Program-made: the position numbers and the translations under genes
Shown: positions 1-64,000 of the stretch, one piece after another
Layout of the letters: the number at the start of each line of letters is the position of its first letter
Numbering within the stretch: position 1 is the stretch's first letter
The notes under the pieces: model-generated
The model's input: the letters and a program-made list of their open reading frames with translations, nothing else
Told to the model about the DNA's origin: nothing
The model's database searches: none
Source of the DNA: Neorhizobium vignae
GTDB taxonomy: Bacteria; Pseudomonadota; Alphaproteobacteria; Rhizobiales; Rhizobiaceae
Direction of reading: 5' to 3'
Assembly (NCBI RefSeq): GCF_000732195.1
Contig: NZ_JNNU01000006.1
Span: 248,001-312,000 of the forward strand
Length of the DNA stretch: 64,000 nucleotides

Positions 1-152
1 ACGGCAAGCCGAACGGCAGCCTCGTGGTCGTCGACGCCGCCGACATGGCCGCTGCCCGCACGATCGCCGAGGCCGATCCCTATTATATGGCCGGCCTGTT
101 CGAGAAGGTCGAAGTGAAGGCCTGGAACTGGGTCTTCAACAAGCCGGAGTGA
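1..152 (+). CDS. YciI-like protein, C-terminal part (5' end outside window)
   Basis: Only the last 49 codons are present, read in frame from base 3 to the TGA at 150-152. The peptide contains LVVVDAADMAAARTIAEADP followed by YYMAGLFEKVEVKAWNWVF, which is the end of a YCII-related (YciI-like) small alpha/beta domain with its typical DP(Y/F) and terminal W-x-W/VF pattern. YciI-like proteins are small ferredoxin-fold enzymes or accessory proteins of mostly unknown function. The stop codon lies 8 bases before the ATG of the EVE-domain gene, so the two are probably co-transcribed. Family assignment is fairly secure; function is not. Confidence 0.75.
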   Translation, partial: GKPNGSLVVVDAADMAAARTIAEADPYYMAGLFEKVEVKAWNWVFNKPE

Positions 153-160
153 GGCGACAG

Positions 161-601
161 ATGGCGTACTGGCTTTACAAATCCGAACCGTCGGCCTGGT
201 CCTGGGAACAGCAGAAGGCGGCGGGGGAAAAAGGCACCGAATGGACCGGCGTGCGAAACTACCTGGCGCGCAACAACATGCGGGCCATGAAGATCGGCGA
301 CAAGGGTTTCTTCTACCACTCGAATGACGGGCTGGAGATCGTCGGCATCGTCGAGGTCTGCGCGCTGTCGCATCCCGATTCGACGGCACAAGGCGATCCG
401 AAGTGGGATTGCGTCGATATCCGCGCCGTGACCGACATGCCGACGCCGGTGACGCTGAAGGATATCAAGGCAAACCCGAAGTTCGAGAAGATGTCGCTTG
501 TCACCTCGATGCGGCTTTCCGTACAGCCGGTGACCGACGAGGAGTATTTCGAGATCTGCCGTCTCGGCGGCCTCGATAACCCTCCCAAATCTCCCACTTG
601 A
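161..601 (+). CDS. EVE domain-containing protein
   Basis: The 146-residue product begins MAYWLYKSEPSAWSW, the hallmark of EVE domains, a PUA-like fold thought to bind modified bases in RNA or DNA. The family pattern continues with GVRNYLARNNMR near residue 35 and GFFYHSN near residue 55. A GTG at 149 would overlap the preceding stop and add four residues, but the ATG at 161 gives the conserved N-terminus directly. The gene sits 8 bases after the YciI-like gene and 7 bases before the methyltransferase, so it lies in a tight same-strand cluster. The ligand is unknown. Confidence 0.9.
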   Translation: MAYWLYKSEPSAWSWEQQKAAGEKGTEWTGVRNYLARNNMRAMKIGDKGFFYHSNDGLEIVGIVEVCALSHPDSTAQGDPKWDCVDIRAVTDMPTPVTLKDIKANPKFEKMSLVTSMRLSVQPVTDEEYFEICRLGGLDNPPKSPT

Positions 602-608
602 TCCCGCC

Positions 609-1256
609 TTGAAGACCGATCCGCAGGCTTTCATTCTCGAAAACACCGATCTCATGCGCCCGCCGCATGTGCCGGAAATCGTGCTGCATCTGGCGACGGA
701 AGCGCACGATCTCTGGCTGAAGACCGAAGAGGATCTGGAAAAGATCGGCCTGCCGCCGCCCTTCTGGGCATTTGCCTGGGCGGGTGGGCAAGGCTTGGCG
801 CGCCATATTCTCGATCATCCGGAAACGGTAGCCGGCAAACGGGTTCTGGACTTCGCCAGCGGGTCCGGGCTGGTGGCGATCGCGGCGAAGCTCGCCGGTG
901 CCTCGGATGTGCTGGCGGCGGATATCGATCCGTGGGCTGCGAGCGCTATTGCGCTGAATGCTACGGAGAACGGGGTGGTAATCCGCTCCACTGCCGACGA
1001 CCAGATCGGCAGGGCGATCGAAGCGGATGTCATCCTTGCCGGCGATGTCTTCTACGACCGGGAGTTTGCGGCCGCCTTGATCCCATGGTTCACGCGCCTT
1101 GCGGGTGACGGGAAGCTGGTCCTGATCGGCGATCCCGGCCGCAGCTACCTTCCGAAAGACAGACTGGAGCAACTCGCCGTCTATCAGGTTCCGGTCACCC
1201 GGGCGCTGGAGGACAGCGAGGTGAAGAAGACGACGGTCTGGCGGTTTGCCCGATAA
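609..1256 (+). CDS. class I SAM-dependent methyltransferase (ETFB-lysine/nicotinamide methylase-like)
   Basis: The 215-residue protein has a class I methyltransferase core: VLDFASGSGLVAIAA (motif I, near residue 80), an acidic ADIDPWA loop for the SAM ribose, and a GDVFYD motif near residue 140. The LPPPFWAFAWAGGQGLARHI segment before motif I is typical of the group that includes ETF-beta lysine methyltransferases and PrmA-like proteins, so a protein substrate is plausible but unproven. The chosen start is TTG at 609, seven bases after the EVE stop. The first ATG, at 654, would remove a well-formed N-terminal stretch. It is probably cotranscribed with the EVE gene. Confidence 0.8.
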   Translation: MKTDPQAFILENTDLMRPPHVPEIVLHLATEAHDLWLKTEEDLEKIGLPPPFWAFAWAGGQGLARHILDHPETVAGKRVLDFASGSGLVAIAAKLAGASDVLAADIDPWAASAIALNATENGVVIRSTADDQIGRAIEADVILAGDVFYDREFAAALIPWFTRLAGDGKLVLIGDPGRSYLPKDRLEQLAVYQVPVTRALEDSEVKKTTVWRFAR

Positions 1257-1357
1257 GTTGGCGGTCTCGCCAATCGTTGCCGCGGCAGCGATGGGGCCGA
1301 GCGGAGAAGAGGATCTGACCAGCCTCACCGCACGGTCCCACCGGATGTTCGTGGCGG

Positions 1358-1726
1358 TCAAAACGAGAGCGTGGCGGCTCCGTCCTTGATCTCGGCGTGC
1401 ATTGCGCTTGCCCCGACGATGACGACGCCCTCGAGCAGGTCGTTCTCGTCGTAACCGCGCGACTTAACGCAGGGCGGGCATGCCCAGATCGTGCCGCCGC
1501 GTTTCTGGAAGTCGTCGATCGATTGTGCCAGCGGATCGAGCGGCGCCACATGGGTCATCCGCTGCCCGCCCTTGCGGACGAGATCGATCGCGGCGCTGGT
1601 CAGAAATACAGAAACCTTGAGCCCCGCAGTGATGCCGCCATTGGCAATCGTGAAGGCGACCGACGACAGTTCGGAATCGATGCCCTTGGTGACCAGCACC
1701 ACTAGTTTGTCAGTTTGAGTTTGCAT
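1358..1726 (-). CDS. DsrE/DsrF-like family protein
   Basis: The 122-residue protein starts at the ATG at 1726, which has GGGAG six bases upstream; an in-frame extension to 1759 is less likely. The sequence LVVLVTKGIDSELSSVAFTI, a middle KVSVFLTSAAIDL strand and a C-terminal GVVIVGASAMH strand match the DsrE/DsrF fold used in sulfur-relay and peroxiredoxin-like proteins. A CPPC motif (WACPPCVKSRG) near residue 83 supplies cysteines that could carry sulfur or act in redox. It is divergently oriented from an AraC-family gene only 68 bases away, which suggests that regulator may control it. Specific role unknown. Confidence 0.8.
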   Translation of the reverse strand: MQTQTDKLVVLVTKGIDSELSSVAFTIANGGITAGLKVSVFLTSAAIDLVRKGGQRMTHVAPLDPLAQSIDDFQKRGGTIWACPPCVKSRGYDENDLLEGVVIVGASAMHAEIKDGAATLSF

Positions 1727-1794
1727 TGTATTCTCCCACGGTTGAGTTGACGTGCTCACTGTAGGAAGGCAGGCGAAACCTGTCTTTGGCCGAG

Positions 1795-2787
1795 ATGCGT
1801 GAAGACTTGTCCGAAAATCCTGAACTGAGGCGTGGCGTGGCGCGGGACGACGTGCTGTCTGCGCTTTTGTCGACCATCCGCCTTTCAGGGTCGTTGCAGT
1901 TCTGCTTCATGCCCTCCGGCAACTGGCAGACGGATGCCACGCCCTCGATGGCGAACCTTTCGGGGAAGGCAATCGGCACGGTACCGTTTCACATCGTCGC
2001 CGCCGGCCATTGCTGGCTGAAGATGGAAGGCCAGGAGGCGGCGCTCGAGCCGGGCGATGTGCTTATCTTTCCCTTCGGCACCGGGCACCAGCTGGGCTCG
2101 GGGGGTGACGGTGCGGTTGTCAACCCGACGCGGCAATTGCCGCCGAAGCCGTGGCGCCAGATTCCCGTCATTCGCCACGGCGATGACGCGCAGGGGGTCA
2201 GGCTGCTCTGCGGCTATCTCCAGTGCGACGCGCTGAGCTTTGCGCCGCTGAGGCGAGCGCTGCCGAAGCTGATCCATGTCAGGACGCGCAGTGCGAATGA
2301 CGGAGACTGGCTGCGCGCGACCATCCGGCAAATGGTGGAAGAGGTCGACATGCCCCGTGCGGGCGGGATCTCCATGCTGCCGAGACTGACCGAAATACTT
2401 TTCATCGAGATGCTGCGCCACCGGATCACCATGGCGGAACCGCGGGCCGCCGGCTGGCTCGCAGCGCTGGCCGATCCGGCGCTGTCGCGCTGCCTGTCAC
2501 TCATTCATGACGATCCGACGCGCGACTGGTCACTGGAGGAACTGTCGATCGCATCGGGGATGTCGCGCAGCGTGCTGGCGGAACGTTTCCAGACGATCCT
2601 CGGGACTTCACCCGTCCGATATGTGCGCGAGTGGCGCCTTTATCTGGCGAGCGTCGCTCTGGCAACGACGGGGCAGGCGATTGCCACGATCGCCTACGAT
2701 GCCGGATATGCGACCGAAGCGGCTTTCAGCCGTGCCTTTTCGCGAACATACGGCACGCCGCCGGCGGCATGGCGTGCCATGGGATGA
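1795..2787 (+). CDS. AraC family transcriptional regulator
   Basis: The 330-residue protein has an N-terminal cupin-like sensor (HIVAAGHCWLKMEG, then LEPGDVLIFPFGTGHQL, about residues 60-105) of the Cupin_6 class and a C-terminal pair of helix-turn-helix motifs (WSLEELSIASGMSRSVLAER and ATIAYDAGYATEAAFSRAF, about residues 240-320), the typical AraC/XylS arrangement. The ATG at 1795 is preferred over a TTG nine bases earlier. It is transcribed away from the DsrE-like gene across a 68-base gap, so it probably controls that gene and itself. The effector is not evident. Confidence 0.88.
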   Translation: MREDLSENPELRRGVARDDVLSALLSTIRLSGSLQFCFMPSGNWQTDATPSMANLSGKAIGTVPFHIVAAGHCWLKMEGQEAALEPGDVLIFPFGTGHQLGSGGDGAVVNPTRQLPPKPWRQIPVIRHGDDAQGVRLLCGYLQCDALSFAPLRRALPKLIHVRTRSANDGDWLRATIRQMVEEVDMPRAGGISMLPRLTEILFIEMLRHRITMAEPRAAGWLAALADPALSRCLSLIHDDPTRDWSLEELSIASGMSRSVLAERFQTILGTSPVRYVREWRLYLASVALATTGQAIATIAYDAGYATEAAFSRAFSRTYGTPPAAWRAMG

Positions 2788-2873
2788 ACGTGGCGAGGCC
2801 TAGAGACGGCGTTGCCGGAGACCTGCACGGGGCCGTCTCCCGTACATGCGCGGGCTCTTGCCGCGTCGCGGTT

Positions 2874-3296
2874 TCAATTTCCGCCGCGGATGACGCACAC
2901 GCCGGCCTCGTAGGCGCAGGCGTTTCCGAAGCCGCGCAGGCCGCTGTCGACATCGATGATCTTGGCCTTGGGTGCAAGCACCACCCGGCCTTCCTGTCCC
3001 CAGTAGTCCTCCGAGAAATAGCGCGAAAAATGGATGCCGAAATCGGGGATCGGGCGGGCCTGCAGCGCGCCGCTGAAAATGCCGAGCTTGCGAACGAACG
3101 ATGCGGTGCCGGTATAGAAGACGTGGAAGCCTTCGACATCCGACATGTTGTCTGCCCGCTCGACCCAGCGATTGCTCCCAAGGCGGTAGACGCTGCCGTC
3201 AGGATCGGTCCAGTCATCGCGGGCGTCGGCGGCGGATGCGAACGACGCAAAAAGGGCCGCGGCGACCAGGACAGGCTTGATGCGATTCGCGATCAT
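2874..3296 (-). CDS. small secreted protein of unknown function
   Basis: The 140-residue product has a clear Sec signal peptide (positive MIANRIK start, a hydrophobic VLVAAALFASFASA core, predicted cleavage near ADA-RDD at residue 25). The mature part begins DDWTDPDGSVYRLGSNRWVE and ends with two cysteines in NACAYEAGVCVIRGG that could form a disulfide. I recognise no domain. It converges on the AraC gene, with 86 bases between the stop codons, and faces away from the sdh operon. Periplasmic location is inferred from the signal peptide only. Confidence 0.7.
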   Translation of the reverse strand: MIANRIKPVLVAAALFASFASAADARDDWTDPDGSVYRLGSNRWVERADNMSDVEGFHVFYTGTASFVRKLGIFSGALQARPIPDFGIHFSRYFSEDYWGQEGRVVLAPKAKIIDVDSGLRGFGNACAYEAGVCVIRGGN

Positions 3297-3506
3297 GGCG
3301 AAACTCCGGGAAACATGATTAACGAAACCTTACCATAAAACGGCTCCTCCCGTCCCGGCGGCAACGAAATCTTTCCAAATCGTAGTTAATGTGACCGCCG
3401 GGTTGACCCGCGCCAGCCACGAGAAAGACACAATCGATTAAATTGGAAATCGGTCTGAATTGTTCTTGTCGTCAGACATCCGTGCGATTAAACCACGCCA
3501 ATGATG

Positions 3507-3536
3507 CAATGCACATTTCTTCGGCACCGTGCATTG
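3507..3536. promoter_or_regulatory. inverted repeat upstream of sdhC
   Basis: CAATGCAC at 3507-3514 and its exact reverse complement GTGCATTG at 3529-3536 are separated by 14 bases, 45 bases before the sdhC start. It could be a dimeric regulator's operator or an mRNA hairpin in the sdh leader; the sequence does not decide between them. Confidence 0.4.
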
Positions 3537-3581
3537 TTGGGCGCCCGCCCTTGATACCGCATACGACGCCGCGAGGTTCTG

Positions 3582-3974
3582 ATGGCGAATGTGACAAATA
3601 ACCGGCCCCTGTCGCCGCATCTTCAAATCTACAAGCTGATCCCCACCATGGTCATGTCGATCGTTCACCGCATCACCGGCGGTGCGCTCTATGTCGGCAC
3701 GATTCTGGTGGCGTGGTGGCTGGTCGCCGCCGCCAGCGGCCCGGCCTATTACGACTGGGCCAACTGGGCGCTCGGCAGCCTTCTCGGCAAGCTCGTGCTG
3801 CTCGGCTATACCTGGGCGCTGATCCACCACATGCTCGGCGGTTTCCGCCACTTCATGTGGGACCTCGGCCACGGTTTCGAGAAGGAATTCTCCACCAAGC
3901 TCGCCATCGCCAATATCATCACATCACTCTGTCTGACCGTGCTGGTCTGGGTGATCGGCTTCCTCGTTCGGTAA
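3582..3974 (+). CDS. sdhC: succinate dehydrogenase cytochrome b556 subunit
   Basis: The 130-residue membrane subunit of complex II anchors SdhAB and binds heme b and ubiquinone. It shows [11 protein letters not shown] and [14 protein letters not shown], the conserved SdhC N-terminal signature with quinone-site residues, then three hydrophobic segments (about residues 28-50, 65-90, 105-128) and [13 protein letters not shown], which carries the heme-ligand histidine region. Length is normal for the family. It is the first gene of sdhCDAB; sdhD starts 12 bases after its stop. A 285-base non-coding region upstream holds an inverted repeat that may be regulatory. Confidence 0.95.
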
Positions 3975-3985
3975 GGTTCTCATCC

Positions 3986-4366
3986 ATGGATATGCGTACC
4001 CCGCTCGGAAAAGTCCGCGGACTGGGCTCCGCCAAGGACGGCACCGATCATTTCTGGCGCCAGCGCCTGACGGCCGTCGCCAACGTGCCGCTGATGATCT
4101 TCTTCGTGATCTTCATGATCATCTATGCCGGCAAACCCTATCCGGAAGTGATTGCCGCGCTGTCGAACCCGTTCGTCGCCGTCGTCATGGGCCTCATCGT
4201 CATCTCCGGCGTCATTCACATGAAGCTCGGAATGCAGGTGATCATCGAGGACTATGTGCACGGCGAATTCGCCAAGGTCGCGCTGATCATGCTCAACACC
4301 TTCTTCTCGATTTTGATCGCCGGGCTCTGTCTGTTCGCCGTTCTGAAAATCGCATTCGCAGGATAA
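3986..4366 (+). CDS. sdhD: succinate dehydrogenase hydrophobic membrane anchor subunit
   Basis: The 126-residue second membrane anchor of complex II starts at the ATG at 3986 ([19 protein letters not shown]). RVRGLGSAK-type and FWRQRLTA motifs are typical of alphaproteobacterial SdhD. Three hydrophobic helices follow, with [17 protein letters not shown] near residues 73-90, where the histidine and aspartate region contributes to heme and quinone binding. A longer in-frame opening reaches back to 3713 but lies over sdhC in another frame and is not a real extension. The sdhA start is six bases downstream. Confidence 0.93.
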
Positions 4367-4372
4367 TCCGTC

Positions 4373-6217
4373 ATGGCACCAGTCACTCCCATCGCCCAGA
4401 ACGGCAAGGCCTATACCTATGTCGACCATTCCTATGACGTGATCGTCGTCGGCGCCGGTGGTGCTGGCCTGCGCGCCACGCTCGGCATGGCCGAACAAGG
4501 TTTCAAGACCGCCTGCATCACCAAGGTGTTCCCGACCCGCTCGCACACCGTCGCAGCCCAGGGCGGCATCGCCGCCTCGCTGCAGAACATGACGCCCGAC
4601 TCGTGGCAGTGGCATCTCTACGACACCGTCAAGGGCTCCGACTGGCTCGGCGACGTCGACGCCATGCAGTACATGGTCATGGAAGCGCCGAAGGCCGTCT
4701 ACGAACTCGAGCATTACGGCGTGCCCTTCTCCCGTAACGAAGAGGGCAAGATCTACCAGCGCCCGTTCGGCGGCCACATGCAGAATTTCGGCGCCGGCCC
4801 GCCGGTGCAGCGCACTTGCGCTGCGGCAGATCGAACCGGCCACGCCATCCTGCACACGCTCTACGGCCAGTCGCTGAAGAACAACGCGGAATTCTTCATC
4901 GAATATTTCGCGCTCGACCTGATCATGTCGGATGACGGCAGCCGCTGCACCGGCGTCGTTGCCTGGAACCTCGACGACGGCACGATCCATCGCTTCGCCG
5001 CCAAGATGGTGGTGCTGGCGACCGGCGGTTACGGCCGCGCCTATTTCTCGGCAACGTCTGCCCATACCTGCACCGGCGACGGCGGCGGCATGGTGGCCCG
5101 CGCCGGCCTGCCTCTGCAGGACATGGAATTCGTGCAGTTCCACCCGACCGGCATCTACGGTTCGGGCTGTCTGATCACCGAAGGGGCGCGCGGCGAAGGC
5201 GGTTACCTCGTCAATTCCGAGGGCGAACGCTTCATGGAGCGTTACGCGCCTTCGGCCAAGGATCTTGCCTCGCGCGATGTCGTCTCCCGCTGCATGACCC
5301 TGGAAATCCGCGAAGGCCGCGGCGTCGGCAAGAACAAGGACCACATCTTCCTGCATCTCGACCATCTCGATCCGGCCGTTCTTCACGAACGCCTGCCGGG
5401 CATTTCCGAGAGCGCCAAGATTTTCGCAGGCGTGGATGTGACGCGCGAGCCGATCCCGGTCCTGCCGACCGTGCACTACAACATGGGCGGCATCCCGACC
5501 AATTTCTGGGGTGAAGTGCTCAACGCCGACAGCAACAATCCGGAACGTCTGCTGCCCGGCCTGATGGCCGTGGGCGAGGCGGGCTGCGCCTCGGTTCACG
5601 GCGCCAACCGCCTCGGCTCCAACTCGCTGATCGATCTCGTGGTCTTCGGCCGCGCCGCCGCGATCCGCGCCGGCGAGGTGATCAACAAGGCCGAACCGAT
5701 CCCGGCGCTTAACATCGCCGCCTGCGACAAGATCATGGACCGCTTCGACCGCCTGCGAAACGCCAATGGCGCGACGCCGACTGCGGTTCTGCGCGACAAG
5801 ATGCAGCGCACCATGCAGGACGACGCCGCCGTGTTCCGCACTCAGGAATCGCTGGAATCGGGCTGCAAGCGCATGTCGGCGATCTGGGGCGAGCTGAAGG
5901 ACATCAAGGTCACCGACCGTTCGATGATCTGGAATTCGGACCTGGTCGAGACGCTGGAACTCGAAAACCTGATGGCGAACGCGATTGCCACGGTGGTCGG
6001 CGCGGAAGCCCGCAAGGAAAGCCGCGGCTCCCACGCCCGCGAGGACTACACGTCCGGCCCGTTCGGCGGCCGCGACGACGAGAACTGGCGCAAGCACACG
6101 CTTGCCTGGGTCAACGACAGCGGCGACGTCAAGCTCGACTACCGCCCGGTTCACACCGAGCTCATCGCCGAAGGCATCGATCCTCACAAGATCGAGCCGA
6201 AGGCACGCGTGTACTGA
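4373..6217 (+). CDS. sdhA: succinate dehydrogenase flavoprotein subunit
   Basis: This 614-residue subunit oxidises succinate to fumarate in the TCA cycle. Visible features are the FAD dinucleotide fold [20 protein letters not shown] near residue 25, [15 protein letters not shown] with the histidine that covalently holds [17 protein letters not shown], the catalytic [11 protein letters not shown] segment near residue 285, [10 protein letters not shown], and [18 protein letters not shown] near residue 410. Length and ends match the family. It is the third gene of sdhCDAB, with 17 bases to sdhB. Confidence 0.97.
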
Positions 6218-6234
6218 TCTGAGGGAACTGGACC

Positions 6235-7014
6235 ATGGTTGAACTTGCTCTCCCCAAGAACTCTCAGATGACCGAAGGCAAGACCTGGCCGAAGCCGGCG
6301 GGTGCCAAGAACGTCCGGGAATTCCGTATCTACCGCTGGAGCCCGGATGACGGCCAGAACCCGCGCATCGATACCTATTACATCGATGTCGACGATTGCG
6401 GCCCGATGGTTCTCGACGGTCTGCTCTACATCAAGAACAATATCGACCCGACGCTGACGCTGCGCCGCTCCTGTCGCGAGGGCATCTGCGGCTCCTGCGC
6501 CATGAACATCGACGGCACCAACACGCTCGCCTGCACCAAGGGCATGGACGACGTGAAGGGCACTGTGAAGGTCTATCCGCTGCCGCATATGCCTGTGGTC
6601 AAGGATCTGGTTCCGGACCTCACCAATTTCTACGCCCAGCACCGCTCGATCGAACCGTGGCTGAAGACGGTTTCGCCGCCGCCGGCCAAGGAATGGAAGC
6701 AGAGCCACGAAGACCGCCAGAAGCTCGACGGCCTCTACGAGTGCATCCTCTGCGCCTGCTGCTCGACCTCCTGTCCGAGCTACTGGTGGAACGGCGACCG
6801 TTACCTCGGCCCGGCCACCCTGCTGCAGGCCTATCGCTGGCTGATCGATAGCCGAGACGAAGCCAAGGGCGAGCGCCTCGACAACCTCGAGGATCCGTTC
6901 CGGCTCTATCGCTGCCACACGATCATGAACTGCGCCCAGACCTGCCCCAAGGGCCTGAACCCGGCCAAGGCGATCGCCGAAATCAAGAAGATGATGGTCG
7001 AGCGTCGCGTCTAA
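6235..7014 (+). CDS. sdhB: succinate dehydrogenase iron-sulfur subunit
   Basis: The 259-residue subunit passes electrons from SdhA flavin to ubiquinone. All three cluster sites are intact: [15 protein letters not shown] plus a following LACTKG cysteine for [2Fe-2S] (about residues 78-100), [18 protein letters not shown] for [4Fe-4S] and [17 protein letters not shown] for [3Fe-4S] near the C-terminus. It closes the sdhCDAB operon. A GC-rich hairpin without a U-tract lies 29 bases downstream. Confidence 0.97.
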
Positions 7015-7042
7015 GGCAATCTCGACAATCGATCTCTCATCC

Positions 7043-7064
7043 GGTCCCCGCGTTGGCGGGGATC
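7043..7064 (+). terminator. hairpin after sdhB
   Basis: GGTCCCCGC (7043-7051) pairs with GCGGGGATC (7056-7064) around a GTTG loop. There is no U-run, so it is either a weak or factor-assisted terminator, or a 3' stabilising stem for sdh mRNA. Confidence 0.4.
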
Positions 7065-7197
7065 GAGCGCATTGCAGCATTCTTCTGGCGACCATGCCGA
7101 ATTGTTCCAGTACGACTTGATTAACCAAGGTGGTTTACGATAATTCGGTCTCAATTCAGTGGCATCGGTGGCGGATCAAGCTGAGAGCAGGAGTTAG

Positions 7198-7743
7198 ATG
7201 ATGCAGTTCAGATACGTGGCGACGGGACTTGTTCTTGCTTTGGCACTGGCCGGTTGCCAGCGCACTTCCTATAGCCCCTATAGTGATCTGCCCGCCCAGC
7301 CTTCTCAGCCGGCGCCGCTTCAGGCGCAGCCCGTGCCGTCCGTTCAGGGCGGCCAGCTGCCGCCGCCTCCCGGCACCGCGGGTTCCTCCCAGTTTCCGAG
7401 CGCACCCGGCGCAAATCCTGCCATGGCATCGGCCAATGCGGCCGCACCGCCGGCGACTGCGCTCGACATCAAGAAGGAAGCGATGGTTGGCAACTGGCGC
7501 GTTTCCAACGGCGGTTCGTCCTGCGACATGTTCTTGACGCTCACCAATCTCGGCGGCGGTTCGCGCGGCGGTACCCGCGGCTGTGCCGGCGAACTGACGG
7601 CGATGGGCTCCTGGGATGTGTCGGGCAAGATGGTCCAGTTCAAGAACCGGGCCGGCGACGTGATCGGACGCGTCTACAAGAGCGCCGAGAACCGCTTCGA
7701 CGGTACGATGAACTCCGGTCAGCCGGTCAGCCTCAGCCGCTAA
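7198..7743 (+). CDS. Omp19/AprI-Inh family protease-inhibitor lipoprotein
   Basis: The 181-residue lipoprotein has a type II signal peptide ending in LALAGCQ (lipobox, cysteine near residue 19), then a Pro/Gln/Ala-rich linker to about residue 90 and a compact C-terminal beta-barrel domain ([20 protein letters not shown] to [15 protein letters not shown]). The linker, the paired cysteines and the terminal FDGxxxxGQxVxLSR closely resemble Brucella Omp19, an outer-membrane lipoprotein of the AprI/Inh inhibitor fold that inhibits proteases. Two ATGs in tandem (7198, 7201) are possible starts. It is monocistronic or leads into zapE 30 bases downstream. Confidence 0.85.
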
Positions 7744-7773
7744 GCGGTTCCCCGCAGTTTCGAGGGCGTCCGT

Positions 7774-8937
7774 TTGGAACCCATTCCCGAATACACGACG
7801 AGCGTCGGCGAGGAGCTGAAGGCTTTGACCGTGTCGGGTGTGCTGACCGCCGACGCAGCCCAGCTGGCGGTTGCCGCCAAGCTCGACCATCTGCTGACCT
7901 GCCTTCGCGAGACGGGACCTGCGAAGAAAAAGAGCGCGCTCGGCTGGCTTTTCGCCAAGGGCGGCGGGCGGCCGCGCGAAATCCGCGGTCTCTACGTGCA
8001 TGGCAGCGTCGGCCGCGGCAAGACCATGCTGATGGACATGTTCTTCAAGAAGGCCCCGACGACCAAGAAACGCCGGGCGCATTTCCACGAGTTCATGGCG
8101 GACGTGCATAACCGCATCCACGAACACCGGCAGAAGCTGAAGCGCGGCGAAACCAAGCAGGCGGATCCGGTGCCCCCGGTCGCCGCCGCGCTCTTCGCGG
8201 AGGCCGAGCTTCTCTGCTTCGATGAGTTTTCGGTCACCGACATCACCGACGCGATGATCCTGGCTCGGCTGTTCACGGAGCTGTTCGGGCTTGGCTGCGT
8301 GCTGGTCGCAACCTCCAATGTAGCCCCGGGCGATCTCTACAGGGACGGGCTGAACCGCGGGCTGTTCCTGCCGTTCATCGCGCTTCTCAACCGTTATGTG
8401 GACGTGGTCACCCTCGACTCGCCCAACGACTACCGCATGCAGAAGCACGCAAGCCTGCCGGTCTACGTGACGCCGCTCGATGCGCGCGCCGACGCCGCGA
8501 TGGAATCCGCCTGGCACCAGGTGACCGAGGGCAAGAAAGCGGCGCCTGCCGAGATCCCCATCAAGGGCCGCAGCATCCACGTGCCCGCCGCAGCCGGGCG
8601 TGCCGCGCGCTTCAATTTCAAGGACATCTGCGGCAAGCCGCTGGGGGCGTCGGACTATCTGGCGCTCGCCGCTCGCTTCGATGCGATCTTCGTCGAGCGC
8701 ATTCCGCAGCTCGGGCCGGAGAAGCGCAACGAAACCAAGCGGCTGATCAACCTAGTCGATGCGCTCTACGACCACGCGGTCCGGCTCTATATCTCCGCTG
8801 CGACTGCGCCGGAAGATCTCCTCCTGGAGCGAAAAGGTACGGAAGGCTTCGAGTTCGACCGCACCGTATCGCGTCTTTTTGAGATGCGCAGCCCCGACTA
8901 TCTTGCACTGCATCAGGAAAAACGCCGCCGACTTTAA
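7774..8937 (+). CDS. zapE: cell division protein ZapE (AFG1-like ATPase)
   Basis: The 387-residue P-loop ATPase of the AFG1/ZapE family shows Walker A in VHGSVGRGKTMLMDMFF (near residue 75), the family-specific RRAHFHEFMADVHNRIHEHR, Walker B in LCFDEFSVTDITDAMIL (near residue 148), and the sensor region VLVATSNVAPGDLYRDGLNR. ZapE in E. coli associates with the divisome and affects FtsZ stability; mitochondrial homologues act in protein quality control. The start is TTG at 7774; no nearby ATG fits the N-terminus. Its stop is followed by a perfect palindrome and then the mdh promoter region. Confidence 0.92.
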   Translation: MEPIPEYTTSVGEELKALTVSGVLTADAAQLAVAAKLDHLLTCLRETGPAKKKSALGWLFAKGGGRPREIRGLYVHGSVGRGKTMLMDMFFKKAPTTKKRRAHFHEFMADVHNRIHEHRQKLKRGETKQADPVPPVAAALFAEAELLCFDEFSVTDITDAMILARLFTELFGLGCVLVATSNVAPGDLYRDGLNRGLFLPFIALLNRYVDVVTLDSPNDYRMQKHASLPVYVTPLDARADAAMESAWHQVTEGKKAAPAEIPIKGRSIHVPAAAGRAARFNFKDICGKPLGASDYLALAARFDAIFVERIPQLGPEKRNETKRLINLVDALYDHAVRLYISAATAPEDLLLERKGTEGFEFDRTVSRLFEMRSPDYLALHQEKRRRL

Positions 8938-8955
8938 CGGTTTGGTGACAGAAGA

Positions 8956-8973
8956 TCTTACGTTTACGTAAGA
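8956..8973. promoter_or_regulatory. 18-bp perfect palindrome between zapE and mdh
   Basis: TCTTACGT (8956-8963) and ACGTAAGA (8966-8973) form a perfect dyad around TT and are followed by CTTTT. It can act as a short zapE terminator, but the perfect symmetry also suits a dimeric operator 141 bases upstream of mdh. Confidence 0.45.
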
Positions 8974-9065
8974 CTTTTAACATCTAACCGATTGAAAAAG
9001 TTGGGCCGGAAATAATCGATTGCCATTTCAGGCGGATGACGGTATGCGGTCTGGCACGTTGGTAG

Positions 9066-10076
<1,011 letters not shown>

Positions 10077-10112
10077 TTGACGCGCTGAAGTCATCGAAAC
10101 AGGGATAAACCC

Positions 10113-11306
10113 ATGAACATTCATGAATATCAGGCCAAGGCTCTGCTGAAGGGCTATGGTGCGCCGGTTGCGGAAGGCGTCGCGATCCTCAAGGCTGAAG
10201 AGGCCGAGGCTGCTGCGAAGTCGCTGCCGGGTCCGCTTTACGTCGTCAAGAGCCAGATCCATGCGGGCGGCCGCGGCAAGGGCAAGTTCAAGGAACTCGG
10301 CCCCGACGCCAAGGGCGGCGTTCGCCTCGCCTTCTCGATCGAGGAAGCCAAGGCGCATGCCAAGGAAATGCTCGGCAACACGCTGGTGACCGCGCAGACC
10401 GGCGAAGCCGGCAAGCAGGTCAACCGTCTCTACATCGAAGACGGCGCCGACATCGCTCGCGAACTTTACTGCTCGCTGCTGGTCGATCGCTCGGTCGGCC
10501 GCGTTGCCTTCGTCGTTTCGACCGAAGGCGGCATGGACATCGAAGCCGTTGCCCACGATACGCCTGAAAAGATCCAGACGATCGCCATCGATCCGGAAGC
10601 CGGCGTGACGGCTGCAGACATCGCTGCGATCTCCAAGGCTCTGGAACTCGACGGCGCTGCCGCCGAAGACGCCAAGTCGCTCTTCCCGCTGCTCTACAAG
10701 GCCTTCAACGAGAAGGACATGGCCCTTCTCGAGATCAATCCGCTGATCGTCATGAAGAACGGCCACCTGCGCGTTCTGGACGCCAAGATGTCGTTCGACG
10801 GCAACGCGCTCTTCCGTCACGACGACGTCAAGGCGCTGCGCGACGAGACCGAAGAAGACGCCAAGGAAATCGAGGCCTCCAAGTGGGACCTCGCCTACGT
10901 TGCCCTCGACGGCAATATCGGCTGCATGGTCAACGGCGCCGGTCTCGCCATGGCGACGATGGACATCATCAAGCTCTACGGCAAGGAGCCGGCTAACTTC
11001 TGCGACGTCGGCGGCGGCGCCGGCAAGGAGAAGGTGGCTGCGGCCTTCAAGATCATCACCGCGGACCCCAAGGTCGAGGGCATCCTCGTCAACATCTTCG
11101 GCGGCATCATGCGCTGCGACGTCATCGCCGAAGGCGTTGTCGCGGCGGTGCAGGAAGTCGGTCTGAAGGTTCCGCTCGTCGTTCGCCTCGAAGGCACCAA
11201 TGTCGAGCTCGGCAAGAAGATCCTGAATGAGTCCGGTCTCGCCATCACGGCGGCTGACGACCTTGACGACGCGGCGAAGAAGATCGTCGCGGCGATCGAA
11301 GCCTAA
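10113..11306 (+). CDS. sucC: succinyl-CoA synthetase (ADP-forming) beta subunit
   Basis: The 397-residue subunit binds nucleotide through an ATP-grasp fold and, with SucD, converts succinyl-CoA to succinate with ATP or GTP formation. It begins [19 protein letters not shown], has [16 protein letters not shown] near residue 50, [10 protein letters not shown] and [15 protein letters not shown] near residue 205-230, and the C-terminal flavodoxin-like domain with [15 protein letters not shown] near residue 325. Length is typical. The sucD ATG lies 19 bases after the stop. Confidence 0.97.
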
Positions 11307-11325
11307 CCTGGAAGGACCGGAACCA

Positions 11326-12231
11326 ATGTCTATTCTCGTCAACAAAGACACCAAGGTCATCGTCCAGGGCCTGACCGGGAAGACCGGCACCTTTCACACG
11401 GAGCAGGCGCTTGCCTATTACGGCACCAAGATGGTGGGCGGCGTTCATCCGAAAAAGGGCGGCGAATCGTGGTCGTCCGGCGTCGATGGCACGTCGCTGC
11501 CGATCTTCACCTCGGTTGCCGAAGCCAGGGAACGGACCGGCGCCGATGCGACCGTGATCTACGTCCCGCCGGCAGGCGCAGCGGACGCGATCATCGAGGC
11601 GATCGAAGCCGAAGTCCCGTTCATCACCTGCATCACCGAAGGCATCCCGGTCATGGACATGGTGCGCGTCAAGGCCCGCCTCGACCGTTCCAAGTCGCGA
11701 CTGCTCGGCCCCAACTGCCCGGGCATCCTGACGCCGGAAGAATGCAAGATCGGCATCATGCCGGGCTCGATCTTCCGCAAGGGTTCGGTCGGCATCGTGT
11801 CCCGTTCAGGCACGCTGACCTATGAAGCCGTGTTCCAGACCTCGAACGAAGGCCTCGGCCAGACGACCGCTGTCGGCATCGGCGGCGACCCGGTCAAGGG
11901 CACCGAGTTCATCGACGTCCTGGAAATGTTCCTCGCCGACGACGCAACGACCTCGATCATCATGATCGGCGAAATCGGCGGCTCGGCTGAAGAAGACGCG
12001 GCACAGTTCCTCAAGGACGAAGCCAAGAAGGGCCGCAGCAAGCCGATGGCCGGCTTCATCGCGGGCCGTACCGCACCGAAGGGCCGCACCATGGGTCACG
12101 CCGGCGCAGTGGTTTCCGGCGGCAAGGGCGATGCGGAATCGAAGATCGCGGCCATGGAATCGGCAGGCATCAAGGTGTCGCCTTCTCCGGCCCGTCTCGG
12201 CAAGACCTTGGTTGAAGTCCTGAAGGGCTGA
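11326..12231 (+). CDS. sucD: succinyl-CoA synthetase alpha subunit
   Basis: The 301-residue subunit carries the CoA site and the transient phosphohistidine. Visible are [20 protein letters not shown] with the CoA-binding loop, [46 protein letters not shown], and the phosphohistidine in [19 protein letters not shown] near residue 250. The ATG at 11326 gives the conserved [12 protein letters not shown] start; the reading frame opens earlier inside sucC but that part is not real. It is followed by a 236-base structured gap before sucA. Confidence 0.97.
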
Positions 12232-12248
12232 CGCCACATAAAGGACAC

Positions 12249-12459
12249 TCGCCGCCGATAGATAGGTGGCGATTGATCCGACAAGCTTCGGACAGGCGAA
12301 GCGCCACATTGTTTCGCCTGTCCATGTTTTGCGTCTCCCAACTTCTCGAGACGCGTAACCGCCAAGCGCGGTTCGGTACCAAGACGAAGACCAAGAAAAT
12401 GCGGAGGCCGGAGATATTTTCCGGTTCCGATTACGTCAGGAGGCGGGCGCGGCGCCCGC
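12249..12459 (+). promoter_or_regulatory. structured leader between sucD and sucA (candidate cis-regulatory RNA)
   Basis: The 236-base gap holds several clear stems. H1: TCGCCGCC (12249-12256) with GGTGGCGA (12265-12272). H2: GGACAGGCGAA (12290-12300) with TTCGCCTGTCC (12313-12323). An alternative to H2: GCTTCG (12285-12290) with CGAAGC (12297-12302), which uses the left arm of H2. H3: GCGTCTC (12331-12337) with GAGACGC (12348-12354). H4: CCGGA (12408-12412) with TCCGG (12420-12424). H5: GCGGGCG (12443-12449) with CGCCCGC (12453-12459). The mutually exclusive pairings and the position directly before sucA suggest attenuation or translation control; this is inference. Confidence 0.5.
12290..12330 (+). 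terminator. terminator-like hairpin upstream of sucA
   Basis: An 11-bp perfect stem (12290-12300 with 12313-12323, 12-base loop) is followed by ATGTTTT. It could end mdh-sucCD transcripts or act as an attenuator for sucAB. The short, interrupted U-run makes strong intrinsic termination uncertain. Confidence 0.5.
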
Positions 12460-12470
12460 AGATAACCATG
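12438..12470 (+). promoter_or_regulatory. sucA ribosome binding site bridged by a hairpin
   Basis: A full AGGAGG (12438-12443) lies 24 bases before the sucA ATG (12468), too far for normal use. A perfect 7-bp stem with a CGG loop (12443-12459) fills that space. Folded, it leaves about 8 bases between the Shine-Dalgarno and the ATG, an ideal spacing. Confidence 0.5.
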
Positions 12471-15464
12471 GCACGGCAAGAAGCCAACGAGCAGTTCCTC
12501 ATCACCTCTTTCCTCGACGGACAGAACGCAGCCTATATCGAGCAGCTTCATGCTCGTTACGAGGATGACCCGACATCCGTCGCGCCGGAATGGCAGGCCT
12601 TCTTCAAGGCGCTGGCCGACAATCCGGACGATGTGAAAGCGGCGGCGAAGGGTGCCTCCTGGCAGCGCAAGAACTGGCCGATCACGGCCAATGGCGAGCT
12701 GGTATCGGCGCTCGACGGCAACTGGCCGATCGTCGAAAAGGCGATCGAAACCAAGGTCAAGGCAAAGGCCGAAGCTGCCGCCGTTGCGACCGGCAAGCCG
12801 GTCAACGAAACCGACGTGCTGCAGGCGACACGCGATAGCGTCCGCGCCATCATGATGATCCGCGCCTATCGCATGCGCGGCCACCTGCACGCGAAGCTCG
12901 ATCCGCTCGGTATTGCCAGCGCGGTCGAGGACTATAACGAGCTTTCGCCGACGGCTTACGGCTTCACGGAAGCCGATTACGACCGCAAGATCTTCATCGA
13001 CAACGTGCTCGGCCTCGAATACGCGACTCTCCGTGAGATGATCGAGATCCTTGAGCGCACCTATTGCTCGACGCTCGGCGTCGAATTCATGCATATCTCC
13101 AATCCGGAAGAGAAGTCCTGGATCCAGGAGCGCATCGAGGGCCCCGGCAAGGGCGTCGAATTCACCGCCAACGGCAAGAAGGCGATCCTTCAGAAGCTGG
13201 TGGAAGCGGAAGGTTACGAACAGTTCCTCGACGTCCGCTTCAAGGGGACCAAGCGTTTCGGCCTCGACGGCGGCGAATCGCTGATCCCGGCGCTCGAACA
13301 GATCATCAAGCGCGGCGGCCAGGACGGCCTGGAAGAAGTCATCGTCGGCATGGCCCATCGCGGCCGCCTGAACGTTCTCACTAACGTCATGGGCAAGCCG
13401 CACCGCGCAGTGTTCCACGAGTTCAAGGGCGGTTCGTTCAAGCCGGACGAAGTCGAAGGCTCGGGCGACGTGAAGTACCATCTCGGTGCTTCTTCTGACC
13501 GCGAGTTCGACGGCAACACCGTGCACCTGTCGCTCACGGCCAACCCTTCGCATCTTGAAATCGTCAACCCGGTCGTCATGGGCAAGGCGCGCGCCAAGCA
13601 GGATATGCGTGCCAAGGTCTGGGAAGGCGACGTCATTCCGCTCAAGGAGCGTTCCAAGGTTCTGCCGCTGCTGTTGCACGGCGATGCGGCCTTTGCCGGC
13701 CAAGGCGTCGTGGCTGAAATCCTCGGCCTTTCGGGTCTGCGCGGTCATCGCGTCGCCGGCACGATGCACGTCATCATCAACAACCAGATCGGCTTCACCA
13801 CCAATCCGGCCTTCTCGCGTTCGTCGCCCTATCCGTCCGACGTCGCCAAGATGATCGAGGCCCCGATCTTCCACGTCAACGGCGACGACCCGGAAGCGGT
13901 CGTCTACGCCGCCAAGATTGCGACCGAATACCGGATGAAGTTCCACAAGCCGGTGGTCGTCGACATGTTCTGCTACCGTCGCTTCGGTCATAACGAAGGC
14001 GACGAGCCGGCGTTCACGCAGCCGAAGATGTACAAGGTCATCCGCGCCCACAAGACGGTCGCGCAGATCTATGCCGACCGCCTGATCGCCGAAGGTCTCG
14101 TCACCGACGGCGAGTTCGAGAAGATGAAGGCCGACTGGCGCGCCAATCTCGAAACCGAGTTCGAGGCCGGTCAGAGCTACAAGCCGAACAAGGCCGACTG
14201 GCTGGACGGCCAGTGGTCGGGCCTGCGTTCGGCCGACAATGCCGACGAGCAGCGCCGTGGCAAGACCGCGATGCCGATGAAGGAACTGCGGGAGATCGGC
14301 CGCAAGCTGTCGACAATTCCGGAAGGCTTCAATGCGCACCGCACCATCAAGCGGTTCATGGAGAACCGCGCCCAGATGGTCGAGACCGGCGAAGGCATCG
14401 ACTGGGCCATGGCGGAAGCCCTGGCATTCGGCTCGCTTGCCGTCGAAGGCACCAAGATCCGCCTGTCCGGCCAGGATTGCGAACGCGGCACGTTCAGCCA
14501 ACGTCATTCGGTTCTCTACGATCAGGACACCGAAGAGCGCTACATTCCGCTCGCCAACCTGTCGCCGACCCAGGCCCGGTACGAAGTCATCAACTCGATG
14601 CTTTCGGAAGAGGCGGTCCTCGGCTTCGAATACGGGTATTCGCTTGCCCGCCCGAATGCACTGACCCTCTGGGAAGCCCAGTTCGGCGACTTCGCCAACG
14701 GTGCACAGGTCGTGTTCGACCAGTTCATCTCGTCTGGCGAACGCAAGTGGCTGCGCATGTCCGGTCTCGTCTGCCTGCTGCCGCACGGTTATGAAGGCCA
14801 GGGTCCGGAACACTCCTCGGCACGCCTCGAGCGCTGGCTGCAGATGTGCGCCGAAGACAACATGCAGGTCGCCAACGTCACGACGCCGGCCAACTACTTC
14901 CATATCCTGCGTCGCCAGACCAAGCGCGACTTCCGCAAGCCGCTCATCCTGATGACGCCGAAGTCCCTGCTGCGCCACAAACGGGCTACCTCGACGCTTG
15001 CCGAACTGGCCGGCGAATCCTCCTTCCATCGCCTCCTCTGGGACGATGCGGAGGTCATCAAGGACGGCCCGATCAAGCTGCAGAAGGATGCCAAGATCCG
15101 TCGCGTCGTGCTGTGCACCGGCAAGGTCTATTACGACCTTCTCGAAGAGCGCGAAAAGCGCGGCATTGACGACATCTACCTGCTGCGCATCGAACAGCTT
15201 TATCCGTTCCCGGCCAAGGCGCTGATCAACGAGCTTTCCCGCTTCCGCAACGCGGAAATGGTCTGGTGCCAGGAAGAGCCGAAGAACATGGGTGCCTGGT
15301 CGTTCATCGACCCGTATCTGGAATGGGTTCTGGCGCATATCGATGCCAAGTATCAGCGCGTTCGTTACACGGGCCGGCCGGCAGCGGCCTCGCCCGCAAC
15401 GGGCCAGATGTCGAAGCATCTCGCACAGCTCGAAGCCTTCCTCGAAGACGCGCTGGGCGGCTGA
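12468..15464 (+). CDS. sucA: 2-oxoglutarate dehydrogenase E1 component
   Basis: The 998-residue thiamine-diphosphate enzyme decarboxylates 2-oxoglutarate and transfers the succinyl group to the SucB lipoyl arm. The start is the ATG at 12468 (MARQEANEQFLITSFLDGQN), which gives the conserved E1o N-terminus; the longer reading frame from 12273 runs through the structured leader and is rejected. Landmarks are the GMAHRGRLNVLTNVMGKP segment near residue 300, TANPSHLEIVNPVVMGK, the ThDP region HGDAAFAGQGVVAE and NNQIGFTTNP, FGHNEGDEPAFTQP near residue 510, and LPHGYEGQGPEHSSARLERW near residue 765. A YciI-like gene separates it from sucB. Confidence 0.97.
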   Translation: MARQEANEQFLITSFLDGQNAAYIEQLHARYEDDPTSVAPEWQAFFKALADNPDDVKAAAKGASWQRKNWPITANGELVSALDGNWPIVEKAIETKVKAKAEAAAVATGKPVNETDVLQATRDSVRAIMMIRAYRMRGHLHAKLDPLGIASAVEDYNELSPTAYGFTEADYDRKIFIDNVLGLEYATLREMIEILERTYCSTLGVEFMHISNPEEKSWIQERIEGPGKGVEFTANGKKAILQKLVEAEGYEQFLDVRFKGTKRFGLDGGESLIPALEQIIKRGGQDGLEEVIVGMAHRGRLNVLTNVMGKPHRAVFHEFKGGSFKPDEVEGSGDVKYHLGASSDREFDGNTVHLSLTANPSHLEIVNPVVMGKARAKQDMRAKVWEGDVIPLKERSKVLPLLLHGDAAFAGQGVVAEILGLSGLRGHRVAGTMHVIINNQIGFTTNPAFSRSSPYPSDVAKMIEAPIFHVNGDDPEAVVYAAKIATEYRMKFHKPVVVDMFCYRRFGHNEGDEPAFTQPKMYKVIRAHKTVAQIYADRLIAEGLVTDGEFEKMKADWRANLETEFEAGQSYKPNKADWLDGQWSGLRSADNADEQRRGKTAMPMKELREIGRKLSTIPEGFNAHRTIKRFMENRAQMVETGEGIDWAMAEALAFGSLAVEGTKIRLSGQDCERGTFSQRHSVLYDQDTEERYIPLANLSPTQARYEVINSMLSEEAVLGFEYGYSLARPNALTLWEAQFGDFANGAQVVFDQFISSGERKWLRMSGLVCLLPHGYEGQGPEHSSARLERWLQMCAEDNMQVANVTTPANYFHILRRQTKRDFRKPLILMTPKSLLRHKRATSTLAELAGESSFHRLLWDDAEVIKDGPIKLQKDAKIRRVVLCTGKVYYDLLEEREKRGIDDIYLLRIEQLYPFPAKALINELSRFRNAEMVWCQEEPKNMGAWSFIDPYLEWVLAHIDAKYQRVRYTGRPAAASPATGQMSKHLAQLEAFLEDALGG

Positions 15465-15476
15465 GGGGACGGGCGG

Positions 15477-15803
15477 ATGGCCTATTTTCACCTGAAGCTC
15501 GTTCCGCCTCGGCCGAGCTTTCCGCATGACGCAACGCCGGAGGAAATGACGGCGATGCAGGCCCACGCCGCCTATTGGCATGGCCATGCGGAAACCGGCG
15601 TCGCGATCGCCGTCGGTCCCGTCTTTTCGGAAGGCGGGGCTTTTGGCATCGCGGTAGTGGAAGCTGCGGATGCGGCGGCCGCCCAGGCGCTCGGCGACAA
15701 CGATCCGGTGATCAAGGCGGCTCTAGGCTTCCGCTTCGAAACCTCTCCCATGCCATCCATCATTCTTCGGACGTCTGCGGCAGATGCCGCCGCCGCCGTC
15801 TAA
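15477..15803 (+). CDS. YciI-like (YCII domain) protein between sucA and sucB
   Basis: The 108-residue protein begins MAYFHLKLVPPRPSFPHDAT, has a central HAAYWHGHAETGVAIAVGPV with the conserved histidine and glycine pattern of YCII-related domains, and a DNDPVIKAALGFRFE segment where the usual DP(F/Y) motif stands. It starts 12 bases after sucA and ends 30 bases before sucB, so it must share their mRNA unless there is an internal promoter. Why a YciI-like protein is coded between two subunits of one complex is not known; a link to 2-oxoglutarate dehydrogenase chemistry is possible but unproven. Confidence 0.8.
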   Translation: MAYFHLKLVPPRPSFPHDATPEEMTAMQAHAAYWHGHAETGVAIAVGPVFSEGGAFGIAVVEAADAAAAQALGDNDPVIKAALGFRFETSPMPSIILRTSAADAAAAV

Positions 15804-15833
15804 ACGAAAACAAACCATTCAGGAACTCACACA

Positions 15834-17090
15834 ATGGCCACTGAAATCCGCGTCCCAACCCTCGGAGAATCCGTCAGCGAGGCGACCGTCGGCACCTGGT
15901 TCAAGAAGGTCGGCGAGACGGTCAAGGCCGACGAGCCGCTCCTCGAGCTCGAAACGGACAAGGTGACCGTCGAGGTTCCGTCGCCGGCTGCCGGCGTTCT
16001 GACCGAGATCGTCGCCGCCAACGGCGAGACCGTCGGCCTCGGCGCCCTGCTCGGCCAGATCGCCGAAGGTGCAGCAGGTGCCGCGACTGCCGCTCCGGCC
16101 GCAAAGCCCGCCGAAGCCGCACCGGCCAAGGCTGCCGAACCGGCTGCTCCGGCGCCTGTCGCCGCTGCCGCCAGCGCCTCTGCTGCCGCCACCTCGATGC
16201 CGCCGGCTCCGGCTGCCGCCAAGATCGCTGCGGACAACAACATCTCGACCGCCGATATCGATGGTTCGGGCAAGCGTGGCCAGGTCCTCAAGGGCGACGT
16301 GATCGCTGCGGTCGCCAAGGGCATTTCCGCTCCGGCTGCCGCGCCTGCCGCTCCGGCAGCACCCCGTCCGGTTTCCTCGGCTGACGACGCATCGCGCGAA
16401 GAGCGCGTGAAGATGACGCGCCTGCGCCAGACGATCGCCCGCCGCCTCAAGGATGCACAGAACACCGCCGCCATGCTGACCACCTATAACGAGGTGGACA
16501 TGAAGGCGGTCATGGACCTGCGCAACCGCTACAAGGACGTGTTCGAGAAGAAGCACGGCGTGAAGCTCGGCTTCATGGGCTTCTTCACCAAGGCCGTGAC
16601 ACATGCGCTGAAGGAACTGCCGGCCGTCAACGCCGAGATCGACGGCACCGACATCATCTACAAGAACTACTGCCATGTCGGCGTCGCCGTCGGCACCGAC
16701 AAGGGTCTCGTGGTTCCGGTCGTGCGCAATGCGGACCAGATGTCGATCGCCGAAATCGAGAAGGATATCGGCCGCCTCGGCAAGCTCGCCCGTGACGGCG
16801 CGCTCTCCATGGCCGACATGCAGGGCGGTACGTTCACCATCTCGAACGGCGGCGTCTACGGTTCGCTGATGTCCTCGCCGATCCTCAACGCTCCGCAGTC
16901 CGGCATTCTCGGCATGCACAAGATCCAGGATCGCCCGGTCGTCATCGGCGGCCAGATCGTCATCCGCCCGATGATGTATCTGGCGCTCTCCTACGACCAC
17001 CGCATGGTGGATGGCAAGGAAGCCGTGACCTTCCTCGTGCGCGTCAAGGAAAGCCTCGAAGATCCGGAACGTCTGGTTCTCGATCTCTAA
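15834..17090 (+). CDS. sucB: 2-oxoglutarate dehydrogenase E2 component (dihydrolipoyl succinyltransferase)
   Basis: The 418-residue core enzyme moves succinyl groups to CoA. Domains in order are one lipoyl domain (residues 1-78, lipoyl-lysine in [18 protein letters not shown]), an Ala/Pro-rich linker, the peripheral-subunit-binding domain ([20 protein letters not shown], about 125-160), a second Ala/Pro linker and the catalytic domain ending in [19 protein letters not shown], whose His and Asp are the chloramphenicol-acetyltransferase-type catalytic residues. A single lipoyl domain is usual for E2o. A MAPEG gene starts 15 bases downstream. Confidence 0.97.
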
Positions 17091-17105
17091 GACGGGAACG
17101 AACCC

Positions 17106-17522
17106 ATGGAAACGCTCGGGGTTACCGCAACGCCGTACATGACGCTGCTGGCCTTGAGCGTTGTCCTTCTGGTCTTCCATGTCCTGCTGCAGGGTACGCT
17201 CTCGACCCGCGAACTCGGGTCGGAGTGGAATGCCGGGCCGCGGGACGCGGGGCTGGCACCGAAGGGCAGGTTCGCCGGCCGCGCGGAGCGGGCGTCGAAG
17301 AATTTCCAGGAAACCTATCCGGCTTTCGTCGGGCTTCTGCTCGGCGTCGCCTTTGCCGGCGACGACGCATCCGGCTGGGGCCTGATCGGCGGCTGGATCT
17401 GGCTTGTTTCGCGGGTCGTCTATATTCCGCTCTATATGGGCGGCGTGCCCTATATCCGGTCCCTCGTCTGGACGGTGAGCCTGATCGGGCTTCTCGCCAT
17501 GACCATTGCGCTCTTCCGGTGA
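17106..17522 (+). CDS. MAPEG family membrane protein
   Basis: The 138-residue integral membrane protein has about four hydrophobic helices (residues 10-30, 75-95, 98-115, 118-137). RAERASKNFQETYPAFVGLL near residue 58 is the MAPEG signature (membrane-associated proteins in eicosanoid and glutathione metabolism), where the arginine, asparagine and glutamate contribute to glutathione binding in characterised members. The substrate here is unknown. It lies between sucB and the secreted protein with only 3 bases to the next ATG, so it is in the suc-lpd transcript. Confidence 0.85.
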   Translation: METLGVTATPYMTLLALSVVLLVFHVLLQGTLSTRELGSEWNAGPRDAGLAPKGRFAGRAERASKNFQETYPAFVGLLLGVAFAGDDASGWGLIGGWIWLVSRVVYIPLYMGGVPYIRSLVWTVSLIGLLAMTIALFR

Positions 17523-17525
17523 CCC

Positions 17526-18029
17526 ATGATCGCTTCCTTGAAAACATGGCTTCCGATTTTCTGCCTGGTGCCGGGCATGGCTGCGGCCGCCGAACGGTGC
17601 GCGATCGAGAAGGCGGTATTCGTCGAGGCGACTGCCGGAACGGTGCTCGCCTTCAAGCCGGTCGCTTCGAATGCAGCTGTGGTCAGCCATCTCTTCACGA
17701 TCACCGGGGCCAAGCTGAAGCTCGACGGCAACGTGATGTACGACGACGAATCCAAGCGCCCGGGCGGCATGGTGACCAACAACTGCCCACAGGGCGATGC
17801 GACGGGCGCGGAACTTCGGGCCTGCACCGTCTGGACCGGCGTGCCCTATGCCCTTGATGTGGCGACCGGCCATATCGACATATTGGGCGCGGCGAATACT
17901 CCGGCACCGGACGCAATCCTGATGCCCGGTTTCGGCCCGTCGATCCGACATTCGACGCTGTGGGGCAAGAGCGGTCTGAAACAGGTCCCGTGGGATCTCT
18001 ATGAATTCAAGGAATGCAAGGCGGCGTGA
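17526..18029 (+). CDS. secreted protein of unknown function
   Basis: The 167-residue protein starts with a signal peptide (MIASLKTWLPIFCLVPGMAAAAERC, cleavage near residue 22). The mature part has four further cysteines (in NNCPQGD, RACTVW and near the C-terminal KECKAA) besides ERC, so disulfides are likely, and a hydrophobic C-terminal PDAILMPGFGPSIRHSTLWG stretch. No known domain is recognised. It sits between the MAPEG gene and lpd in the 2-oxoglutarate dehydrogenase cluster. Confidence 0.7.
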   Translation: MIASLKTWLPIFCLVPGMAAAAERCAIEKAVFVEATAGTVLAFKPVASNAAVVSHLFTITGAKLKLDGNVMYDDESKRPGGMVTNNCPQGDATGAELRACTVWTGVPYALDVATGHIDILGAANTPAPDAILMPGFGPSIRHSTLWGKSGLKQVPWDLYEFKECKAA

Positions 18030-18068
18030 GCGAGGCTCCTCCGCGGGTTATCAAGAGAAGGATTTGTG

Positions 18069-19475
18069 ATGGCATATGATCTCGTCGTAATCGGAAGCGG
18101 CCCCGGCGGTTACGTCTGCGCGGTAAAGGCCGCCCAGCTCGGCCTCAAGGTCGCGGTCGTGGAAAAGCGCGCCACCTATGGCGGGACCTGCCTCAACATC
18201 GGCTGCATCCCTTCCAAGGCGCTGCTGCACGCCTCCGAAATGTTCGCCCACGCCGCCCACGGCATGGATGCGCTCGGCGTCGAGGTTTCCGCTCCGAAGC
18301 TCAACCTTGAAAAGATGATGGCCCACAAGGACGCGACCGTGAAGTCGAACGTCGACGGCGTCTCGTTCCTGTTCAAGAAGAACAAGATCGACGGCTTCAT
18401 CGGCACCGGCAAGATCGTCTCGGCTGGCAAGGTCTCGGTGACCGGCGAGGACGGCAAGGTCCAGGAACTCGAAACGAAGAACATCGTCATTGCCACCGGC
18501 TCCGACGTTGCGGGCATTCCGGGCGTCAATGTCGAGATCGACGAGAAGGTGATCATCTCGTCCACCGGCGGCATCGCGCTGGAAAAGGTGCCGCAGCACC
18601 TGATCGTGGTCGGCGGCGGCGTCATCGGCATGGAGCTTGGCTCTGTCTGGTCGCGCCTCGGCGCCAAGGTCACCGTGATCGAATATCTCGACAAGCTGCT
18701 CGGCGGCATGGACGGCGAAGTGTCCAAGCAGTTCCAGCGCATGATGGCGAAGCAGGGCATGGACATCCGCACGGATGCCAAGGTCACCGGTGTCGAAAAG
18801 ACCGCCAACGGTGCCAAGGTCACCTACGAGCCGGTCAAGGGCGGTGACGCCCAGACGCTCGAAGCCGACGTCGTGCTGATCGCCACCGGCCGCAAGCCCT
18901 ACACGGCGGGTCTCGGTCTGGAAGAAGCAGGCGTCAAGCTCGACAACCGCGGCCGCGTCGAGATCGACGGCCACTTCAAGACCAATGTCGAAGGCATCTA
19001 CGCGATCGGCGACGTCGTTCGTGGTCCGATGCTCGCCCACAAGGCGGAAGACGAAGGCGTGGCGATGGCCGAGATCATCGCCGGCCAGCATGGCCATGTG
19101 AACTATGACGTCATCCCCGGCGTCGTCTACACCCAGCCGGAAGTGGCGTCCGTCGGCAAGACCGAGGAAGAGCTGAAGGCTGCGGGCATCGCCTACAAGG
19201 TCGGCAAGTTCCCGTTCACCGCCAACGGCCGCGCCCGCGCCATGCTGGCAACGGACGGCTTCGTGAAGATCCTTGCAGACAAGGATACCGACCGGGTTCT
19301 CGGCGGCCATATCGTCGGTTTCGGCGCCGGCGAAATGATCCACGAGATCGCCGTGCTGATGGAATTCGGCGGCTCCTCGGAAGACCTCGGCCGCACCTGC
19401 CATGCCCACCCGACCATGTCGGAAGCCGTCAAGGAAGCCGCACTCGCGACCTTCTTCAAGCCGATCCATATGTAA
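18069..19475 (+). CDS. lpdA: dihydrolipoyl dehydrogenase (E3)
   Basis: The 468-residue flavoprotein reoxidises the lipoyl arm of SucB and makes NADH. It shows the FAD fold YDLVVIGSGPGGYVCAVKAA, the redox disulfide GGTCLNIGCIPSKALLH near residue 42, a second dinucleotide fold VVGGGVIGMELGSVWSRLG for NAD near residue 180, IYAIGDVVRGPMLAHKAEDE near residue 312, and the catalytic histidine in CHAHPTMSEAVKEAAL near residue 445. The ATG at 18069 is preferred to the GTG three bases upstream. A strong terminator follows, so this closes the suc cluster. Confidence 0.96.
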   Translation: MAYDLVVIGSGPGGYVCAVKAAQLGLKVAVVEKRATYGGTCLNIGCIPSKALLHASEMFAHAAHGMDALGVEVSAPKLNLEKMMAHKDATVKSNVDGVSFLFKKNKIDGFIGTGKIVSAGKVSVTGEDGKVQELETKNIVIATGSDVAGIPGVNVEIDEKVIISSTGGIALEKVPQHLIVVGGGVIGMELGSVWSRLGAKVTVIEYLDKLLGGMDGEVSKQFQRMMAKQGMDIRTDAKVTGVEKTANGAKVTYEPVKGGDAQTLEADVVLIATGRKPYTAGLGLEEAGVKLDNRGRVEIDGHFKTNVEGIYAIGDVVRGPMLAHKAEDEGVAMAEIIAGQHGHVNYDVIPGVVYTQPEVASVGKTEEELKAAGIAYKVGKFPFTANGRARAMLATDGFVKILADKDTDRVLGGHIVGFGAGEMIHEIAVLMEFGGSSEDLGRTCHAHPTMSEAVKEAALATFFKPIHM

Positions 19476-19492
19476 GAATGAACTTCGGACCC

Positions 19493-19530
19493 AAAGGCCG
19501 TCGGATCCCGTGATCCGGCGGCCTTTGCTG
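19493..19530 (+). terminator. terminator after lpdA
   Basis: AAAGGCCGTCGGATC (19493-19507) pairs with GATCCGGCGGCCTTT (19512-19526), with one G-T pair, around a CCGT loop. A 15-bp stem with A/T at its base fits a factor-independent terminator for the suc-lpd transcript. Confidence 0.8.
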
Positions 19531-19644
19531 TTTATGGAGATGCGTGTTCAGCCGCCGGCCATATTGCCGCAGCGCCTATGGAGTTCACCGATGGCGGCAG
19601 TTGCATGTTAATGTGAGGCACGATCCAGGATCGCCAAGGCACTC

Positions 19645-20154
19645 ATGATGCAAATGTCCGTGACGCCTACCAAAACAGCGCCCCGCCTGCCGGATCCGGT
19701 ACTGCCCCTGGCAGATTGGGCGGATCGCTATGAAATCGTCGTGCCGGCAAGGGAACTGACGGCAATCGAGGCCGCCAGGCTTGCGCTCGGACATTTCCCG
19801 CGTTGGGTGCGGGTCCTGATGGCGATCAGAAACGCGGCGGTCGCGCCTTTCGGCCTCAAGTCGTCGGGATACCATTCGCCGAACGTGGTGGAGATGATCG
19901 GCCTGTTTCCCGTCCTTTCCCAGTCGGCACGCCAGGCCGTGCTCGGGTTCGATGACCATCATCTCGATTTCCGCATCGTCGTCGATGTCGATGACAGTTC
20001 GAAAGGCAAAGTGGTCGGCGTCACCACGCTGGTGCGGCGCAAGATCCTGTTCGGCAGGATCTACATTGCCGTCATCACCCCGTTTCACAAATTGATTGTT
20101 TCGGCGATGCTTTCGAACGTGGAAAAACGGTTGGCAGGCTCCGAAGCCCAGTAA
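19645..20154 (+). CDS. DUF2867 domain protein
   Basis: The 169-residue protein has no signal peptide. It contains a stretch typical of DUF2867: PRWVRVLMAIRNAAVAPFGL, then VVEMIGLFPVLSQSARQAVLGFDD and a beta-rich LDFRIVVDVD, with VVGVTTLVRRKILFGRIY near residue 125. The family is uncharacterised. Two close ATGs (19645 and 19648) are possible starts. It stands alone between the lpdA terminator and a cytochrome b561 gene. Confidence 0.75.
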   Translation: MMQMSVTPTKTAPRLPDPVLPLADWADRYEIVVPARELTAIEAARLALGHFPRWVRVLMAIRNAAVAPFGLKSSGYHSPNVVEMIGLFPVLSQSARQAVLGFDDHHLDFRIVVDVDDSSKGKVVGVTTLVRRKILFGRIYIAVITPFHKLIVSAMLSNVEKRLAGSEAQ

Positions 20155-20285
20155 CGGCGGCCTGTTTTGCGAAACATCAATTCCAGGATTAAATCTTGGA
20201 CAGGCTTGCCGGTTTCGCTTGAGCGTCGGGATAATGGTCCTAAACTGAATGCCATTGCACTAACCTTCTGAAAAGGGTCAAGAAA

Positions 20286-20777
20286 ATGGTTCCCTACTTC
20301 TCGATGCCGCAGCGTATTTTGCATTGGCTGATGGCGGCTCTCATTCTTTTCAACTTGCTCTTCACCGATGCCATGGAAACTGCCGGGCGGCTGATGTTCG
20401 GGGGGCAGACACTGACGCCGGAGCAGGTAAGTGCGGCGAACATCCATGCCTATGTCGGCATCACCGTGCTGCTGCTTGCTGTCGTCCGGCTCTGTCTGCG
20501 GTTCGTCCAGGGCGCGCCGCCGGAGCCGGAGCAAGAGCCGCCGTTCCTGCGGGTGGTGGCGAGGATCAGCCACTGGGCCTTTTATGCGCTGTTCTTCGTG
20601 ATGCCGTTTGCGGGTATCGGGGCCTATTATTTCGGGAACAAGACCGCGGCTTTCGCGCATGCGGGACCGCTGAAACTTTTGATGTGGGCGTTGATCGTCG
20701 CCCATATCGCAGGCGCGCTGGTGCATCAGTTCTATTGGAAGACCGATGTGCTGAAGCGGATGACGAGTGGCCGATGA
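20286..20777 (+). CDS. cytochrome b561 family membrane protein
   Basis: The 163-residue protein has four predicted transmembrane helices (about residues 10-28, 50-70, 90-112, 125-148) with histidines placed to ligate two b hemes: PQRILHWLMAAL in helix 1, HAYVGITVLLLAVVRL in helix 2, ISHWAFYALFFVMPFAG in helix 3 and HIAGALVHQFYWKTDVLKRM in and after helix 4. This matches the bacterial cytochrome b561 (CybB-like) family, thought to pass electrons between quinol and acceptors such as superoxide. It converges on the TraB/GumN gene with 13 bases between stops. Confidence 0.88.
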   Translation: MVPYFSMPQRILHWLMAALILFNLLFTDAMETAGRLMFGGQTLTPEQVSAANIHAYVGITVLLLAVVRLCLRFVQGAPPEPEQEPPFLRVVARISHWAFYALFFVMPFAGIGAYYFGNKTAAFAHAGPLKLLMWALIVAHIAGALVHQFYWKTDVLKRMTSGR

Positions 20778-20790
20778 AGGATGGGCGGTG

Positions 20791-21873
20791 TCAATTGACC
20801 GCCGTCACCTTGAAGCCCTTCTTCCGGAAGAGTTCGACAAGGCCTTCCTCGCCCGGCAGGTGAAGAGCGCCGACGGCCATGAAGGCGCCGCCTTGGTCGA
20901 GGATTGGGGCTGCCCGATCGGCCATCACGTGGTTGCGCTTGCTGACGACGAGGTTTTCGAAGTCGCCGTAACCGGCTTCGTCCTCGGTGCCGTCGGGTGC
21001 GACGGCTTTCAGCATCGGCATGGCAAGGCCGATCTCGCCGGAAATATAGACTTCCGTCAGAGTCTCGAAGACATCGTCGACGCGCTTGCCGAGCTTGATG
21101 GTTTCGATCAGCGACTTGAGGTGGAGATCGATCGGGATCGCATTCAGCGCCGCCGCCTGCTCTTCGAGCGTTTCCAGGCCCCTGACCGGCTTGCCCTCGG
21201 CCGTTGCCTGTTCGGCAATCTTCTTGTCGAGGAAGGCGACGTTCTGGGCCTTGCGGGCAAGCTCGCAGGCCGGCACGGAAACGAGTGCCATCAGCATCCA
21301 CGGCCGCATGCGCGAAACGGCAGAGAGCGGCACTCCGCGTGCCTTCAGGCCGGTTTCGAGCAGAGCGACATCGTCCTTCGACAAGAGCGAATCGATCGTG
21401 CTGCCGTCCGTCAGCATCATCAGTTCCGGTTTGGCCAGCATCTTGGCCATCGCCTTCTTCTCGTCGATGACCTCGTCGGATTCGATGACGATGGTTTTCG
21501 CCTTGGAATGGGCTTCCGCGGCGCCGAGCGGCATTTTCAGAACCCGCGGATCGGACACATGCATGGTGCCGAGCAGATAGGATGGCGCCAGCCCGTCCTT
21601 CTCGATCTTCCAGAAGATGCCCTTGCCGTTCGGCACCTTGGCGCCTTCCGCGATGATCTGGTCGTAGAGCGGCGACTTTTCCGCCTTCATCTCTTCGAGG
21701 AGGTTCCGGCCGTCGCATGCGGGCGTTTCCGCCCATGCAGGCGACAGCGATGCGAGGACGAGAAGGAGAGAGGCAAGTGCCACGACGTGGGCGGCCGCGA
21801 TCAGCCACAGCACGAAACCTTGGGCGCGCTTGACCAAAGCGCCGGTGGAAGAGGCAAAGGCGGGAGTCATCAT
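20791..21873 (-). CDS. TraB/GumN family protein
   Basis: The 360-residue protein has an N-terminal hydrophobic segment (FVLWLIAAAHVVALASLLLV, about residues 19-45, ending SPAWAET) acting as signal peptide or anchor. The two family GxxH motifs are present: YLLGTMHVSDPRV near residue 98 and FMAVGALHLPGEEGLVELF near the C-terminus, plus conserved glutamate in IVIESDE. These form the putative metalloprotease-like site of TraB/GumN proteins, whose cellular role in bacteria is unclear. The start could lie further in, because several methionines precede the hydrophobic core. Confidence 0.85.
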   Translation of the reverse strand: MMTPAFASSTGALVKRAQGFVLWLIAAAHVVALASLLLVLASLSPAWAETPACDGRNLLEEMKAEKSPLYDQIIAEGAKVPNGKGIFWKIEKDGLAPSYLLGTMHVSDPRVLKMPLGAAEAHSKAKTIVIESDEVIDEKKAMAKMLAKPELMMLTDGSTIDSLLSKDDVALLETGLKARGVPLSAVSRMRPWMLMALVSVPACELARKAQNVAFLDKKIAEQATAEGKPVRGLETLEEQAAALNAIPIDLHLKSLIETIKLGKRVDDVFETLTEVYISGEIGLAMPMLKAVAPDGTEDEAGYGDFENLVVSKRNHVMADRAAPILDQGGAFMAVGALHLPGEEGLVELFRKKGFKVTAVN

Positions 21874-21967
21874 GTCATCCGTCTGAAAGTTGCCGGCATA
21901 TTAGCGATGGCGGCTGCACAAGCGCTTAACGCAACTGGTTAAAACTTCGTTCAGGCAGATCTAGGGG

Positions 21968-22903
21968 CTACGCACGGGGGTGGGCACGGTCGTAGACTTC
22001 CAGAAGCCTCGAGGAATCGACGCCGGTATAGACCTGGGTCGTCGAAAGGCTGGCATGGCCGAGCAGTTCCTGGATGGTGCGCAGGTCGCCGCCGCCGGCG
22101 AGCAGATGGGTTGCAAAGGAATGCCGCAGCGCATGCGGCGTTGCCGTCTCCGGCAGTCCGAAGGCGCTCCTGAGCTTCTGCATTTCCCGCTGGATGATCG
22201 CCGGCTGCAGTGGACCGCCGCGAGCGCCGCGAAACAGCGGCTTTTCGGCTTCCAGATGGTAGGGGCAGAGTTTCGTGTAGGTGGCGACGGCATCGAATAC
22301 CGCCTGCAGCAGCGGCACCAGGCGGGTCTTGCCGCCCTTGCCGGTGATCCGCAGAGTTGTCGCGCCAGGCAGCAGGTCTGTCGGCCTGAGACCCAAGGCC
22401 TCGGAGATGCGCAGGCCGCAGCCGTAGAGCAGGGCCAGCACGGCGGCATCGCGGGCGGCGACCCACGGCTCTTCCTGCAATTGGGCGCCTGTCGTGACGA
22501 GGTTGAGCGCCTGGCGGTCGGTCAGCGGCTTTGGCAGGGACTTCGGCTGCTTCGGAGCGCGGATGGCACCGGCGGCTGCGGCGTTCACCAGGCCCTTGCG
22601 CTCAAGATAACGAAGAAATGAACGAAGCCCCGCGAGATGCCGGCCGAGCGACCTTGCTCCGGAACCGTCGCGGCGGCGCGCAGCCAGGAAAGCACGCAGG
22701 TCGGCCGGGCGCAGGGTGTGGATATCGGAAATTTTTGCGGGACCTGCCAGATGTCGGGTCAGAAACGTCAAAAACTGCCGCGTATCGCGTTCATAGGCAT
22801 CGAGCGTGTTGTCCGACAGCCGGCGTTCGTTTGCCAGGCTCTCCAACCATTCGCGACGTTTTTCCACGAGATCGGGTGCGGCGATAATCAGCAGCTCATT
22901 CAC
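21968..22903 (-). CDS. xerC: tyrosine recombinase XerC
   Basis: The 311-residue tyrosine recombinase acts with XerD at the dif site to resolve chromosome dimers. The N-terminal SAM-like core-binding domain (about residues 10-105) includes YERDTRQFLTFL. The catalytic domain shows LYGCGLRISEALGL (first catalytic Arg), a lysine in RITGKGGKTRLVPLL, HALRHSFATHLLAGGGDLR (His-x-x-Arg), LLGHASLSTTQVYTGVD with the second His and the nucleophilic tyrosine. It is a chromosomal housekeeping copy next to priA-region genes, not part of an integrated element: no att duplications or cargo are seen. Confidence 0.93.
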   Translation of the reverse strand: MNELLIIAAPDLVEKRREWLESLANERRLSDNTLDAYERDTRQFLTFLTRHLAGPAKISDIHTLRPADLRAFLAARRRDGSGARSLGRHLAGLRSFLRYLERKGLVNAAAAGAIRAPKQPKSLPKPLTDRQALNLVTTGAQLQEEPWVAARDAAVLALLYGCGLRISEALGLRPTDLLPGATTLRITGKGGKTRLVPLLQAVFDAVATYTKLCPYHLEAEKPLFRGARGGPLQPAIIQREMQKLRSAFGLPETATPHALRHSFATHLLAGGGDLRTIQELLGHASLSTTQVYTGVDSSRLLEVYDRAHPRA

Positions 22904-23055
22904 TGTCGGCCCCGTTGAATTCGGATTGGTTGCGCCCCAGATTGCTCTGGACGGCGTTACGAAATCCCTAAGACTGCCTTAGTCGTGGGTAACGATGTCA
23001 TCGTTCGATCATACGGGGCTGCCATACCAAGCAGGTCCTGCCTGCGGGAGTTTCT

Positions 23056-23985
23056 ATGGCGCGCCGTGATTCTACGACCACTTTTGGACAGTTCGCGGAA
23101 ACAATCGCCCTCGTTTCACAAGGCAGACCCGGTCACATCGTCGACACGCTGATCGCCGAACGCGGCCAGCGCATCGTCCAGAATCCGCTCTGGCCGGTGA
23201 TGCGGCCATTTCTCTACACGCTGCTGCGTTATGGACGGGCGATCAAATTCGCCAACGACATCTCGACGCTCAGCGGCTTCCAGTGCTTCGAATACATGAG
23301 CGACCTCCTGAAGCTGGATGTGACGGTCGCCAACGCGGAGCGCATTCCCGAAAAGGGCGGCTTCATTCTCGTTAGCAACCATCCGACCGGGATTGCCGAC
23401 GGGGTTGCCGTCTTCGACCTCCTGAAGTCGCGCCGTCCGGACATGATGGTGTTCGCCAACCGCGATGCGGTGCGCGTCAATCCGCGTTTTTCCGAGATGA
23501 TCATCCCCGTCGAATGGCGGGAGGAATACAAGACCAAGCTGAAGGCGCGCGAGACGCTGGTTCTGACCAACAAGACCATCGAGGACGGCAAGGTCATGGT
23601 GCTGTTTCCCTCGGGGCGCATCGCCTATTGGGCGGATGGCCGGCTGAACGAGCGGCCGTGGAAAACATCCGCCGTCAGTCTCGCCCGCAAATACAACCTG
23701 CCGATCCTGCCGATCCACATGCGCGCGCGCAATTCCGGCCTGTTCTATTGGTTTGCCAAATGGTCGACGGAACTGCGCGACATGACGGTGTTCCACGAGC
23801 TCCTGAACAAGAAGGGCGATCATTTCGATTTCACCGTCGGCCAGATGATCCCCCCGAGTGCGCTGGATGGCGATATGACGGAGGTCACCAAGGCGCTGGA
23901 ACAGCACACGGTGTTCGAACTTGCCGCCGATGGCGATGCGGTGTTCAAGCCCGACGAGAAGGCGCGGACGGCGTCGGCGGCGTGA
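23056..23985 (+). CDS. 1-acyl-sn-glycerol-3-phosphate acyltransferase family (PlsC-like) protein
   Basis: The 309-residue acyltransferase has the family block I in FILVSNHPTGIADGVAVFDL near residue 108. The histidine and aspartate are spaced HX5D rather than the classical HX4D, a variation seen in several glycerol acyltransferase subgroups. VMVLFPSGRIAYWADGR near residue 185 is the FPxG block III, and LPILPIHMRARNSGLF is block IV. The likely reaction is acyl transfer to a lysophospholipid or similar acceptor at the inner membrane face. There is no obvious transmembrane helix. It is divergent from xerC. Confidence 0.85.
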   Translation: MARRDSTTTFGQFAETIALVSQGRPGHIVDTLIAERGQRIVQNPLWPVMRPFLYTLLRYGRAIKFANDISTLSGFQCFEYMSDLLKLDVTVANAERIPEKGGFILVSNHPTGIADGVAVFDLLKSRRPDMMVFANRDAVRVNPRFSEMIIPVEWREEYKTKLKARETLVLTNKTIEDGKVMVLFPSGRIAYWADGRLNERPWKTSAVSLARKYNLPILPIHMRARNSGLFYWFAKWSTELRDMTVFHELLNKKGDHFDFTVGQMIPPSALDGDMTEVTKALEQHTVFELAADGDAVFKPDEKARTASAA

Positions 23986-24038
23986 AGCGAGGGCTCGGCG
24001 GTATTTTTTCCATCCGGCTCTTCGGTTAGGAATGGAAG

Positions 24039-25181
24039 ATGCTGCTTCGCTCGATGTTTGCCGCCAATTACCGCTCGCTGCGCTCGATCCGCATGGATCT
24101 GGCAGGTGTCAATCTGTTCATAGGCGAGAACGGCGTCGGCAAGTCCAATCTCTATCGCGCCCTGCAGCTCGTGCAGGCCGCGGTGCGCGGCAATCTGGCC
24201 TATGAGATCGCGGCCGAAGGCGGGATGGCCTCGGCGCTCTGGTCCGGCCCTCGCCGGCAGGAGAAGAATTTCCGCATCAAGCTCGAAGTCGAGGTTCTTG
24301 ATGAAGAGCGGGCGGTGACGTTCCGCTACCGGGTCGAGGCGGGGCTTCGTCCGCCTATCGATGCGGCGGGCTTTGCCTTCGAGCCGCAGGTGAAGGAGGA
24401 GGAGCTTGTCGTTGAAACCGGTTCGCGGCCCGTGACGATGATGAAACGCACCGGGCCGGGAATCATGGTGCGCGGGAAAAGCGGTCGGATGGAGGAGTAT
24501 CCCGAAAAGGCGATGACCTCGGAAACGGCGATCGCCCTGCTCGGCGATGCCGGCCACTATCCGGAAGTCGGCGCTTTTCGGCGATTGATCGACGGCTGGC
24601 GGTTCTTCCATGGTTTTCGAACGGATAGGGATTCCGCCCTGCGGCGGCCCTGCCTTGCCGTTACCTCGCCGCTGCTCGATCAGGACGGTGGTAACATGGC
24701 GGCGGTGTTCGCGACGCTCGTCCATACCCGCGGGGACACGGTGGAGCTCGACAGCGCCGTCGCTGCGGCTCTTGGCGGGGCGAAACTGCACGTGCCTGAG
24801 CCGGGTGAATATGCGGAATTCGGTCTGGTATTTCCCGATTTCCCCAAACGGATTTTTCAGCCGCGCGAGCTTTCCGATGGCCAGATCCGTTTCCTCGGGC
24901 TCGCCGCGGCCCTGATGTCCTATCGCCAGCCGCCGCTGATCGCGCTCAACGAGCCGGAGGCGAGCCTGCATCCGGACATGCTGCCGCCGCTCGCCGATAT
25001 GATCGCCCAGGCCGCCCGCCACAGCCAGATCTGGATCGTCACCCATTCCGAACCGCTTGCGTCGGCCGTTCGGGAGCGTTGCGGCACGCGGCCGCGGCGG
25101 GTGATCCGAAAGGAGGGCGCCACCTGGATCGACGGCATGCGGCTGACCGGCGTCATCGACGGGGAAGACGGGGACGAGTAG
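24039..25181 (+). CDS. AAA family ATPase (RecF/OLD-like, AAA_21)
   Basis: The 380-residue P-loop ATPase is of the SMC/RecF/OLD-like ABC-ATPase type. Walker A is in NLFIGENGVGKSNLYRAL near residue 28, the signature-like ELSDGQIRFLGLAAAL near residue 280, Walker B in PPLIALNEPEASLHPDMLPP near residue 305, and a switch histidine in IWIVTHSEPLASAV. There is no TOPRIM nuclease domain after the ATPase, unlike OLD proteins, and no nuclease partner in the neighbourhood. The upstream gene is a PlsC-like acyltransferase and the downstream gene is priA, so context gives little help. DNA metabolism is a plausible area. Confidence 0.85.
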   Translation: MLLRSMFAANYRSLRSIRMDLAGVNLFIGENGVGKSNLYRALQLVQAAVRGNLAYEIAAEGGMASALWSGPRRQEKNFRIKLEVEVLDEERAVTFRYRVEAGLRPPIDAAGFAFEPQVKEEELVVETGSRPVTMMKRTGPGIMVRGKSGRMEEYPEKAMTSETAIALLGDAGHYPEVGAFRRLIDGWRFFHGFRTDRDSALRRPCLAVTSPLLDQDGGNMAAVFATLVHTRGDTVELDSAVAAALGGAKLHVPEPGEYAEFGLVFPDFPKRIFQPRELSDGQIRFLGLAAALMSYRQPPLIALNEPEASLHPDMLPPLADMIAQAARHSQIWIVTHSEPLASAVRERCGTRPRRVIRKEGATWIDGMRLTGVIDGEDGDE

Positions 25182-25230
25182 TCCCGTTTAGGGTTCCCTT
25201 TTGTTCCATGTTTGGGCATGGTCGCCGCCC

Positions 25231-27453
25231 ATGGGGATAGATTCGTCCGATCTCTTCGGTTCGCTGTTTGAAGCGCCGTCATTGGCGAGGGTGGTGCCGG
25301 TTCTGGTGCCGCTGCCGGTGCCGGTCGCCTATAGCTATGCCGTGCCGGACGGCGTGCATGTGGAGCCCGGTTCGGTGGTTCAGGTGCCGGTCGGCCCGCG
25401 GCAATTGATCGGCGTCGTCTGGGACGGCGACAACGACGACAAGCTCGACCCCAAGAAGCTAAGGCCGCTGACCCTGGTCTTCGATTGCCCGCCGCTCTCC
25501 AAGGAGATGCGCGATTTCATCGACTGGGTGGCGAGCTACACGCTGTCGCCGCCGGGCCTGGTCGCGCGCATGGCGATCCGGGCGCCGGCAGCACTCGATC
25601 CCGAGCCGATGGTCGAAGGTCTTCGCTATCTCGGCGGTCAGCCGGAGCGGCTGACCCCGGCGCGTGCTCGCGTGCTCGATCTCGCTGGCGAAGAAGAAAT
25701 TCCGTGGACACGCAGCGGGCTGGCGCATGCCGCCGGCGTCTCGATGAGCGTCATCGACGGGCTGACCGCACAGGGGATTTTCGAAACCGTATTCCTGCCC
25801 CCGCCGCCGGTCGTGGCGATGCCCGATCCGGATTATATCAGCCCGCGCATCGAGGGACCGCAGAAACAGGCGTCCGTGGACATCCTGGAGTCGATCCGGG
25901 CGGGTGGCTTTTCCGCCTCGCTGATCGACGGCGTTACCGGCTCGGGCAAGACGGAAGTCTATTTCGAGGCGATCGCCGAAACCTTGAGGCGCGGAAAGCA
26001 GGTGCTGATCCTGCTGCCGGAAATCGCGCTGACCTCGAGCTTCCTCGAACGTTTCCAGGAGCGGTTCGGCGCCAAGCCAGGCGAATGGCATTCGGATCTG
26101 GCGCCCCGCATGCGCGAAAAGGTCTGGCGCGGCGTGGTGACCGGGGAGGTGAAGGTGGTGGCAGGTGCGCGCTCAGCGCTGTTCCTGCCCTTCGAGGATC
26201 TCGGCCTGATCATCGTCGATGAAGAGCACGACCCGGCCTACAAGCAGGAGGATCGGGTCTTCTACAACGCGCGCGACATGGCGGTGGTGCGGGCCCGGAT
26301 CGGCGATTTTCCGATCGTGCTCGTCTCGGCGACGCCGTCGGTGGAGAGCCAGGTCAACGGCCTGGCCGGCCGCTACAACACCGTGCACCTGCCGACCCGT
26401 TTCGGCGATGCGGCGATGCCGGACCTGCACCTGATCGACATGCGCCGCCATCCGCCGGAGCGCGGCGGCTTCCTGTCGCCGGTACTGCTGCGCGCCATGA
26501 AGAAGACTCTTGAGAGAGGCGAGCAGTCGCTGCTCTTCCTCAACCGGCGCGGTTATGCGCCGCTGACGCTCTGCCGCGTCTGCGGCCACCGGTTCCAGTG
26601 TCCGCAATGTTCGAGCTGGCTGGTGGAGCACCGGTTCAAGAACCAGATCCAGTGCCATCAGTGCGGTTATTCGGAACGGACCCCGGAAGCCTGCCCGGAA
26701 TGCGGTACGCTCGACCACCTCGTCGCCTGCGGGCCGGGCGTCGAGCGCATTGCCGAGGAAGTGGAGAAGCATTTTCCGGAGGCGCGCACGATTGTCATGT
26801 CGTCCGATCTGCTTGGCGGCGTCAAGCGCATGCGGATCGAGCTGGAGGCGATCGCCAAGGGCGAGGCGGATATCGTCATCGGCACGCAGCTCGTCGCCAA
26901 GGGCCATAACTTTCCGCTGATGACGCTGGTCGGCATTGTCGATTCCGATCTCGGCCTGTCCAACGGCGATCCGCGCGCCGCGGAGCGCACCTTCCAGCTT
27001 CTGAGCCAGGTGACGGGTCGCGCCGGGCGAACCGGTCTCAAGAGCCATGGCCTGCTGCAGACCTTCCAGCCGCAGCATCCGGTGATGCAGGCGATCGTCT
27101 CGGGCGATGCCGGGGCTTTTTACGAACGCGAGATCGCCGAACGGGAAAAGGCGATCCTGCCGCCTTTCGGCCGGCTGGCCTCGCTGATCGTCTCTGCCGA
27201 GACCCGCGCGGACGCGGAAACCCATGCGAGAGGCTTGCGGGCCGCCGCGCCGAAGGTCACCGGCATTTCGGTGCTCGGTCCGGCGGAAGCGCCGCTGGCG
27301 CTGGTGCGCGGCCGGCATCGCTTCCGGCTGCTGGTGCATGGACGGCGCAATTCCGACATGCAGGCGTTTCTGCGGGCGATGATGGAAAACGGCCCGAAAC
27401 AGCGCGGCTCGGTGCAGATCCAGCTCGATATCGACCCGCAGAGTTTTCTGTAG
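25231..27453 (+). CDS. priA: primosomal protein N' (replication restart helicase PriA)
   Basis: The 740-residue helicase reloads the replisome at stalled forks. The N-terminal 3'-DNA-binding domain (VVPVLVPLPVPVAYSYAVPD, about residues 20-110) is followed by a winged-helix region, Walker A DGVTGSGKTEVYFEAI near residue 233, IVDEEHDPAYKQED near residue 328, LLFLNRRGYAPLTLC near residue 440, and an eight-cysteine zinc region (CRVCGHRFQCPQC, then CHQCGYSERTPEACPECG, about residues 450-500). Motif V/VI residues are in IGTQLVAKGHNFP and QVTGRAGRTG. The ATG at 25231 is preferred; ten codons upstream lack family similarity. Confidence 0.95.
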   Translation: MGIDSSDLFGSLFEAPSLARVVPVLVPLPVPVAYSYAVPDGVHVEPGSVVQVPVGPRQLIGVVWDGDNDDKLDPKKLRPLTLVFDCPPLSKEMRDFIDWVASYTLSPPGLVARMAIRAPAALDPEPMVEGLRYLGGQPERLTPARARVLDLAGEEEIPWTRSGLAHAAGVSMSVIDGLTAQGIFETVFLPPPPVVAMPDPDYISPRIEGPQKQASVDILESIRAGGFSASLIDGVTGSGKTEVYFEAIAETLRRGKQVLILLPEIALTSSFLERFQERFGAKPGEWHSDLAPRMREKVWRGVVTGEVKVVAGARSALFLPFEDLGLIIVDEEHDPAYKQEDRVFYNARDMAVVRARIGDFPIVLVSATPSVESQVNGLAGRYNTVHLPTRFGDAAMPDLHLIDMRRHPPERGGFLSPVLLRAMKKTLERGEQSLLFLNRRGYAPLTLCRVCGHRFQCPQCSSWLVEHRFKNQIQCHQCGYSERTPEACPECGTLDHLVACGPGVERIAEEVEKHFPEARTIVMSSDLLGGVKRMRIELEAIAKGEADIVIGTQLVAKGHNFPLMTLVGIVDSDLGLSNGDPRAAERTFQLLSQVTGRAGRTGLKSHGLLQTFQPQHPVMQAIVSGDAGAFYEREIAEREKAILPPFGRLASLIVSAETRADAETHARGLRAAAPKVTGISVLGPAEAPLALVRGRHRFRLLVHGRRNSDMQAFLRAMMENGPKQRGSVQIQLDIDPQSFL

Positions 27454-27515
27454 CTTCTTTGCGACTTGTTTACCGCTTGCGCTAGAATCTGGCGATTCGA
27501 ATGGTGCGAGGCGAC

Positions 27516-27899
27516 ATGGAACTCTATTTTCCCACTGAACTCGGCGAGCAGGTGGCCTTTGTCTGTGCGGCGGCAACCGCAGCACTCGGCCTTCTCGTTT
27601 TCCTGTTTCCCGCCGTCGTTCTGCGCCTGACCGCGTTCCAGATCGGCGAGGTACGGCCGGAAGGGTATGCGGCCGTCCGCTCGACCGGTGCCCACCATCT
27701 CGGATTCGGCCTTGCGGCGATCATGCTGGCCCAGGACTGGATCTACATGACGCTCGGAATAGCGCTCGGATTTGCCGCTCTCGGACGGTTGATGTCCTGT
27801 GCGCTCGATCGTGGCTTCACCCTTAGAAATATTGCATTTTCCTTACTTCAGGTTGTACTTGCCGGCGGGCCGCTCGCCTATGTCTTCGGCTATCTTTGA
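27516..27899 (+). CDS. small integral membrane protein
   Basis: The 127-residue protein has four hydrophobic stretches (LGEQVAFVCAAATAALGLLV, HHLGFGLAAIMLAQDW, YMTLGIALGFAALGRLMSC and FSLLQVVLAGGPLAYVFGYL). It resembles small four-helix proteins grouped under DUF4345-like families, but I am not certain of the family. The ATG at 27516 has GAGG four bases upstream and is preferred to the ATG at 27501. It lies between priA and the atp operon on the same strand, and is followed by a 261-base gap that must hold the atp promoter. Function unknown. Confidence 0.65.
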   Translation: MELYFPTELGEQVAFVCAAATAALGLLVFLFPAVVLRLTAFQIGEVRPEGYAAVRSTGAHHLGFGLAAIMLAQDWIYMTLGIALGFAALGRLMSCALDRGFTLRNIAFSLLQVVLAGGPLAYVFGYL

Positions 27900-28160
27900 G
27901 GCCTCACGTAAAGACTATGAGCCTCGGCCTGCCGAAAATCCTGCCGCTTCCGGTATAAAATCGCTCTCAGCCCTTGCGTGTCCGGCTTTTTCCGTTATCA
28001 GGCGTGTTGCGAGTCCTTACAGCCTATGCTAGACGGACCGCGAAAGTCGGAAAGGGTAGTGCGCAAGCTCTGCAGGTTCTGAGAAAAAATCAAACGATTT
28101 CAAGCTCTTGCTTCACCTCTCCCGTAGGGTCTGGCGCTTGGATGGCAATACAGGGAAACT

Positions 28161-28727
28161 GTGCCCGTGGCTGACACGTCCCAGCTTATTTCCGGTGTAG
28201 CGGAGCGTTATGCTTCCTCGCTTTTCGAACTGTCCCTTGAGGCCGGTTCGATCGACAAGGTCGGTGCCGATCTTGATCGTTTTCAGGCGCTGCTGGATGA
28301 GAGTGAAGACCTGCGACGCCTGGTCGCAAGCCCGGTATTTTCCGCCGAAGATCAGCAGAAGGCCGTTCTCGCCGTTGCCGAGCGGGCTGGCATTTCCGGT
28401 CTCGTGGCCAATTTCCTGAAGGTCGTTGCCGGCAATCGTCGCCTTTTCGCGATGCCCGGCATGATCCGCGCCTTCCGCCAGATCGCCGCAGAGCATCGCG
28501 GTGAAATCACAGCCGAGGTCACCTCGGCGCATGCGCTTTCCCAGGCGCAGGAAAACGAACTCAAGTCGGCGCTGAAGGGCGTAACCGGCAAGGACGTGGC
28601 AATCGCCGTGACCATCGACCCGTCGATCCTCGGCGGACTGGTCGTCAAGGTCGGTTCTCGTCAGATCGATACTTCCCTTCGCACCAAACTTTCCACCCTT
28701 AAGCTTGCACTGAAAGAGGTTGGCTGA
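28161..28727 (+). CDS. atpH: ATP synthase F1 delta subunit
   Basis: The 188-residue peripheral stalk subunit (OSCP homologue) links the F1 alpha/beta head to the Fo b subunits. The N-terminal helical domain ([20 protein letters not shown]) and C-terminal [20 protein letters not shown] and [20 protein letters not shown], followed by LRTKL, are diagnostic. The start is GTG at 28161, or a second GTG two codons on. Its TGA overlaps the atpA ATG (TGATG), implying translational coupling. It opens the F1 operon atpHAGDC; Fo genes are elsewhere, as usual in this group. Confidence 0.95.
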
Positions 28728-30256
28728 TGGATATCCGCGCCGCGGAAATTTCCGCAATTCTGAAAGACCAGATCAAGAATTTCGGCCAGGAGGCTGAAGT
28801 TTCCGAAGTCGGACAGGTTCTGTCCGTCGGCGACGGCATTGCCCGCGTCTACGGTCTGGACAATGTCCAGGCCGGCGAGATGGTCGAATTCCCGGGCGGC
28901 ATCCGTGGTATGGCGCTGAACCTCGAAGCCGACAATGTCGGCGTCGTCATCTTCGGTTCCGACCGTGCGATCAAGGAAGGCGACATCGTCAAGCGGACCG
29001 GCGCCATCGTCGACGTTCCGGTCGGTCCGGAACTGCTCGGCCGCGTCGTTGACGCGCTCGGCAACCCGATCGACGGCAAGGGCCCGATCAATGCGACCCG
29101 CCGTTCGCGCGTCGACGTCAAGGCTCCGGGCATTATCCCGCGCAAGTCGGTTCATGAGCCGATGTCGACCGGCCTCAAGGCCATCGACGCCCTCATCCCG
29201 GTCGGTCGCGGCCAGCGCGAGCTGGTCATCGGCGACCGCCAGACCGGCAAGACCGCGATCATCCTCGATACGATCCTCAACCAGAAGGCCATTCACGATA
29301 ACGGCCCGGACTCGGAAAAGCTGTTCTGCGTCTACGTCGCTATCGGCCAGAAGCGCTCGACGGTTGCCCAGTTCGTGAAGGTTCTCGAAGAGCGCGGCGC
29401 TCTGCAGTACTCGATCATCGTTGCTGCGACCGCTTCCGATCCGGCTCCGATGCAGTATCTCGCGCCGTTCGCCGGCTGCGCCATGGGCGAATACTTCCGT
29501 GACAACGGCCAGCACGCGCTGATCGGTTACGACGACCTTTCCAAGCAGGCTGTCGCCTATCGTCAGATGTCGCTGCTGCTGCGCCGCCCGCCGGGCCGCG
29601 AAGCTTATCCGGGCGACGTCTTCTACCTGCATTCCCGCCTCCTGGAGCGCGCTGCAAAGCTTTCCGACGAGCGCGGCAATGGTTCGCTGACGGCTCTGCC
29701 GGTCATCGAAACCCAGGGTAACGACGTTTCGGCCTTCATTCCGACCAACGTGATCTCGATCACCGACGGCCAGATCTTCCTTGAAACCGACCTGTTCTAC
29801 CAGGGTATCCGCCCGGCCGTTAACGTCGGTCTGTCGGTTTCCCGCGTCGGCTCGGCCGCGCAGATCAAGGCGATGAAGCAGGTTGCCGGCTCAATCAAGG
29901 GCGAACTCGCCCAGTATCGCGAAATGGCCGCCTTTGCCCAGTTCGGCTCCGACCTCGACGCCTCAACGCAGCGCCTTCTGAACCGTGGTGCACGCCTGAC
30001 GGAACTCCTGAAGCAGCCGCAGTTCGCTCCGCTGAAGACGGAAGAGCAGGTCGCTGTGATCTTCGCCGGCGTCAACGGCTACCTCGACAAGATCGCGGTC
30101 GCCCAGGTTGGCAAGTTCGAGCAGGGCCTCCTCTCGTACCTGCGTTCCGAAGGCAAGGCTATCCTCGATGCGATCCGCACCGAGAAGCAGCTTTCCGACG
30201 ACACGCGTGCGAAGCTGAAGGCCGCTCTCGACAGCTACGCCAAGTCTTTCGCCTGA
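28727..30256 (+). CDS. atpA: ATP synthase F1 alpha subunit
   Basis: The 509-residue non-catalytic nucleotide-binding subunit of the F1 head starts [20 protein letters not shown]. It has the P-loop [15 protein letters not shown] near residue 169, the arginine-finger region [20 protein letters not shown] near residue 280, and the signature [17 protein letters not shown] near residue 365. Length is normal. It is translationally coupled to atpH by a one-base overlap and followed by atpG after 30 bases. Confidence 0.97.
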
Positions 30257-30286
30257 GAACAGATCAAGCTCGAGGACCGATAACGG

Positions 30287-31165
30287 ATGCCTTCACTTAA
30301 GGATCTGAAAAACCGGATCGCCTCCGTCAAGGCGACGCAGAAGATCACCAAGGCGATGAAAATGGTCGCCGCGGCGAAGCTGCGCCGTGCTCAGGAGGCG
30401 GCCGAGGCCGCCCGTCCTTACGCGGAACGCATGACCAAGGTGCTGGCCGGCCTTTCGGCCGCCAATGCCGGCAATGCGGAAGCGCCGCTGCTGCTCTCGG
30501 GCACGGGCAAGGATCAGGTTCATCTGCTGATCGTCGCGACCGGCGAACGCGGTCTGGCCGGGGGCTTCAACTCCTCGATCATCCGTCTCGCCCGCGATCA
30601 CGCATTGAAACTGCTTGCCCAGGGCAAGATGGTGAAGATCATCACCGTCGGCCGCAAGGGCAACGACATCCTGCGCCGCACGTTCAAGGACAACATCGTC
30701 GACTACGTGACGTTCCGCGAAATCAAGCAGCTCGGTTTCGCCCAGGCCGACGAGGTGGCACACAAGGTGCTCGCGCTCTACAATGCCGGCGAATTCGACA
30801 TCGCGACGCTGTTCTACGCACGCTTCCAGTCGGTGATCTCGCAGGTGGCGACCGCCTCGCAGATCATCCCGGCCACGTTCGATGCGACGCAGGCTGCGGA
30901 TGCCTCCTCGGCGCTCTACGAATACGAGCCGAGCGAAGAGGAAATCCTCGAAGACCTGCTGCCGAAGAACGTCGCGATCCAGATCTTCCGGGCTCTGCTC
31001 GAAAACAACGCTTCCTTCTATGGCGCGCAGATGTCCGCAATGGACAACGCGACGCGCAATGCCGGTGACATGATCAACAAGCTGACGCTCTCCTACAACC
31101 GTCAGCGCCAGGCACAGATCACCAAGGAACTTATCGAAATCATTTCGGGCGCGGAAGCGCTCTGA
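30287..31165 (+). CDS. atpG: ATP synthase F1 gamma subunit
   Basis: The 292-residue central rotor shaft begins [20 protein letters not shown] with the conserved [16 protein letters not shown] helix, has the [13 protein letters not shown] segment near residue 85, and ends with [20 protein letters not shown] and [19 protein letters not shown], the coiled C-terminal helix that turns inside the alpha3beta3 ring. Length is typical. It lies between atpA and atpD with short spacings. Confidence 0.96.
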
Positions 31166-31170
31166 GGTAA

Positions 31171-32619
<1,449 letters not shown>

Positions 32620-32696
32620 TCCTGAACGAGATGGCGCGCGGGACGATCTCCGGTGCGCCTTTTGCCGCATAAAACACGCTGAGAAAGTGGACCTTC

Positions 32697-33104
32697 ATGG
32701 CCGAGGCTTTCAACTTTGAACTGGTTTCGCCCGAGCGCCTGCTCGTCTCGGAAAAGGTCACCGAAGTGGTGATCCCGGCGACGCTTGGCGAAATGACGGT
32801 GCTTGCCAATCACGCGCCGACGATGACGACGATCAAGCCGGGTGTCGTTTCGGTGAAGCTTGCCTCCGGCCAGGTCAACAAATACGTCGTTTTCGGCGGT
32901 TTCGCAGACATTCTGCCGACCGGCTGCACGCTGCTTGCCGAATCCGCGGTTCCGGTGAGCGAGCTGACCCACGCAACGCTGCAGAAGCGGATCGACACGA
33001 TCCAGGCCGAGATTAACCACGCGCAGACCGACGAGCACAAGACGAAGCTCGAGCAGTTCCTCGCGGAACTGACGCACCTCAACGGCGTCGTCAATCCGGC
33101 CTGA
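32697..33104 (+). CDS. atpC: ATP synthase F1 epsilon subunit
   Basis: The 135-residue rotor subunit shows FELVSPERLLVSEKVTEVVI and the conserved LGEMTVLANHAPTMTTIKPG of the N-terminal beta sandwich, then VVFGGFADILPTGCTLLAES, and a C-terminal two-helix region (about residues 88-135) that in other species can regulate ATP hydrolysis. It ends the atpHAGDC operon and is followed by a strong terminator. Confidence 0.95.
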   Translation: MAEAFNFELVSPERLLVSEKVTEVVIPATLGEMTVLANHAPTMTTIKPGVVSVKLASGQVNKYVVFGGFADILPTGCTLLAESAVPVSELTHATLQKRIDTIQAEINHAQTDEHKTKLEQFLAELTHLNGVVNPA

Positions 33105-33131
33105 TACTTCAAAATTCTCTGCGAAAGATCG

Positions 33132-33160
33132 AGGCGGTCCGAAAGGCCGCCTTTTTCTTT
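33132..33160 (+). terminator. terminator after atpC
   Basis: AGGCGGTC (33132-33139) pairs with GGCCGCCT (33145-33152) around CGAAA, followed by TTTTTCTTT. It is a clear factor-independent terminator for the atp operon. Confidence 0.85.
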
Positions 33161-33255
33161 GGGCGGTGGTCGGCTCCAGGCGACTATCGTGGTAACCGGA
33201 TGACTGCTTGTATGTACCGCGCCATCTTGTTAGCCCTTGTCGGCGGAGGAACGCG

Positions 33256-34149
33256 ATGATCGACAAGCTGGAATTTTTCATTGCCCTGGCGCGCGAGAGC
33301 CATTTCGGCCGGGCGGCGGAGGAATGCGGCATCTCGCAGCCCTCGCTTTCGGCTGCGATCCGCCAGCTCGAGGAGAGCCTCGGCGTGCAGCTGGTGGTGC
33401 GGGGCTCGCGTTACCAGGGCCTGACGCCGGAGGGCCAGCGGGTGCTGGAATGGGCAAAACGCATCGTCGGCGATGCACGCACCATGCGCGAGGAAATGCG
33501 TGCCGCCCGCAAGGGCCTTGTCGGCCATATAAGGCTGGCGTCGATCCCGACGGCGCTGGCGATGATCCCCAGACTGACCGAGCCGTTCCAGGCCAAGCAC
33601 CCGGAGGTCACCTTTTCCGTCGTCTCGCGCAATTCCCTGCAGGTGCTTTCGCAGCTCGACAATTTCGAGATCGACGCGGGCATTACCTACCTCGACAACG
33701 AACCGCTGGGCCGTGTGACGAGCGTGCCGCTTTACGCGGAGCGCTACAATCTGGTGACGGCCGAGGGGGCGCCCTATGCGGATCGGGAAAGCGTCACCTG
33801 GAAGGAGATGGCCGATCTTAGGCTCTGTCTATTGACGCCCGACATGCAGAACCGCCGGATCATCAACCAGCACCTCGCGGAAGCCGGGGTGACGGTGAAG
33901 CCGATGCTCGAATCGAACTCCATGGTGGTGCTTCTCTCGCATGTGGGGACCGGGCGCTGGGCGAGCATCATGCCGCGCAACGTGGCGCGATCATTCGGGT
34001 TTACAAAAGAAATCAGGACGATCCCGATTGTCGATCCGGAAGCCACGCATATCGTGGGACTGGTTGCGACACACCGAGAGCCGTTTACGCCGCTGGTGTC
34101 GGCCCTGCTTCACGAGGCTCGCAGCCTCACTCCCGCGGCCATGGCTTGA
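33256..34149 (+). CDS. LysR family regulator, probable regulator of the formate dehydrogenase operon
   Basis: The 297-residue LysR protein starts at the ATG at 33256 with GGAGGA upstream. The helix-turn-helix is SHFGRAAEECGISQPSLSAA (about residues 15-35), followed by the linker helix IRQLEESLGVQLVVRGSRYQ and a substrate-binding effector domain from about residue 90. It lies directly upstream of fdsGBA on the same strand, with 183 bases between. LysR genes (FdsR) are known next to fds operons in other proteobacteria, so control of formate dehydrogenase is a reasonable inference. No effector is identified. Confidence 0.85.
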   Translation: MIDKLEFFIALARESHFGRAAEECGISQPSLSAAIRQLEESLGVQLVVRGSRYQGLTPEGQRVLEWAKRIVGDARTMREEMRAARKGLVGHIRLASIPTALAMIPRLTEPFQAKHPEVTFSVVSRNSLQVLSQLDNFEIDAGITYLDNEPLGRVTSVPLYAERYNLVTAEGAPYADRESVTWKEMADLRLCLLTPDMQNRRIINQHLAEAGVTVKPMLESNSMVVLLSHVGTGRWASIMPRNVARSFGFTKEIRTIPIVDPEATHIVGLVATHREPFTPLVSALLHEARSLTPAAMA

Positions 34150-34226
34150 TAGCTTTTTTCTATCGCGTAACCGATCTCCTTTATTGACGGTTGAGGCCCC
34201 GGTTGCGACATTCCATTCCCAGTAGG

Positions 34227-34252
34227 CGAAGTACGATTGTCGGACAACTTCG
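34227..34252. promoter_or_regulatory. candidate operator upstream of fdsG
   Basis: CGAAGT (34227-34232) and ACTTCG (34247-34252) form a dyad with 14 bases between, and TTGTCGGACAA (34237-34247) inside it is a separate perfect palindrome with one central base. The location 80 bases upstream of fdsG suits a LysR-type binding site. No transcription start is known. Confidence 0.35.
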
Positions 34253-34332
34253 TCGGCTTTCTGATCCGCATAGGAGCATGGTGGCGCCGACGCCACGGTG
34301 CCGGAAACGGATCAGCTGGGAGGCTACAGACC

Positions 34333-34812
34333 ATGAATATGCGAATTTCCGCTGGTGAGTTCACCGAGCGGTCGCTTCAGATCATCAGGGATCTGAAGCA
34401 TCTGGAAGGCCCGATGCTGCCGATCCTGCATGCGATCCAGGCGGAATTCGGTTATGTGCCGGAAGAGGTGAAGCCGGTCATCGCCAGCGAACTCAACCTG
34501 TCGCGCGCCGAAGTGCATGGCGTCGTCACCTTCTATCACGAATTCCGCGACCACCCGGCTGGCCGGCATGTGCTGAAACTCTGTCGCGCCGAAGCCTGCC
34601 AGTCGATGGGCAGCGACCGCATTGCGGACCGCGCCCGGCAGCTTCTCGGGATCGACTTCCACCAGACGACGCTTGACGGTGCGGTGACGCTCGAAGCGGT
34701 CTACTGTCTCGGGCTCTGCGCCTGCGCGCCCGCCGCCATGCTCGACGGCGAAGTTTTTGGCCGCGTCGATGAGCACTGTCTTGGCGACATCGTTGCGGAG
34801 GCACGCCGATGA
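34333..34812 (+). CDS. fdsG: NAD-dependent formate dehydrogenase gamma subunit
   Basis: The 159-residue NuoE-like subunit holds a [2Fe-2S] cluster. The four ligands are visible as C in LKLCRAEACQSMGSD (two cysteines, near residues 84 and 89) and YCLGLCACAPAAML (near residues 125-130). PMLPILHAIQAEFGYVPEE and VHGVVTFYHEFRDHPAGRH are typical of the thioredoxin-like NuoE/FdsG/HoxE group. The ATG at 34333 is used; the frame opens at 34237 but the extra residues are Trp/Arg-rich noise. Its stop overlaps the fdsB ATG by four bases, so the two are coupled. Confidence 0.93.
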   Translation: MNMRISAGEFTERSLQIIRDLKHLEGPMLPILHAIQAEFGYVPEEVKPVIASELNLSRAEVHGVVTFYHEFRDHPAGRHVLKLCRAEACQSMGSDRIADRARQLLGIDFHQTTLDGAVTLEAVYCLGLCACAPAAMLDGEVFGRVDEHCLGDIVAEARR

Positions 34813-36365
34813 CGGTGACGATTTTCGTTCCGCGCGATGCTGCGGCGTTGGCGCTCGGCGCCGAGAAGGTGGCGAGAGCGATTGCCCAGGAGATTGCGGC
34901 CCGCGGCCTTGATGCGAAAGTCGTGCGCAATGGCTCGCGCGGCATGTTCTGGCTGGAGCCGTTGGTCGAGGTGCGCACGGAGCATGAGCGTATCGCCTAC
35001 GGGCCGGTCAAGGCCGGCGATGTCAAGGGTCTGTTCGATGCCGGTTTTCTGGAAGGTGCAGAGCATGCTTTGCATCTCGGACCCACGAAGGACATCCCGT
35101 TCCTGCGTCAGCAGACGCGACTGACTTTTTCCCGTTGCGGCGTTACCGATCCACTGTCGCTCGACGACTATCGCCAGTATCAGGGCCTGAAGGGTCTCGA
35201 AAATGCGATCGCGATGACGCAGGCGCAGATCGTCGCCCAGGTGACCGATAGCGGCCTTCGCGGCCGCGGCGGTGCCGGCTTCCCGACCGGCATCAAGTGG
35301 AAGACGGTAATGGATGCGGCCGGGCCGCAGAAATACATCGTCTGCAATGCGGACGAGGGCGACAGTGCCACATTCGCCGACCGGATGATCATGGAAGGTG
35401 ATCCCTTCGTGCTGATCGAAGGCATGATCATCGCCGGCATCGCGACGGGCGCCACCAAGGGTTATGTCTACACCCGCTCGGAATATCCGCATGCGATCGC
35501 GACGATGACAGAAGCCGTCGAGATCGCCCGCGCCGCGGGGATTCTCGGAGCGTCGGTGATGGGGTCCGCTCATGCCTTCGACATGGAGATCCGCTCCGGC
35601 GCCGGGGCCTATGTCTGCGGCGAGGAGACCTCGCTGCTGAATTCGCTGGAAGGCAAGCGCGGTATCGTGCGCGCCAAGCCGCCGCTGCCGGCGCTGCAGG
35701 GTTTTCTCGGCCGCCCGACCGTGGTCAACAACGTCATTTCGCTCGCTTCGGTGCCGGTCATCATGGACCGCGGTGCCGAGTTCTACAAAAACTTCGGCAT
35801 GGGCCGGTCGCGCGGCACGATCCCGATCCAGATCGCCGGCAACGTCAAATACGGAGGGCTTTACGAAACGGCCTTTGGCCTGTCTCTCGGCGAGATCGTC
35901 GATCATATCGGGGGCGGCACGGCGACTGGCCGGCCGGTCAGGGCAGTGCAGGTGGGCGGCCCCCTCGGCGCCTATTTCCCGCGGGCGCTGTTCGATACGC
36001 CGTTCGACTATGAGGCCTTTGCTGCGAAGGACGGGCTGATCGGCCATGCCGGCATCACCGTGTTCGACGATTCGGCCGACATGCTCAAGCAGGCGCGGTT
36101 CGCGATGGAATTCTGCGCCATCGAGAGCTGCGGCAAGTGCACGCCCTGCCGGATCGGTTCGACCCGCGGCGTCGAAACGGCCGACAAGATCGCGCAAGGG
36201 ATCGAGCCGGAGAAGAACAAGGCGCTGCTCGCCGACCTTTGCAACACGATGAAGTTCGGCTCCCTCTGCGCGCTCGGCGGGTTTACGCCCTATCCGGTGA
36301 TGAGTGCGATGAACCATTTCCCGGAGGATTTTTCTCCGGCACCCCTTATCGAAGCGGCGGAGTAA
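34809..36365 (+). CDS. fdsB: NAD-dependent formate dehydrogenase beta subunit
   Basis: The 518-residue NuoF-like diaphorase subunit binds FMN, NAD and a [4Fe-4S] cluster and reduces NAD+. An N-terminal thioredoxin-like region (about residues 1-90) precedes the NuoF core: VTDSGLRGRGGAGFPTGIKW (NAD/FMN site near residue 145), CNADEGDSATFADRMIMEGD, YVCGEETSLLNSLEGKRG, and the cluster ligands ESCGKCTPCRIGSTRG near residue 440 with a further cysteine in LCNTMKFGSLCALGG. It overlaps fdsG by four bases and precedes fdsA by four. Confidence 0.95.
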   Translation: MTVTIFVPRDAAALALGAEKVARAIAQEIAARGLDAKVVRNGSRGMFWLEPLVEVRTEHERIAYGPVKAGDVKGLFDAGFLEGAEHALHLGPTKDIPFLRQQTRLTFSRCGVTDPLSLDDYRQYQGLKGLENAIAMTQAQIVAQVTDSGLRGRGGAGFPTGIKWKTVMDAAGPQKYIVCNADEGDSATFADRMIMEGDPFVLIEGMIIAGIATGATKGYVYTRSEYPHAIATMTEAVEIARAAGILGASVMGSAHAFDMEIRSGAGAYVCGEETSLLNSLEGKRGIVRAKPPLPALQGFLGRPTVVNNVISLASVPVIMDRGAEFYKNFGMGRSRGTIPIQIAGNVKYGGLYETAFGLSLGEIVDHIGGGTATGRPVRAVQVGGPLGAYFPRALFDTPFDYEAFAAKDGLIGHAGITVFDDSADMLKQARFAMEFCAIESCGKCTPCRIGSTRGVETADKIAQGIEPEKNKALLADLCNTMKFGSLCALGGFTPYPVMSAMNHFPEDFSPAPLIEAAE

Positions 36366-36369
36366 CATC

Positions 36370-39249
36370 ATGTCCCTCGTTCATGAAATCGACTACGGCA
36401 CACCGGCCTCGCGTTCCGAAGCCCAGGTAACGCTTACCATCGACGGCCGCGCCATCACCGTGCCGGAGGGTACCTCGATCATGCGCGCCTCGATGGAGGC
36501 CGGCATCAAGGTACCAAAACTCTGCGCCACCGACATGGTCGACGCCTTCGGCTCCTGCCGCCTCTGTCTCGTCGAGATCGAGGGGCGCAACGGAACGCCG
36601 GCCTCATGCACCACGCCGGTCATGCCGGGCATGGTCGTGCACACCCAGACCGGGCGGCTGAAGGACATCCGCCGGGGCGTGATGGAGCTCTATATCTCCG
36701 ACCACCCGCTCGACTGTCTCACCTGCGCCGCCAACGGGGATTGCGAATTGCAGGACATGGCGGGTGCCGTGGGCCTTCGCGACGTGCGTTACGGCTATGA
36801 GGGCGACAACCATGTCAGAGCCCGCAACGATGGCGCGATCAACGCCAAGTGGATGCCGAAGGACGAGTCGAACCCCTACTTCACCTACGATCCATCAAAA
36901 TGCATCGTCTGCTCCCGTTGCGTGCGCGCCTGCGAAGAAGTGCAGGGCACGTTCGCGCTGACGATCGAGGGTCGCGGCTTCGGCAGCCGGGTCTCGCCCG
37001 GTGCCCACGAACTTTTCCTTGATTCCGAATGCGTTTCCTGCGGCGCCTGCGTGCAGGCCTGTCCGACCGCGACACTCACCGAAAAGTCGGTCATCGCGAT
37101 CGGCCAGCCGGAACATTCGGAAGTCACCACCTGCGCCTATTGCGGCGTCGGCTGCTCCTTCAAGGCGGAAATGCGCGGCGAGGAGCTCGTGCGCATGGTG
37201 CCGTGGAAGGACGGCCAGGCAAACCGTGGCCATTCCTGCGTCAAGGGGCGTTTCGCCTATGGCTACGCGACCCACAAGGACCGCATCCTCAACCCGATGA
37301 TCCGCGAGAATATCTCCGATCCGTGGCGGGAAGTGACCTGGGAAGAGGCCTTTTCGCACGTGGCTTCCGAGTTCCGCCGCATCCAGTATCAGTACGGTCG
37401 TGAATCGATCGGCGGCATCACCTCGTCGCGCTGCACCAACGAGGAGACTTTCCTCGTCCAGAAGCTGATCCGCGCCGGCTTCGGCAACAACAATGTCGAT
37501 ACCTGCGCCCGCGTCTGTCATTCGCCGACCGGCTACGGCCTCGGCCAGGCCTTCGGCACGTCTGCCGGCACACAGAATTTCGACTCGGTCGAGCATACCG
37601 ACGTCGTCATCGTCATCGGCGCCAACCCGACCGATGGCCATCCGGTGTTCGGCTCGCGCCTCAAGAAGCGGCTGCGCCAGGGCGCAAAGCTGATCGTCAT
37701 CGATCCGCGCCGCATCGATCTGGTGCGCACGCCGCATGTGGAGGCAGATTATCACCTGCCGCTGCAGCCCGGCACCAACGTCGCCGTGCTGACGGCGCTT
37801 GCGCATGTCATCGTCACGGAAGGCCTGTTCGACGAGAAGTTCATCCGCGAACGTTGCGATTGGTCTGAATTCGAGGACTGGGCCGGTTTCGTTTCGGAAG
37901 ACGCACACAGCCCGGAAGCGACCGAGAAATATACCGGCGTACCTGCGGATCTCGTTCGCGGCGCGGCCCGGCTTTATGCCAAGGGCGGTAATGGCGCGAT
38001 CTATTACGGCCTCGGTGTCACCGAGCACAGCCAGGGTTCGACGACCGTCATGGCGATCGCCAACCTGGCCATGGTCACCGGCAATATCGGTCGTCCGGGC
38101 GTCGGCGTGAACCCGCTGCGTGGCCAGAACAATGTCCAGGGCTCCTGCGACATGGGGTCCTTCCCGCACGAACTGCCGGGCTATCGTCACATTTCGGACG
38201 ACGCGACCCGCGACACGTTCGAAAAACTGTGGGGCGTGACGCTCAACAACGAACCGGGCCTGCGCATTCCGAACATGCTGGATGCGGCCGTCGAAGGCAC
38301 GTTCAAGGGCATCTACATCCAGGGCGAAGACATCCTGCAATCCGACCCGGACACCAAGCACGTTTCGGCCGGTCTCGCCGCGATGGAATGCGTCGTCGTC
38401 CATGACCTCTTTTTGAACGAGACCGCCAATTACGCGCATGTCTTCCTGCCGGGTTCGACCTTCCTCGAAAAGGACGGCACGTTCACCAATGCCGAGCGCC
38501 GCATCAACCGGGTTCGCAAGGTGATGAGCCCGAAGAACGGTTATGCCGACTGGGAAGTCACCCAGAAGCTGGCGCAGGCCATGGGATTGAACTGGAACTA
38601 CGCGCATCCGTCTCAGATCATGGACGAGATCGCCGTGTCGACGCCGAGCTTCGCGCTTGTTTCCTACGACTATCTCGACAAGATGGGCTCGGTTCAGTGG
38701 CCGTGCAACGAGGCGCATCCGGTCGGCTCGCCGATCATGCACGTCGATGGTTTCGTGCGCGGCAAGGGCAAGTTCATCCGCACCGAATATGTGGCGACCG
38801 ACGAACGCACCGGTCCCCGCTTCCCGCTGCTGCTCACCACCGGCCGCATCCTCTCCCAGTACAATGTCGGTGCCCAGACGCGGCGTACCGAAAACGTCAC
38901 CTGGCATGCGGAAGACCGGCTGGAGATCCATCCGCACGATGCCGAACAGCGCGGCATCAAGGAAGGCGACTGGATCAAGCTCGCCAGCCGTTCGGGCGAT
39001 ACGACGCTCAGGGCACTGATCACCGATCGCGTCGCGCCGGGCGTGGTCTATACGACGTTCCATCACCCGAACACGCAGGCGAACGTCATCACCACCGACT
39101 TCTCCGACTGGGCGACCAACTGCCCGGAATACAAGGTGACGGCGGTGCAGGTGTCGCCCTCCAACGGCCCGACCGAGTGGCAGGAGGATTACGACGAACT
39201 GTCGCGGCGGTCTCGGCGGATTGCGGGGAAGCTGGAGGCTGCTGAGTGA
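36370..39249 (+). CDS. fdsA: NAD-dependent formate dehydrogenase alpha subunit (molybdenum catalytic subunit)
   Basis: The 959-residue subunit oxidises formate to CO2 at a bis-molybdopterin guanine dinucleotide Mo site. The NuoG-like N-terminus has [2Fe-2S] ligands in FGSCRLCLVEIEG, a His-ligated cluster in DHPLDCLTCAANGDCELQD, and two [4Fe-4S] sets (CIVCSRCVRACEE and CVSCGACVQACPT, residues 175-235). The FdhF-like part begins with CAYCGVGCSF near residue 255. The Mo ligand is a cysteine in CARVCHSPTGYG, not selenocysteine. NPLRGQNNVQGSCDMG and the C-terminal molybdopterin domain (TTGRILSQYNVGAQTRRTEN) are intact. Confidence 0.95.
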   Translation: MSLVHEIDYGTPASRSEAQVTLTIDGRAITVPEGTSIMRASMEAGIKVPKLCATDMVDAFGSCRLCLVEIEGRNGTPASCTTPVMPGMVVHTQTGRLKDIRRGVMELYISDHPLDCLTCAANGDCELQDMAGAVGLRDVRYGYEGDNHVRARNDGAINAKWMPKDESNPYFTYDPSKCIVCSRCVRACEEVQGTFALTIEGRGFGSRVSPGAHELFLDSECVSCGACVQACPTATLTEKSVIAIGQPEHSEVTTCAYCGVGCSFKAEMRGEELVRMVPWKDGQANRGHSCVKGRFAYGYATHKDRILNPMIRENISDPWREVTWEEAFSHVASEFRRIQYQYGRESIGGITSSRCTNEETFLVQKLIRAGFGNNNVDTCARVCHSPTGYGLGQAFGTSAGTQNFDSVEHTDVVIVIGANPTDGHPVFGSRLKKRLRQGAKLIVIDPRRIDLVRTPHVEADYHLPLQPGTNVAVLTALAHVIVTEGLFDEKFIRERCDWSEFEDWAGFVSEDAHSPEATEKYTGVPADLVRGAARLYAKGGNGAIYYGLGVTEHSQGSTTVMAIANLAMVTGNIGRPGVGVNPLRGQNNVQGSCDMGSFPHELPGYRHISDDATRDTFEKLWGVTLNNEPGLRIPNMLDAAVEGTFKGIYIQGEDILQSDPDTKHVSAGLAAMECVVVHDLFLNETANYAHVFLPGSTFLEKDGTFTNAERRINRVRKVMSPKNGYADWEVTQKLAQAMGLNWNYAHPSQIMDEIAVSTPSFALVSYDYLDKMGSVQWPCNEAHPVGSPIMHVDGFVRGKGKFIRTEYVATDERTGPRFPLLLTTGRILSQYNVGAQTRRTENVTWHAEDRLEIHPHDAEQRGIKEGDWIKLASRSGDTTLRALITDRVAPGVVYTTFHHPNTQANVITTDFSDWATNCPEYKVTAVQVSPSNGPTEWQEDYDELSRRSRRIAGKLEAAE

Positions 39250-39274
39250 TGGAAATGCCGGGCGTGCTCCGCGG

Positions 39275-39454
39275 TACCCCCCTCTGCCTGCCGGCATCTC
39301 CCCCACAAGGGGGGAGATCAGCAAGACGAGCCGTCGGCATTCTTCAGCATTGGGCACAAGTTTGCTCATTCGTCCCCGTCAATGGCGGGCGAGGCGTCGC
39401 TACATCCAATCTCCCCCCTTGTGGGGGAGATGCCCGGCAGGGCAGAGGGGGGTA
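39275..39454. repeat. 180-bp double-palindrome intergenic repeat (RIME/REP-like)
   Basis: A 44-base arm (39275-39318) is repeated in inverted form at 39409-39454 with only two single-base indels, separated by 90 bases. Each arm also contains its own palindrome, ATCTCCCCC-ACAA-GGGGGGAGAT in form. This layout of two large palindromes matches the rhizobial intergenic mosaic (RIME/REP-like) elements. It lies between fdsA and fdhD inside an apparent operon. The frame through it is open but not protein-like. Confidence 0.75.
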
Positions 39455-39472
39455 TTCCTGCCCCGACGTCCG

Positions 39473-40300
39473 ATGACCTCCTTCAAAACCACCGCCACCG
39501 CCCCCGAGATCACCCGCCGTAACGGCGTGACCCGCGCCGGCTCGCGGGTGGTGCCGGAGGAGGTGCCGATCGCCTTTTCCTATGGCGGGTCGACCCATGC
39601 GGTGATGATGGGTTCTCCCGCTGACCTTGAGGATTTCGCGGTCGGCTTCAGTCTTACCGAGGGCATCATCACGTCGATGGCGGAGATCGAGAGCATTTCC
39701 GTGGTCGAGGAAGGTGCCGGTCTCGATGTCCAGGTGACGCTTGCCGAGGATAAGGAAGACGCGCTGCGCGCCCGCCGGCGGCATATGGCAGGGCCGGTCG
39801 GTTGCGGGCTTTGCGGTATTGAATCGATCGAGCAGGCCATGCGTCCGGTGCCGGATGTTTCCGCAGTGACCATGGTGCTCAGTGCCAAAGAAGTGAGTGA
39901 AGCTGTCGCGGCGCTCAACAGTGCGCAGCCGCTGCATCGGCAAACCCATGCGGTTCACGGCGCCGGCTTCGTCGTACCGGGCAAGGGACTGGTTGCCGTC
40001 CGCGAGGATGTCGGCCGCCACAATGCGCTCGACAAGCTTGCCGGAGCGGTCATCCGCGAGGGCGTCAAAGGATCAGATGGCGTCGTGGTCGTTACCAGCC
40101 GGATCTCGGTCGAGATGGTGCAGAAGACGGCGATCCTCGGAAGTGCCGTTCTGATCGCCATTTCCGCGCCGACCGCGCTCGCCATCCGCACGGCGGAAGC
40201 AGCGGGCATGACGCTGATCGCGCTGACCCGCGGCGAGGATTTCGAGATTTTCACGCGTACCGATCGCATAGTCACTGGAGTTGTCGCCGATGTCGCATGA
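39473..40300 (+). CDS. fdhD: formate dehydrogenase accessory sulfurtransferase FdhD
   Basis: The 275-residue protein transfers sulfur from a cysteine desulfurase to the Mo cofactor of formate dehydrogenase, which is needed for FdsA activity. The two active cysteines are in GPVGCGLCGIESIEQAMRP (CxxC) near residue 118. Also typical are DLEDFAVGFSLTEGIITSM near residue 50, VREDVGRHNALDKLAGA near residue 185 and SRISVEMVQKTAILG. The ATG at 39473 starts the family-like region; an earlier in-frame opening crosses the repeat element. Its end overlaps the fdsD start by 11 bases. Confidence 0.94.
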   Translation: MTSFKTTATAPEITRRNGVTRAGSRVVPEEVPIAFSYGGSTHAVMMGSPADLEDFAVGFSLTEGIITSMAEIESISVVEEGAGLDVQVTLAEDKEDALRARRRHMAGPVGCGLCGIESIEQAMRPVPDVSAVTMVLSAKEVSEAVAALNSAQPLHRQTHAVHGAGFVVPGKGLVAVREDVGRHNALDKLAGAVIREGVKGSDGVVVVTSRISVEMVQKTAILGSAVLIAISAPTALAIRTAEAAGMTLIALTRGEDFEIFTRTDRIVTGVVADVA

Positions 40301-40649
40301 CCAAAGCCCCGAGCAACTGGTGCTCGACAAACTGGTCCGAATGGCCAACCAGATCGCCACCTTCTTCCTCTCGCAGCCGGAAAAGGTGCGCGCCGAGGGC
40401 GTCGCGACGCATATCAACAAGTTCTGGGAGCCCCGCATGCGGCGTCACCTCTTCGAGCATCTCGACAAGGGCGGGGCGGGGCTGCTGCCGCTCGTCGTCG
40501 AGGCCTCGACGCTGATCCGCCGGCCGGAAACCAAGGTCGGATCCGGCGTCGGGGTCGGCCAGGATGCGGCGGAAGGTGCACCGGGCGGCAAGGGGCCCGC
40601 CGAAGGAGAATCGCTTTCCGAACCAAGCATTCCGGAGAGCGCCGCATGA
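40290..40649 (+). CDS. fdsD: NAD-dependent formate dehydrogenase delta subunit
   Basis: The 119-residue protein begins with a conserved FdsD domain of about 70 residues: LVLDKLVRMANQIATFFLSQ, then VATHINKFWEPRMRRHLFEH and LVVEASTLIRRP. In other bacteria FdsD is a small subunit needed for active enzyme. The remaining ~45 residues form a Gly/Pro/Glu-rich tail (GSGVGVGQDAAEG and following) that is longer than the core family. The ATG at 40290 overlaps fdhD, so it is coupled; a TTG nine bases upstream is possible. Confidence 0.88.
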   Translation: MSHDQSPEQLVLDKLVRMANQIATFFLSQPEKVRAEGVATHINKFWEPRMRRHLFEHLDKGGAGLLPLVVEASTLIRRPETKVGSGVGVGQDAAEGAPGGKGPAEGESLSEPSIPESAA

Positions 40650-40721
40650 ATTCATCCATCCGGCAGGTGAGGGGCCGGAGGGGGGATAGAGCCTAGCCAT
40701 CATCCGAGGAGGATATTTTAA

Positions 40722-42380
40722 ATGGCAATTGCAGGAACGACGGACGAGGGCCTGACAGGCAATGTCGGGCTCCTCGACAGGGAACGTATTATCGCAAAAC
40801 CAGGTTTCAATCGCTGGCTCGTGCCGCCGGCAGCTTTGGCCATTCATCTTTGCATCGGCATGGCTTACGGCTTCAGCGTCTTCTGGCTGCCGCTCTCCCG
40901 CGCCTTGGGTACCGCGCAGGACCCGTCCTGCACCAGCCTCAACCTCATCTCGGCCCTGTTCACGACAAGCTGCAACTGGCGTGTCGCAGACCTCGGCTGG
41001 ATCTACACGCTGTTCTTCGTCCTGCTCGGTTGCTCAGCGGCGATCTGGGGCGGCTGGCTGGAACGGGTCGGCCCGCGCAAGGCCGGTTTCGTCTCGGCCT
41101 GCTGCTGGTGCGGCGGCATTATCGTCGCCGCGATCGGCGTCATGACCCACCAGCTGTGGCTGATGTGGGTTGGCGCCGGCGTGATCGGCGGTGTCGGCCT
41201 CGGCCTCGGTTATATTTCGCCGGTATCGACGCTGATCAAGTGGTTCCCAGACCGTCGCGGCATGGCGACGGGCATGGCGATCATGGGCTTCGGCGGCGGT
41301 GCGATGATCGGTGCTCCGCTTGCCAACCTCTTGATGAACTATTTCAAGACCGATGTTTCGGTCGGCGTCTGGCAGACCTTCATCTGCATGGCGGTGATCT
41401 ATTTCTGCTTCATGATGGGCGGGGCCTTCGGCTATCGCATCCCGCCGGCCGGCTGGCGTCCGGAAGGCTGGACGCCTCCGGTCTCCAAGACGACGATGAT
41501 CACCACCAAGCACGTCCACCTGCGCGATGCGCACAAGACCAAGCAGTTCTGGCTGATCTGGGCAGTGCTTTGCCTGAACGTTTCGGCCGGTATCGGGGTT
41601 ATCGGCATGGCGTCGCCGATGCTGCAGGAAATCTTCGCCGGATCGCTGATCGGTCTGCCGAACCTGACCTTCTCCCAGCTCGATGCGAGCCAGAAGGCAC
41701 AGATCGCAACGATCGCCGCCGGCTTTGCGGGTCTCCTGTCGCTGTTCAATATCGGCGGGCGCTTCTTCTGGGCGTCGCTCTCCGACAAGATCGGCCGCAA
41801 GAACACATATTATACGTTCTTCGTGCTGGGCATCGTGCTTTATGCACTCGCTCCGACGCTTGCAGACATGGGCAACAAGGCACTCTTCGTGCTCGCCTTC
41901 GGCATCATACTGTCCATGTATGGCGGTGGTTTTGCGACCATCCCCGCCTATCTCGCGGATATCTTCGGCACCCAGTTCGTCGGCGCCATCCACGGCCGCC
42001 TGCTGACGGCCTGGGCGACCGCCGGCATTCTCGGTCCCGTCGTCGTCAACTATATCCGTGAAGCGCAGCTCACCGCAGGCGTGCCGGCCGGGCCGACGCT
42101 CTATACCGGCACGATGTACATTCTCGCAGGCATGCTGGTGCTGGGCCTGGTCGCCAACGCGCTGGTCCGTCCGCTTGCCGACAAATGGTTCATGTCTGAC
42201 CACGAAGTCGCTTCGCTGCAGGCAAAGACCGCTGCCGCGAATGCGGGTCCGACCGGCTCATTCGGCATCGGCACCGGTGGTCTGGATGCCAAGGCGGCGA
42301 TCGCCTGGGCCGTGGTCGGCATTCCGCTTCTCTGGGGTGTCTGGGTGACGCTGCGGAGCAGTCTGGTTCTGTTCGGGTGA
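40722..42380 (+). CDS. OFA family MFS transporter (oxalate/formate antiporter-like)
   Basis: The 552-residue protein has about 12 transmembrane helices. It matches the OFA branch of the major facilitator family (OxlT-like): NRWLVPPAALAIHLCIGMAY and GFSVFWLPLSRALG at the start, LGLGYISPVSTLIKWFPDRR, GMATGMAIMGFGGGAMIGAP, and GRFFWASLSDKIGRKNTYYT (the loop motif between helices) near residue 345. Members exchange or import oxalate, formate and related acids. A GAGGAGGA ribosome site precedes the ATG and fdsD ends 72 bases upstream, so it probably supplies the formate dehydrogenase, but the substrate is inferred. Confidence 0.88.
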   Translation: MAIAGTTDEGLTGNVGLLDRERIIAKPGFNRWLVPPAALAIHLCIGMAYGFSVFWLPLSRALGTAQDPSCTSLNLISALFTTSCNWRVADLGWIYTLFFVLLGCSAAIWGGWLERVGPRKAGFVSACCWCGGIIVAAIGVMTHQLWLMWVGAGVIGGVGLGLGYISPVSTLIKWFPDRRGMATGMAIMGFGGGAMIGAPLANLLMNYFKTDVSVGVWQTFICMAVIYFCFMMGGAFGYRIPPAGWRPEGWTPPVSKTTMITTKHVHLRDAHKTKQFWLIWAVLCLNVSAGIGVIGMASPMLQEIFAGSLIGLPNLTFSQLDASQKAQIATIAAGFAGLLSLFNIGGRFFWASLSDKIGRKNTYYTFFVLGIVLYALAPTLADMGNKALFVLAFGIILSMYGGGFATIPAYLADIFGTQFVGAIHGRLLTAWATAGILGPVVVNYIREAQLTAGVPAGPTLYTGTMYILAGMLVLGLVANALVRPLADKWFMSDHEVASLQAKTAAANAGPTGSFGIGTGGLDAKAAIAWAVVGIPLLWGVWVTLRSSLVLFG

Positions 42381-42406
42381 CATTCGTCGGCAGGAATGAC
42401 CAAGGG

Positions 42407-42432
42407 AGGGCGGCCTATGCCGCCCTTTTTTG
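42407..42432 (+). terminator. terminator after the OFA transporter
   Basis: AGGGCGGC (42407-42414) pairs with GCCGCCCT (42419-42426) around CTAT, followed by a T-run. It ends the fds-transporter unit. Confidence 0.88.
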
Positions 42433-42474
42433 TTTCGCACGGAAATGTGAGGATAAAAACGGAGGCGGCTCCGA

Positions 42475-42502
42475 TTGACGCGGTGGGAATTCGGACTAGA
42501 TT
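42475..42502 (+). promoter_or_regulatory. candidate sigma-70 promoter for the aldo/keto reductase
   Basis: TTGACG (42475-42480) and TAGATT (42497-42502) are separated by 16 bases, 116 bases before the start codon. The match to the -35 and -10 consensus is fair and no other gene lies between. Confidence 0.4.
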
Positions 42503-42617
42503 GCGTTCCGGAGCCCGACGCCCCTTTTTCTTACGGGCAGCACGCGCCCGCGTGCGTATCCGGCTCCGAATGACTGCATATATCGCTTCATATCTTCAGT
42601 GCACACGGGAGCTCTCC

Positions 42618-43667
42618 ATGCGCTACAATCAATTGGGCAATACCGGTCTTTTCGTCTCTGAACTCTGCCTCGGCACGATGACCTTCGGCGAAAACCAGAC
42701 AGGCGCCGTCTGGAGTGCCGTCGCCGGTCTCGATCAGGACGCCGCCGACAAGATCGTCGAGCGCTCGCTGGCTGCCGGCGTCAACTTCATCGACACGGCG
42801 AATGTCTATTCTGAGGGCCGGTCAGAGATCATCCTCGGCCAGGCGATCAAAAACCTCGGCGTGCCGCGCAAGGACGTGGTCATCGCCACGAAATTCTATG
42901 GCCAGATGGGCGACAAGCCCAACGATCGCGGCGCCTCCCGCGGCCACATCATGGATTCGGTGGAGCAGAGCCTCGAACGGCTGCAGATGAACCATATCGA
43001 TCTCTACCAGATCCATGGCACCGACACGGTAACGCCGATCGACGAGACGCTGCGGGCGCTCGACGATCTCGTATCGCGCGGCCTCGTGCGTTATATCGGG
43101 CTCTCCAACTGGGCTGCCTGGCGGATGGCGAAAGCGCTCGGTATTTCCGAACGCAAGGGTTATGCCCGTTTCGAGACGGTGCAGGCCTATTATTCCATCG
43201 CCGGCCGCGACCTGGAGCGCGATATCGTGCCGCTGATGCAGGAAGAGAAGCTCGGCCTGATGGTCTGGTCGCCGCTCGCCGGCGGGCTGCTCTCCGGCAA
43301 ATACGGTCCGGGTGCTCCGGGCAACGGGGAAGGCCGCCGCGCCAACTTCGATTTCCCCCCGGTCGACAAGGATCGCGCCTGGGCTTGCGTCGCAGCCATG
43401 CGTGAGGTCGCCGCCCGGCACGGCGCGAGTGTCGCGGAAGTCGCGCTGGCCTATATCCTGGCCAAACCCTTCGTGACGAGCGTCATCATCGGCGCCAAGA
43501 GGTTGGAGCAGCTCGAGGAAAACTTGAAGGCCGTAAAGCTGAAGCTGGATGCGGAGGATATGGCAAAGCTCGACGAGGTCAGCGCGCTTGCTCCGGAATA
43601 TCCGGGCTGGATGCTGGCCCGCCAGGGTGCCGGACGCCGTCCGGCGCCGTTCGAGCCGAAGGAATAG
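42618..43667 (+). CDS. aldo/keto reductase
   Basis: The 349-residue TIM-barrel oxidoreductase begins MRYNQLGNTGLFVSELCLGT. The catalytic tetrad is visible: Asp in NFIDTANVYSEG, Tyr in the same segment, Lys in VIATKFYGQ and His in LYQIHGTDTVTP (about residues 60-130). The C-terminal part has SVIIGAKRLEQLEENL for NADPH binding. It resembles the YghZ/YajO-like subgroup of NADP-dependent AKRs; the substrate is unknown. The ATG at 42618 is chosen; the frame opens earlier without similarity. It converges on cheW. Confidence 0.9.
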   Translation: MRYNQLGNTGLFVSELCLGTMTFGENQTGAVWSAVAGLDQDAADKIVERSLAAGVNFIDTANVYSEGRSEIILGQAIKNLGVPRKDVVIATKFYGQMGDKPNDRGASRGHIMDSVEQSLERLQMNHIDLYQIHGTDTVTPIDETLRALDDLVSRGLVRYIGLSNWAAWRMAKALGISERKGYARFETVQAYYSIAGRDLERDIVPLMQEEKLGLMVWSPLAGGLLSGKYGPGAPGNGEGRRANFDFPPVDKDRAWACVAAMREVAARHGASVAEVALAYILAKPFVTSVIIGAKRLEQLEENLKAVKLKLDAEDMAKLDEVSALAPEYPGWMLARQGAGRRPAPFEPKE

Positions 43668-43676
43668 TCATGAAAA

Positions 43677-43706
43677 AAGCCCGCGGCGGTTCAACGCTGC
43701 GGGCTT
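43677..43706. terminator. bidirectional terminator between the aldo/keto reductase and cheW
   Basis: AAGCCCGC (43677-43684) pairs with GCGGGCTT (43699-43706), with an inner GCG/CGC pairing and A-rich left flank (AAAAAA). It can serve both converging genes. Confidence 0.7.
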
Positions 43707-43723
43707 CATAATCTTATAGCGGC

Positions 43724-43802
43724 TTAGAGGTCTTTCCAGCCAACCGCCTTGGCCTTGAGGTCGAATGCGCAGCCCTTTCCAGGCCCCGCTATCGCAATCA
43801 GG
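43724..43802 (-). pseudogene. possible 3' remnant of a chemoreceptor gene
   Basis: Directly after and overlapping the cheW stop, the minus strand stays open in another frame for 25 codons: LIAIAGPGKGCAFDLKAKA and then VGWKDL before TAA. The ending resembles the Trp-containing C-terminal pentapeptides of chemoreceptors, and the IAIA start shares a 13-base identity (43787-43799 versus 44394-44406) with the tail region of the adjacent receptor. This may be debris from a duplicated or rearranged receptor gene. It is weak evidence from a short stretch. Confidence 0.3.
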
Positions 43803-44277
43803 CAGCCAGATCTTCGGCTTCGGTGCCCTTGAACATCTTGGCGAGGTTCAGGAAGCAGATCATGCCGTTCTCGTTGGCGATGATGCCTTCGGAGAAAGAC
43901 TTGTCGAAGGAGGCGGAGATTTCCGGAACCGGCTGAACCTGGCTCGATGGGATCGTCAGGATGTCCGAGACGCGGTCGACGAGCATGCCGATGACCATGT
44001 TGTGGACTTCGGCGACGACGATGGCGCTGCGCTCGTTGGCAACCGTGCTCTTCATGCCGAGCTTGTAGGCAAGGTCGATGATCGGGATTACGGAGCCGCG
44101 AAGGTTCATGACGCCGATGACGTCAGCCGGAGCGTGCGGGATCGGCGTCGAAGGCGCCCATCCGCGGATTTCGCGGATCGTCGTCGTCTTGACGCAGAAC
44201 TCCTGGTCATGGAGACGAAAGGCGATGATTTCCAGCGTTTCGCCGCTGTAGCTTGTGGAGTTGATCGTCGTAGCCAT
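43798..44277 (-). CDS. cheW: chemotaxis coupling protein CheW
   Basis: The 159-residue adaptor couples chemoreceptors to the CheA kinase. It starts [20 protein letters not shown] at the ATG at 44277, which overlaps the stop of the receptor gene (TGATG), so the pair is translationally coupled. Typical CheW features are LEIIAFRLHDQEFCVKTTTI and REIRGW, then PADVIGVMNLRGSVIPIIDL near residue 55 and VVAEVHNMVIGMLVDRVSDI near residue 85. No cheA, cheY or cheR is present nearby, so this receptor-CheW pair must feed a core system elsewhere. Confidence 0.94.
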   Translation of the reverse strand: MATTINSTSYSGETLEIIAFRLHDQEFCVKTTTIREIRGWAPSTPIPHAPADVIGVMNLRGSVIPIIDLAYKLGMKSTVANERSAIVVAEVHNMVIGMLVDRVSDILTIPSSQVQPVPEISASFDKSFSEGIIANENGMICFLNLAKMFKGTEAEDLAA

Positions 44278-46064
44278 CAGAATTCTTCCCAACTATCCGT
44301 TGCCTGAGCGGCAGCGGCGGCACCCGTTGTGGTCCGCGCGACCGTTGCCATGAGTTTGCGTGCCGGCGATGCAACGGGTCGTGCATCAGGTCGCGCTATC
44401 GCAATCTTATGCGAAGAATGTTGCGCAAATCTAAATCGTGACAGGAGATCGCGCAGTGTTTCGGCTTCGCGCGCCAGACTATGGCTGGCAGCGGTTGTTT
44501 CCTCGACCATGGCAGCATTCTGCTGCGTGTTCTGGTCCATGGAGTTCACGGCCTTGCTGATCTCCTTGATGCCCGTGGACTGTTCGCGGGCAGCCTCCAC
44601 GATTGCGGAGACATTGCCGTTGATCTCGTCCACCTGGGACATGATCTCATCGAGGGCCTTGCCGGTTTCGCCGACGAGCGCGACGCCACGCTTGACCTGT
44701 TCGGAGGAGGTCGAGATCAGCGTCTTGATTTCCTTGGCGGCACTCGCGGAACGTTGAGCCAGTTCGCGGACTTCCTGGGCAACGACCGCAAAGCCCTTGC
44801 CCGCTTCGCCTGCGCGTGCCGCCTCGACACCCGCATTCAGCGCCAGCAGGTTTGTCTGGAAGGCGATCTCGTCGATCACGCCGATGATATTGGAGATTTC
44901 CCGGGACGAGGTCTCGATCTGGCCCATCGCGTTCACCGCGTTGCGTACCACGGCGCCGGAATGTTCGGCGCTTTTTTTGGCATGCGAGACCAGGCCGCCA
45001 GCTTCTTCCGCGCGCTTGGCGCTGTCGATGACGGTGCGGCTGATTTCTTCAAGCGCCGCGGCGGTCTCCTCGACTGCCGCCGCCTGTTGCTCGGTGCGTT
45101 TGGCAAGGCTGTCGGAAGCCTGGCGGATTTCGCTGGAACCTCCCGCGATCCCCTCGGCGTTCTCGCCGACGGTGCGCATGGCCTCCGCCAGTTTTCCGAT
45201 GGCTTCGTTGAAATCGACGCGGATCTGTTCGAGCGTCGAAATGAAGGGTTTTTCGATCCGGAACGTCAGGTCGCCGTTTGAGAGAGACGTCAGGCCGACG
45301 GCGATGTCATCGACGGCGCGGACACGTTCGGTGATGTCGGTTGCAAACTTGACCACCTTGAAGACGCGGCCGTCGGCGTCGAAGATCGGATTGTAGGACG
45401 CCTGTATCCAGACCGCCTTGCCGCCCTTGCCGATACGCTTGAACTCGGCGGCAATCGCTTCGCCGCCGGCAAGCTTCTTCCAGAATTGCGGGTATTCGGC
45501 GCTGTCACGGAACGACGGCTCGCAGAACATGCTGTGATGTTTGCCGGTGATTTCCGAAAGCTGGTAGCCGACACAGGCGAGGAAATTTTCGTTGGCGGTC
45601 AGTATCTCTCCGGTAGAAGTGAACTCGATGATGGCCTGGGTCCGCGAGATGGCGTTGATCTTGCCTTCGTCCTCGGCGGATTTGAGCTTCGCGGCGGTGA
45701 TATCGGTCGCGAACTTGACCACCTTGTAAGGCTTGCCGCCCGAGGTCACCGGATTGTAGGAGGCCTGGATCCAGATCTCGCGGCCACCCTTGCCGATGCG
45801 CTTGTAGGCGGCGGCATCAAACCTGCCGTTGCCGAGGTTCGCCCAAAAATCCTTGTAGGCCTGCGATTTCACGTAATCCGGTTCGCAGAACATGCTGTGA
45901 TGCTTGCCGACGATTTCGGAAAGTGTGTAGCCAAGCGTCTTGCAGAAGTTCTCGTTGGCCGTGAGAACCTTTCCGGACAAATCAAATTCGATAATGGCCT
46001 GCGACTTGCTGAGGGCAGCAAGTACTGCCTTCGCGTCTGCGCCTGGAAGTGAAAGTATGGACAT
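44277..46064 (-). CDS. soluble methyl-accepting chemotaxis protein with two PAS domains
   Basis: The 595-residue receptor has no transmembrane helix. Two tandem PAS domains (about residues 10-125 and 135-250) share near-identical motifs, [17 protein letters not shown] and RIGKGG(R/K)[10 protein letters not shown]. A short HAMP-like link ([19 protein letters not shown]) precedes the signalling coiled coil, whose tip is [20 protein letters not shown] plus [20 protein letters not shown]. The C-terminus SWEEF resembles the CheR/CheB-docking pentapeptide. PAS domains with this pattern often sense redox or oxygen. The ATG at 46064 (GGGGG upstream) is preferred to a TTG at 46106. Confidence 0.92.
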
Positions 46065-46165
46065 CTGGTTGTCTGCCCCCGTCTGTAGGTTCCCAAACTG
46101 GCTCAATTTGCCAGCAGCCTAACGAGATAACCATCTCGCCGCCGGGATACTGAGTCATGTAAAAA

Positions 46166-46194
46166 ATAGCATTGATGAATTAACGGAAGGTCAA
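46166..46194 (-). promoter_or_regulatory. candidate sigma-70 promoter for the chemoreceptor-cheW pair
   Basis: On the minus strand TTGACC (46194-46189) and TGCTAT (46171-46166) are exactly 17 bases apart, about 100 bases upstream of the receptor ATG. The 294-base gap between arginase and the receptor is notably AT-rich, consistent with promoter DNA. Confidence 0.5.
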
Positions 46195-46358
46195 TAGTTC
46201 CGTTTTCGCGAAATTGTGGAAAATACGTACCCACTTGTCTATCGTCAAATTTCTTAATGGGAGGTATAGATTAAGTACTATTTATAACCAGGAATTTGTA
46301 TTGTAGTTTTTTGCGGAGAGCCGCAATCTTTATTTAAGATATGAGTTTTTGCCTCTGG

Positions 46359-47288
46359 TTATGCAGAGCGGGTTGGACGATCAAGAACGCGCCGGCCGAA
46401 AAGACTTGCCGCCAGCTCCACCATGATCCGGGCGCTCTTGCCGCGATCGTCGAGGAACGGATTGAGCTCGACGAGATCGAGTGACGCGACGAGCCCCGTA
46501 TCGTGGAGCATCTCCATGATCAGGTGGGCCTCGCGGAAGGTCGCGCCTCCCGGCACGGTGGTACCGACGCCCGGCGCTATGTCCGGATCCAGGAAATCGA
46601 CGTCCAGGCTGACATGCAGGAGGCCATTGGCGTCGTTCACTGCCGCGATCACCTGGCGCATGATCGCGGCAATCCCGTGCTCGTCGATGGCGCGCATGTC
46701 GAAGACGTTGACGCCATGATCGGCGATAAGTTTCCGCTCGATTTCATCGACGGATCGGATGCCGATCTGGAAGACGTTTTTGGGATCGACCTTGGGCCGG
46801 GTGCTGTCGAGAATCGGTGCAAATTCCGCCTGGCCGGTAAAGAAGGCGACCGGCATGCCATGGATGTTGCCGGAGGGCGATGTCTCGGGCGTGTTGAAAT
46901 CCGTATGGGCATCGAGCCAGAGAACGAAAAGCGGCCGGCCGATCTCGGAAGCGTAACGCGCCATGCCCGGCACGCTGCCCATGGAAAGGGCATGGTCGCC
47001 GCCCATGATCACCGGAATGGTGCCGGCCCTGGCCATTTCATAGGTCCGGGTCTCGAGCGCGCGCGTGAACGCAGCGACGATCGGCAGGTTCTTCGCGTCT
47101 TTTCTCTCCGGCAGATCGGTTGCCGGTTCCGGACGCAGGTCGCCATTGTCGACTACCCGGAAGCCGAGGCCCTCCAGCGCCTTGACGATGCCGGCAAGCC
47201 TGAAGGCCGCAGGCCCCATGGCGCAGCCGCCGCGACCGGAGCCCTCTTCCAGAGGAACGCCGATCAATGTGATGTCTTTGGAGGTCAT
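46359..47288 (-). CDS. rocF: arginase
   Basis: The 309-residue ureohydrolase converts arginine to ornithine and urea with a di-manganese site. The metal-binding motifs are intact: VIMGGDHALSMGS (first His, near residue 98), FVLWLDAHTDFNTPETSPSG (near residue 125) and SLDVDFLDPDIAPGVGTT (near residue 230). The fold starts ITLIGVPLEEGSGRGGCAMG. EATHLIME-like REAHLIMEMLHDTGL and SLDLVELNPFLDD complete the family pattern. Agmatinase is a less likely alternative given the overall arginase-like N-terminus. It is alone on the minus strand between tamB and the chemoreceptor. Confidence 0.92.
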   Translation of the reverse strand: MTSKDITLIGVPLEEGSGRGGCAMGPAAFRLAGIVKALEGLGFRVVDNGDLRPEPATDLPERKDAKNLPIVAAFTRALETRTYEMARAGTIPVIMGGDHALSMGSVPGMARYASEIGRPLFVLWLDAHTDFNTPETSPSGNIHGMPVAFFTGQAEFAPILDSTRPKVDPKNVFQIGIRSVDEIERKLIADHGVNVFDMRAIDEHGIAAIMRQVIAAVNDANGLLHVSLDVDFLDPDIAPGVGTTVPGGATFREAHLIMEMLHDTGLVASLDLVELNPFLDDRGKSARIMVELAASLFGRRVLDRPTRSA

Positions 47289-47330
47289 GCTTTTCTCCCA
47301 GCAAGCAGGAATGAAACGAAATATGCGAAA

Positions 47331-50300
47331 TCAGTATTCGCGCTCATAAAAGATGCCGGCCTTGCCGCCTTCGGTGCCGGCGCCGGCCTTGAGCTTGACA
47401 CCCCGGCCGACATCGAGATTGATCGTCGCTTCCGCGCCGCTCTCGCCGCCCTGCTCGACCTGGATATAGGTGCGGTTGTTGATGTAGCGGCCGACCGACA
47501 CGGTGGTCTGGCCGGTTGCATCCGTGTTGATGTCGAGATCGTCGACGCCGAGATTGCTACGCAACGTTTCCAGCAGCGATGTGGAGCCACCGCCGGCAAG
47601 CTGGGTGACGGCGTCGGCCAGCTGGGCGATCTGCAGCGGCGACAGCCGCGACATCGACTGGCCGAAGATCAGGCGCGCCAGAACCTCGTCCTGGGGCAGG
47701 GCGGGCGAGGAGGAGAAGGCGATCGTCGGATCGTTGGCGACGCCGGTGACTTTCACCGTGATCGTCGTCGAGGCGGAGGTGGTGTTCGCCTCCATGTTGA
47801 GAACCGGGATCAGGCCGCCGCCGAAGGTTATGTCGCCATCGGTGAAATCCATCCGTTTGGCGAGGATCACGATACGGCCGCGGCGCATCTCGAAGCCGCC
47901 GGCGACGACCGGTGCGATCGCCGTGCCCGTCACGGTCAGCTCGCCGCCGAGTTCCGCGTCGATGCCGCGTCCGCGAACGAAGATGCCGTTTGGTGCGCTG
48001 ATCTGAAGATTGAGCGCGATCGGGTTCGAGCTGCCGCTGGCGCTCTTTGGCCGCAGCTTTTCCATCTGCCGCAGCACGTCGGGCGGCGCGTTGCGGTGGC
48101 GGATGTCGATGGCGGAAAGCGAGGTCGGCAGGCGGGCTGGCACGGTGATCGCAGCCTTGGTCAGTGTCAGGCGGCCTCCGAGGACGGGGCCCGAGGTCAG
48201 AGGGCCGGTGATGGTCAGGGCGCCGTCGGCGGTAGCTGCAAAAAGCGCGCCATCGGCGTAGGATGCCTTAGCCAGAGTGATCCTGAGGTCTGCCGGGAAG
48301 CCGGAGCCCGGCGTGATGCCGACCGAGCCCTGGACCGAAACCGTGCCGCCACCCGAGAGCTTACCCGTGAGGCTGGAGATATTGGCGCTTTTGCCATCGA
48401 AGGCGATATTGGCGGCTAGATCCGTCAGGGCGAGATTACGCCGGACATCCACCAGCCTTGCGCCGGACGAGGATGCCGTGCCGGTGATCGCCGGCGCCGG
48501 AGCCGTGCCGGCGATCGCGAGGTCGACATTGCCGGTGCCTTCCAGGACGAAGCCTTGCGCCGCCATCTGTCCGGCGAGAATCGAGAAGGGCAGTTTCCCG
48601 CTGAATTTCAGATTGAGTGGCTTTTCGCCTGCAAGCGAGACGGTGCCGCCGCCCGATAGCGCGACGCCGCCGCCGCCCGAAAGGCGGGTGTCGAGGGTGA
48701 CGGTGCCGTTCTGGAACGTGCCGCCGGCGGTGATGTTGAAAGCCGCGACCCCGGCGGATGTGGTCTGCGCAACGCCGGCATCGGCCCAGCGCAGATCATA
48801 ACGGACGGCGGGGGCTTGTGGCGTCCCCGTCGCGGTAACCGTGCCGGAAATCGTGCCGCGGGCGCCGAGGCTCGGCGCAAACGCGTTGATCAGGCTGGCG
48901 GGCACGGCATTTGCGCGGGCGTTGATGTCGAGTGCGGGAATGCCGTCCTTCAGGATGACCTTGCCGGCAGCCGAGAGATCGAGGCCGCCGGAGCCCGTCA
49001 GGCGGGTCTTGTCTAACGTGACTGTTCCGTTGGCGAAGCTGCCGCTTGCTTGGACTCGAAACGGACTGATGCCAGCATCGCGCGACTGGCGAAGCTGTGC
49101 ATCACTCCATTCTAAATCGTAACGTATGGCAGGGGCAGACGCGGCGCCGGTGGCGTTGATCGTGCCGGAAATCGTGCCGGCAGCGTTGATCGCGGGGACG
49201 AACGCGTTGATGAGATTGGCGGGCAGCGCCTTGATATTGGCGGTGAGGTCCAGCGCCGAGCCAGCCGTGCCGTTGACGGTGACGCTGCCCGACCCGGTTG
49301 CGATGGTGAGGTCGGCAAGACGCGCACCGCCGTTGGCGACCGCGACGCGGGTCGGGGCAGCAAGCCGGACCGGGATGCTGCGCGGCGCCGCTGCGAAGCT
49401 CTCGATGCCGACCGAGATATCGGCGCCGGTCTGGATATCGCCGACCGCGGTGAGGGGCGCGTTGTCATACTGGGCGGCGAGGTTGAAGTTGGTCCGGTTG
49501 CCGCCCTGGCTGACGCCGAGGTTGACGTCGTTGATGCCGACCGAGCCTGCGCCGATGCGCGTGGCGCGGACCGTGCCCTCGGCTGCAATCGCCTTGATGT
49601 CGGCAATGGCGAGATCGATATTCGGCTGGGCGATCTCGATCGTGCCGCGGCGAAGCGCCTTGCCGGAAGCGCGGATCACCGCGCCGGCCTTGCCGCCGGT
49701 ATTGCTGAACATCACGGTTCCCTTCAGGTCGCCCTGGGCCTGCTGGGCCGCAAGTGCCGCAAGCAGGGAGACATCCGGGAAATCGAACGTGAGCTGGCCT
49801 TCCGGCAGGAACGCGGGGGAGAAGTTCAAGGCGCCGGTCAGCTTGTTCGGACCGATCTCGGCAGTGATTGCCGGCGCGCTGGTGCGGCCCTGGACGGACG
49901 CGAGGTCGGCATTGACGCGGATCGGCTGGCCGTCGAGCGAACCCGTGCCGGTCAGCTTGCCCTTGGGTGCGTTCGGATCCGCGGTGCCTTCCAGGATGAA
50001 GCTCATGTCCTGGAGCTTGCGGCCGACCAACCGGGCGTCGGCGGAATTGACCACCGCCCTGACGCCCATCGCGTTCAACGGCCCCTTGGCCGAGATGTCG
50101 AAACCGGCAGCCCCCTCGGCTTCCGGCAGCCAACGCTTCAGATCCGGGACGCGGCCGGCCAGGCGCCCGGTGACAGTCCGATTGTCGAGCAGCATATTGC
50201 CGTGCGCTTCGATGGCGTTCGAGCGCATCACGAAGTTCTCGAGGCTGACGCGACCGCCGTTCACCACATTGACGTAGCCCTCGGCGGAAAGCTTGCCCTC

Positions 50301-51830
50301 GAACTTCGAAACCAGTCCCGGCGGCAGGACGGCAGGATTGGCGAAAACCCGGAAATTGCCGGTGACCGCCTGTTTCGACATGTCATAGGCGCCGGAAAGC
50401 GTACCGTTCACGTTGGCGCTGTCGAAGGTCGCCGCATCCAGGCCGATCGCCGGTGGTGCGAGCCTGAGCGGCGCATCCAGTGTCACCGGCCCGCGGATCA
50501 CCCGGTCGAGATCGTCGTTGGTGAAATCCGTGCGGGCGACAGTGAAGCGGCTGCGGATGCTGCCCGAACGGCTGATGAGGTTGAGGTCCTCGCTTTCCGC
50601 CTGCAGGCGGATCTGGCCGAAGCGGCCCTGCGGCAGCTCGGCGGCGCTGAGTGCAGCCGTCGCGTTGAAGCGGGCCGAGGCCGCCGCTCCGGTCAGCGTG
50701 AAATTGATGCTTTCGAAGGAGAAGCGGCTCTCCTGTCCGCTGATCGGCCAGACGAAATCGACCGGGCCCCTCACGCCGTTGAGGCTGGCGGTGAGGCTGT
50801 TGTCGCCCGTCGGGTCCCAGGCTCCCTTGGCGGAGATCTTCACAGCGCCGGAGGTGAGATCGCCGCGTTCGATATCCACCCGGCCAGAGGGCGCATAGAT
50901 CGCGGCGATGTTGATATCGGTCGTGCCGCCGAACAGCGGACGAAAGGCGGGCGGAAGAAGCGTCGACAGCTGCCCGCCACCGGTCACCTCCACCCTGTGC
51001 CTGCCGTTTTCGACCAGCACATGTTTGCCGTCGACCGCGATGACGGGAGTACCGCCGACGCTGCCCTGCAGCTTGCCGGCCCAGTCGGAAAGGGGGCCTT
51101 CGCCATCGAGCGCCAGTTCGACTGCCGGGGTGCCGGGCAGACGCAGAAGGCGGGCGAGCAGGCCGCCCTGCGGCTCGGACACGGCCGCCTTGAGGGTCAG
51201 ACGGTTTTCGGACGGCGCGTAGACCACGTCGGCAGATGCCCTGGCATCCGGCTCGTCCTTGCGGGTCGCCTGCAGGTCAAGCGAAATGTCAGGCCCGGTC
51301 GCGTCGATAGACCCCTTCACCGAAAGGGAGAAGTCCCGGCCCGAAAATGCCTGGGAAAGATTGATATCCGGCAGGTCGATCTGCGCAACGCGGATGCCGA
51401 CCGGCAAGGGTGATCCGGAGGAGCCCGTCGATGTCGCTTGTGTCGCGGCGGCGACCTTCTGTGGCCGCGGCGCACGGATGAAATTGACAGTGTCGGCCGA
51501 AATGTGCTCGGCGCGGAAGACCCCGGTCACCAGGGATGTCGGCGACCAGTCGATCTTGATGCCGCCGATCTGGGCATAGGGCCCCATATCGTCGGACAGC
51601 GTAAGGGCATCGATACGCAGGTCGCCGGTCAGAAGGCCTTCCGGGCGCGTGAAGGAGATGCTGCGGTCAGGCGTGGAGACGATGGCGGAAATGCGGTCCG
51701 CGGCGACGCGCCCGCCGACCGGGGTGAGAGCGACGAAAAGGACGACACCCAGGGCCATGACGAACAGGATCGCGACCACGCCAAGCGCAGCCTTCAAGAC
51801 CCATTTCAACAGGCGTATCATCAGCATCAT
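47331..51830 (-). CDS. tamB: translocation and assembly module inner membrane protein TamB
   Basis: The 1499-residue protein is anchored by one N-terminal helix (VLKAALGVVAILFVMALGVV, about residues 11-35) and then forms a long, repetitive beta-rich periplasmic body of the AsmA/DUF490 bridge type, with internal near-repeats around residues 930-1130 (ASLINAFAPSLGARGTISGT versus NLINAFVPAINAAGTISGTI). The C-terminal DUF490/TamB domain (about 1150-1499) ends with LKAGAGTEGGKAGIFYEREY. TamB bridges inner and outer membranes for lipid transport or autotransporter assembly with TamA, which lies 27 bases upstream on the same strand. Confidence 0.94.
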   Translation of the reverse strand: MMLMIRLLKWVLKAALGVVAILFVMALGVVLFVALTPVGGRVAADRISAIVSTPDRSISFTRPEGLLTGDLRIDALTLSDDMGPYAQIGGIKIDWSPTSLVTGVFRAEHISADTVNFIRAPRPQKVAAATQATSTGSSGSPLPVGIRVAQIDLPDINLSQAFSGRDFSLSVKGSIDATGPDISLDLQATRKDEPDARASADVVYAPSENRLTLKAAVSEPQGGLLARLLRLPGTPAVELALDGEGPLSDWAGKLQGSVGGTPVIAVDGKHVLVENGRHRVEVTGGGQLSTLLPPAFRPLFGGTTDINIAAIYAPSGRVDIERGDLTSGAVKISAKGAWDPTGDNSLTASLNGVRGPVDFVWPISGQESRFSFESINFTLTGAAASARFNATAALSAAELPQGRFGQIRLQAESEDLNLISRSGSIRSRFTVARTDFTNDDLDRVIRGPVTLDAPLRLAPPAIGLDAATFDSANVNGTLSGAYDMSKQAVTGNFRVFANPAVLPPGLVSKFEGKLSAEGYVNVVNGGRVSLENFVMRSNAIEAHGNMLLDNRTVTGRLAGRVPDLKRWLPEAEGAAGFDISAKGPLNAMGVRAVVNSADARLVGRKLQDMSFILEGTADPNAPKGKLTGTGSLDGQPIRVNADLASVQGRTSAPAITAEIGPNKLTGALNFSPAFLPEGQLTFDFPDVSLLAALAAQQAQGDLKGTVMFSNTGGKAGAVIRASGKALRRGTIEIAQPNIDLAIADIKAIAAEGTVRATRIGAGSVGINDVNLGVSQGGNRTNFNLAAQYDNAPLTAVGDIQTGADISVGIESFAAAPRSIPVRLAAPTRVAVANGGARLADLTIATGSGSVTVNGTAGSALDLTANIKALPANLINAFVPAINAAGTISGTINATGAASAPAIRYDLEWSDAQLRQSRDAGISPFRVQASGSFANGTVTLDKTRLTGSGGLDLSAAGKVILKDGIPALDINARANAVPASLINAFAPSLGARGTISGTVTATGTPQAPAVRYDLRWADAGVAQTTSAGVAAFNITAGGTFQNGTVTLDTRLSGGGGVALSGGGTVSLAGEKPLNLKFSGKLPFSILAGQMAAQGFVLEGTGNVDLAIAGTAPAPAITGTASSSGARLVDVRRNLALTDLAANIAFDGKSANISSLTGKLSGGGTVSVQGSVGITPGSGFPADLRITLAKASYADGALFAATADGALTITGPLTSGPVLGGRLTLTKAAITVPARLPTSLSAIDIRHRNAPPDVLRQMEKLRPKSASGSSNPIALNLQISAPNGIFVRGRGIDAELGGELTVTGTAIAPVVAGGFEMRRGRIVILAKRMDFTDGDITFGGGLIPVLNMEANTTSASTTITVKVTGVANDPTIAFSSSPALPQDEVLARLIFGQSMSRLSPLQIAQLADAVTQLAGGGSTSLLETLRSNLGVDDLDINTDATGQTTVSVGRYINNRTYIQVEQGGESGAEATINLDVGRGVKLKAGAGTEGGKAGIFYEREY

Positions 51831-51857
51831 GCCTTAAAAGCTACCCTTTACTGCCTT

Positions 51858-53789
51858 TCAGAATGCCTGTCCTATGCCCGCATAGATACCGTACTGGCTG
51901 CCGCCGTCATAGCGCTGCAAGGGAATTGCAACGTCCAATCTCAGCGGTCCAAAAGGCGTGGCATATCTCACGCCGATCCCTGCGCCAGCACGTATATCAG
52001 AAAAATCAGGCACGATTCCGGTCGATACCGTACCAATGTCGACAAAAGGTACAATGCCTATGTTTTCTGACAGTTTTACCCTCACTTCGAAAGAACCCAG
52101 CGTATAGGATCGCCCGCCCGTGGCGTCATCGGCGCTGTTATAGGGCGAAATTTCGCGGTAGGTGTAACCGCGCACCGATCCGCCGCCGCCGGCGAAGAAT
52201 CTGCGTGTCGCGGGAATTCTTTCAAGGTCGCTTCCGCCGACCAGTGTTCCGGCCGCAAGACGGGCCGCCAGCACGACCTTGTCCTCCTGCCCGAGGCCGA
52301 GATAACCCGAGATCGAGCCCTCGAAGGACGAGAAGATCGTGCCGTCCATCAGCTCGTAGCTCGGCTTTGCGGAGAGCGTCGCGTAATAGCCCTTGGTCGG
52401 ATCGAGCTTGTTGTCCCGCGCGTCGCGCTCGAAGCCGATCGGCAGGCTGAGGGTGAGATACTGGTTGTTGCCGAAGGCATCGTCGGCGTCGATATAGGCG
52501 ATCTCGCCGCCGCCCTTGAGCTTGTCGGTATCGTTCAGCTCGTAGGTAATGCCGGCCGAGTAGATGATGGTCTGCGCCTCGTAGACGTCGGGCGTTTCGC
52601 TCTTGGCTTCCAGGCGGGATTCGAAGGTCGCTTCGGGCACGAAAGCACCAGGCTTCGTGAAGATGATGCCCGCGGAATAGTCGAAGGTGGTGACGTCGGT
52701 GGTGGCGCCGATACCGGACACCTTGCCCTCGATGCGAAGCGATTCGGCTTCCCCGAAGAGGTTGCGGTGGCCCCAGTATCCCTCAAGGCCGGCGCCGTCG
52801 ATCGAGGAATATTCGGCGCCGACGCCGAAATAACGATGCTTGCCTTCCGACACCTCTATCGTCAGCGGCAACGAACCGTCCGGCGCCAGCTTGTCCGCCT
52901 CGTGGATCGTCACGCTCGAGAAGACGCCGAGCTCGCGCAGGCGGTCGTTGGCCTTCTTCAATTGCACGGGAGAATACTGCCCGTGTTTGTCGAGCCGCGA
53001 ATACCGGCTGATGAAGGCGGCATCGACGGTGCGCGATCCCTTGACCGCTACGGCTCCGAACGGGGCAACAGGGCCGCTGATCGCACCGAGCACCACGTTG
53101 ATCGTGTTGGTGCGGTGATCGGCCGTCACCTGCCGTTCCGTCAGCTTCGCGAGCGGGCGGCCCTCGTCCTTCAAATCGACGAGAAGCTGCTCGCCGGCCT
53201 TGAGGATCAGGCGCGAACCCGCCGCGCCGCCAGGAATAAGATCGTATTTTTCCGGATCGTGGCCGACGGCGTCCCCCTCGAAGCGGACCGAGCCAAGCTT
53301 GAAGACCGGGCCTGGATCGACGCGGACCGTGACCGGCACGGGGGCCGCGTGGTCGAATGCAGGGTTGGGCGGCAGGCGGTCGATATCGGTTCCGGCGACG
53401 GAGATATGCACCGTGCCGCCGTAACGGGCCTCTTCGTAGAGTACGGCGATGAGCCGGTCGCGGTCTTCGCGCGCCTTGATGATGACGCCGAGGTCCCCGG
53501 AGACCGGCTGCTTTTCGTCGGTAATCAGGGAGGCGGCCGATTCGAGGCGCTTCTTGAGGTTCTTGTCGGCGTTGCCGGCTTCGAGCGTCGCGTCGTAACG
53601 GACGGGGTCGATCACCTCGACCGTGTCGTCATTGTCGCCGAACAGCGTGATGCCGAAGAGTTTGAACGCGTAGGCGTTGCCGGAAAGCGGCGGGGAAACG
53701 AGCAGGGCAGCGGCGAGCATCGCGGCGGTGCCTGCTCCCCTCAGCTTCCGTTTTTCTGTCCGCCCAGTGTTTTCGTTCCGCATACGCAA
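51858..53789 (-). CDS. tamA: translocation and assembly module outer membrane protein TamA (Omp85 family)
   Basis: The 643-residue protein has a signal peptide (AAMLAAALLVSPPLSGNAYA, cleavage near residue 42), three POTRA domains (about residues 60-330) and a C-terminal 16-strand Omp85 barrel. The barrel holds the lid-lock RGY motif in FAGGGGSVRGYTYREISPYN near residue 540, GAGIGVRYATPFGPLRLDVA near residue 605, and ends in a phenylalanine (YGIYAGIGQAF), as expected for outer membrane insertion. It is directly followed by tamB, and the two form one transcription unit. Confidence 0.94.
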   Translation of the reverse strand: MRMRNENTGRTEKRKLRGAGTAAMLAAALLVSPPLSGNAYAFKLFGITLFGDNDDTVEVIDPVRYDATLEAGNADKNLKKRLESAASLITDEKQPVSGDLGVIIKAREDRDRLIAVLYEEARYGGTVHISVAGTDIDRLPPNPAFDHAAPVPVTVRVDPGPVFKLGSVRFEGDAVGHDPEKYDLIPGGAAGSRLILKAGEQLLVDLKDEGRPLAKLTERQVTADHRTNTINVVLGAISGPVAPFGAVAVKGSRTVDAAFISRYSRLDKHGQYSPVQLKKANDRLRELGVFSSVTIHEADKLAPDGSLPLTIEVSEGKHRYFGVGAEYSSIDGAGLEGYWGHRNLFGEAESLRIEGKVSGIGATTDVTTFDYSAGIIFTKPGAFVPEATFESRLEAKSETPDVYEAQTIIYSAGITYELNDTDKLKGGGEIAYIDADDAFGNNQYLTLSLPIGFERDARDNKLDPTKGYYATLSAKPSYELMDGTIFSSFEGSISGYLGLGQEDKVVLAARLAAGTLVGGSDLERIPATRRFFAGGGGSVRGYTYREISPYNSADDATGGRSYTLGSFEVRVKLSENIGIVPFVDIGTVSTGIVPDFSDIRAGAGIGVRYATPFGPLRLDVAIPLQRYDGGSQYGIYAGIGQAF

Positions 53790-53902
53790 ACTGACTGTGG
53801 ATTCCCCCGGCTGGAAGCCCTCATAGCATCCGACGAAGCGAACTATCTAACTGCAAAAGGTGAAGCCGGGTACCCCTTGGCAATGATTTCATGAAAGAAA
53901 AA

Positions 53903-53930
53903 GCCCCGGAGTGTGCTCCGGGGCCACAGT
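53903..53930. terminator. bidirectional terminator between the glycine-zipper gene and tamA region
   Basis: GCCCCGGAG (53903-53911) pairs with CTCCGGGGC (53916-53924) around TGTG. On the minus strand it is followed by TTTTTC, making a strong terminator for the lipoprotein gene that ends at 53954. Confidence 0.85.
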
Positions 53931-53953
53931 TTTTCCTGCAATCCACGCGTTAA

Positions 53954-54217
53954 TCAGTAACGGCGCGGGCAGCTGTCGATATAGCGGCGGCCATAACGGT
54001 CGCGGTAGTAGCACTGTCCCGGCTGTTCGGCGACGGAGCCGATCAAGGCGCCGGAAACGCCGCCGATCGCAGCGCCAACGGCCGCGCCGCGGACGTTGCC
54101 GGTAGCCAGACCGCCGATCACGGCGCCGGATGCTGCGCCGATGCCGGCGCCCTGTTCAGTTGCCGTGCAGCTCGCGAGCGAGGCGCCGACCATCAAAAGC
54201 ACCAAGGCTTTCTTCAT
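53954..54217 (-). CDS. glycine-zipper (YMGG-like) lipoprotein
   Basis: The 87-residue protein has a lipoprotein signal peptide (MKKALVLLMVGASLASCTAT, lipobox cysteine at residue 17). The mature part is a glycine zipper, GAGIGAASGAVIGGLATGNV then GAAVGAAIGGVSGALIG, typical of the YMGG/17 kDa-antigen-like family that inserts into membranes, followed by a basic YYRDRYGRRYIDSCPRRY tail with two cysteines. The start at 54217 follows GAGGAT; the frame opens upstream but lacks a signal. Role unknown; envelope location is inferred. Confidence 0.85.
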   Translation of the reverse strand: MKKALVLLMVGASLASCTATEQGAGIGAASGAVIGGLATGNVRGAAVGAAIGGVSGALIGSVAEQPGQCYYRDRYGRRYIDSCPRRY

Positions 54218-54528
54218 GAGATCCTCCTGTTTTTTCTTCATTTTGCCCGGCCGCCTCGGACTCCGAGGGTTTCCGCGGGTCAATTCAAGCAGCCATCACA
54301 GGGAACAATAGGTCGCGGGGTTAAAGAGTCCATATGACCTCAATATTTTGCGCACCGATTTTTGTTTTGGTTGCGGATAGTTACTCCGCATTGACGGAAG
54401 CGAAGGGCGGTTCGCCCGTCAGGCCGCCGACCAAAATATTGCCGTTTCCGTAGAAAGTAGCGGTTGATCCCTTAGGTAAAAAAGCAAATGATGCCGGGCG
54501 TGTCCGGGAGGGACACGAGGAGGACACT
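54218..54528. other. 311-base divergent intergenic region without a gene
   Basis: This gap separates the divergent glycine-zipper lipoprotein and coxS-like genes and must carry both promoters. It is AT-richer than its surroundings in the middle (54330-54380). I see the coxS ribosome site (GAGGAGG just before 54529) but no convincing conserved operator, and a short reverse-strand open frame over it is not protein-like. Confidence 0.6.
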
Positions 54529-55017
54529 ATGACGAAAGTGACGCTGACCGTGAACGGGCGCGCGATGAGCGGCGAGTGTGAGGATCGCACCCTGCTCGTG
54601 CATTTTATCCGCGAAAAACTTGGTCTGACCGGAACGCATGTGGGCTGCGACACGACTCAGTGCGGCGCCTGCGTCGTTCATATGGACGGCCATTCGGTGA
54701 AGAGCTGTTCGATCCTGGCTGTGCAGGCATCCGGCTCGACGATCACGACGATCGAGGGCCTCGCCGGCCAGGGCGAATTGCATCCGGTTCAAGCCGCTTT
54801 CAAGGAGCATCATGGCCTGCAATGCGGCTTCTGCACGCCCGGCATGGTGATGACAGCGGTCGACCTGATCAACCGGGAAGGCGGGACGCTCACCGAAGAG
54901 ACGGTCCGCGCCGGGCTCGAAGGCAATATCTGTCGTTGCACCGGCTACCACAACATCGTCAAGGCGATCCTTGCCGCCGATGCCGAAATGGCAACGGGCC
55001 GGCAGGCCGCCGAGTGA
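54529..55017 (+). CDS. molybdo-hydroxylase small [2Fe-2S] subunit (CoxS-like)
   Basis: The 162-residue electron-transfer subunit has the plant-type [2Fe-2S] ligands in [19 protein letters not shown] near residue 42 and the second, all-helical cluster domain ligands in [15 protein letters not shown] near residue 100 and [12 protein letters not shown] near residue 140. This is the CoxS/CutS subunit of xanthine-oxidase-family hydroxylases. GAGGAGG precedes the ATG. A 113-base gap with a strong hairpin separates it from the large subunit. The order S-L-M, and the AYRGAGR motif in the large subunit, place the set in the form II CODH-like group. Confidence 0.92.
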
Positions 55018-55030
55018 GGGGCGGGTAGTC

Positions 55031-55082
55031 GGTAGTGAGCAGCGGTTCAGGCGGCGTTTCCGCTCTTGAACCCCTCGCTACC
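55031..55082 (+). repeat. imperfect 52-base hairpin between coxS- and coxL-like genes
   Basis: Three nested stems: GGTAGTGAG (55031-55039) with CTCGCTACC (55074-55082), GGTTCA (55044-55049) with TGAACC (55067-55072), and GCGG (55051-55054) with CCGC (55060-55063). Could be an intercistronic mRNA stem or a small palindromic repeat. Confidence 0.55.
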
Positions 55083-55130
55083 AGCTAATTCCTGCTCGCG
55101 AACCAAAACCAATCACCATCTCGGGAGGAG

Positions 55131-57482
55131 ATGAACATGGGTGTTGAAGGAATCGGTGCACGCGTTACCCGCAAGGAAGACAAGCGTTTTCTGACCGGCA
55201 AGGGCCGCTATACGGACGATATGACCGTCCCGGGCATGAAATATGCCTATTTCGTCCGCAGTCCCTACGGGCATGCGAAGATCAGAAACATCGACGCGAC
55301 CGCAGCGAAAGCCATGCCTGGTGTCATCGACGTGCTCGACGGCAAGCAGCTGCAGGCGGACGGCATCGGCAATCTCATCTGCGGCTGGATGATCCATTCG
55401 AAGGATGGAACGCCTATGAAGATGGGCGCATGGCATCCGCTCGCCGTCGATACCGTGCGCTATGTGGGCGACGCGATCGCGATCGTGGTAGCCGATAGCT
55501 CCGGCGAAGCCCGCGATGCTGCGGAAGCCGTGGTCATCGACTACGAGCAGTTGCCGACAGTGGTCGAGGCTGTTGCAGCACTTGCCCCCGGTGCGCCGCA
55601 GATCCATCCGGAAGCGCCGGGCAATCTGATCTTCGACTGGCAGATCGGCGAGTCCGATGCGGTCGACAAGGCGATTGCGGCAGCGGCGCATGTCACCGAG
55701 ATCGAGATCCTCAACAACCGCCTGTCGCCGAACCCGATGGAGCCGCGCGCCACGCTCGGCATCTACGACACGGCGGAGGATCACTACACCTGCTATACGA
55801 CCAGCCAGAACCCGCATGTGGCGCGGCTGGTGATGAGCGCCTTCTACAATGTGGCGCCGGAAAACAAGCTGCGCGTCATCGCGCCGGATGTCGGCGGCGG
55901 TTTCGGCTCGAAGATCTATATCTACCCGGAAGAGATCATCTGTCTCTGGGCGTCCAAGAAGACCGGCGTGCCGGTGAAATGGACCTCGGATCGCACCGAG
56001 GCCTTCCTGACCGACGCGCATGGCCGCGATCACGTCTCGAAGGTAAAGATGGCCTTCGATGCCAACAACCGGATCACGGCGCTGAAGGTCGATACGATCG
56101 CCAATCTCGGCGCCTATATGTCGCTGTTCTCCTCGGCCGTGCCGACCTATCTCTATGCGACGCTGCTTTCCGGCCAGTATGCAATCCCGGCGATCCACGC
56201 CAATGTCCGCACCGTCTATACCAATACGGTGCCGGTCGATGCCTATCGCGGCGCCGGCCGCCCGGAAGCGACCTATCTGCTCGAACGGACCATGGAGACG
56301 GCGGCCCGCGAACTCGGTGTCTCGCCCGCGGAACTGCGCCGGACGAACTTCATCCGAACCTTCCCCTACCAGACGCCTGTCATCATGAACTATGACGCGG
56401 GCGACTACGAAGCCTCGCTGAATGCGGCGATGCAGGCCGCCGACTGGAACGGTTTTGCCGCCCGCCGCACACAATCCGAAGCGAAGGGCAAGAAGCGCGG
56501 CATCGGCATGAGTTGCTATATCGAGGCCTGCGGCATTGCGCCGTCCGCCGCGGTCGGATCGCTCGGTGCCGGCGTGGGTCTGTGGGAATCGGCGGAAGTG
56601 CGGGTCAATGCGGTCGGCACGATCGAGGTGCTGACCGGCTCGCATAGCCACGGCCAGGGCCATGAAACCACCTTTGCGCAGCTGGTCGCCGGCCGTCTCG
56701 GCGTGCCGATCGAGAGCATCAACATCGTCCATGGCGATACCGACAAGGTGCAGATGGGCATGGGCACTTACGGCTCGCGTTCAGGCGCGGTCGGCATGTC
56801 GGCGGTCGTCAAGGCGCTCGACAAGGTCGAGGCCAAGGCGAAGAAGATCGCCGCGCATCTGATGGAAGCGTCCGAAGAGGATATCGTCATCGAGAACGGC
56901 GAACTGAAGGTCGCAGGCACCGACAAGTCGGTGCCGTGGTTCCAGGTGGCGCTCGCCTCCTATACCGCCCACAACCTGCCTTCGGGCATGGAGCCGGGCT
57001 TGAAGGAAACCGCCTTCTACGACCCTTCCAACTTCACTTTCCCGGCCGGCTGCTACATTGCCGAGGTAGAAATCGATCCGGATACCGGCGAGACGGATAT
57101 CGTCCAGTTCGTCGCGGCCGACGATTTCGGCAATATCATCAACCCGATGATCGTCGAGGGCCAGGTGCATGGCGGCATTGCCCAGGGTGTCGGCCAGGCG
57201 CTGCTCGAGAACGTGCAGTATGACGCGAACGGCCAGCTTCTGACGGCAAGTTATATGGACTATGCCATGCCGCGCGCCGACGACCTGCCGTCGTTCACGT
57301 TGTCGCACCAGAACACGCCTTGCCCGAGCAATCCGCTCGGCATCAAGGGCTGCGGCGAGGCGGGTGCGATCGGTTCGCCGCCGGCGCTCATCAACGCCAT
57401 CACCGATGCGATCGGCCACAACAAGCTCACCATGCCGGCGACCCCGATGAAGGTCTGGCAGGCATTGCAGACGGCTCACTGA
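55131..57482 (+). CDS. xanthine-oxidase-family molybdopterin subunit, form II CODH large-subunit-like
   Basis: The 783-residue catalytic subunit of the CoxL/aldehyde oxidase type has the Mo-cofactor motifs [14 protein letters not shown] near residue 255, the active-site loop [18 protein letters not shown] near residue 375, [15 protein letters not shown] near residue 507 and the catalytic glutamate in [20 protein letters not shown] near the C-terminus. True aerobic CO dehydrogenase (form I) carries AYxCSFR at the loop; the AYRGAGR here marks form II, whose physiological substrate is not settled. CO oxidation should therefore not be assumed. Confidence 0.92.
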
Positions 57483-57493
57483 GGAGAACAGAT

Positions 57494-58291
57494 ATGTACG
57501 CTACCAGCTACCATCGTGCATCCTCGGTGGAAGATGCCGTCAGGCTCAAGTCCGCCAATGAGGAGGGCAAATACCTGTCCGGCGGCATGACGCTGATTTC
57601 GACCATGAAACAGCGGCTCGCCGCGCCGAGCGACCTGATCGACCTTCGCCATATCCCGACGCTTCGCGGGATTTCGATCGATGGCCGCAAGGTGACGATC
57701 GGCGCCGCCACCCCGCATGCGGACGTGGCCGCTTCGCGGGAGCTTGCTGCCATCTGTCCGGCGATCTGCAAGCTTGCCGGCCATATCGGCGATCCGCATG
57801 TGCGCCACATGGGCACGATCGGCGGTTCGATCGCCAACAACGATCCGGCGGCGGATTATCCCGCCGGCCTGCTCGGGCTTGGCGCGACCATCGTCACCGA
57901 CCGTCGCTCGCTCTCGGCCGACGATTTCTTCACTGGTCTTTTCGAGACCGCGCTGGAGGAGGGCGAGATGGTGACGTCCGTCACCTTCGAGGCGCCGGAA
58001 AAGGCGGGTTACGCGAAGTTCAACAACCCGGCCTCGCGTTTTGCGATGACCGGCGTGTTCGCGGCGAAAACCGCCGGCGGCATCCGCGTTGCGGTTACCG
58101 GCGCCGGCGCATCCGGAGTCTTCCGTCATCCGGGCTTCGAACAGGCGCTGGCGTCCAACTGGTCGGCGGACGCGCTGAGCAATGTGGCGGTCGACGCCTC
58201 CAACCTGATGGCGGACATGCACGCGAACGCGGAATACCGCGCCAACCTGGTGAAGGTCATGGCGAAAAGGGCGGTGGCGTCTGCCGGTTGA
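57494..58291 (+). CDS. molybdo-hydroxylase FAD-binding subunit (CoxM-like)
   Basis: The 265-residue subunit binds FAD and passes electrons on. The FAD motifs are KYLSGGMTLISTMKQRLAAP near residue 30 (AGG-type loop) and HVRHMGTIGGSIANNDPAAD near residue 105 (TIGG motif), with the C-terminal CODH flavoprotein domain from about residue 170. The ATG at 57494 follows GGAG. It lies 11 bases after the large subunit and ends the S-L-M operon, closed by a strong terminator. No cox accessory genes are seen in the window. Confidence 0.92.
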   Translation: MYATSYHRASSVEDAVRLKSANEEGKYLSGGMTLISTMKQRLAAPSDLIDLRHIPTLRGISIDGRKVTIGAATPHADVAASRELAAICPAICKLAGHIGDPHVRHMGTIGGSIANNDPAADYPAGLLGLGATIVTDRRSLSADDFFTGLFETALEEGEMVTSVTFEAPEKAGYAKFNNPASRFAMTGVFAAKTAGGIRVAVTGAGASGVFRHPGFEQALASNWSADALSNVAVDASNLMADMHANAEYRANLVKVMAKRAVASAG

Positions 58292-58320
58292 GGCGAATCG
58301 AGAGCAGCGTTAAAAGCCTG

Positions 58321-58349
58321 GAAGAGCGGGGAGCGCCGCTCTTCTTTTT
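58321..58349 (+). terminator. terminator after the CoxM-like gene
   Basis: GAAGAGCGG (58321-58329) pairs with CCGCTCTTC (58336-58344) around GGAGCG and is followed by TTTTT. Confidence 0.88.
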
Positions 58350-58354
58350 GCTGC

Positions 58355-58368
58355 TTGACGTGGATCAA
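58355..58368. promoter_or_regulatory. FNR/FixK-type box upstream of hemA
   Basis: TTGAC-GTGG-ATCAA (58355-58368) matches the anaerobox TTGAT-N4-ATCAA with one change and correct spacing, 148 bases upstream of hemA. FNR/FixK/FnrN regulators recognise this in rhizobia and often control heme synthesis genes in microaerobiosis. Function here is inferred. Confidence 0.55.
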
Positions 58369-58516
58369 TTCTCACATTTTCGAAATCGCTTACCTTTTTA
58401 TTGGAATAATTCAAAAAAAGCGGGCCTTTTGCCGCAGGTTGGTTCTATTCGCGCGGTGCGGGGTTGACGAAAAGCGCGGCTGAAACCAAAACCGAGGCAG
58501 GTTCTGGAGTGTGAGC

Positions 58517-59731
58517 ATGGACTTCGAGGCATTTTTCAAGAGCGAACTGGACGGCCTTCACGGGGAAGGCCGTTACCGTGTGTTCGCCGATCTGGAGAGG
58601 CACCGCGGCAATTTTCCCCGCGCCACGCGCCATACTCCCGATGGCCCGAAGGAAGTGACCGTCTGGTGTTCCAACGATTATCTCGGCATGGGCCAGCACC
58701 CCGCCGTGATCGAGGCGATGAAGGAAGCCATCGATCACTGTGGCGCGGGTGCGGGAGGCACCCGGAATATTTCTGGCACCACGCACTACCACGTCATGCT
58801 CGAGCGTGAACTGGCGGATCTGCACGGCAAGGAAGCCGGGCTGATCTTCAATTCCGGTTATATGTCGAACTGGGCGACGCTCGGCACGCTCGGCCAGAAG
58901 ATCCCCGGCCTGATCATTTTCTCCGATGCGCTGAACCACGCCTCGATGATCGAAGGCATCCGTTACGCCAAGTGCGAACGGGTGATCTGGAAGCACAACG
59001 ATCTCAACGATCTCGAAGCCAAGCTGGCGGCCGCCGATCCGAACGCGCCGAAGCTGATCGCCTTCGAAAGCGTCTATTCGATGGACGGCGATATCTCGCC
59101 GATCAAGGAAATCTGCGATCTTGCCGACAAGTACGGCGCGATGACCTATCTCGACGAAGTGCATGCGGTCGGCATGTACGGTCCGCGCGGCGGCGGCATT
59201 GCCGAACGCGAAGGCCTGATGGACCGCCTGACGGTCATCGAAGGCACGCTCGGCAAGGCTTTTGGCGTGATGGGCGGTTATATCGCCGCCTCTACCGCGC
59301 TCTGCGACTTCATCCGGTCCTTCGCTTCGGGCTTCATCTTCACGACGGCGCTGCCGCCGACGCTGGCAGCCGGGGCGATCGCCTCGATCCGGCATCTGAA
59401 GGCAAGCCCGTTCGAACGCGTCCGCCATCAGGACCGCGTCAAGAAGCTACGCACGATGCTCGATCAGCAGGGCATTCCGCACATGCACAACCCCAGCCAT
59501 ATCGTGCCGGTCATCGTCGGCGATGCGGCCAAGTGCAAGTGGATCTCGGATATCCTGCTCGACACCTGCAACGTCTATGTGCAGCCGATCAACTATCCGA
59601 CCGTGCCGCGCAAGACCGAACGCCTGCGCATCACCCCGACGCCGCTGCACAGCGATGCGGATATCGAGCACCTGGTCGGCTCGCTGCACCAGCTCTGGTC
59701 GCGCTGCGCGCTTGCGCGGCACGTGGCTTGA
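58517..59731 (+). CDS. hemA: 5-aminolevulinate synthase
   Basis: The 404-residue PLP enzyme condenses glycine and succinyl-CoA into 5-aminolevulinate, the C4 route to heme used by alphaproteobacteria. Landmarks: the N-terminal [20 protein letters not shown], the glycine loop [20 protein letters not shown] near residue 80, [18 protein letters not shown] with the PLP aspartate/histidine near residue 215, and the Schiff-base lysine in [16 protein letters not shown] near residue 248. The ATG at 58517 has GGAG seven bases upstream; the GTG six bases earlier is too close to that site. A terminator overlapping the end of dxr follows. Confidence 0.96.
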
Positions 59732-59756
59732 ACGATCGACAAAGATCCGGATCACG

Positions 59757-59785
59757 AATGGCCGCTCACGCGGCCATTTCTTTTT
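59757..59785 (+). terminator. hemA terminator overlapping the 3' end of dxr
   Basis: AATGGCCGC (59757-59765) pairs with GCGGCCATT (59770-59778) around TCAC, then TCTTTTT. The loop contains the dxr stop codon read on the other strand. Confidence 0.85.
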
Positions 59786-60953
59786 GCGCGATGATCTCGC
59801 CAGCGCGGCGTCGTGCTTCGGCGTCTGACGCAAACACTTCGTCCATCGTCGTCGCGGCGCCATAGCCCGCCATGTCGTCCATCACCTGCTCGGCGATATC
59901 CGCCATGTTGAGGAAGCCGATGCGGCCGGCGCAGAAGGCGTGAAAGGCGATTTCCTCCGCGGCGTTCATCACCGCGCCCTGCACGCCGCCGCGTTCAAGC
60001 GCCGTGCGTGCCAGCCGGAGCGCCGGGAAACGGACCTCGTCCGGCGCTTCGAAATCGAGCCTTGCGAGCTTGGCGAAATCCAGGCGTTCGACATCGAGCC
60101 TGGTGCGGTTGGGGTAGGTCAGCGCATAACCGATCGCGGTGCGCATGTCCGGACAGCCGAGCTGGGCCAGCACCGAGCCGTCGGCATAACCGACCATGGA
60201 ATGGATGACCGACTGGGGATGAACTATCACCTCGATCTGGTCCGGGCGCAGATCGAAGAGATGTTTCGCTTCGATCATCTCCAGCGCCTTGTTGAACATC
60301 GAGGCGCTGCCGATCGAGATTTTCAGGCCCATCGACCAGTTGGGGTGGGCGCGAGCGATATCCGCGGTGACGCCCGCCATCTGCTCGCGCGTCCAGGTGC
60401 GGAAGGGGCCGCCGGAGGCGGTGAGCACGATGCGTTCGACTGCGTGGTGCTGGTCGTCTTCGAGCGACTGGAAGATGGCGCTGTGCTCGCTGTCGACCGG
60501 GATCAGCCGTCCGCCGCCTTCCGCGACCGCCCTGACGAACAGTTCGCCGGCGGAGACGAGGCATTCCTTGTTGGCGAGCGCGATATCAGCGCCGCGCTCT
60601 GCGGCAGCCAGCGTCGGTGCAAGGCCGGCCGTGCCGACGATTGCCGCCATCACCCAGTCGGACGGGCGCGCGCCCGCCTCGATCAGCGCCTCGCGGCCGG
60701 CGGCGACCTCTATACTGGTGCCAGCGAGCGCATCCTTCAGCGCCGCATACTGACGGTCGTCGGCCGTCACGGCCAGTTCGGCACCACATGCCTTTGCCTG
60801 GTTTGCCAGCAGGGTAATATTGCTGTTGCCGGTAATTGCCACGACCTCGAAGGTCTCGCGGCCACCAAGCTGGTTCACCACATCCAACGTATTGACGCCG
60901 ATCGAGCCGGTGGAACCGAGGATGCTGATGCGGCGCTTGCCGGTGTCGGCCAT
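59766..60953 (-). CDS. dxr: 1-deoxy-D-xylulose 5-phosphate reductoisomerase
   Basis: The 395-residue enzyme makes 2-C-methyl-D-erythritol 4-phosphate, the second step of the MEP isoprenoid pathway, using NADPH and a divalent metal. It shows the Rossmann start ISILGSTGSIGVNTLDVVNQ, LANKECLVSAG near residue 125, the metal-binding IPVDSEHSAIFQ (Asp, Glu) near residue 145, and TASGGPFRTW near residue 180. An ATG at 60965 adds four residues, but the one at 60953 has a better-spaced GGAAG. It converges on hemA. Confidence 0.94.
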   Translation of the reverse strand: MADTGKRRISILGSTGSIGVNTLDVVNQLGGRETFEVVAITGNSNITLLANQAKACGAELAVTADDRQYAALKDALAGTSIEVAAGREALIEAGARPSDWVMAAIVGTAGLAPTLAAAERGADIALANKECLVSAGELFVRAVAEGGGRLIPVDSEHSAIFQSLEDDQHHAVERIVLTASGGPFRTWTREQMAGVTADIARAHPNWSMGLKISIGSASMFNKALEMIEAKHLFDLRPDQIEVIVHPQSVIHSMVGYADGSVLAQLGCPDMRTAIGYALTYPNRTRLDVERLDFAKLARLDFEAPDEVRFPALRLARTALERGGVQGAVMNAAEEIAFHAFCAGRIGFLNMADIAEQVMDDMAGYGAATTMDEVFASDAEARRRAGEIIAQKEMAA

Positions 60954-61083
60954 GCTGTCTTCCATTTCCTAAAGCTGCCTTCGGTCTACAAGCGAAAGCC
61001 GCGGCTCACAAGAGCGGGCTTGAATTCGGCCCGCCTGCGACCAAGTGCAGCTTGCACAAAGGGTGCTCTTGGCGCGAAGTGGG

Positions 61084-62316
61084 ATGATGAGCGAACACAG
61101 TGAAATCCAGACGACTTGCGTAATCGCCGGCGCCGGTCCAGCAGGCCTGATGCTCGGCCTCCTGCTGGCGCGGGCCGGCGTCGATGTCACGGTGGTCGAA
61201 AAGCACGCGGATTTCCTGCGCGATTTTCGCGGCGATACGATCCATCCCTCGACGCTGGAGGTGATCCACGAGCTCGGCCTGATCGACGAATTTTTGCAGT
61301 TGCAGCACACGCGGGCGCCAAAATTGTCCGCAGAGATGGGCGGGAAGACGATCACGATCGCGGATTTTTCGCGGCTGCCGGTCAGGAACCGCTTCATCGC
61401 CTTCATGCCGCAATGGGACTTTTTGAGTTTTCTCGCCGCCAAGGCACGGGGCTATCCGAATTTCCGGCTGATCATGCAGGCGAAGGTGGCGGACGTGCTG
61501 GAGGAGCAGGGGGCGATCTCCGGCCTTATCCTGGAGACGCCCGAAGGAGAGCTCACCATCCGCTCGGCGCTCGTCGTCGGTGCCGACGGTCGCAATTCGG
61601 TCGTCCGCGAAAAGGCTGGCCTCGATGTGGAGAGTTTCGGCATTCCGAGCGAGGTCGTCTGGATGAAGCTGTCGAAGCAGAAGGACGATCCGAACGAGGT
61701 GATGGGTCATGCCGGCCCGCGCCAGGGTTTCGTGCTGATCGACCGCGGCGACTATTGGCAGTGCGGGTATGTGATCCGCCGCACCACATTTGCGGAGATC
61801 CGCGAGAAGGGCATCGAGGCCTTCCGGCGGATGGTCGCCGATGTCTCGCCTCTGCCGACCGAGCGGATGCAGGAAATCCGCAGTTTCGAGGATACCAGCC
61901 TGCTGACGGTGCGCATCGACCGTCTGAAGCAATGGTGGCGGACCGGGCTGATCTGCATCGGCGACGCGGCGCATGCGATGTCGCCGATCGGCGGCGTGGG
62001 GGTCAACCTGGCGATCCAGGATGCGGTGGCGGCCGCCAATATCCTGGCTGCCCCTTTGCGCGAAAACCGTCTCGCCGATGCCGATCTCGCCGCCGTCGAA
62101 AAGCGGCGCAGTTTCCCGACCAGGGCGACGCAGAAGCTGCAGTTGATGATGAGGAGCAGTCGGCGAACGGATCAGGTGGACGATCGCAAAAGCAAGGGTC
62201 CGCCGGCCTTCATCCGGGGCATCGCCCGCTTTCCGCTGCTCGCCCATCTCGCCGGCCGGCTGATCGGCCTCGGCTTCCGCATGGAGCATGTGCGGGTGAA
62301 ACAAGGCAACCTTTGA
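61084..62316 (+). CDS. FAD-dependent monooxygenase (UbiH/PHBH-like)
   Basis: The 410-residue flavoprotein has the class A monooxygenase layout: N-terminal FAD fold VIAGAGPAGLMLGLLLARAG and a glutamate in VTVVEKH, the DG motif in LVVGADGRNSVVREKAGL near residue 165, and the GD motif LICIGDAAHAMSPIGGVGVN near residue 295. These fit para-hydroxybenzoate-hydroxylase-like and ubiquinone-biosynthesis hydroxylases. An aromatic or quinone-like substrate is probable but not identifiable. Start at 61084 (or 61087); the upstream in-frame extension is not family-like. It is divergent from dxr. Confidence 0.87.
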   Translation: MMSEHSEIQTTCVIAGAGPAGLMLGLLLARAGVDVTVVEKHADFLRDFRGDTIHPSTLEVIHELGLIDEFLQLQHTRAPKLSAEMGGKTITIADFSRLPVRNRFIAFMPQWDFLSFLAAKARGYPNFRLIMQAKVADVLEEQGAISGLILETPEGELTIRSALVVGADGRNSVVREKAGLDVESFGIPSEVVWMKLSKQKDDPNEVMGHAGPRQGFVLIDRGDYWQCGYVIRRTTFAEIREKGIEAFRRMVADVSPLPTERMQEIRSFEDTSLLTVRIDRLKQWWRTGLICIGDAAHAMSPIGGVGVNLAIQDAVAAANILAAPLRENRLADADLAAVEKRRSFPTRATQKLQLMMRSSRRTDQVDDRKSKGPPAFIRGIARFPLLAHLAGRLIGLGFRMEHVRVKQGNL

Positions 62317-62358
62317 CCCTCCCGCGCCGTTGATCGGCAAAACAACCGAGGTTTTGCC

Positions 62359-62898
62359 ATGCTCATGCTCGGAAGAATGCTCACGATGGCGATGGCGCTG
62401 CTGGGCGGAATCTTTTTCTCGCAGGCGCCGGAATTCGCGCAGCAATACCGCCAGCGGATCGGCGGGGCGCTCGACGAGTTGAAGATCCTGATCTCGGAAT
62501 TCGACGCCCAGGCCAATCACAACGGCCTCGACCGCCAGGAGGCGCTCAACATCTATTCCGTCTCGCCGCAGACCTTCCTGCGCAATCAGGGCGAAGCGAT
62601 GCGGCGCACTTTTTCGCGTTATGAGATGCTTGCCGAGCAGCAGAAAGAGCTGACCCTGGCGCCCCCTTTCACCAAGCCGTTCGTCGTGATGCGCAATCCT
62701 GATTCGACGACGTTTGCGAATGCCTGGCGCGATTTCGTGCCCGGCGTGCCGGTGGATTTCGCGGGCCTCACCTGGGCGGCGGGCGGGTTTTTCTGCGGCT
62801 GGCTGATTGCAGCCCTGCTGGGCGCTGCCCGTCGCGGCGTCGTTCGCTCGGTAAGGCGGCCGAAACGGATGGACCAGACGCCGACGATTGCCCGATAA
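62359..62898 (+). CDS. DUF2937 family membrane protein
   Basis: The 179-residue protein has an N-terminal hydrophobic helix (LTMAMALLGGIFFSQAPEFA), a cytoplasmic or periplasmic middle with EFAQQYRQRIGGALDELKIL, and a C-terminal helix (FAGLTWAAGGFFCGWLIAALL, about residues 133-155) before a basic tail. The EFxQQYxQRLxGxxDEL pattern is typical of DUF2937 proteins, whose function is unknown. It starts 42 bases after the monooxygenase gene and ends 7 bases before the tRNA on the opposite strand. Confidence 0.82.
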   Translation: MLMLGRMLTMAMALLGGIFFSQAPEFAQQYRQRIGGALDELKILISEFDAQANHNGLDRQEALNIYSVSPQTFLRNQGEAMRRTFSRYEMLAEQQKELTLAPPFTKPFVVMRNPDSTTFANAWRDFVPGVPVDFAGLTWAAGGFFCGWLIAALLGAARRGVVRSVRRPKRMDQTPTIAR

Positions 62899-62905
62899 AC
62901 GGAAG

Positions 62906-62982
62906 TGGTGATCCCAGATGGATTCGAACCATCGGCCTCAGGATTAGGAATCCTGCGCTCTATCCTGCTGAGCTATGGGACC
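62906..62982 (-). tRNA. tRNA-Arg (anticodon CCU)
   Basis: Read on the minus strand, the 77-base gene folds as a full cloverleaf: acceptor GGTCCCA with TGGGATC, D-arm GCTC/GAGC, anticodon stem CAGGA/TCCTG with loop TTCCTAA (anticodon CCT), and T-arm GATGG-TTCGAAT-CCATC. The 3' CCA is encoded. It reads AGG codons. No integrated element or att duplication is seen at its 3' end. Confidence 0.95.
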
Positions 62983-63035
62983 ACATGAGGAATTCCATAC
63001 AAAAGGCGAGGCGTTTAGCCAAGCCTTTTGTCTCG

Positions 63036-64000
63036 TCATTCCGTCAACCGCTGTTCGGCCAGCCGAACCCAGTAGGAAATGCCGTAGGAAATCGCCTCGT
63101 CGTCGAAATCGTAATGCGGGTTGTGGAGGGCGGCCGTATCGCCGTTGCCGATGAAGATGAAGGCGCCGGGGCGGCGTTTCAGCATGAAGGCGAAGTCCTC
63201 GCCGGCCATGGTCGGCTCGACATTGGTGTCGACGTTGGAAGCACCCACCACCTCTGCCGCGACGCCGATCGCGTGATCGGTTTCGAGGTCATGGTTGAAG
63301 GTGACCGGGCACTGGCGGTAATAATCGATCTCAGACGTGGCGCCATGGGCGCTGACGATGCCCTCGACGATCTGGCGGATGCGGTTTTCGGCAAGATCGC
63401 GGGTCTCTTCGCTGAGCGTCCGGACCGTGCCCCACAGCGTCGCCTGGTCGGGAATGATGTTATACGCCGTGCCGGCGTCGAAGCGGGTCACGGAAATGAC
63501 GATCGAGTGAACCGGGTCGGCGTTGCGGGCGGCGATCGCCTGCAGGCTGCCGACCAGCTGCGAACCGATGAAGATCGGGTCGATGGTCTTGTGCGGCTGG
63601 GCGGCATGGCCGCCGCGGCCCTTGATGGTGATGGTGAAGCGGTCGGGCGCCGCCATGATGCCGCCCTTGCGGATGGCAAACTGGCCGAGCGGAATGCCCG
63701 GCATGTTGTGCATGCCGTAGACTTCGTCGATGCCGAACCGCTCCATCATGCCGTCCTCGACCATCGCCAGAGCCCCGGCGCCACCCTCCTCGGCGGGCTG
63801 GAAGATCAGCGCCACGGTGCCGTTGAAATTGCGGGTTTCCGCGAGGTATTTCGCCGCACCCAGGAGCATGGATGTGTGACCGTCGTGGCCGCAGGCGTGC
63901 ATCTTGCCGGGGGCTTTCGACGCCCAGGGTTTGCCGGTGATTTCGGTGAGCGGCAGGGCGTCCATATCGGCGCGGAGCCCGATCGTGCGGCCGCCCGGTC
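63036..64000 (-). CDS. M20 family amidohydrolase (hippurate hydrolase-like), 5' end outside window
   Basis: The visible 321 residues are the C-terminal part of an M20D peptidase/amidohydrolase. The frame stays open to base 64000 with [11 protein letters not shown] just inside the edge, the metal-binding Asp region. [20 protein letters not shown] gives the Cys/His metal ligands, [20 protein letters not shown] the catalytic glutamates, followed by the dimerisation lid domain ([18 protein letters not shown]) and the late [20 protein letters not shown] with [12 protein letters not shown]. Hippurate, N-acyl amino acid or IAA-conjugate hydrolysis are possible; the substrate is not decided. Confidence 0.9.

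Follow-up and report, generated by a model that had tools for sequence, protein, structure and literature searches.

The sucA leader of Neorhizobium vignae probably ends in a split ribosome-binding site, a reading drawn from sequence comparison in which a short hairpin, H5, would bridge the distance between a remote Shine–Dalgarno (SD) sequence and the start codon. The nearest named relatives likewise assign the host to Neorhizobium. In the window (the whole 64,000-nucleotide stretch analysed; all features given here lie on the + strand), the upstream gene sucD, encoding succinyl-CoA ligase alpha, occupies 11329..12231, its first codon being a putative start taken from an S. meliloti-like reading of 300 residues whose translation was used as the query. 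The gene for 2-oxoglutarate dehydrogenase E1, sucA, occupies 12468..15464, and the homologous start is annotated in S. meliloti. The gap between the sucD stop codon at 12231 and the sucA ATG at 12468 measures 236 nt. The only strong SD in front of sucA is a perfect AGGAGG at 12438..12443, and its GGAG lies 25 nt from the ATG in the linear sequence, beyond the usual distance, with no usable SD nearer to the start. Directly adjoining it is H5 (12443..12459; GCGGGCG-CGG-CGCCCGC), in which arms at 12443-12449 and 12453-12459 form seven G-C pairs around the CGG loop at 12450-12452, with a predicted stability of -12.8 kcal/mol here and a mean of -10.7 kcal/mol across relatives. Between H5 and the start codon is a spacer of 8 nt (12460..12467), so that the spacing from SD to ATG is 8 nt with H5 folded versus 25 nt unfolded. 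The earlier note had listed H5 among the hairpins of the leader, but its splitting of the ribosome-binding site had gone unnoticed.

The same geometry recurs in relatives. The GGAG columns are conserved in 100, 100, 98 and 100% (within rounding) of 109 divergent sequences. Across 170 distinct sequences, the linear distance from SD to ATG ranges from 23 to 33 nt and the hairpin from 14 to 21 nt, and the spacing that remains once H5 is removed amounts to 8 or 9 nt in 140 of them and to 7-12 nt in all, a narrower range than the 5-13 nt that our detector allowed. Hairpin length correlates with linear distance (r 0.70), a value that is partly arithmetic, as the second quantity contains the first. 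If the reading holds, natural variation is rich enough to reveal the rules of the arrangement, with the arm sequence free and the folded spacing fixed. The letters of the H5 loop and its length also vary among relatives, a variability that makes a conserved binding site for a ligand or protein in the loop less likely. On the 5′ side, AGGAGRCGG is conserved beyond what pairing alone requires. Runs of short repeats (for example ACTCCCTACTCCC or CACTATTCACC) were seen just before the sucA SD in seven of the more distant family members (L217, L226, L228, L233, L234, L241 and L243).

Conservation of the layout was scored with a fixed detector that required an SD core, a stem of 5 bp or more beginning no farther than 4 nt from it, a loop of 3-8 nt and 5-13 nt to the ATG. 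The detector was written after most of the sequences had been inspected, and only 20 loci collected later were unseen. The loci comprised 150 with both sucD and sucA and 80 more fetched by place; 206 of them formed the GTDB-Rhizobiaceae set, L223 (which has an ordinary SD) having been left out beforehand and 23 loci of other families being counted apart. The start of one locus (L230) was moved by one codon. The detector passed 200 of the 206 family loci, corresponding to 155 of 161 distinct sequences. By eye, the six misses reflect a stem mismatch (L072-L074), a variant SD (L235 and L245) and a long loop (L239). Among the 20 unseen loci, which are further divergent family members mostly from genus labels unsampled before, 15 pass; two of the others (L288 and L289) lack the layout and carry an ordinary SD, and one (L293) shows neither. 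L223 likewise carries an ordinary SD instead of the layout. If it is included among the misses, 215 of 227 family loci have the layout; many of these loci are closely related or are duplicate records. By a hand count of the tables, the family loci span about 70 of 109 genus labels.

Several controls place the background of the detector near 1%. Dinucleotide shuffles, 20 per distinct family sequence, passed in 28 of 3,220 cases, and 47 of 4,178 ATGs of any kind passed in 141 kb of S. meliloti. At the sucD starts of the same loci, none of 128 distinct sequences passed and 77 carried an ordinary SD, whereas at sucA just 5 of the 161 distinct family sequences have an SD core within the usual 4-13 nt. 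Among 113 annotated starts in the 141 kb of S. meliloti, counted after removal of one whose letters do not form a start codon, the single pass was sucA itself, and 55 carried an ordinary SD. With a stricter version of the scan, sucA was the sole match among ATG-started open reading frames of at least 80 residues in the whole window, and the S. meliloti stretches yielded sucA together with two ATGs that lack a start annotation. The layout is not general to gene starts.

We then examined whether the H5 arms change together. In an alignment of 109 sequences less than 88% identical to one another, made without reference to structure, 83.8% of H5 cells are paired, compared with 72.2 ± 0.9% when the letters of the 3′ arm are shuffled (0/500 shuffles as high) and 29.8-43.4% when the partners are slid. 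The covariation score is 0.331 versus 0.172 in shuffles, and 91 cells are doubly changed versus 36. Two of the five measures were not clearly above the shuffled level in this alignment: how many pairs show a double change at all (6 versus 4.4; 48/500) and how many pair types occur (16 versus 13.7; 31/500). On a tree of 205 sequences, built from the coding parts of sucD and sucA, H5 underwent 16 independent compensatory double changes, whereas 300 null simulations averaged 4.9 and never exceeded 11, and 1,298 of 1,432 cells pair, against a null mean of 871 and a maximum of 1,182. Arms found in the same position include CGGGCG/CGCCCG, CGGACG/CGTCCG, CGGAGC/GCTCCG and CGAAGC/GCTTCG, and the low-GC relatives L287 and L292 retain the hairpin by means of A-T pairs. 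The H5 arms thus change yet stay complementary. These observations bear on whether H5 acts as a DNA palindrome, for example an operator or a terminator, that came to lie between SD and ATG by chance. A near-perfect inverted repeat of seven G-C pairs would suit such an element. However, its arms and its length (14-21 nt) are free whereas its position relative to SD and ATG is kept, no T tract follows it, and it is complementarity alone that covaries; we consider a DNA palindrome barely credible.

The remainder of the leader is structured as well. The gap folds to -101 kcal/mol, compared with -75.7 ± 4.8 kcal/mol for 200 shuffles (z -5.30), none of which was as good. In a second alignment, of 25 Neorhizobium-type leaders, the centroid structure was scored: 86.6% of its cells are paired versus 82.4% in shuffles (0/500) and 36-46% in slid controls, and 24 pairs are doubly changed versus 14.0 (0/500). 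Together with the 109-sequence alignment and the tree, these figures bear out the structured leader proposed in the earlier note and show it to be a covarying RNA, and all of the stems that the note had described, H1 to H5 and an alternative to H2, were located where it had placed them. Within the 25 leaders, the two helices of H1 (12249-12272, 8 bp; 12243..12279 with its outer extension) have 92.0 and 95.2% of cells paired, with one and three pairs doubly changed; among the leaders collected, H1 is limited to the Neorhizobium type. H3 (12331..12354, 7 bp) is 77.6% paired, with both sides changed in six of seven pairs, and H4 (12408-12424, extending to about 12402..12429), immediately 5′ of the SD, is 77.5% paired, with both sides changed in 4 of 12 pairs. 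An extra hairpin at 12357..12373, absent from the original list and found by the fold and the 25-leader alignment, is 94.5% paired with no doubly changed pair. Over the family, the SD has an H4-like hairpin in front of it in 130 of 178 leaders, as against 117 of 890 shuffles.

The long hairpin behind sucD, H2 (12290..12323), had been described as an 11-bp terminator-like stem. The long stem is present, with 14 pairs including G-U pairs rather than 11 bp; 82.9% of its cells are paired in the 25 leaders, and 8 of the 14 pairs are doubly changed. The terminator character is doubtful: the ATGTTTT behind the stem is a weak T tract, with five T in 10 nt (ATGTTTTGCG), and a terminator scan returned one site, not beyond chance on that scan given 1.0 ± 1.0 in shuffles. 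Upstream stems of at least 10 bp occur in 97 of 180 family leaders versus 10 of 540 shuffles, and TTTT lies no more than 10 nt behind the strongest upstream hairpin in just seven of the 180, a figure that also weighs against control of sucA by attenuation. The long hairpin behind sucD mostly lacks TTTT and is therefore read as an element that marks a 3′ end or confers stability, and not as a regular terminator. A long G+C-rich stem is typical of intrinsic terminators and of intercistronic hairpins that stabilize mRNA. H2 shares with both a G+C-rich stem right behind the preceding gene, with the T tract mostly missing.

A stem of 6 bp at 12285..12302 overlaps the left arm of H2, and the earlier note had proposed from this overlap that the two are mutually exclusive hairpins of a riboswitch or attenuator, through which a metabolite or termination would control sucA. 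The alternative stem is present here and, among 13 close relatives, reaches at least 5 bp in 8. Its support in the 25 nearest leaders is divided: paired cells (75.8 versus 70.4%; 3/500) and the covariation score (0.230 versus 0.173; 14/500) exceed those of shuffles, whereas doubly changed pairs stand at the shuffled level (3 versus 2.6; 263/500). Its right arm is in any case kept by H2. Across the family a comparable alternative is rarer than in upstream-shuffled leaders (37/157 versus 223/785), which argues against mutually exclusive hairpins. We saw no sign of a metabolite switch: the H5 loop letters vary, and the upstream part does not mask the SD in any systematic way. The absence of an Rfam match counts against the same reading. 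At the gathering score, the whole window matched only a tRNA elsewhere; the segment 12150-12550 gave no match at E values up to 10, and 20 relatives matched no family. No Rfam family covers the leader, in agreement with the note, which names no such motif for Rhizobiales. A switch built on these exclusive stems is, in our assessment, very unlikely. The sucA motif of Burkholderiales is a candidate cis-regulatory RNA. The sucA-II motif (RF01758; Pseudomonadales) and the sucC motif (RF01759; gamma-Proteobacteria) appear in the table of Weinberg 2010. All three resemble the present leader as candidate cis-regulatory RNAs that precede genes of this pathway; they belong to other lineages, and no Rfam family matches here.

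Ribosome access, which had been named as a second option, is the likeliest level of action. Whole-leader folding, which covered 77 of 181 distinct leaders, gave H5 a mean probability of 0.84 in native leaders versus 0.71 when the upstream part was shuffled (p 1e-5), whereas the unpaired probability of the SD did not differ (0.52 versus 0.49, p 0.16). In the window itself, the corresponding values are 0.98 versus 0.67 for H5 and 0.62 versus 0.36 for the unpaired SD. With H5 made more probable and SD accessibility unchanged, the upstream part thus aids H5 and leaves the SD, on average, no less accessible. The unchanged accessibility also bears on whether H5 is itself regulated, being stabilized or melted by a protein, a small RNA or temperature such that translation of sucA would switch with the SD-AUG distance, or chiefly acts as a brake on 30S binding. 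A split site is an obvious handle for control, the hairpin is stable and abuts the SD, and its AGGAGRCGG side is more conserved than pairing needs; a very stable H5 in this position could, as the predicted energies suggest, also hinder the ribosome. Yet the variable letters and length of the loop leave it without a fixed recognition loop, the SD is as accessible as in upstream-shuffled leaders, and a brake on the 30S subunit would leave the 7-12 nt post-folding spacing unexplained. We regard regulation through H5 as unlikely, though less so than the switch or the palindrome.

Under the preferred reading, a bridged ribosome-binding site, the SD would be too distant from the ATG in the linear message, and H5 would fold out to leave about 8 nt, such that a 30S subunit bound at the SD would meet the AUG in its P site. 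The helix formed by the SD and anti-SD may stack on the directly adjoining H5 stem, and H5 would be needed for, or promote, translation of sucA. H1 to H4 are self-contained and, on average, raise the predicted chance of H5 forming. For H2, the probable role is to mark or protect the 3′ end of the transcript portion that covers mdh and sucCD; it may set the balance between sucCD and sucAB.

The closest known arrangement is in phage T4. According to passages of the review PMC3014915, which cites Nivinskas 1999 and Malys & Nivinskas 2009 for the split sites of T4, structure cuts the distance from SD to AUG from 22 to 5 nt in gene 38 and from 27 to 11 nt in gene 25, and mutations that destabilize the structure reduce initiation. 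The T4 genes share with sucA a distant SD, an intervening hairpin, a usable spacing after folding (from 25 to 8 nt at sucA) and an intercistronic position. The two cases differ in that sucA is a bacterial chromosomal gene of the tricarboxylic acid (TCA) cycle whose layout spans about 70 GTDB genus labels with differing arms, whereas the T4 layout is confined to close T-even phages; reporter and probing data back the T4 sites, whereas the sucA layout is known through comparison of sequences. A full-text literature search, conducted mostly outside subscription papers, found no description of the sucA element; PMC8632094 mentions neither sucA nor the rhizobial names queried, and the passages retrieved from PMC4448311, PMC10710512 and PMC2937029 are unrelated. 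Our best reading is that a split ribosome-binding site, otherwise described for two T4 genes, is here conserved at a bacterial housekeeping gene. If so, one core metabolic gene has retained such a site across the members of a bacterial family, and start-site finders that score the linear SD distance would misjudge genes of this kind. How 2-oxoglutarate dehydrogenase is set has consequences for the flow of carbon, both in bacteroids and in free-living cells. The bridged site would offer a concrete handle on how rhizobia set this enzyme.

Outside Rhizobiaceae, the detector passed 6 of the 23 loci that represent other families of the order (L169, L170, L174, L177, L185 and L187), a set in which the start of L186 is doubtful, compared with 20 of 2,300 shuffles. 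In a sample of the class, 5 of 27 usable loci passed (L249, L264, L267, L273 and L274), after 2 of 29 without a nearby ATG had been dropped and with several starts tried for some of the 27. The detector failed at sucA of the named out-groups Methylobacterium bullatum and Ruegeria TM1040. By eye, L174, L248, L259, L275 and L276 show near misses or have a second hairpin in place. The true spread outside Rhizobiaceae may exceed the detector count. Nearly every family locus has the layout, and outside the family a minority above the chance level does, a distribution that does not distinguish common descent from repeated origin. More tentatively, and with doubt outweighing confidence, the bridged site may be ancient and specific to sucA in Alphaproteobacteria, maintained by selection through the replacement of its sequence, and may serve as a control point for 2-oxoglutarate dehydrogenase through the SD-AUG distance. 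In that event, melting or capping H5 would alter this distance and hence the flow through the TCA cycle.

Further copies were sought in genomes. A BLAST search with the 236 nt against its own genome returned itself and 19 short matches with E values of 0.37 or worse, and a dispersed repeat was rejected. A covariance model of H5 found sucA in the same genome with E 2.9e-5, the next match having E 1.5, with 150 of 3,177 first-look candidates scored. In 101 genomes of the order, with stricter filters and 58 candidates per genome, it gave three matches with E ≤ 0.01; one of them, in genome G423, lies by eye inside a coding stretch and was taken as false. The model missed genome G131 although its leader (L233) has the hairpin, so the search is weak on absence. 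A promoter scan of 11800-12700 found none of the promoter types that it covers. Upstream, the frame of sucA stays open as far as a TTG at 12273, and automatic gene calling could read this stretch as an N-terminal extension. A coding extension was rejected, as the frames of several relatives end near the start (999-1,000 residues), and ATG 12468 was kept. Downstream, an open reading frame of 108 amino acids lies between sucA and sucB (window 15477-15803) and by eye resembles a YCII-related protein.
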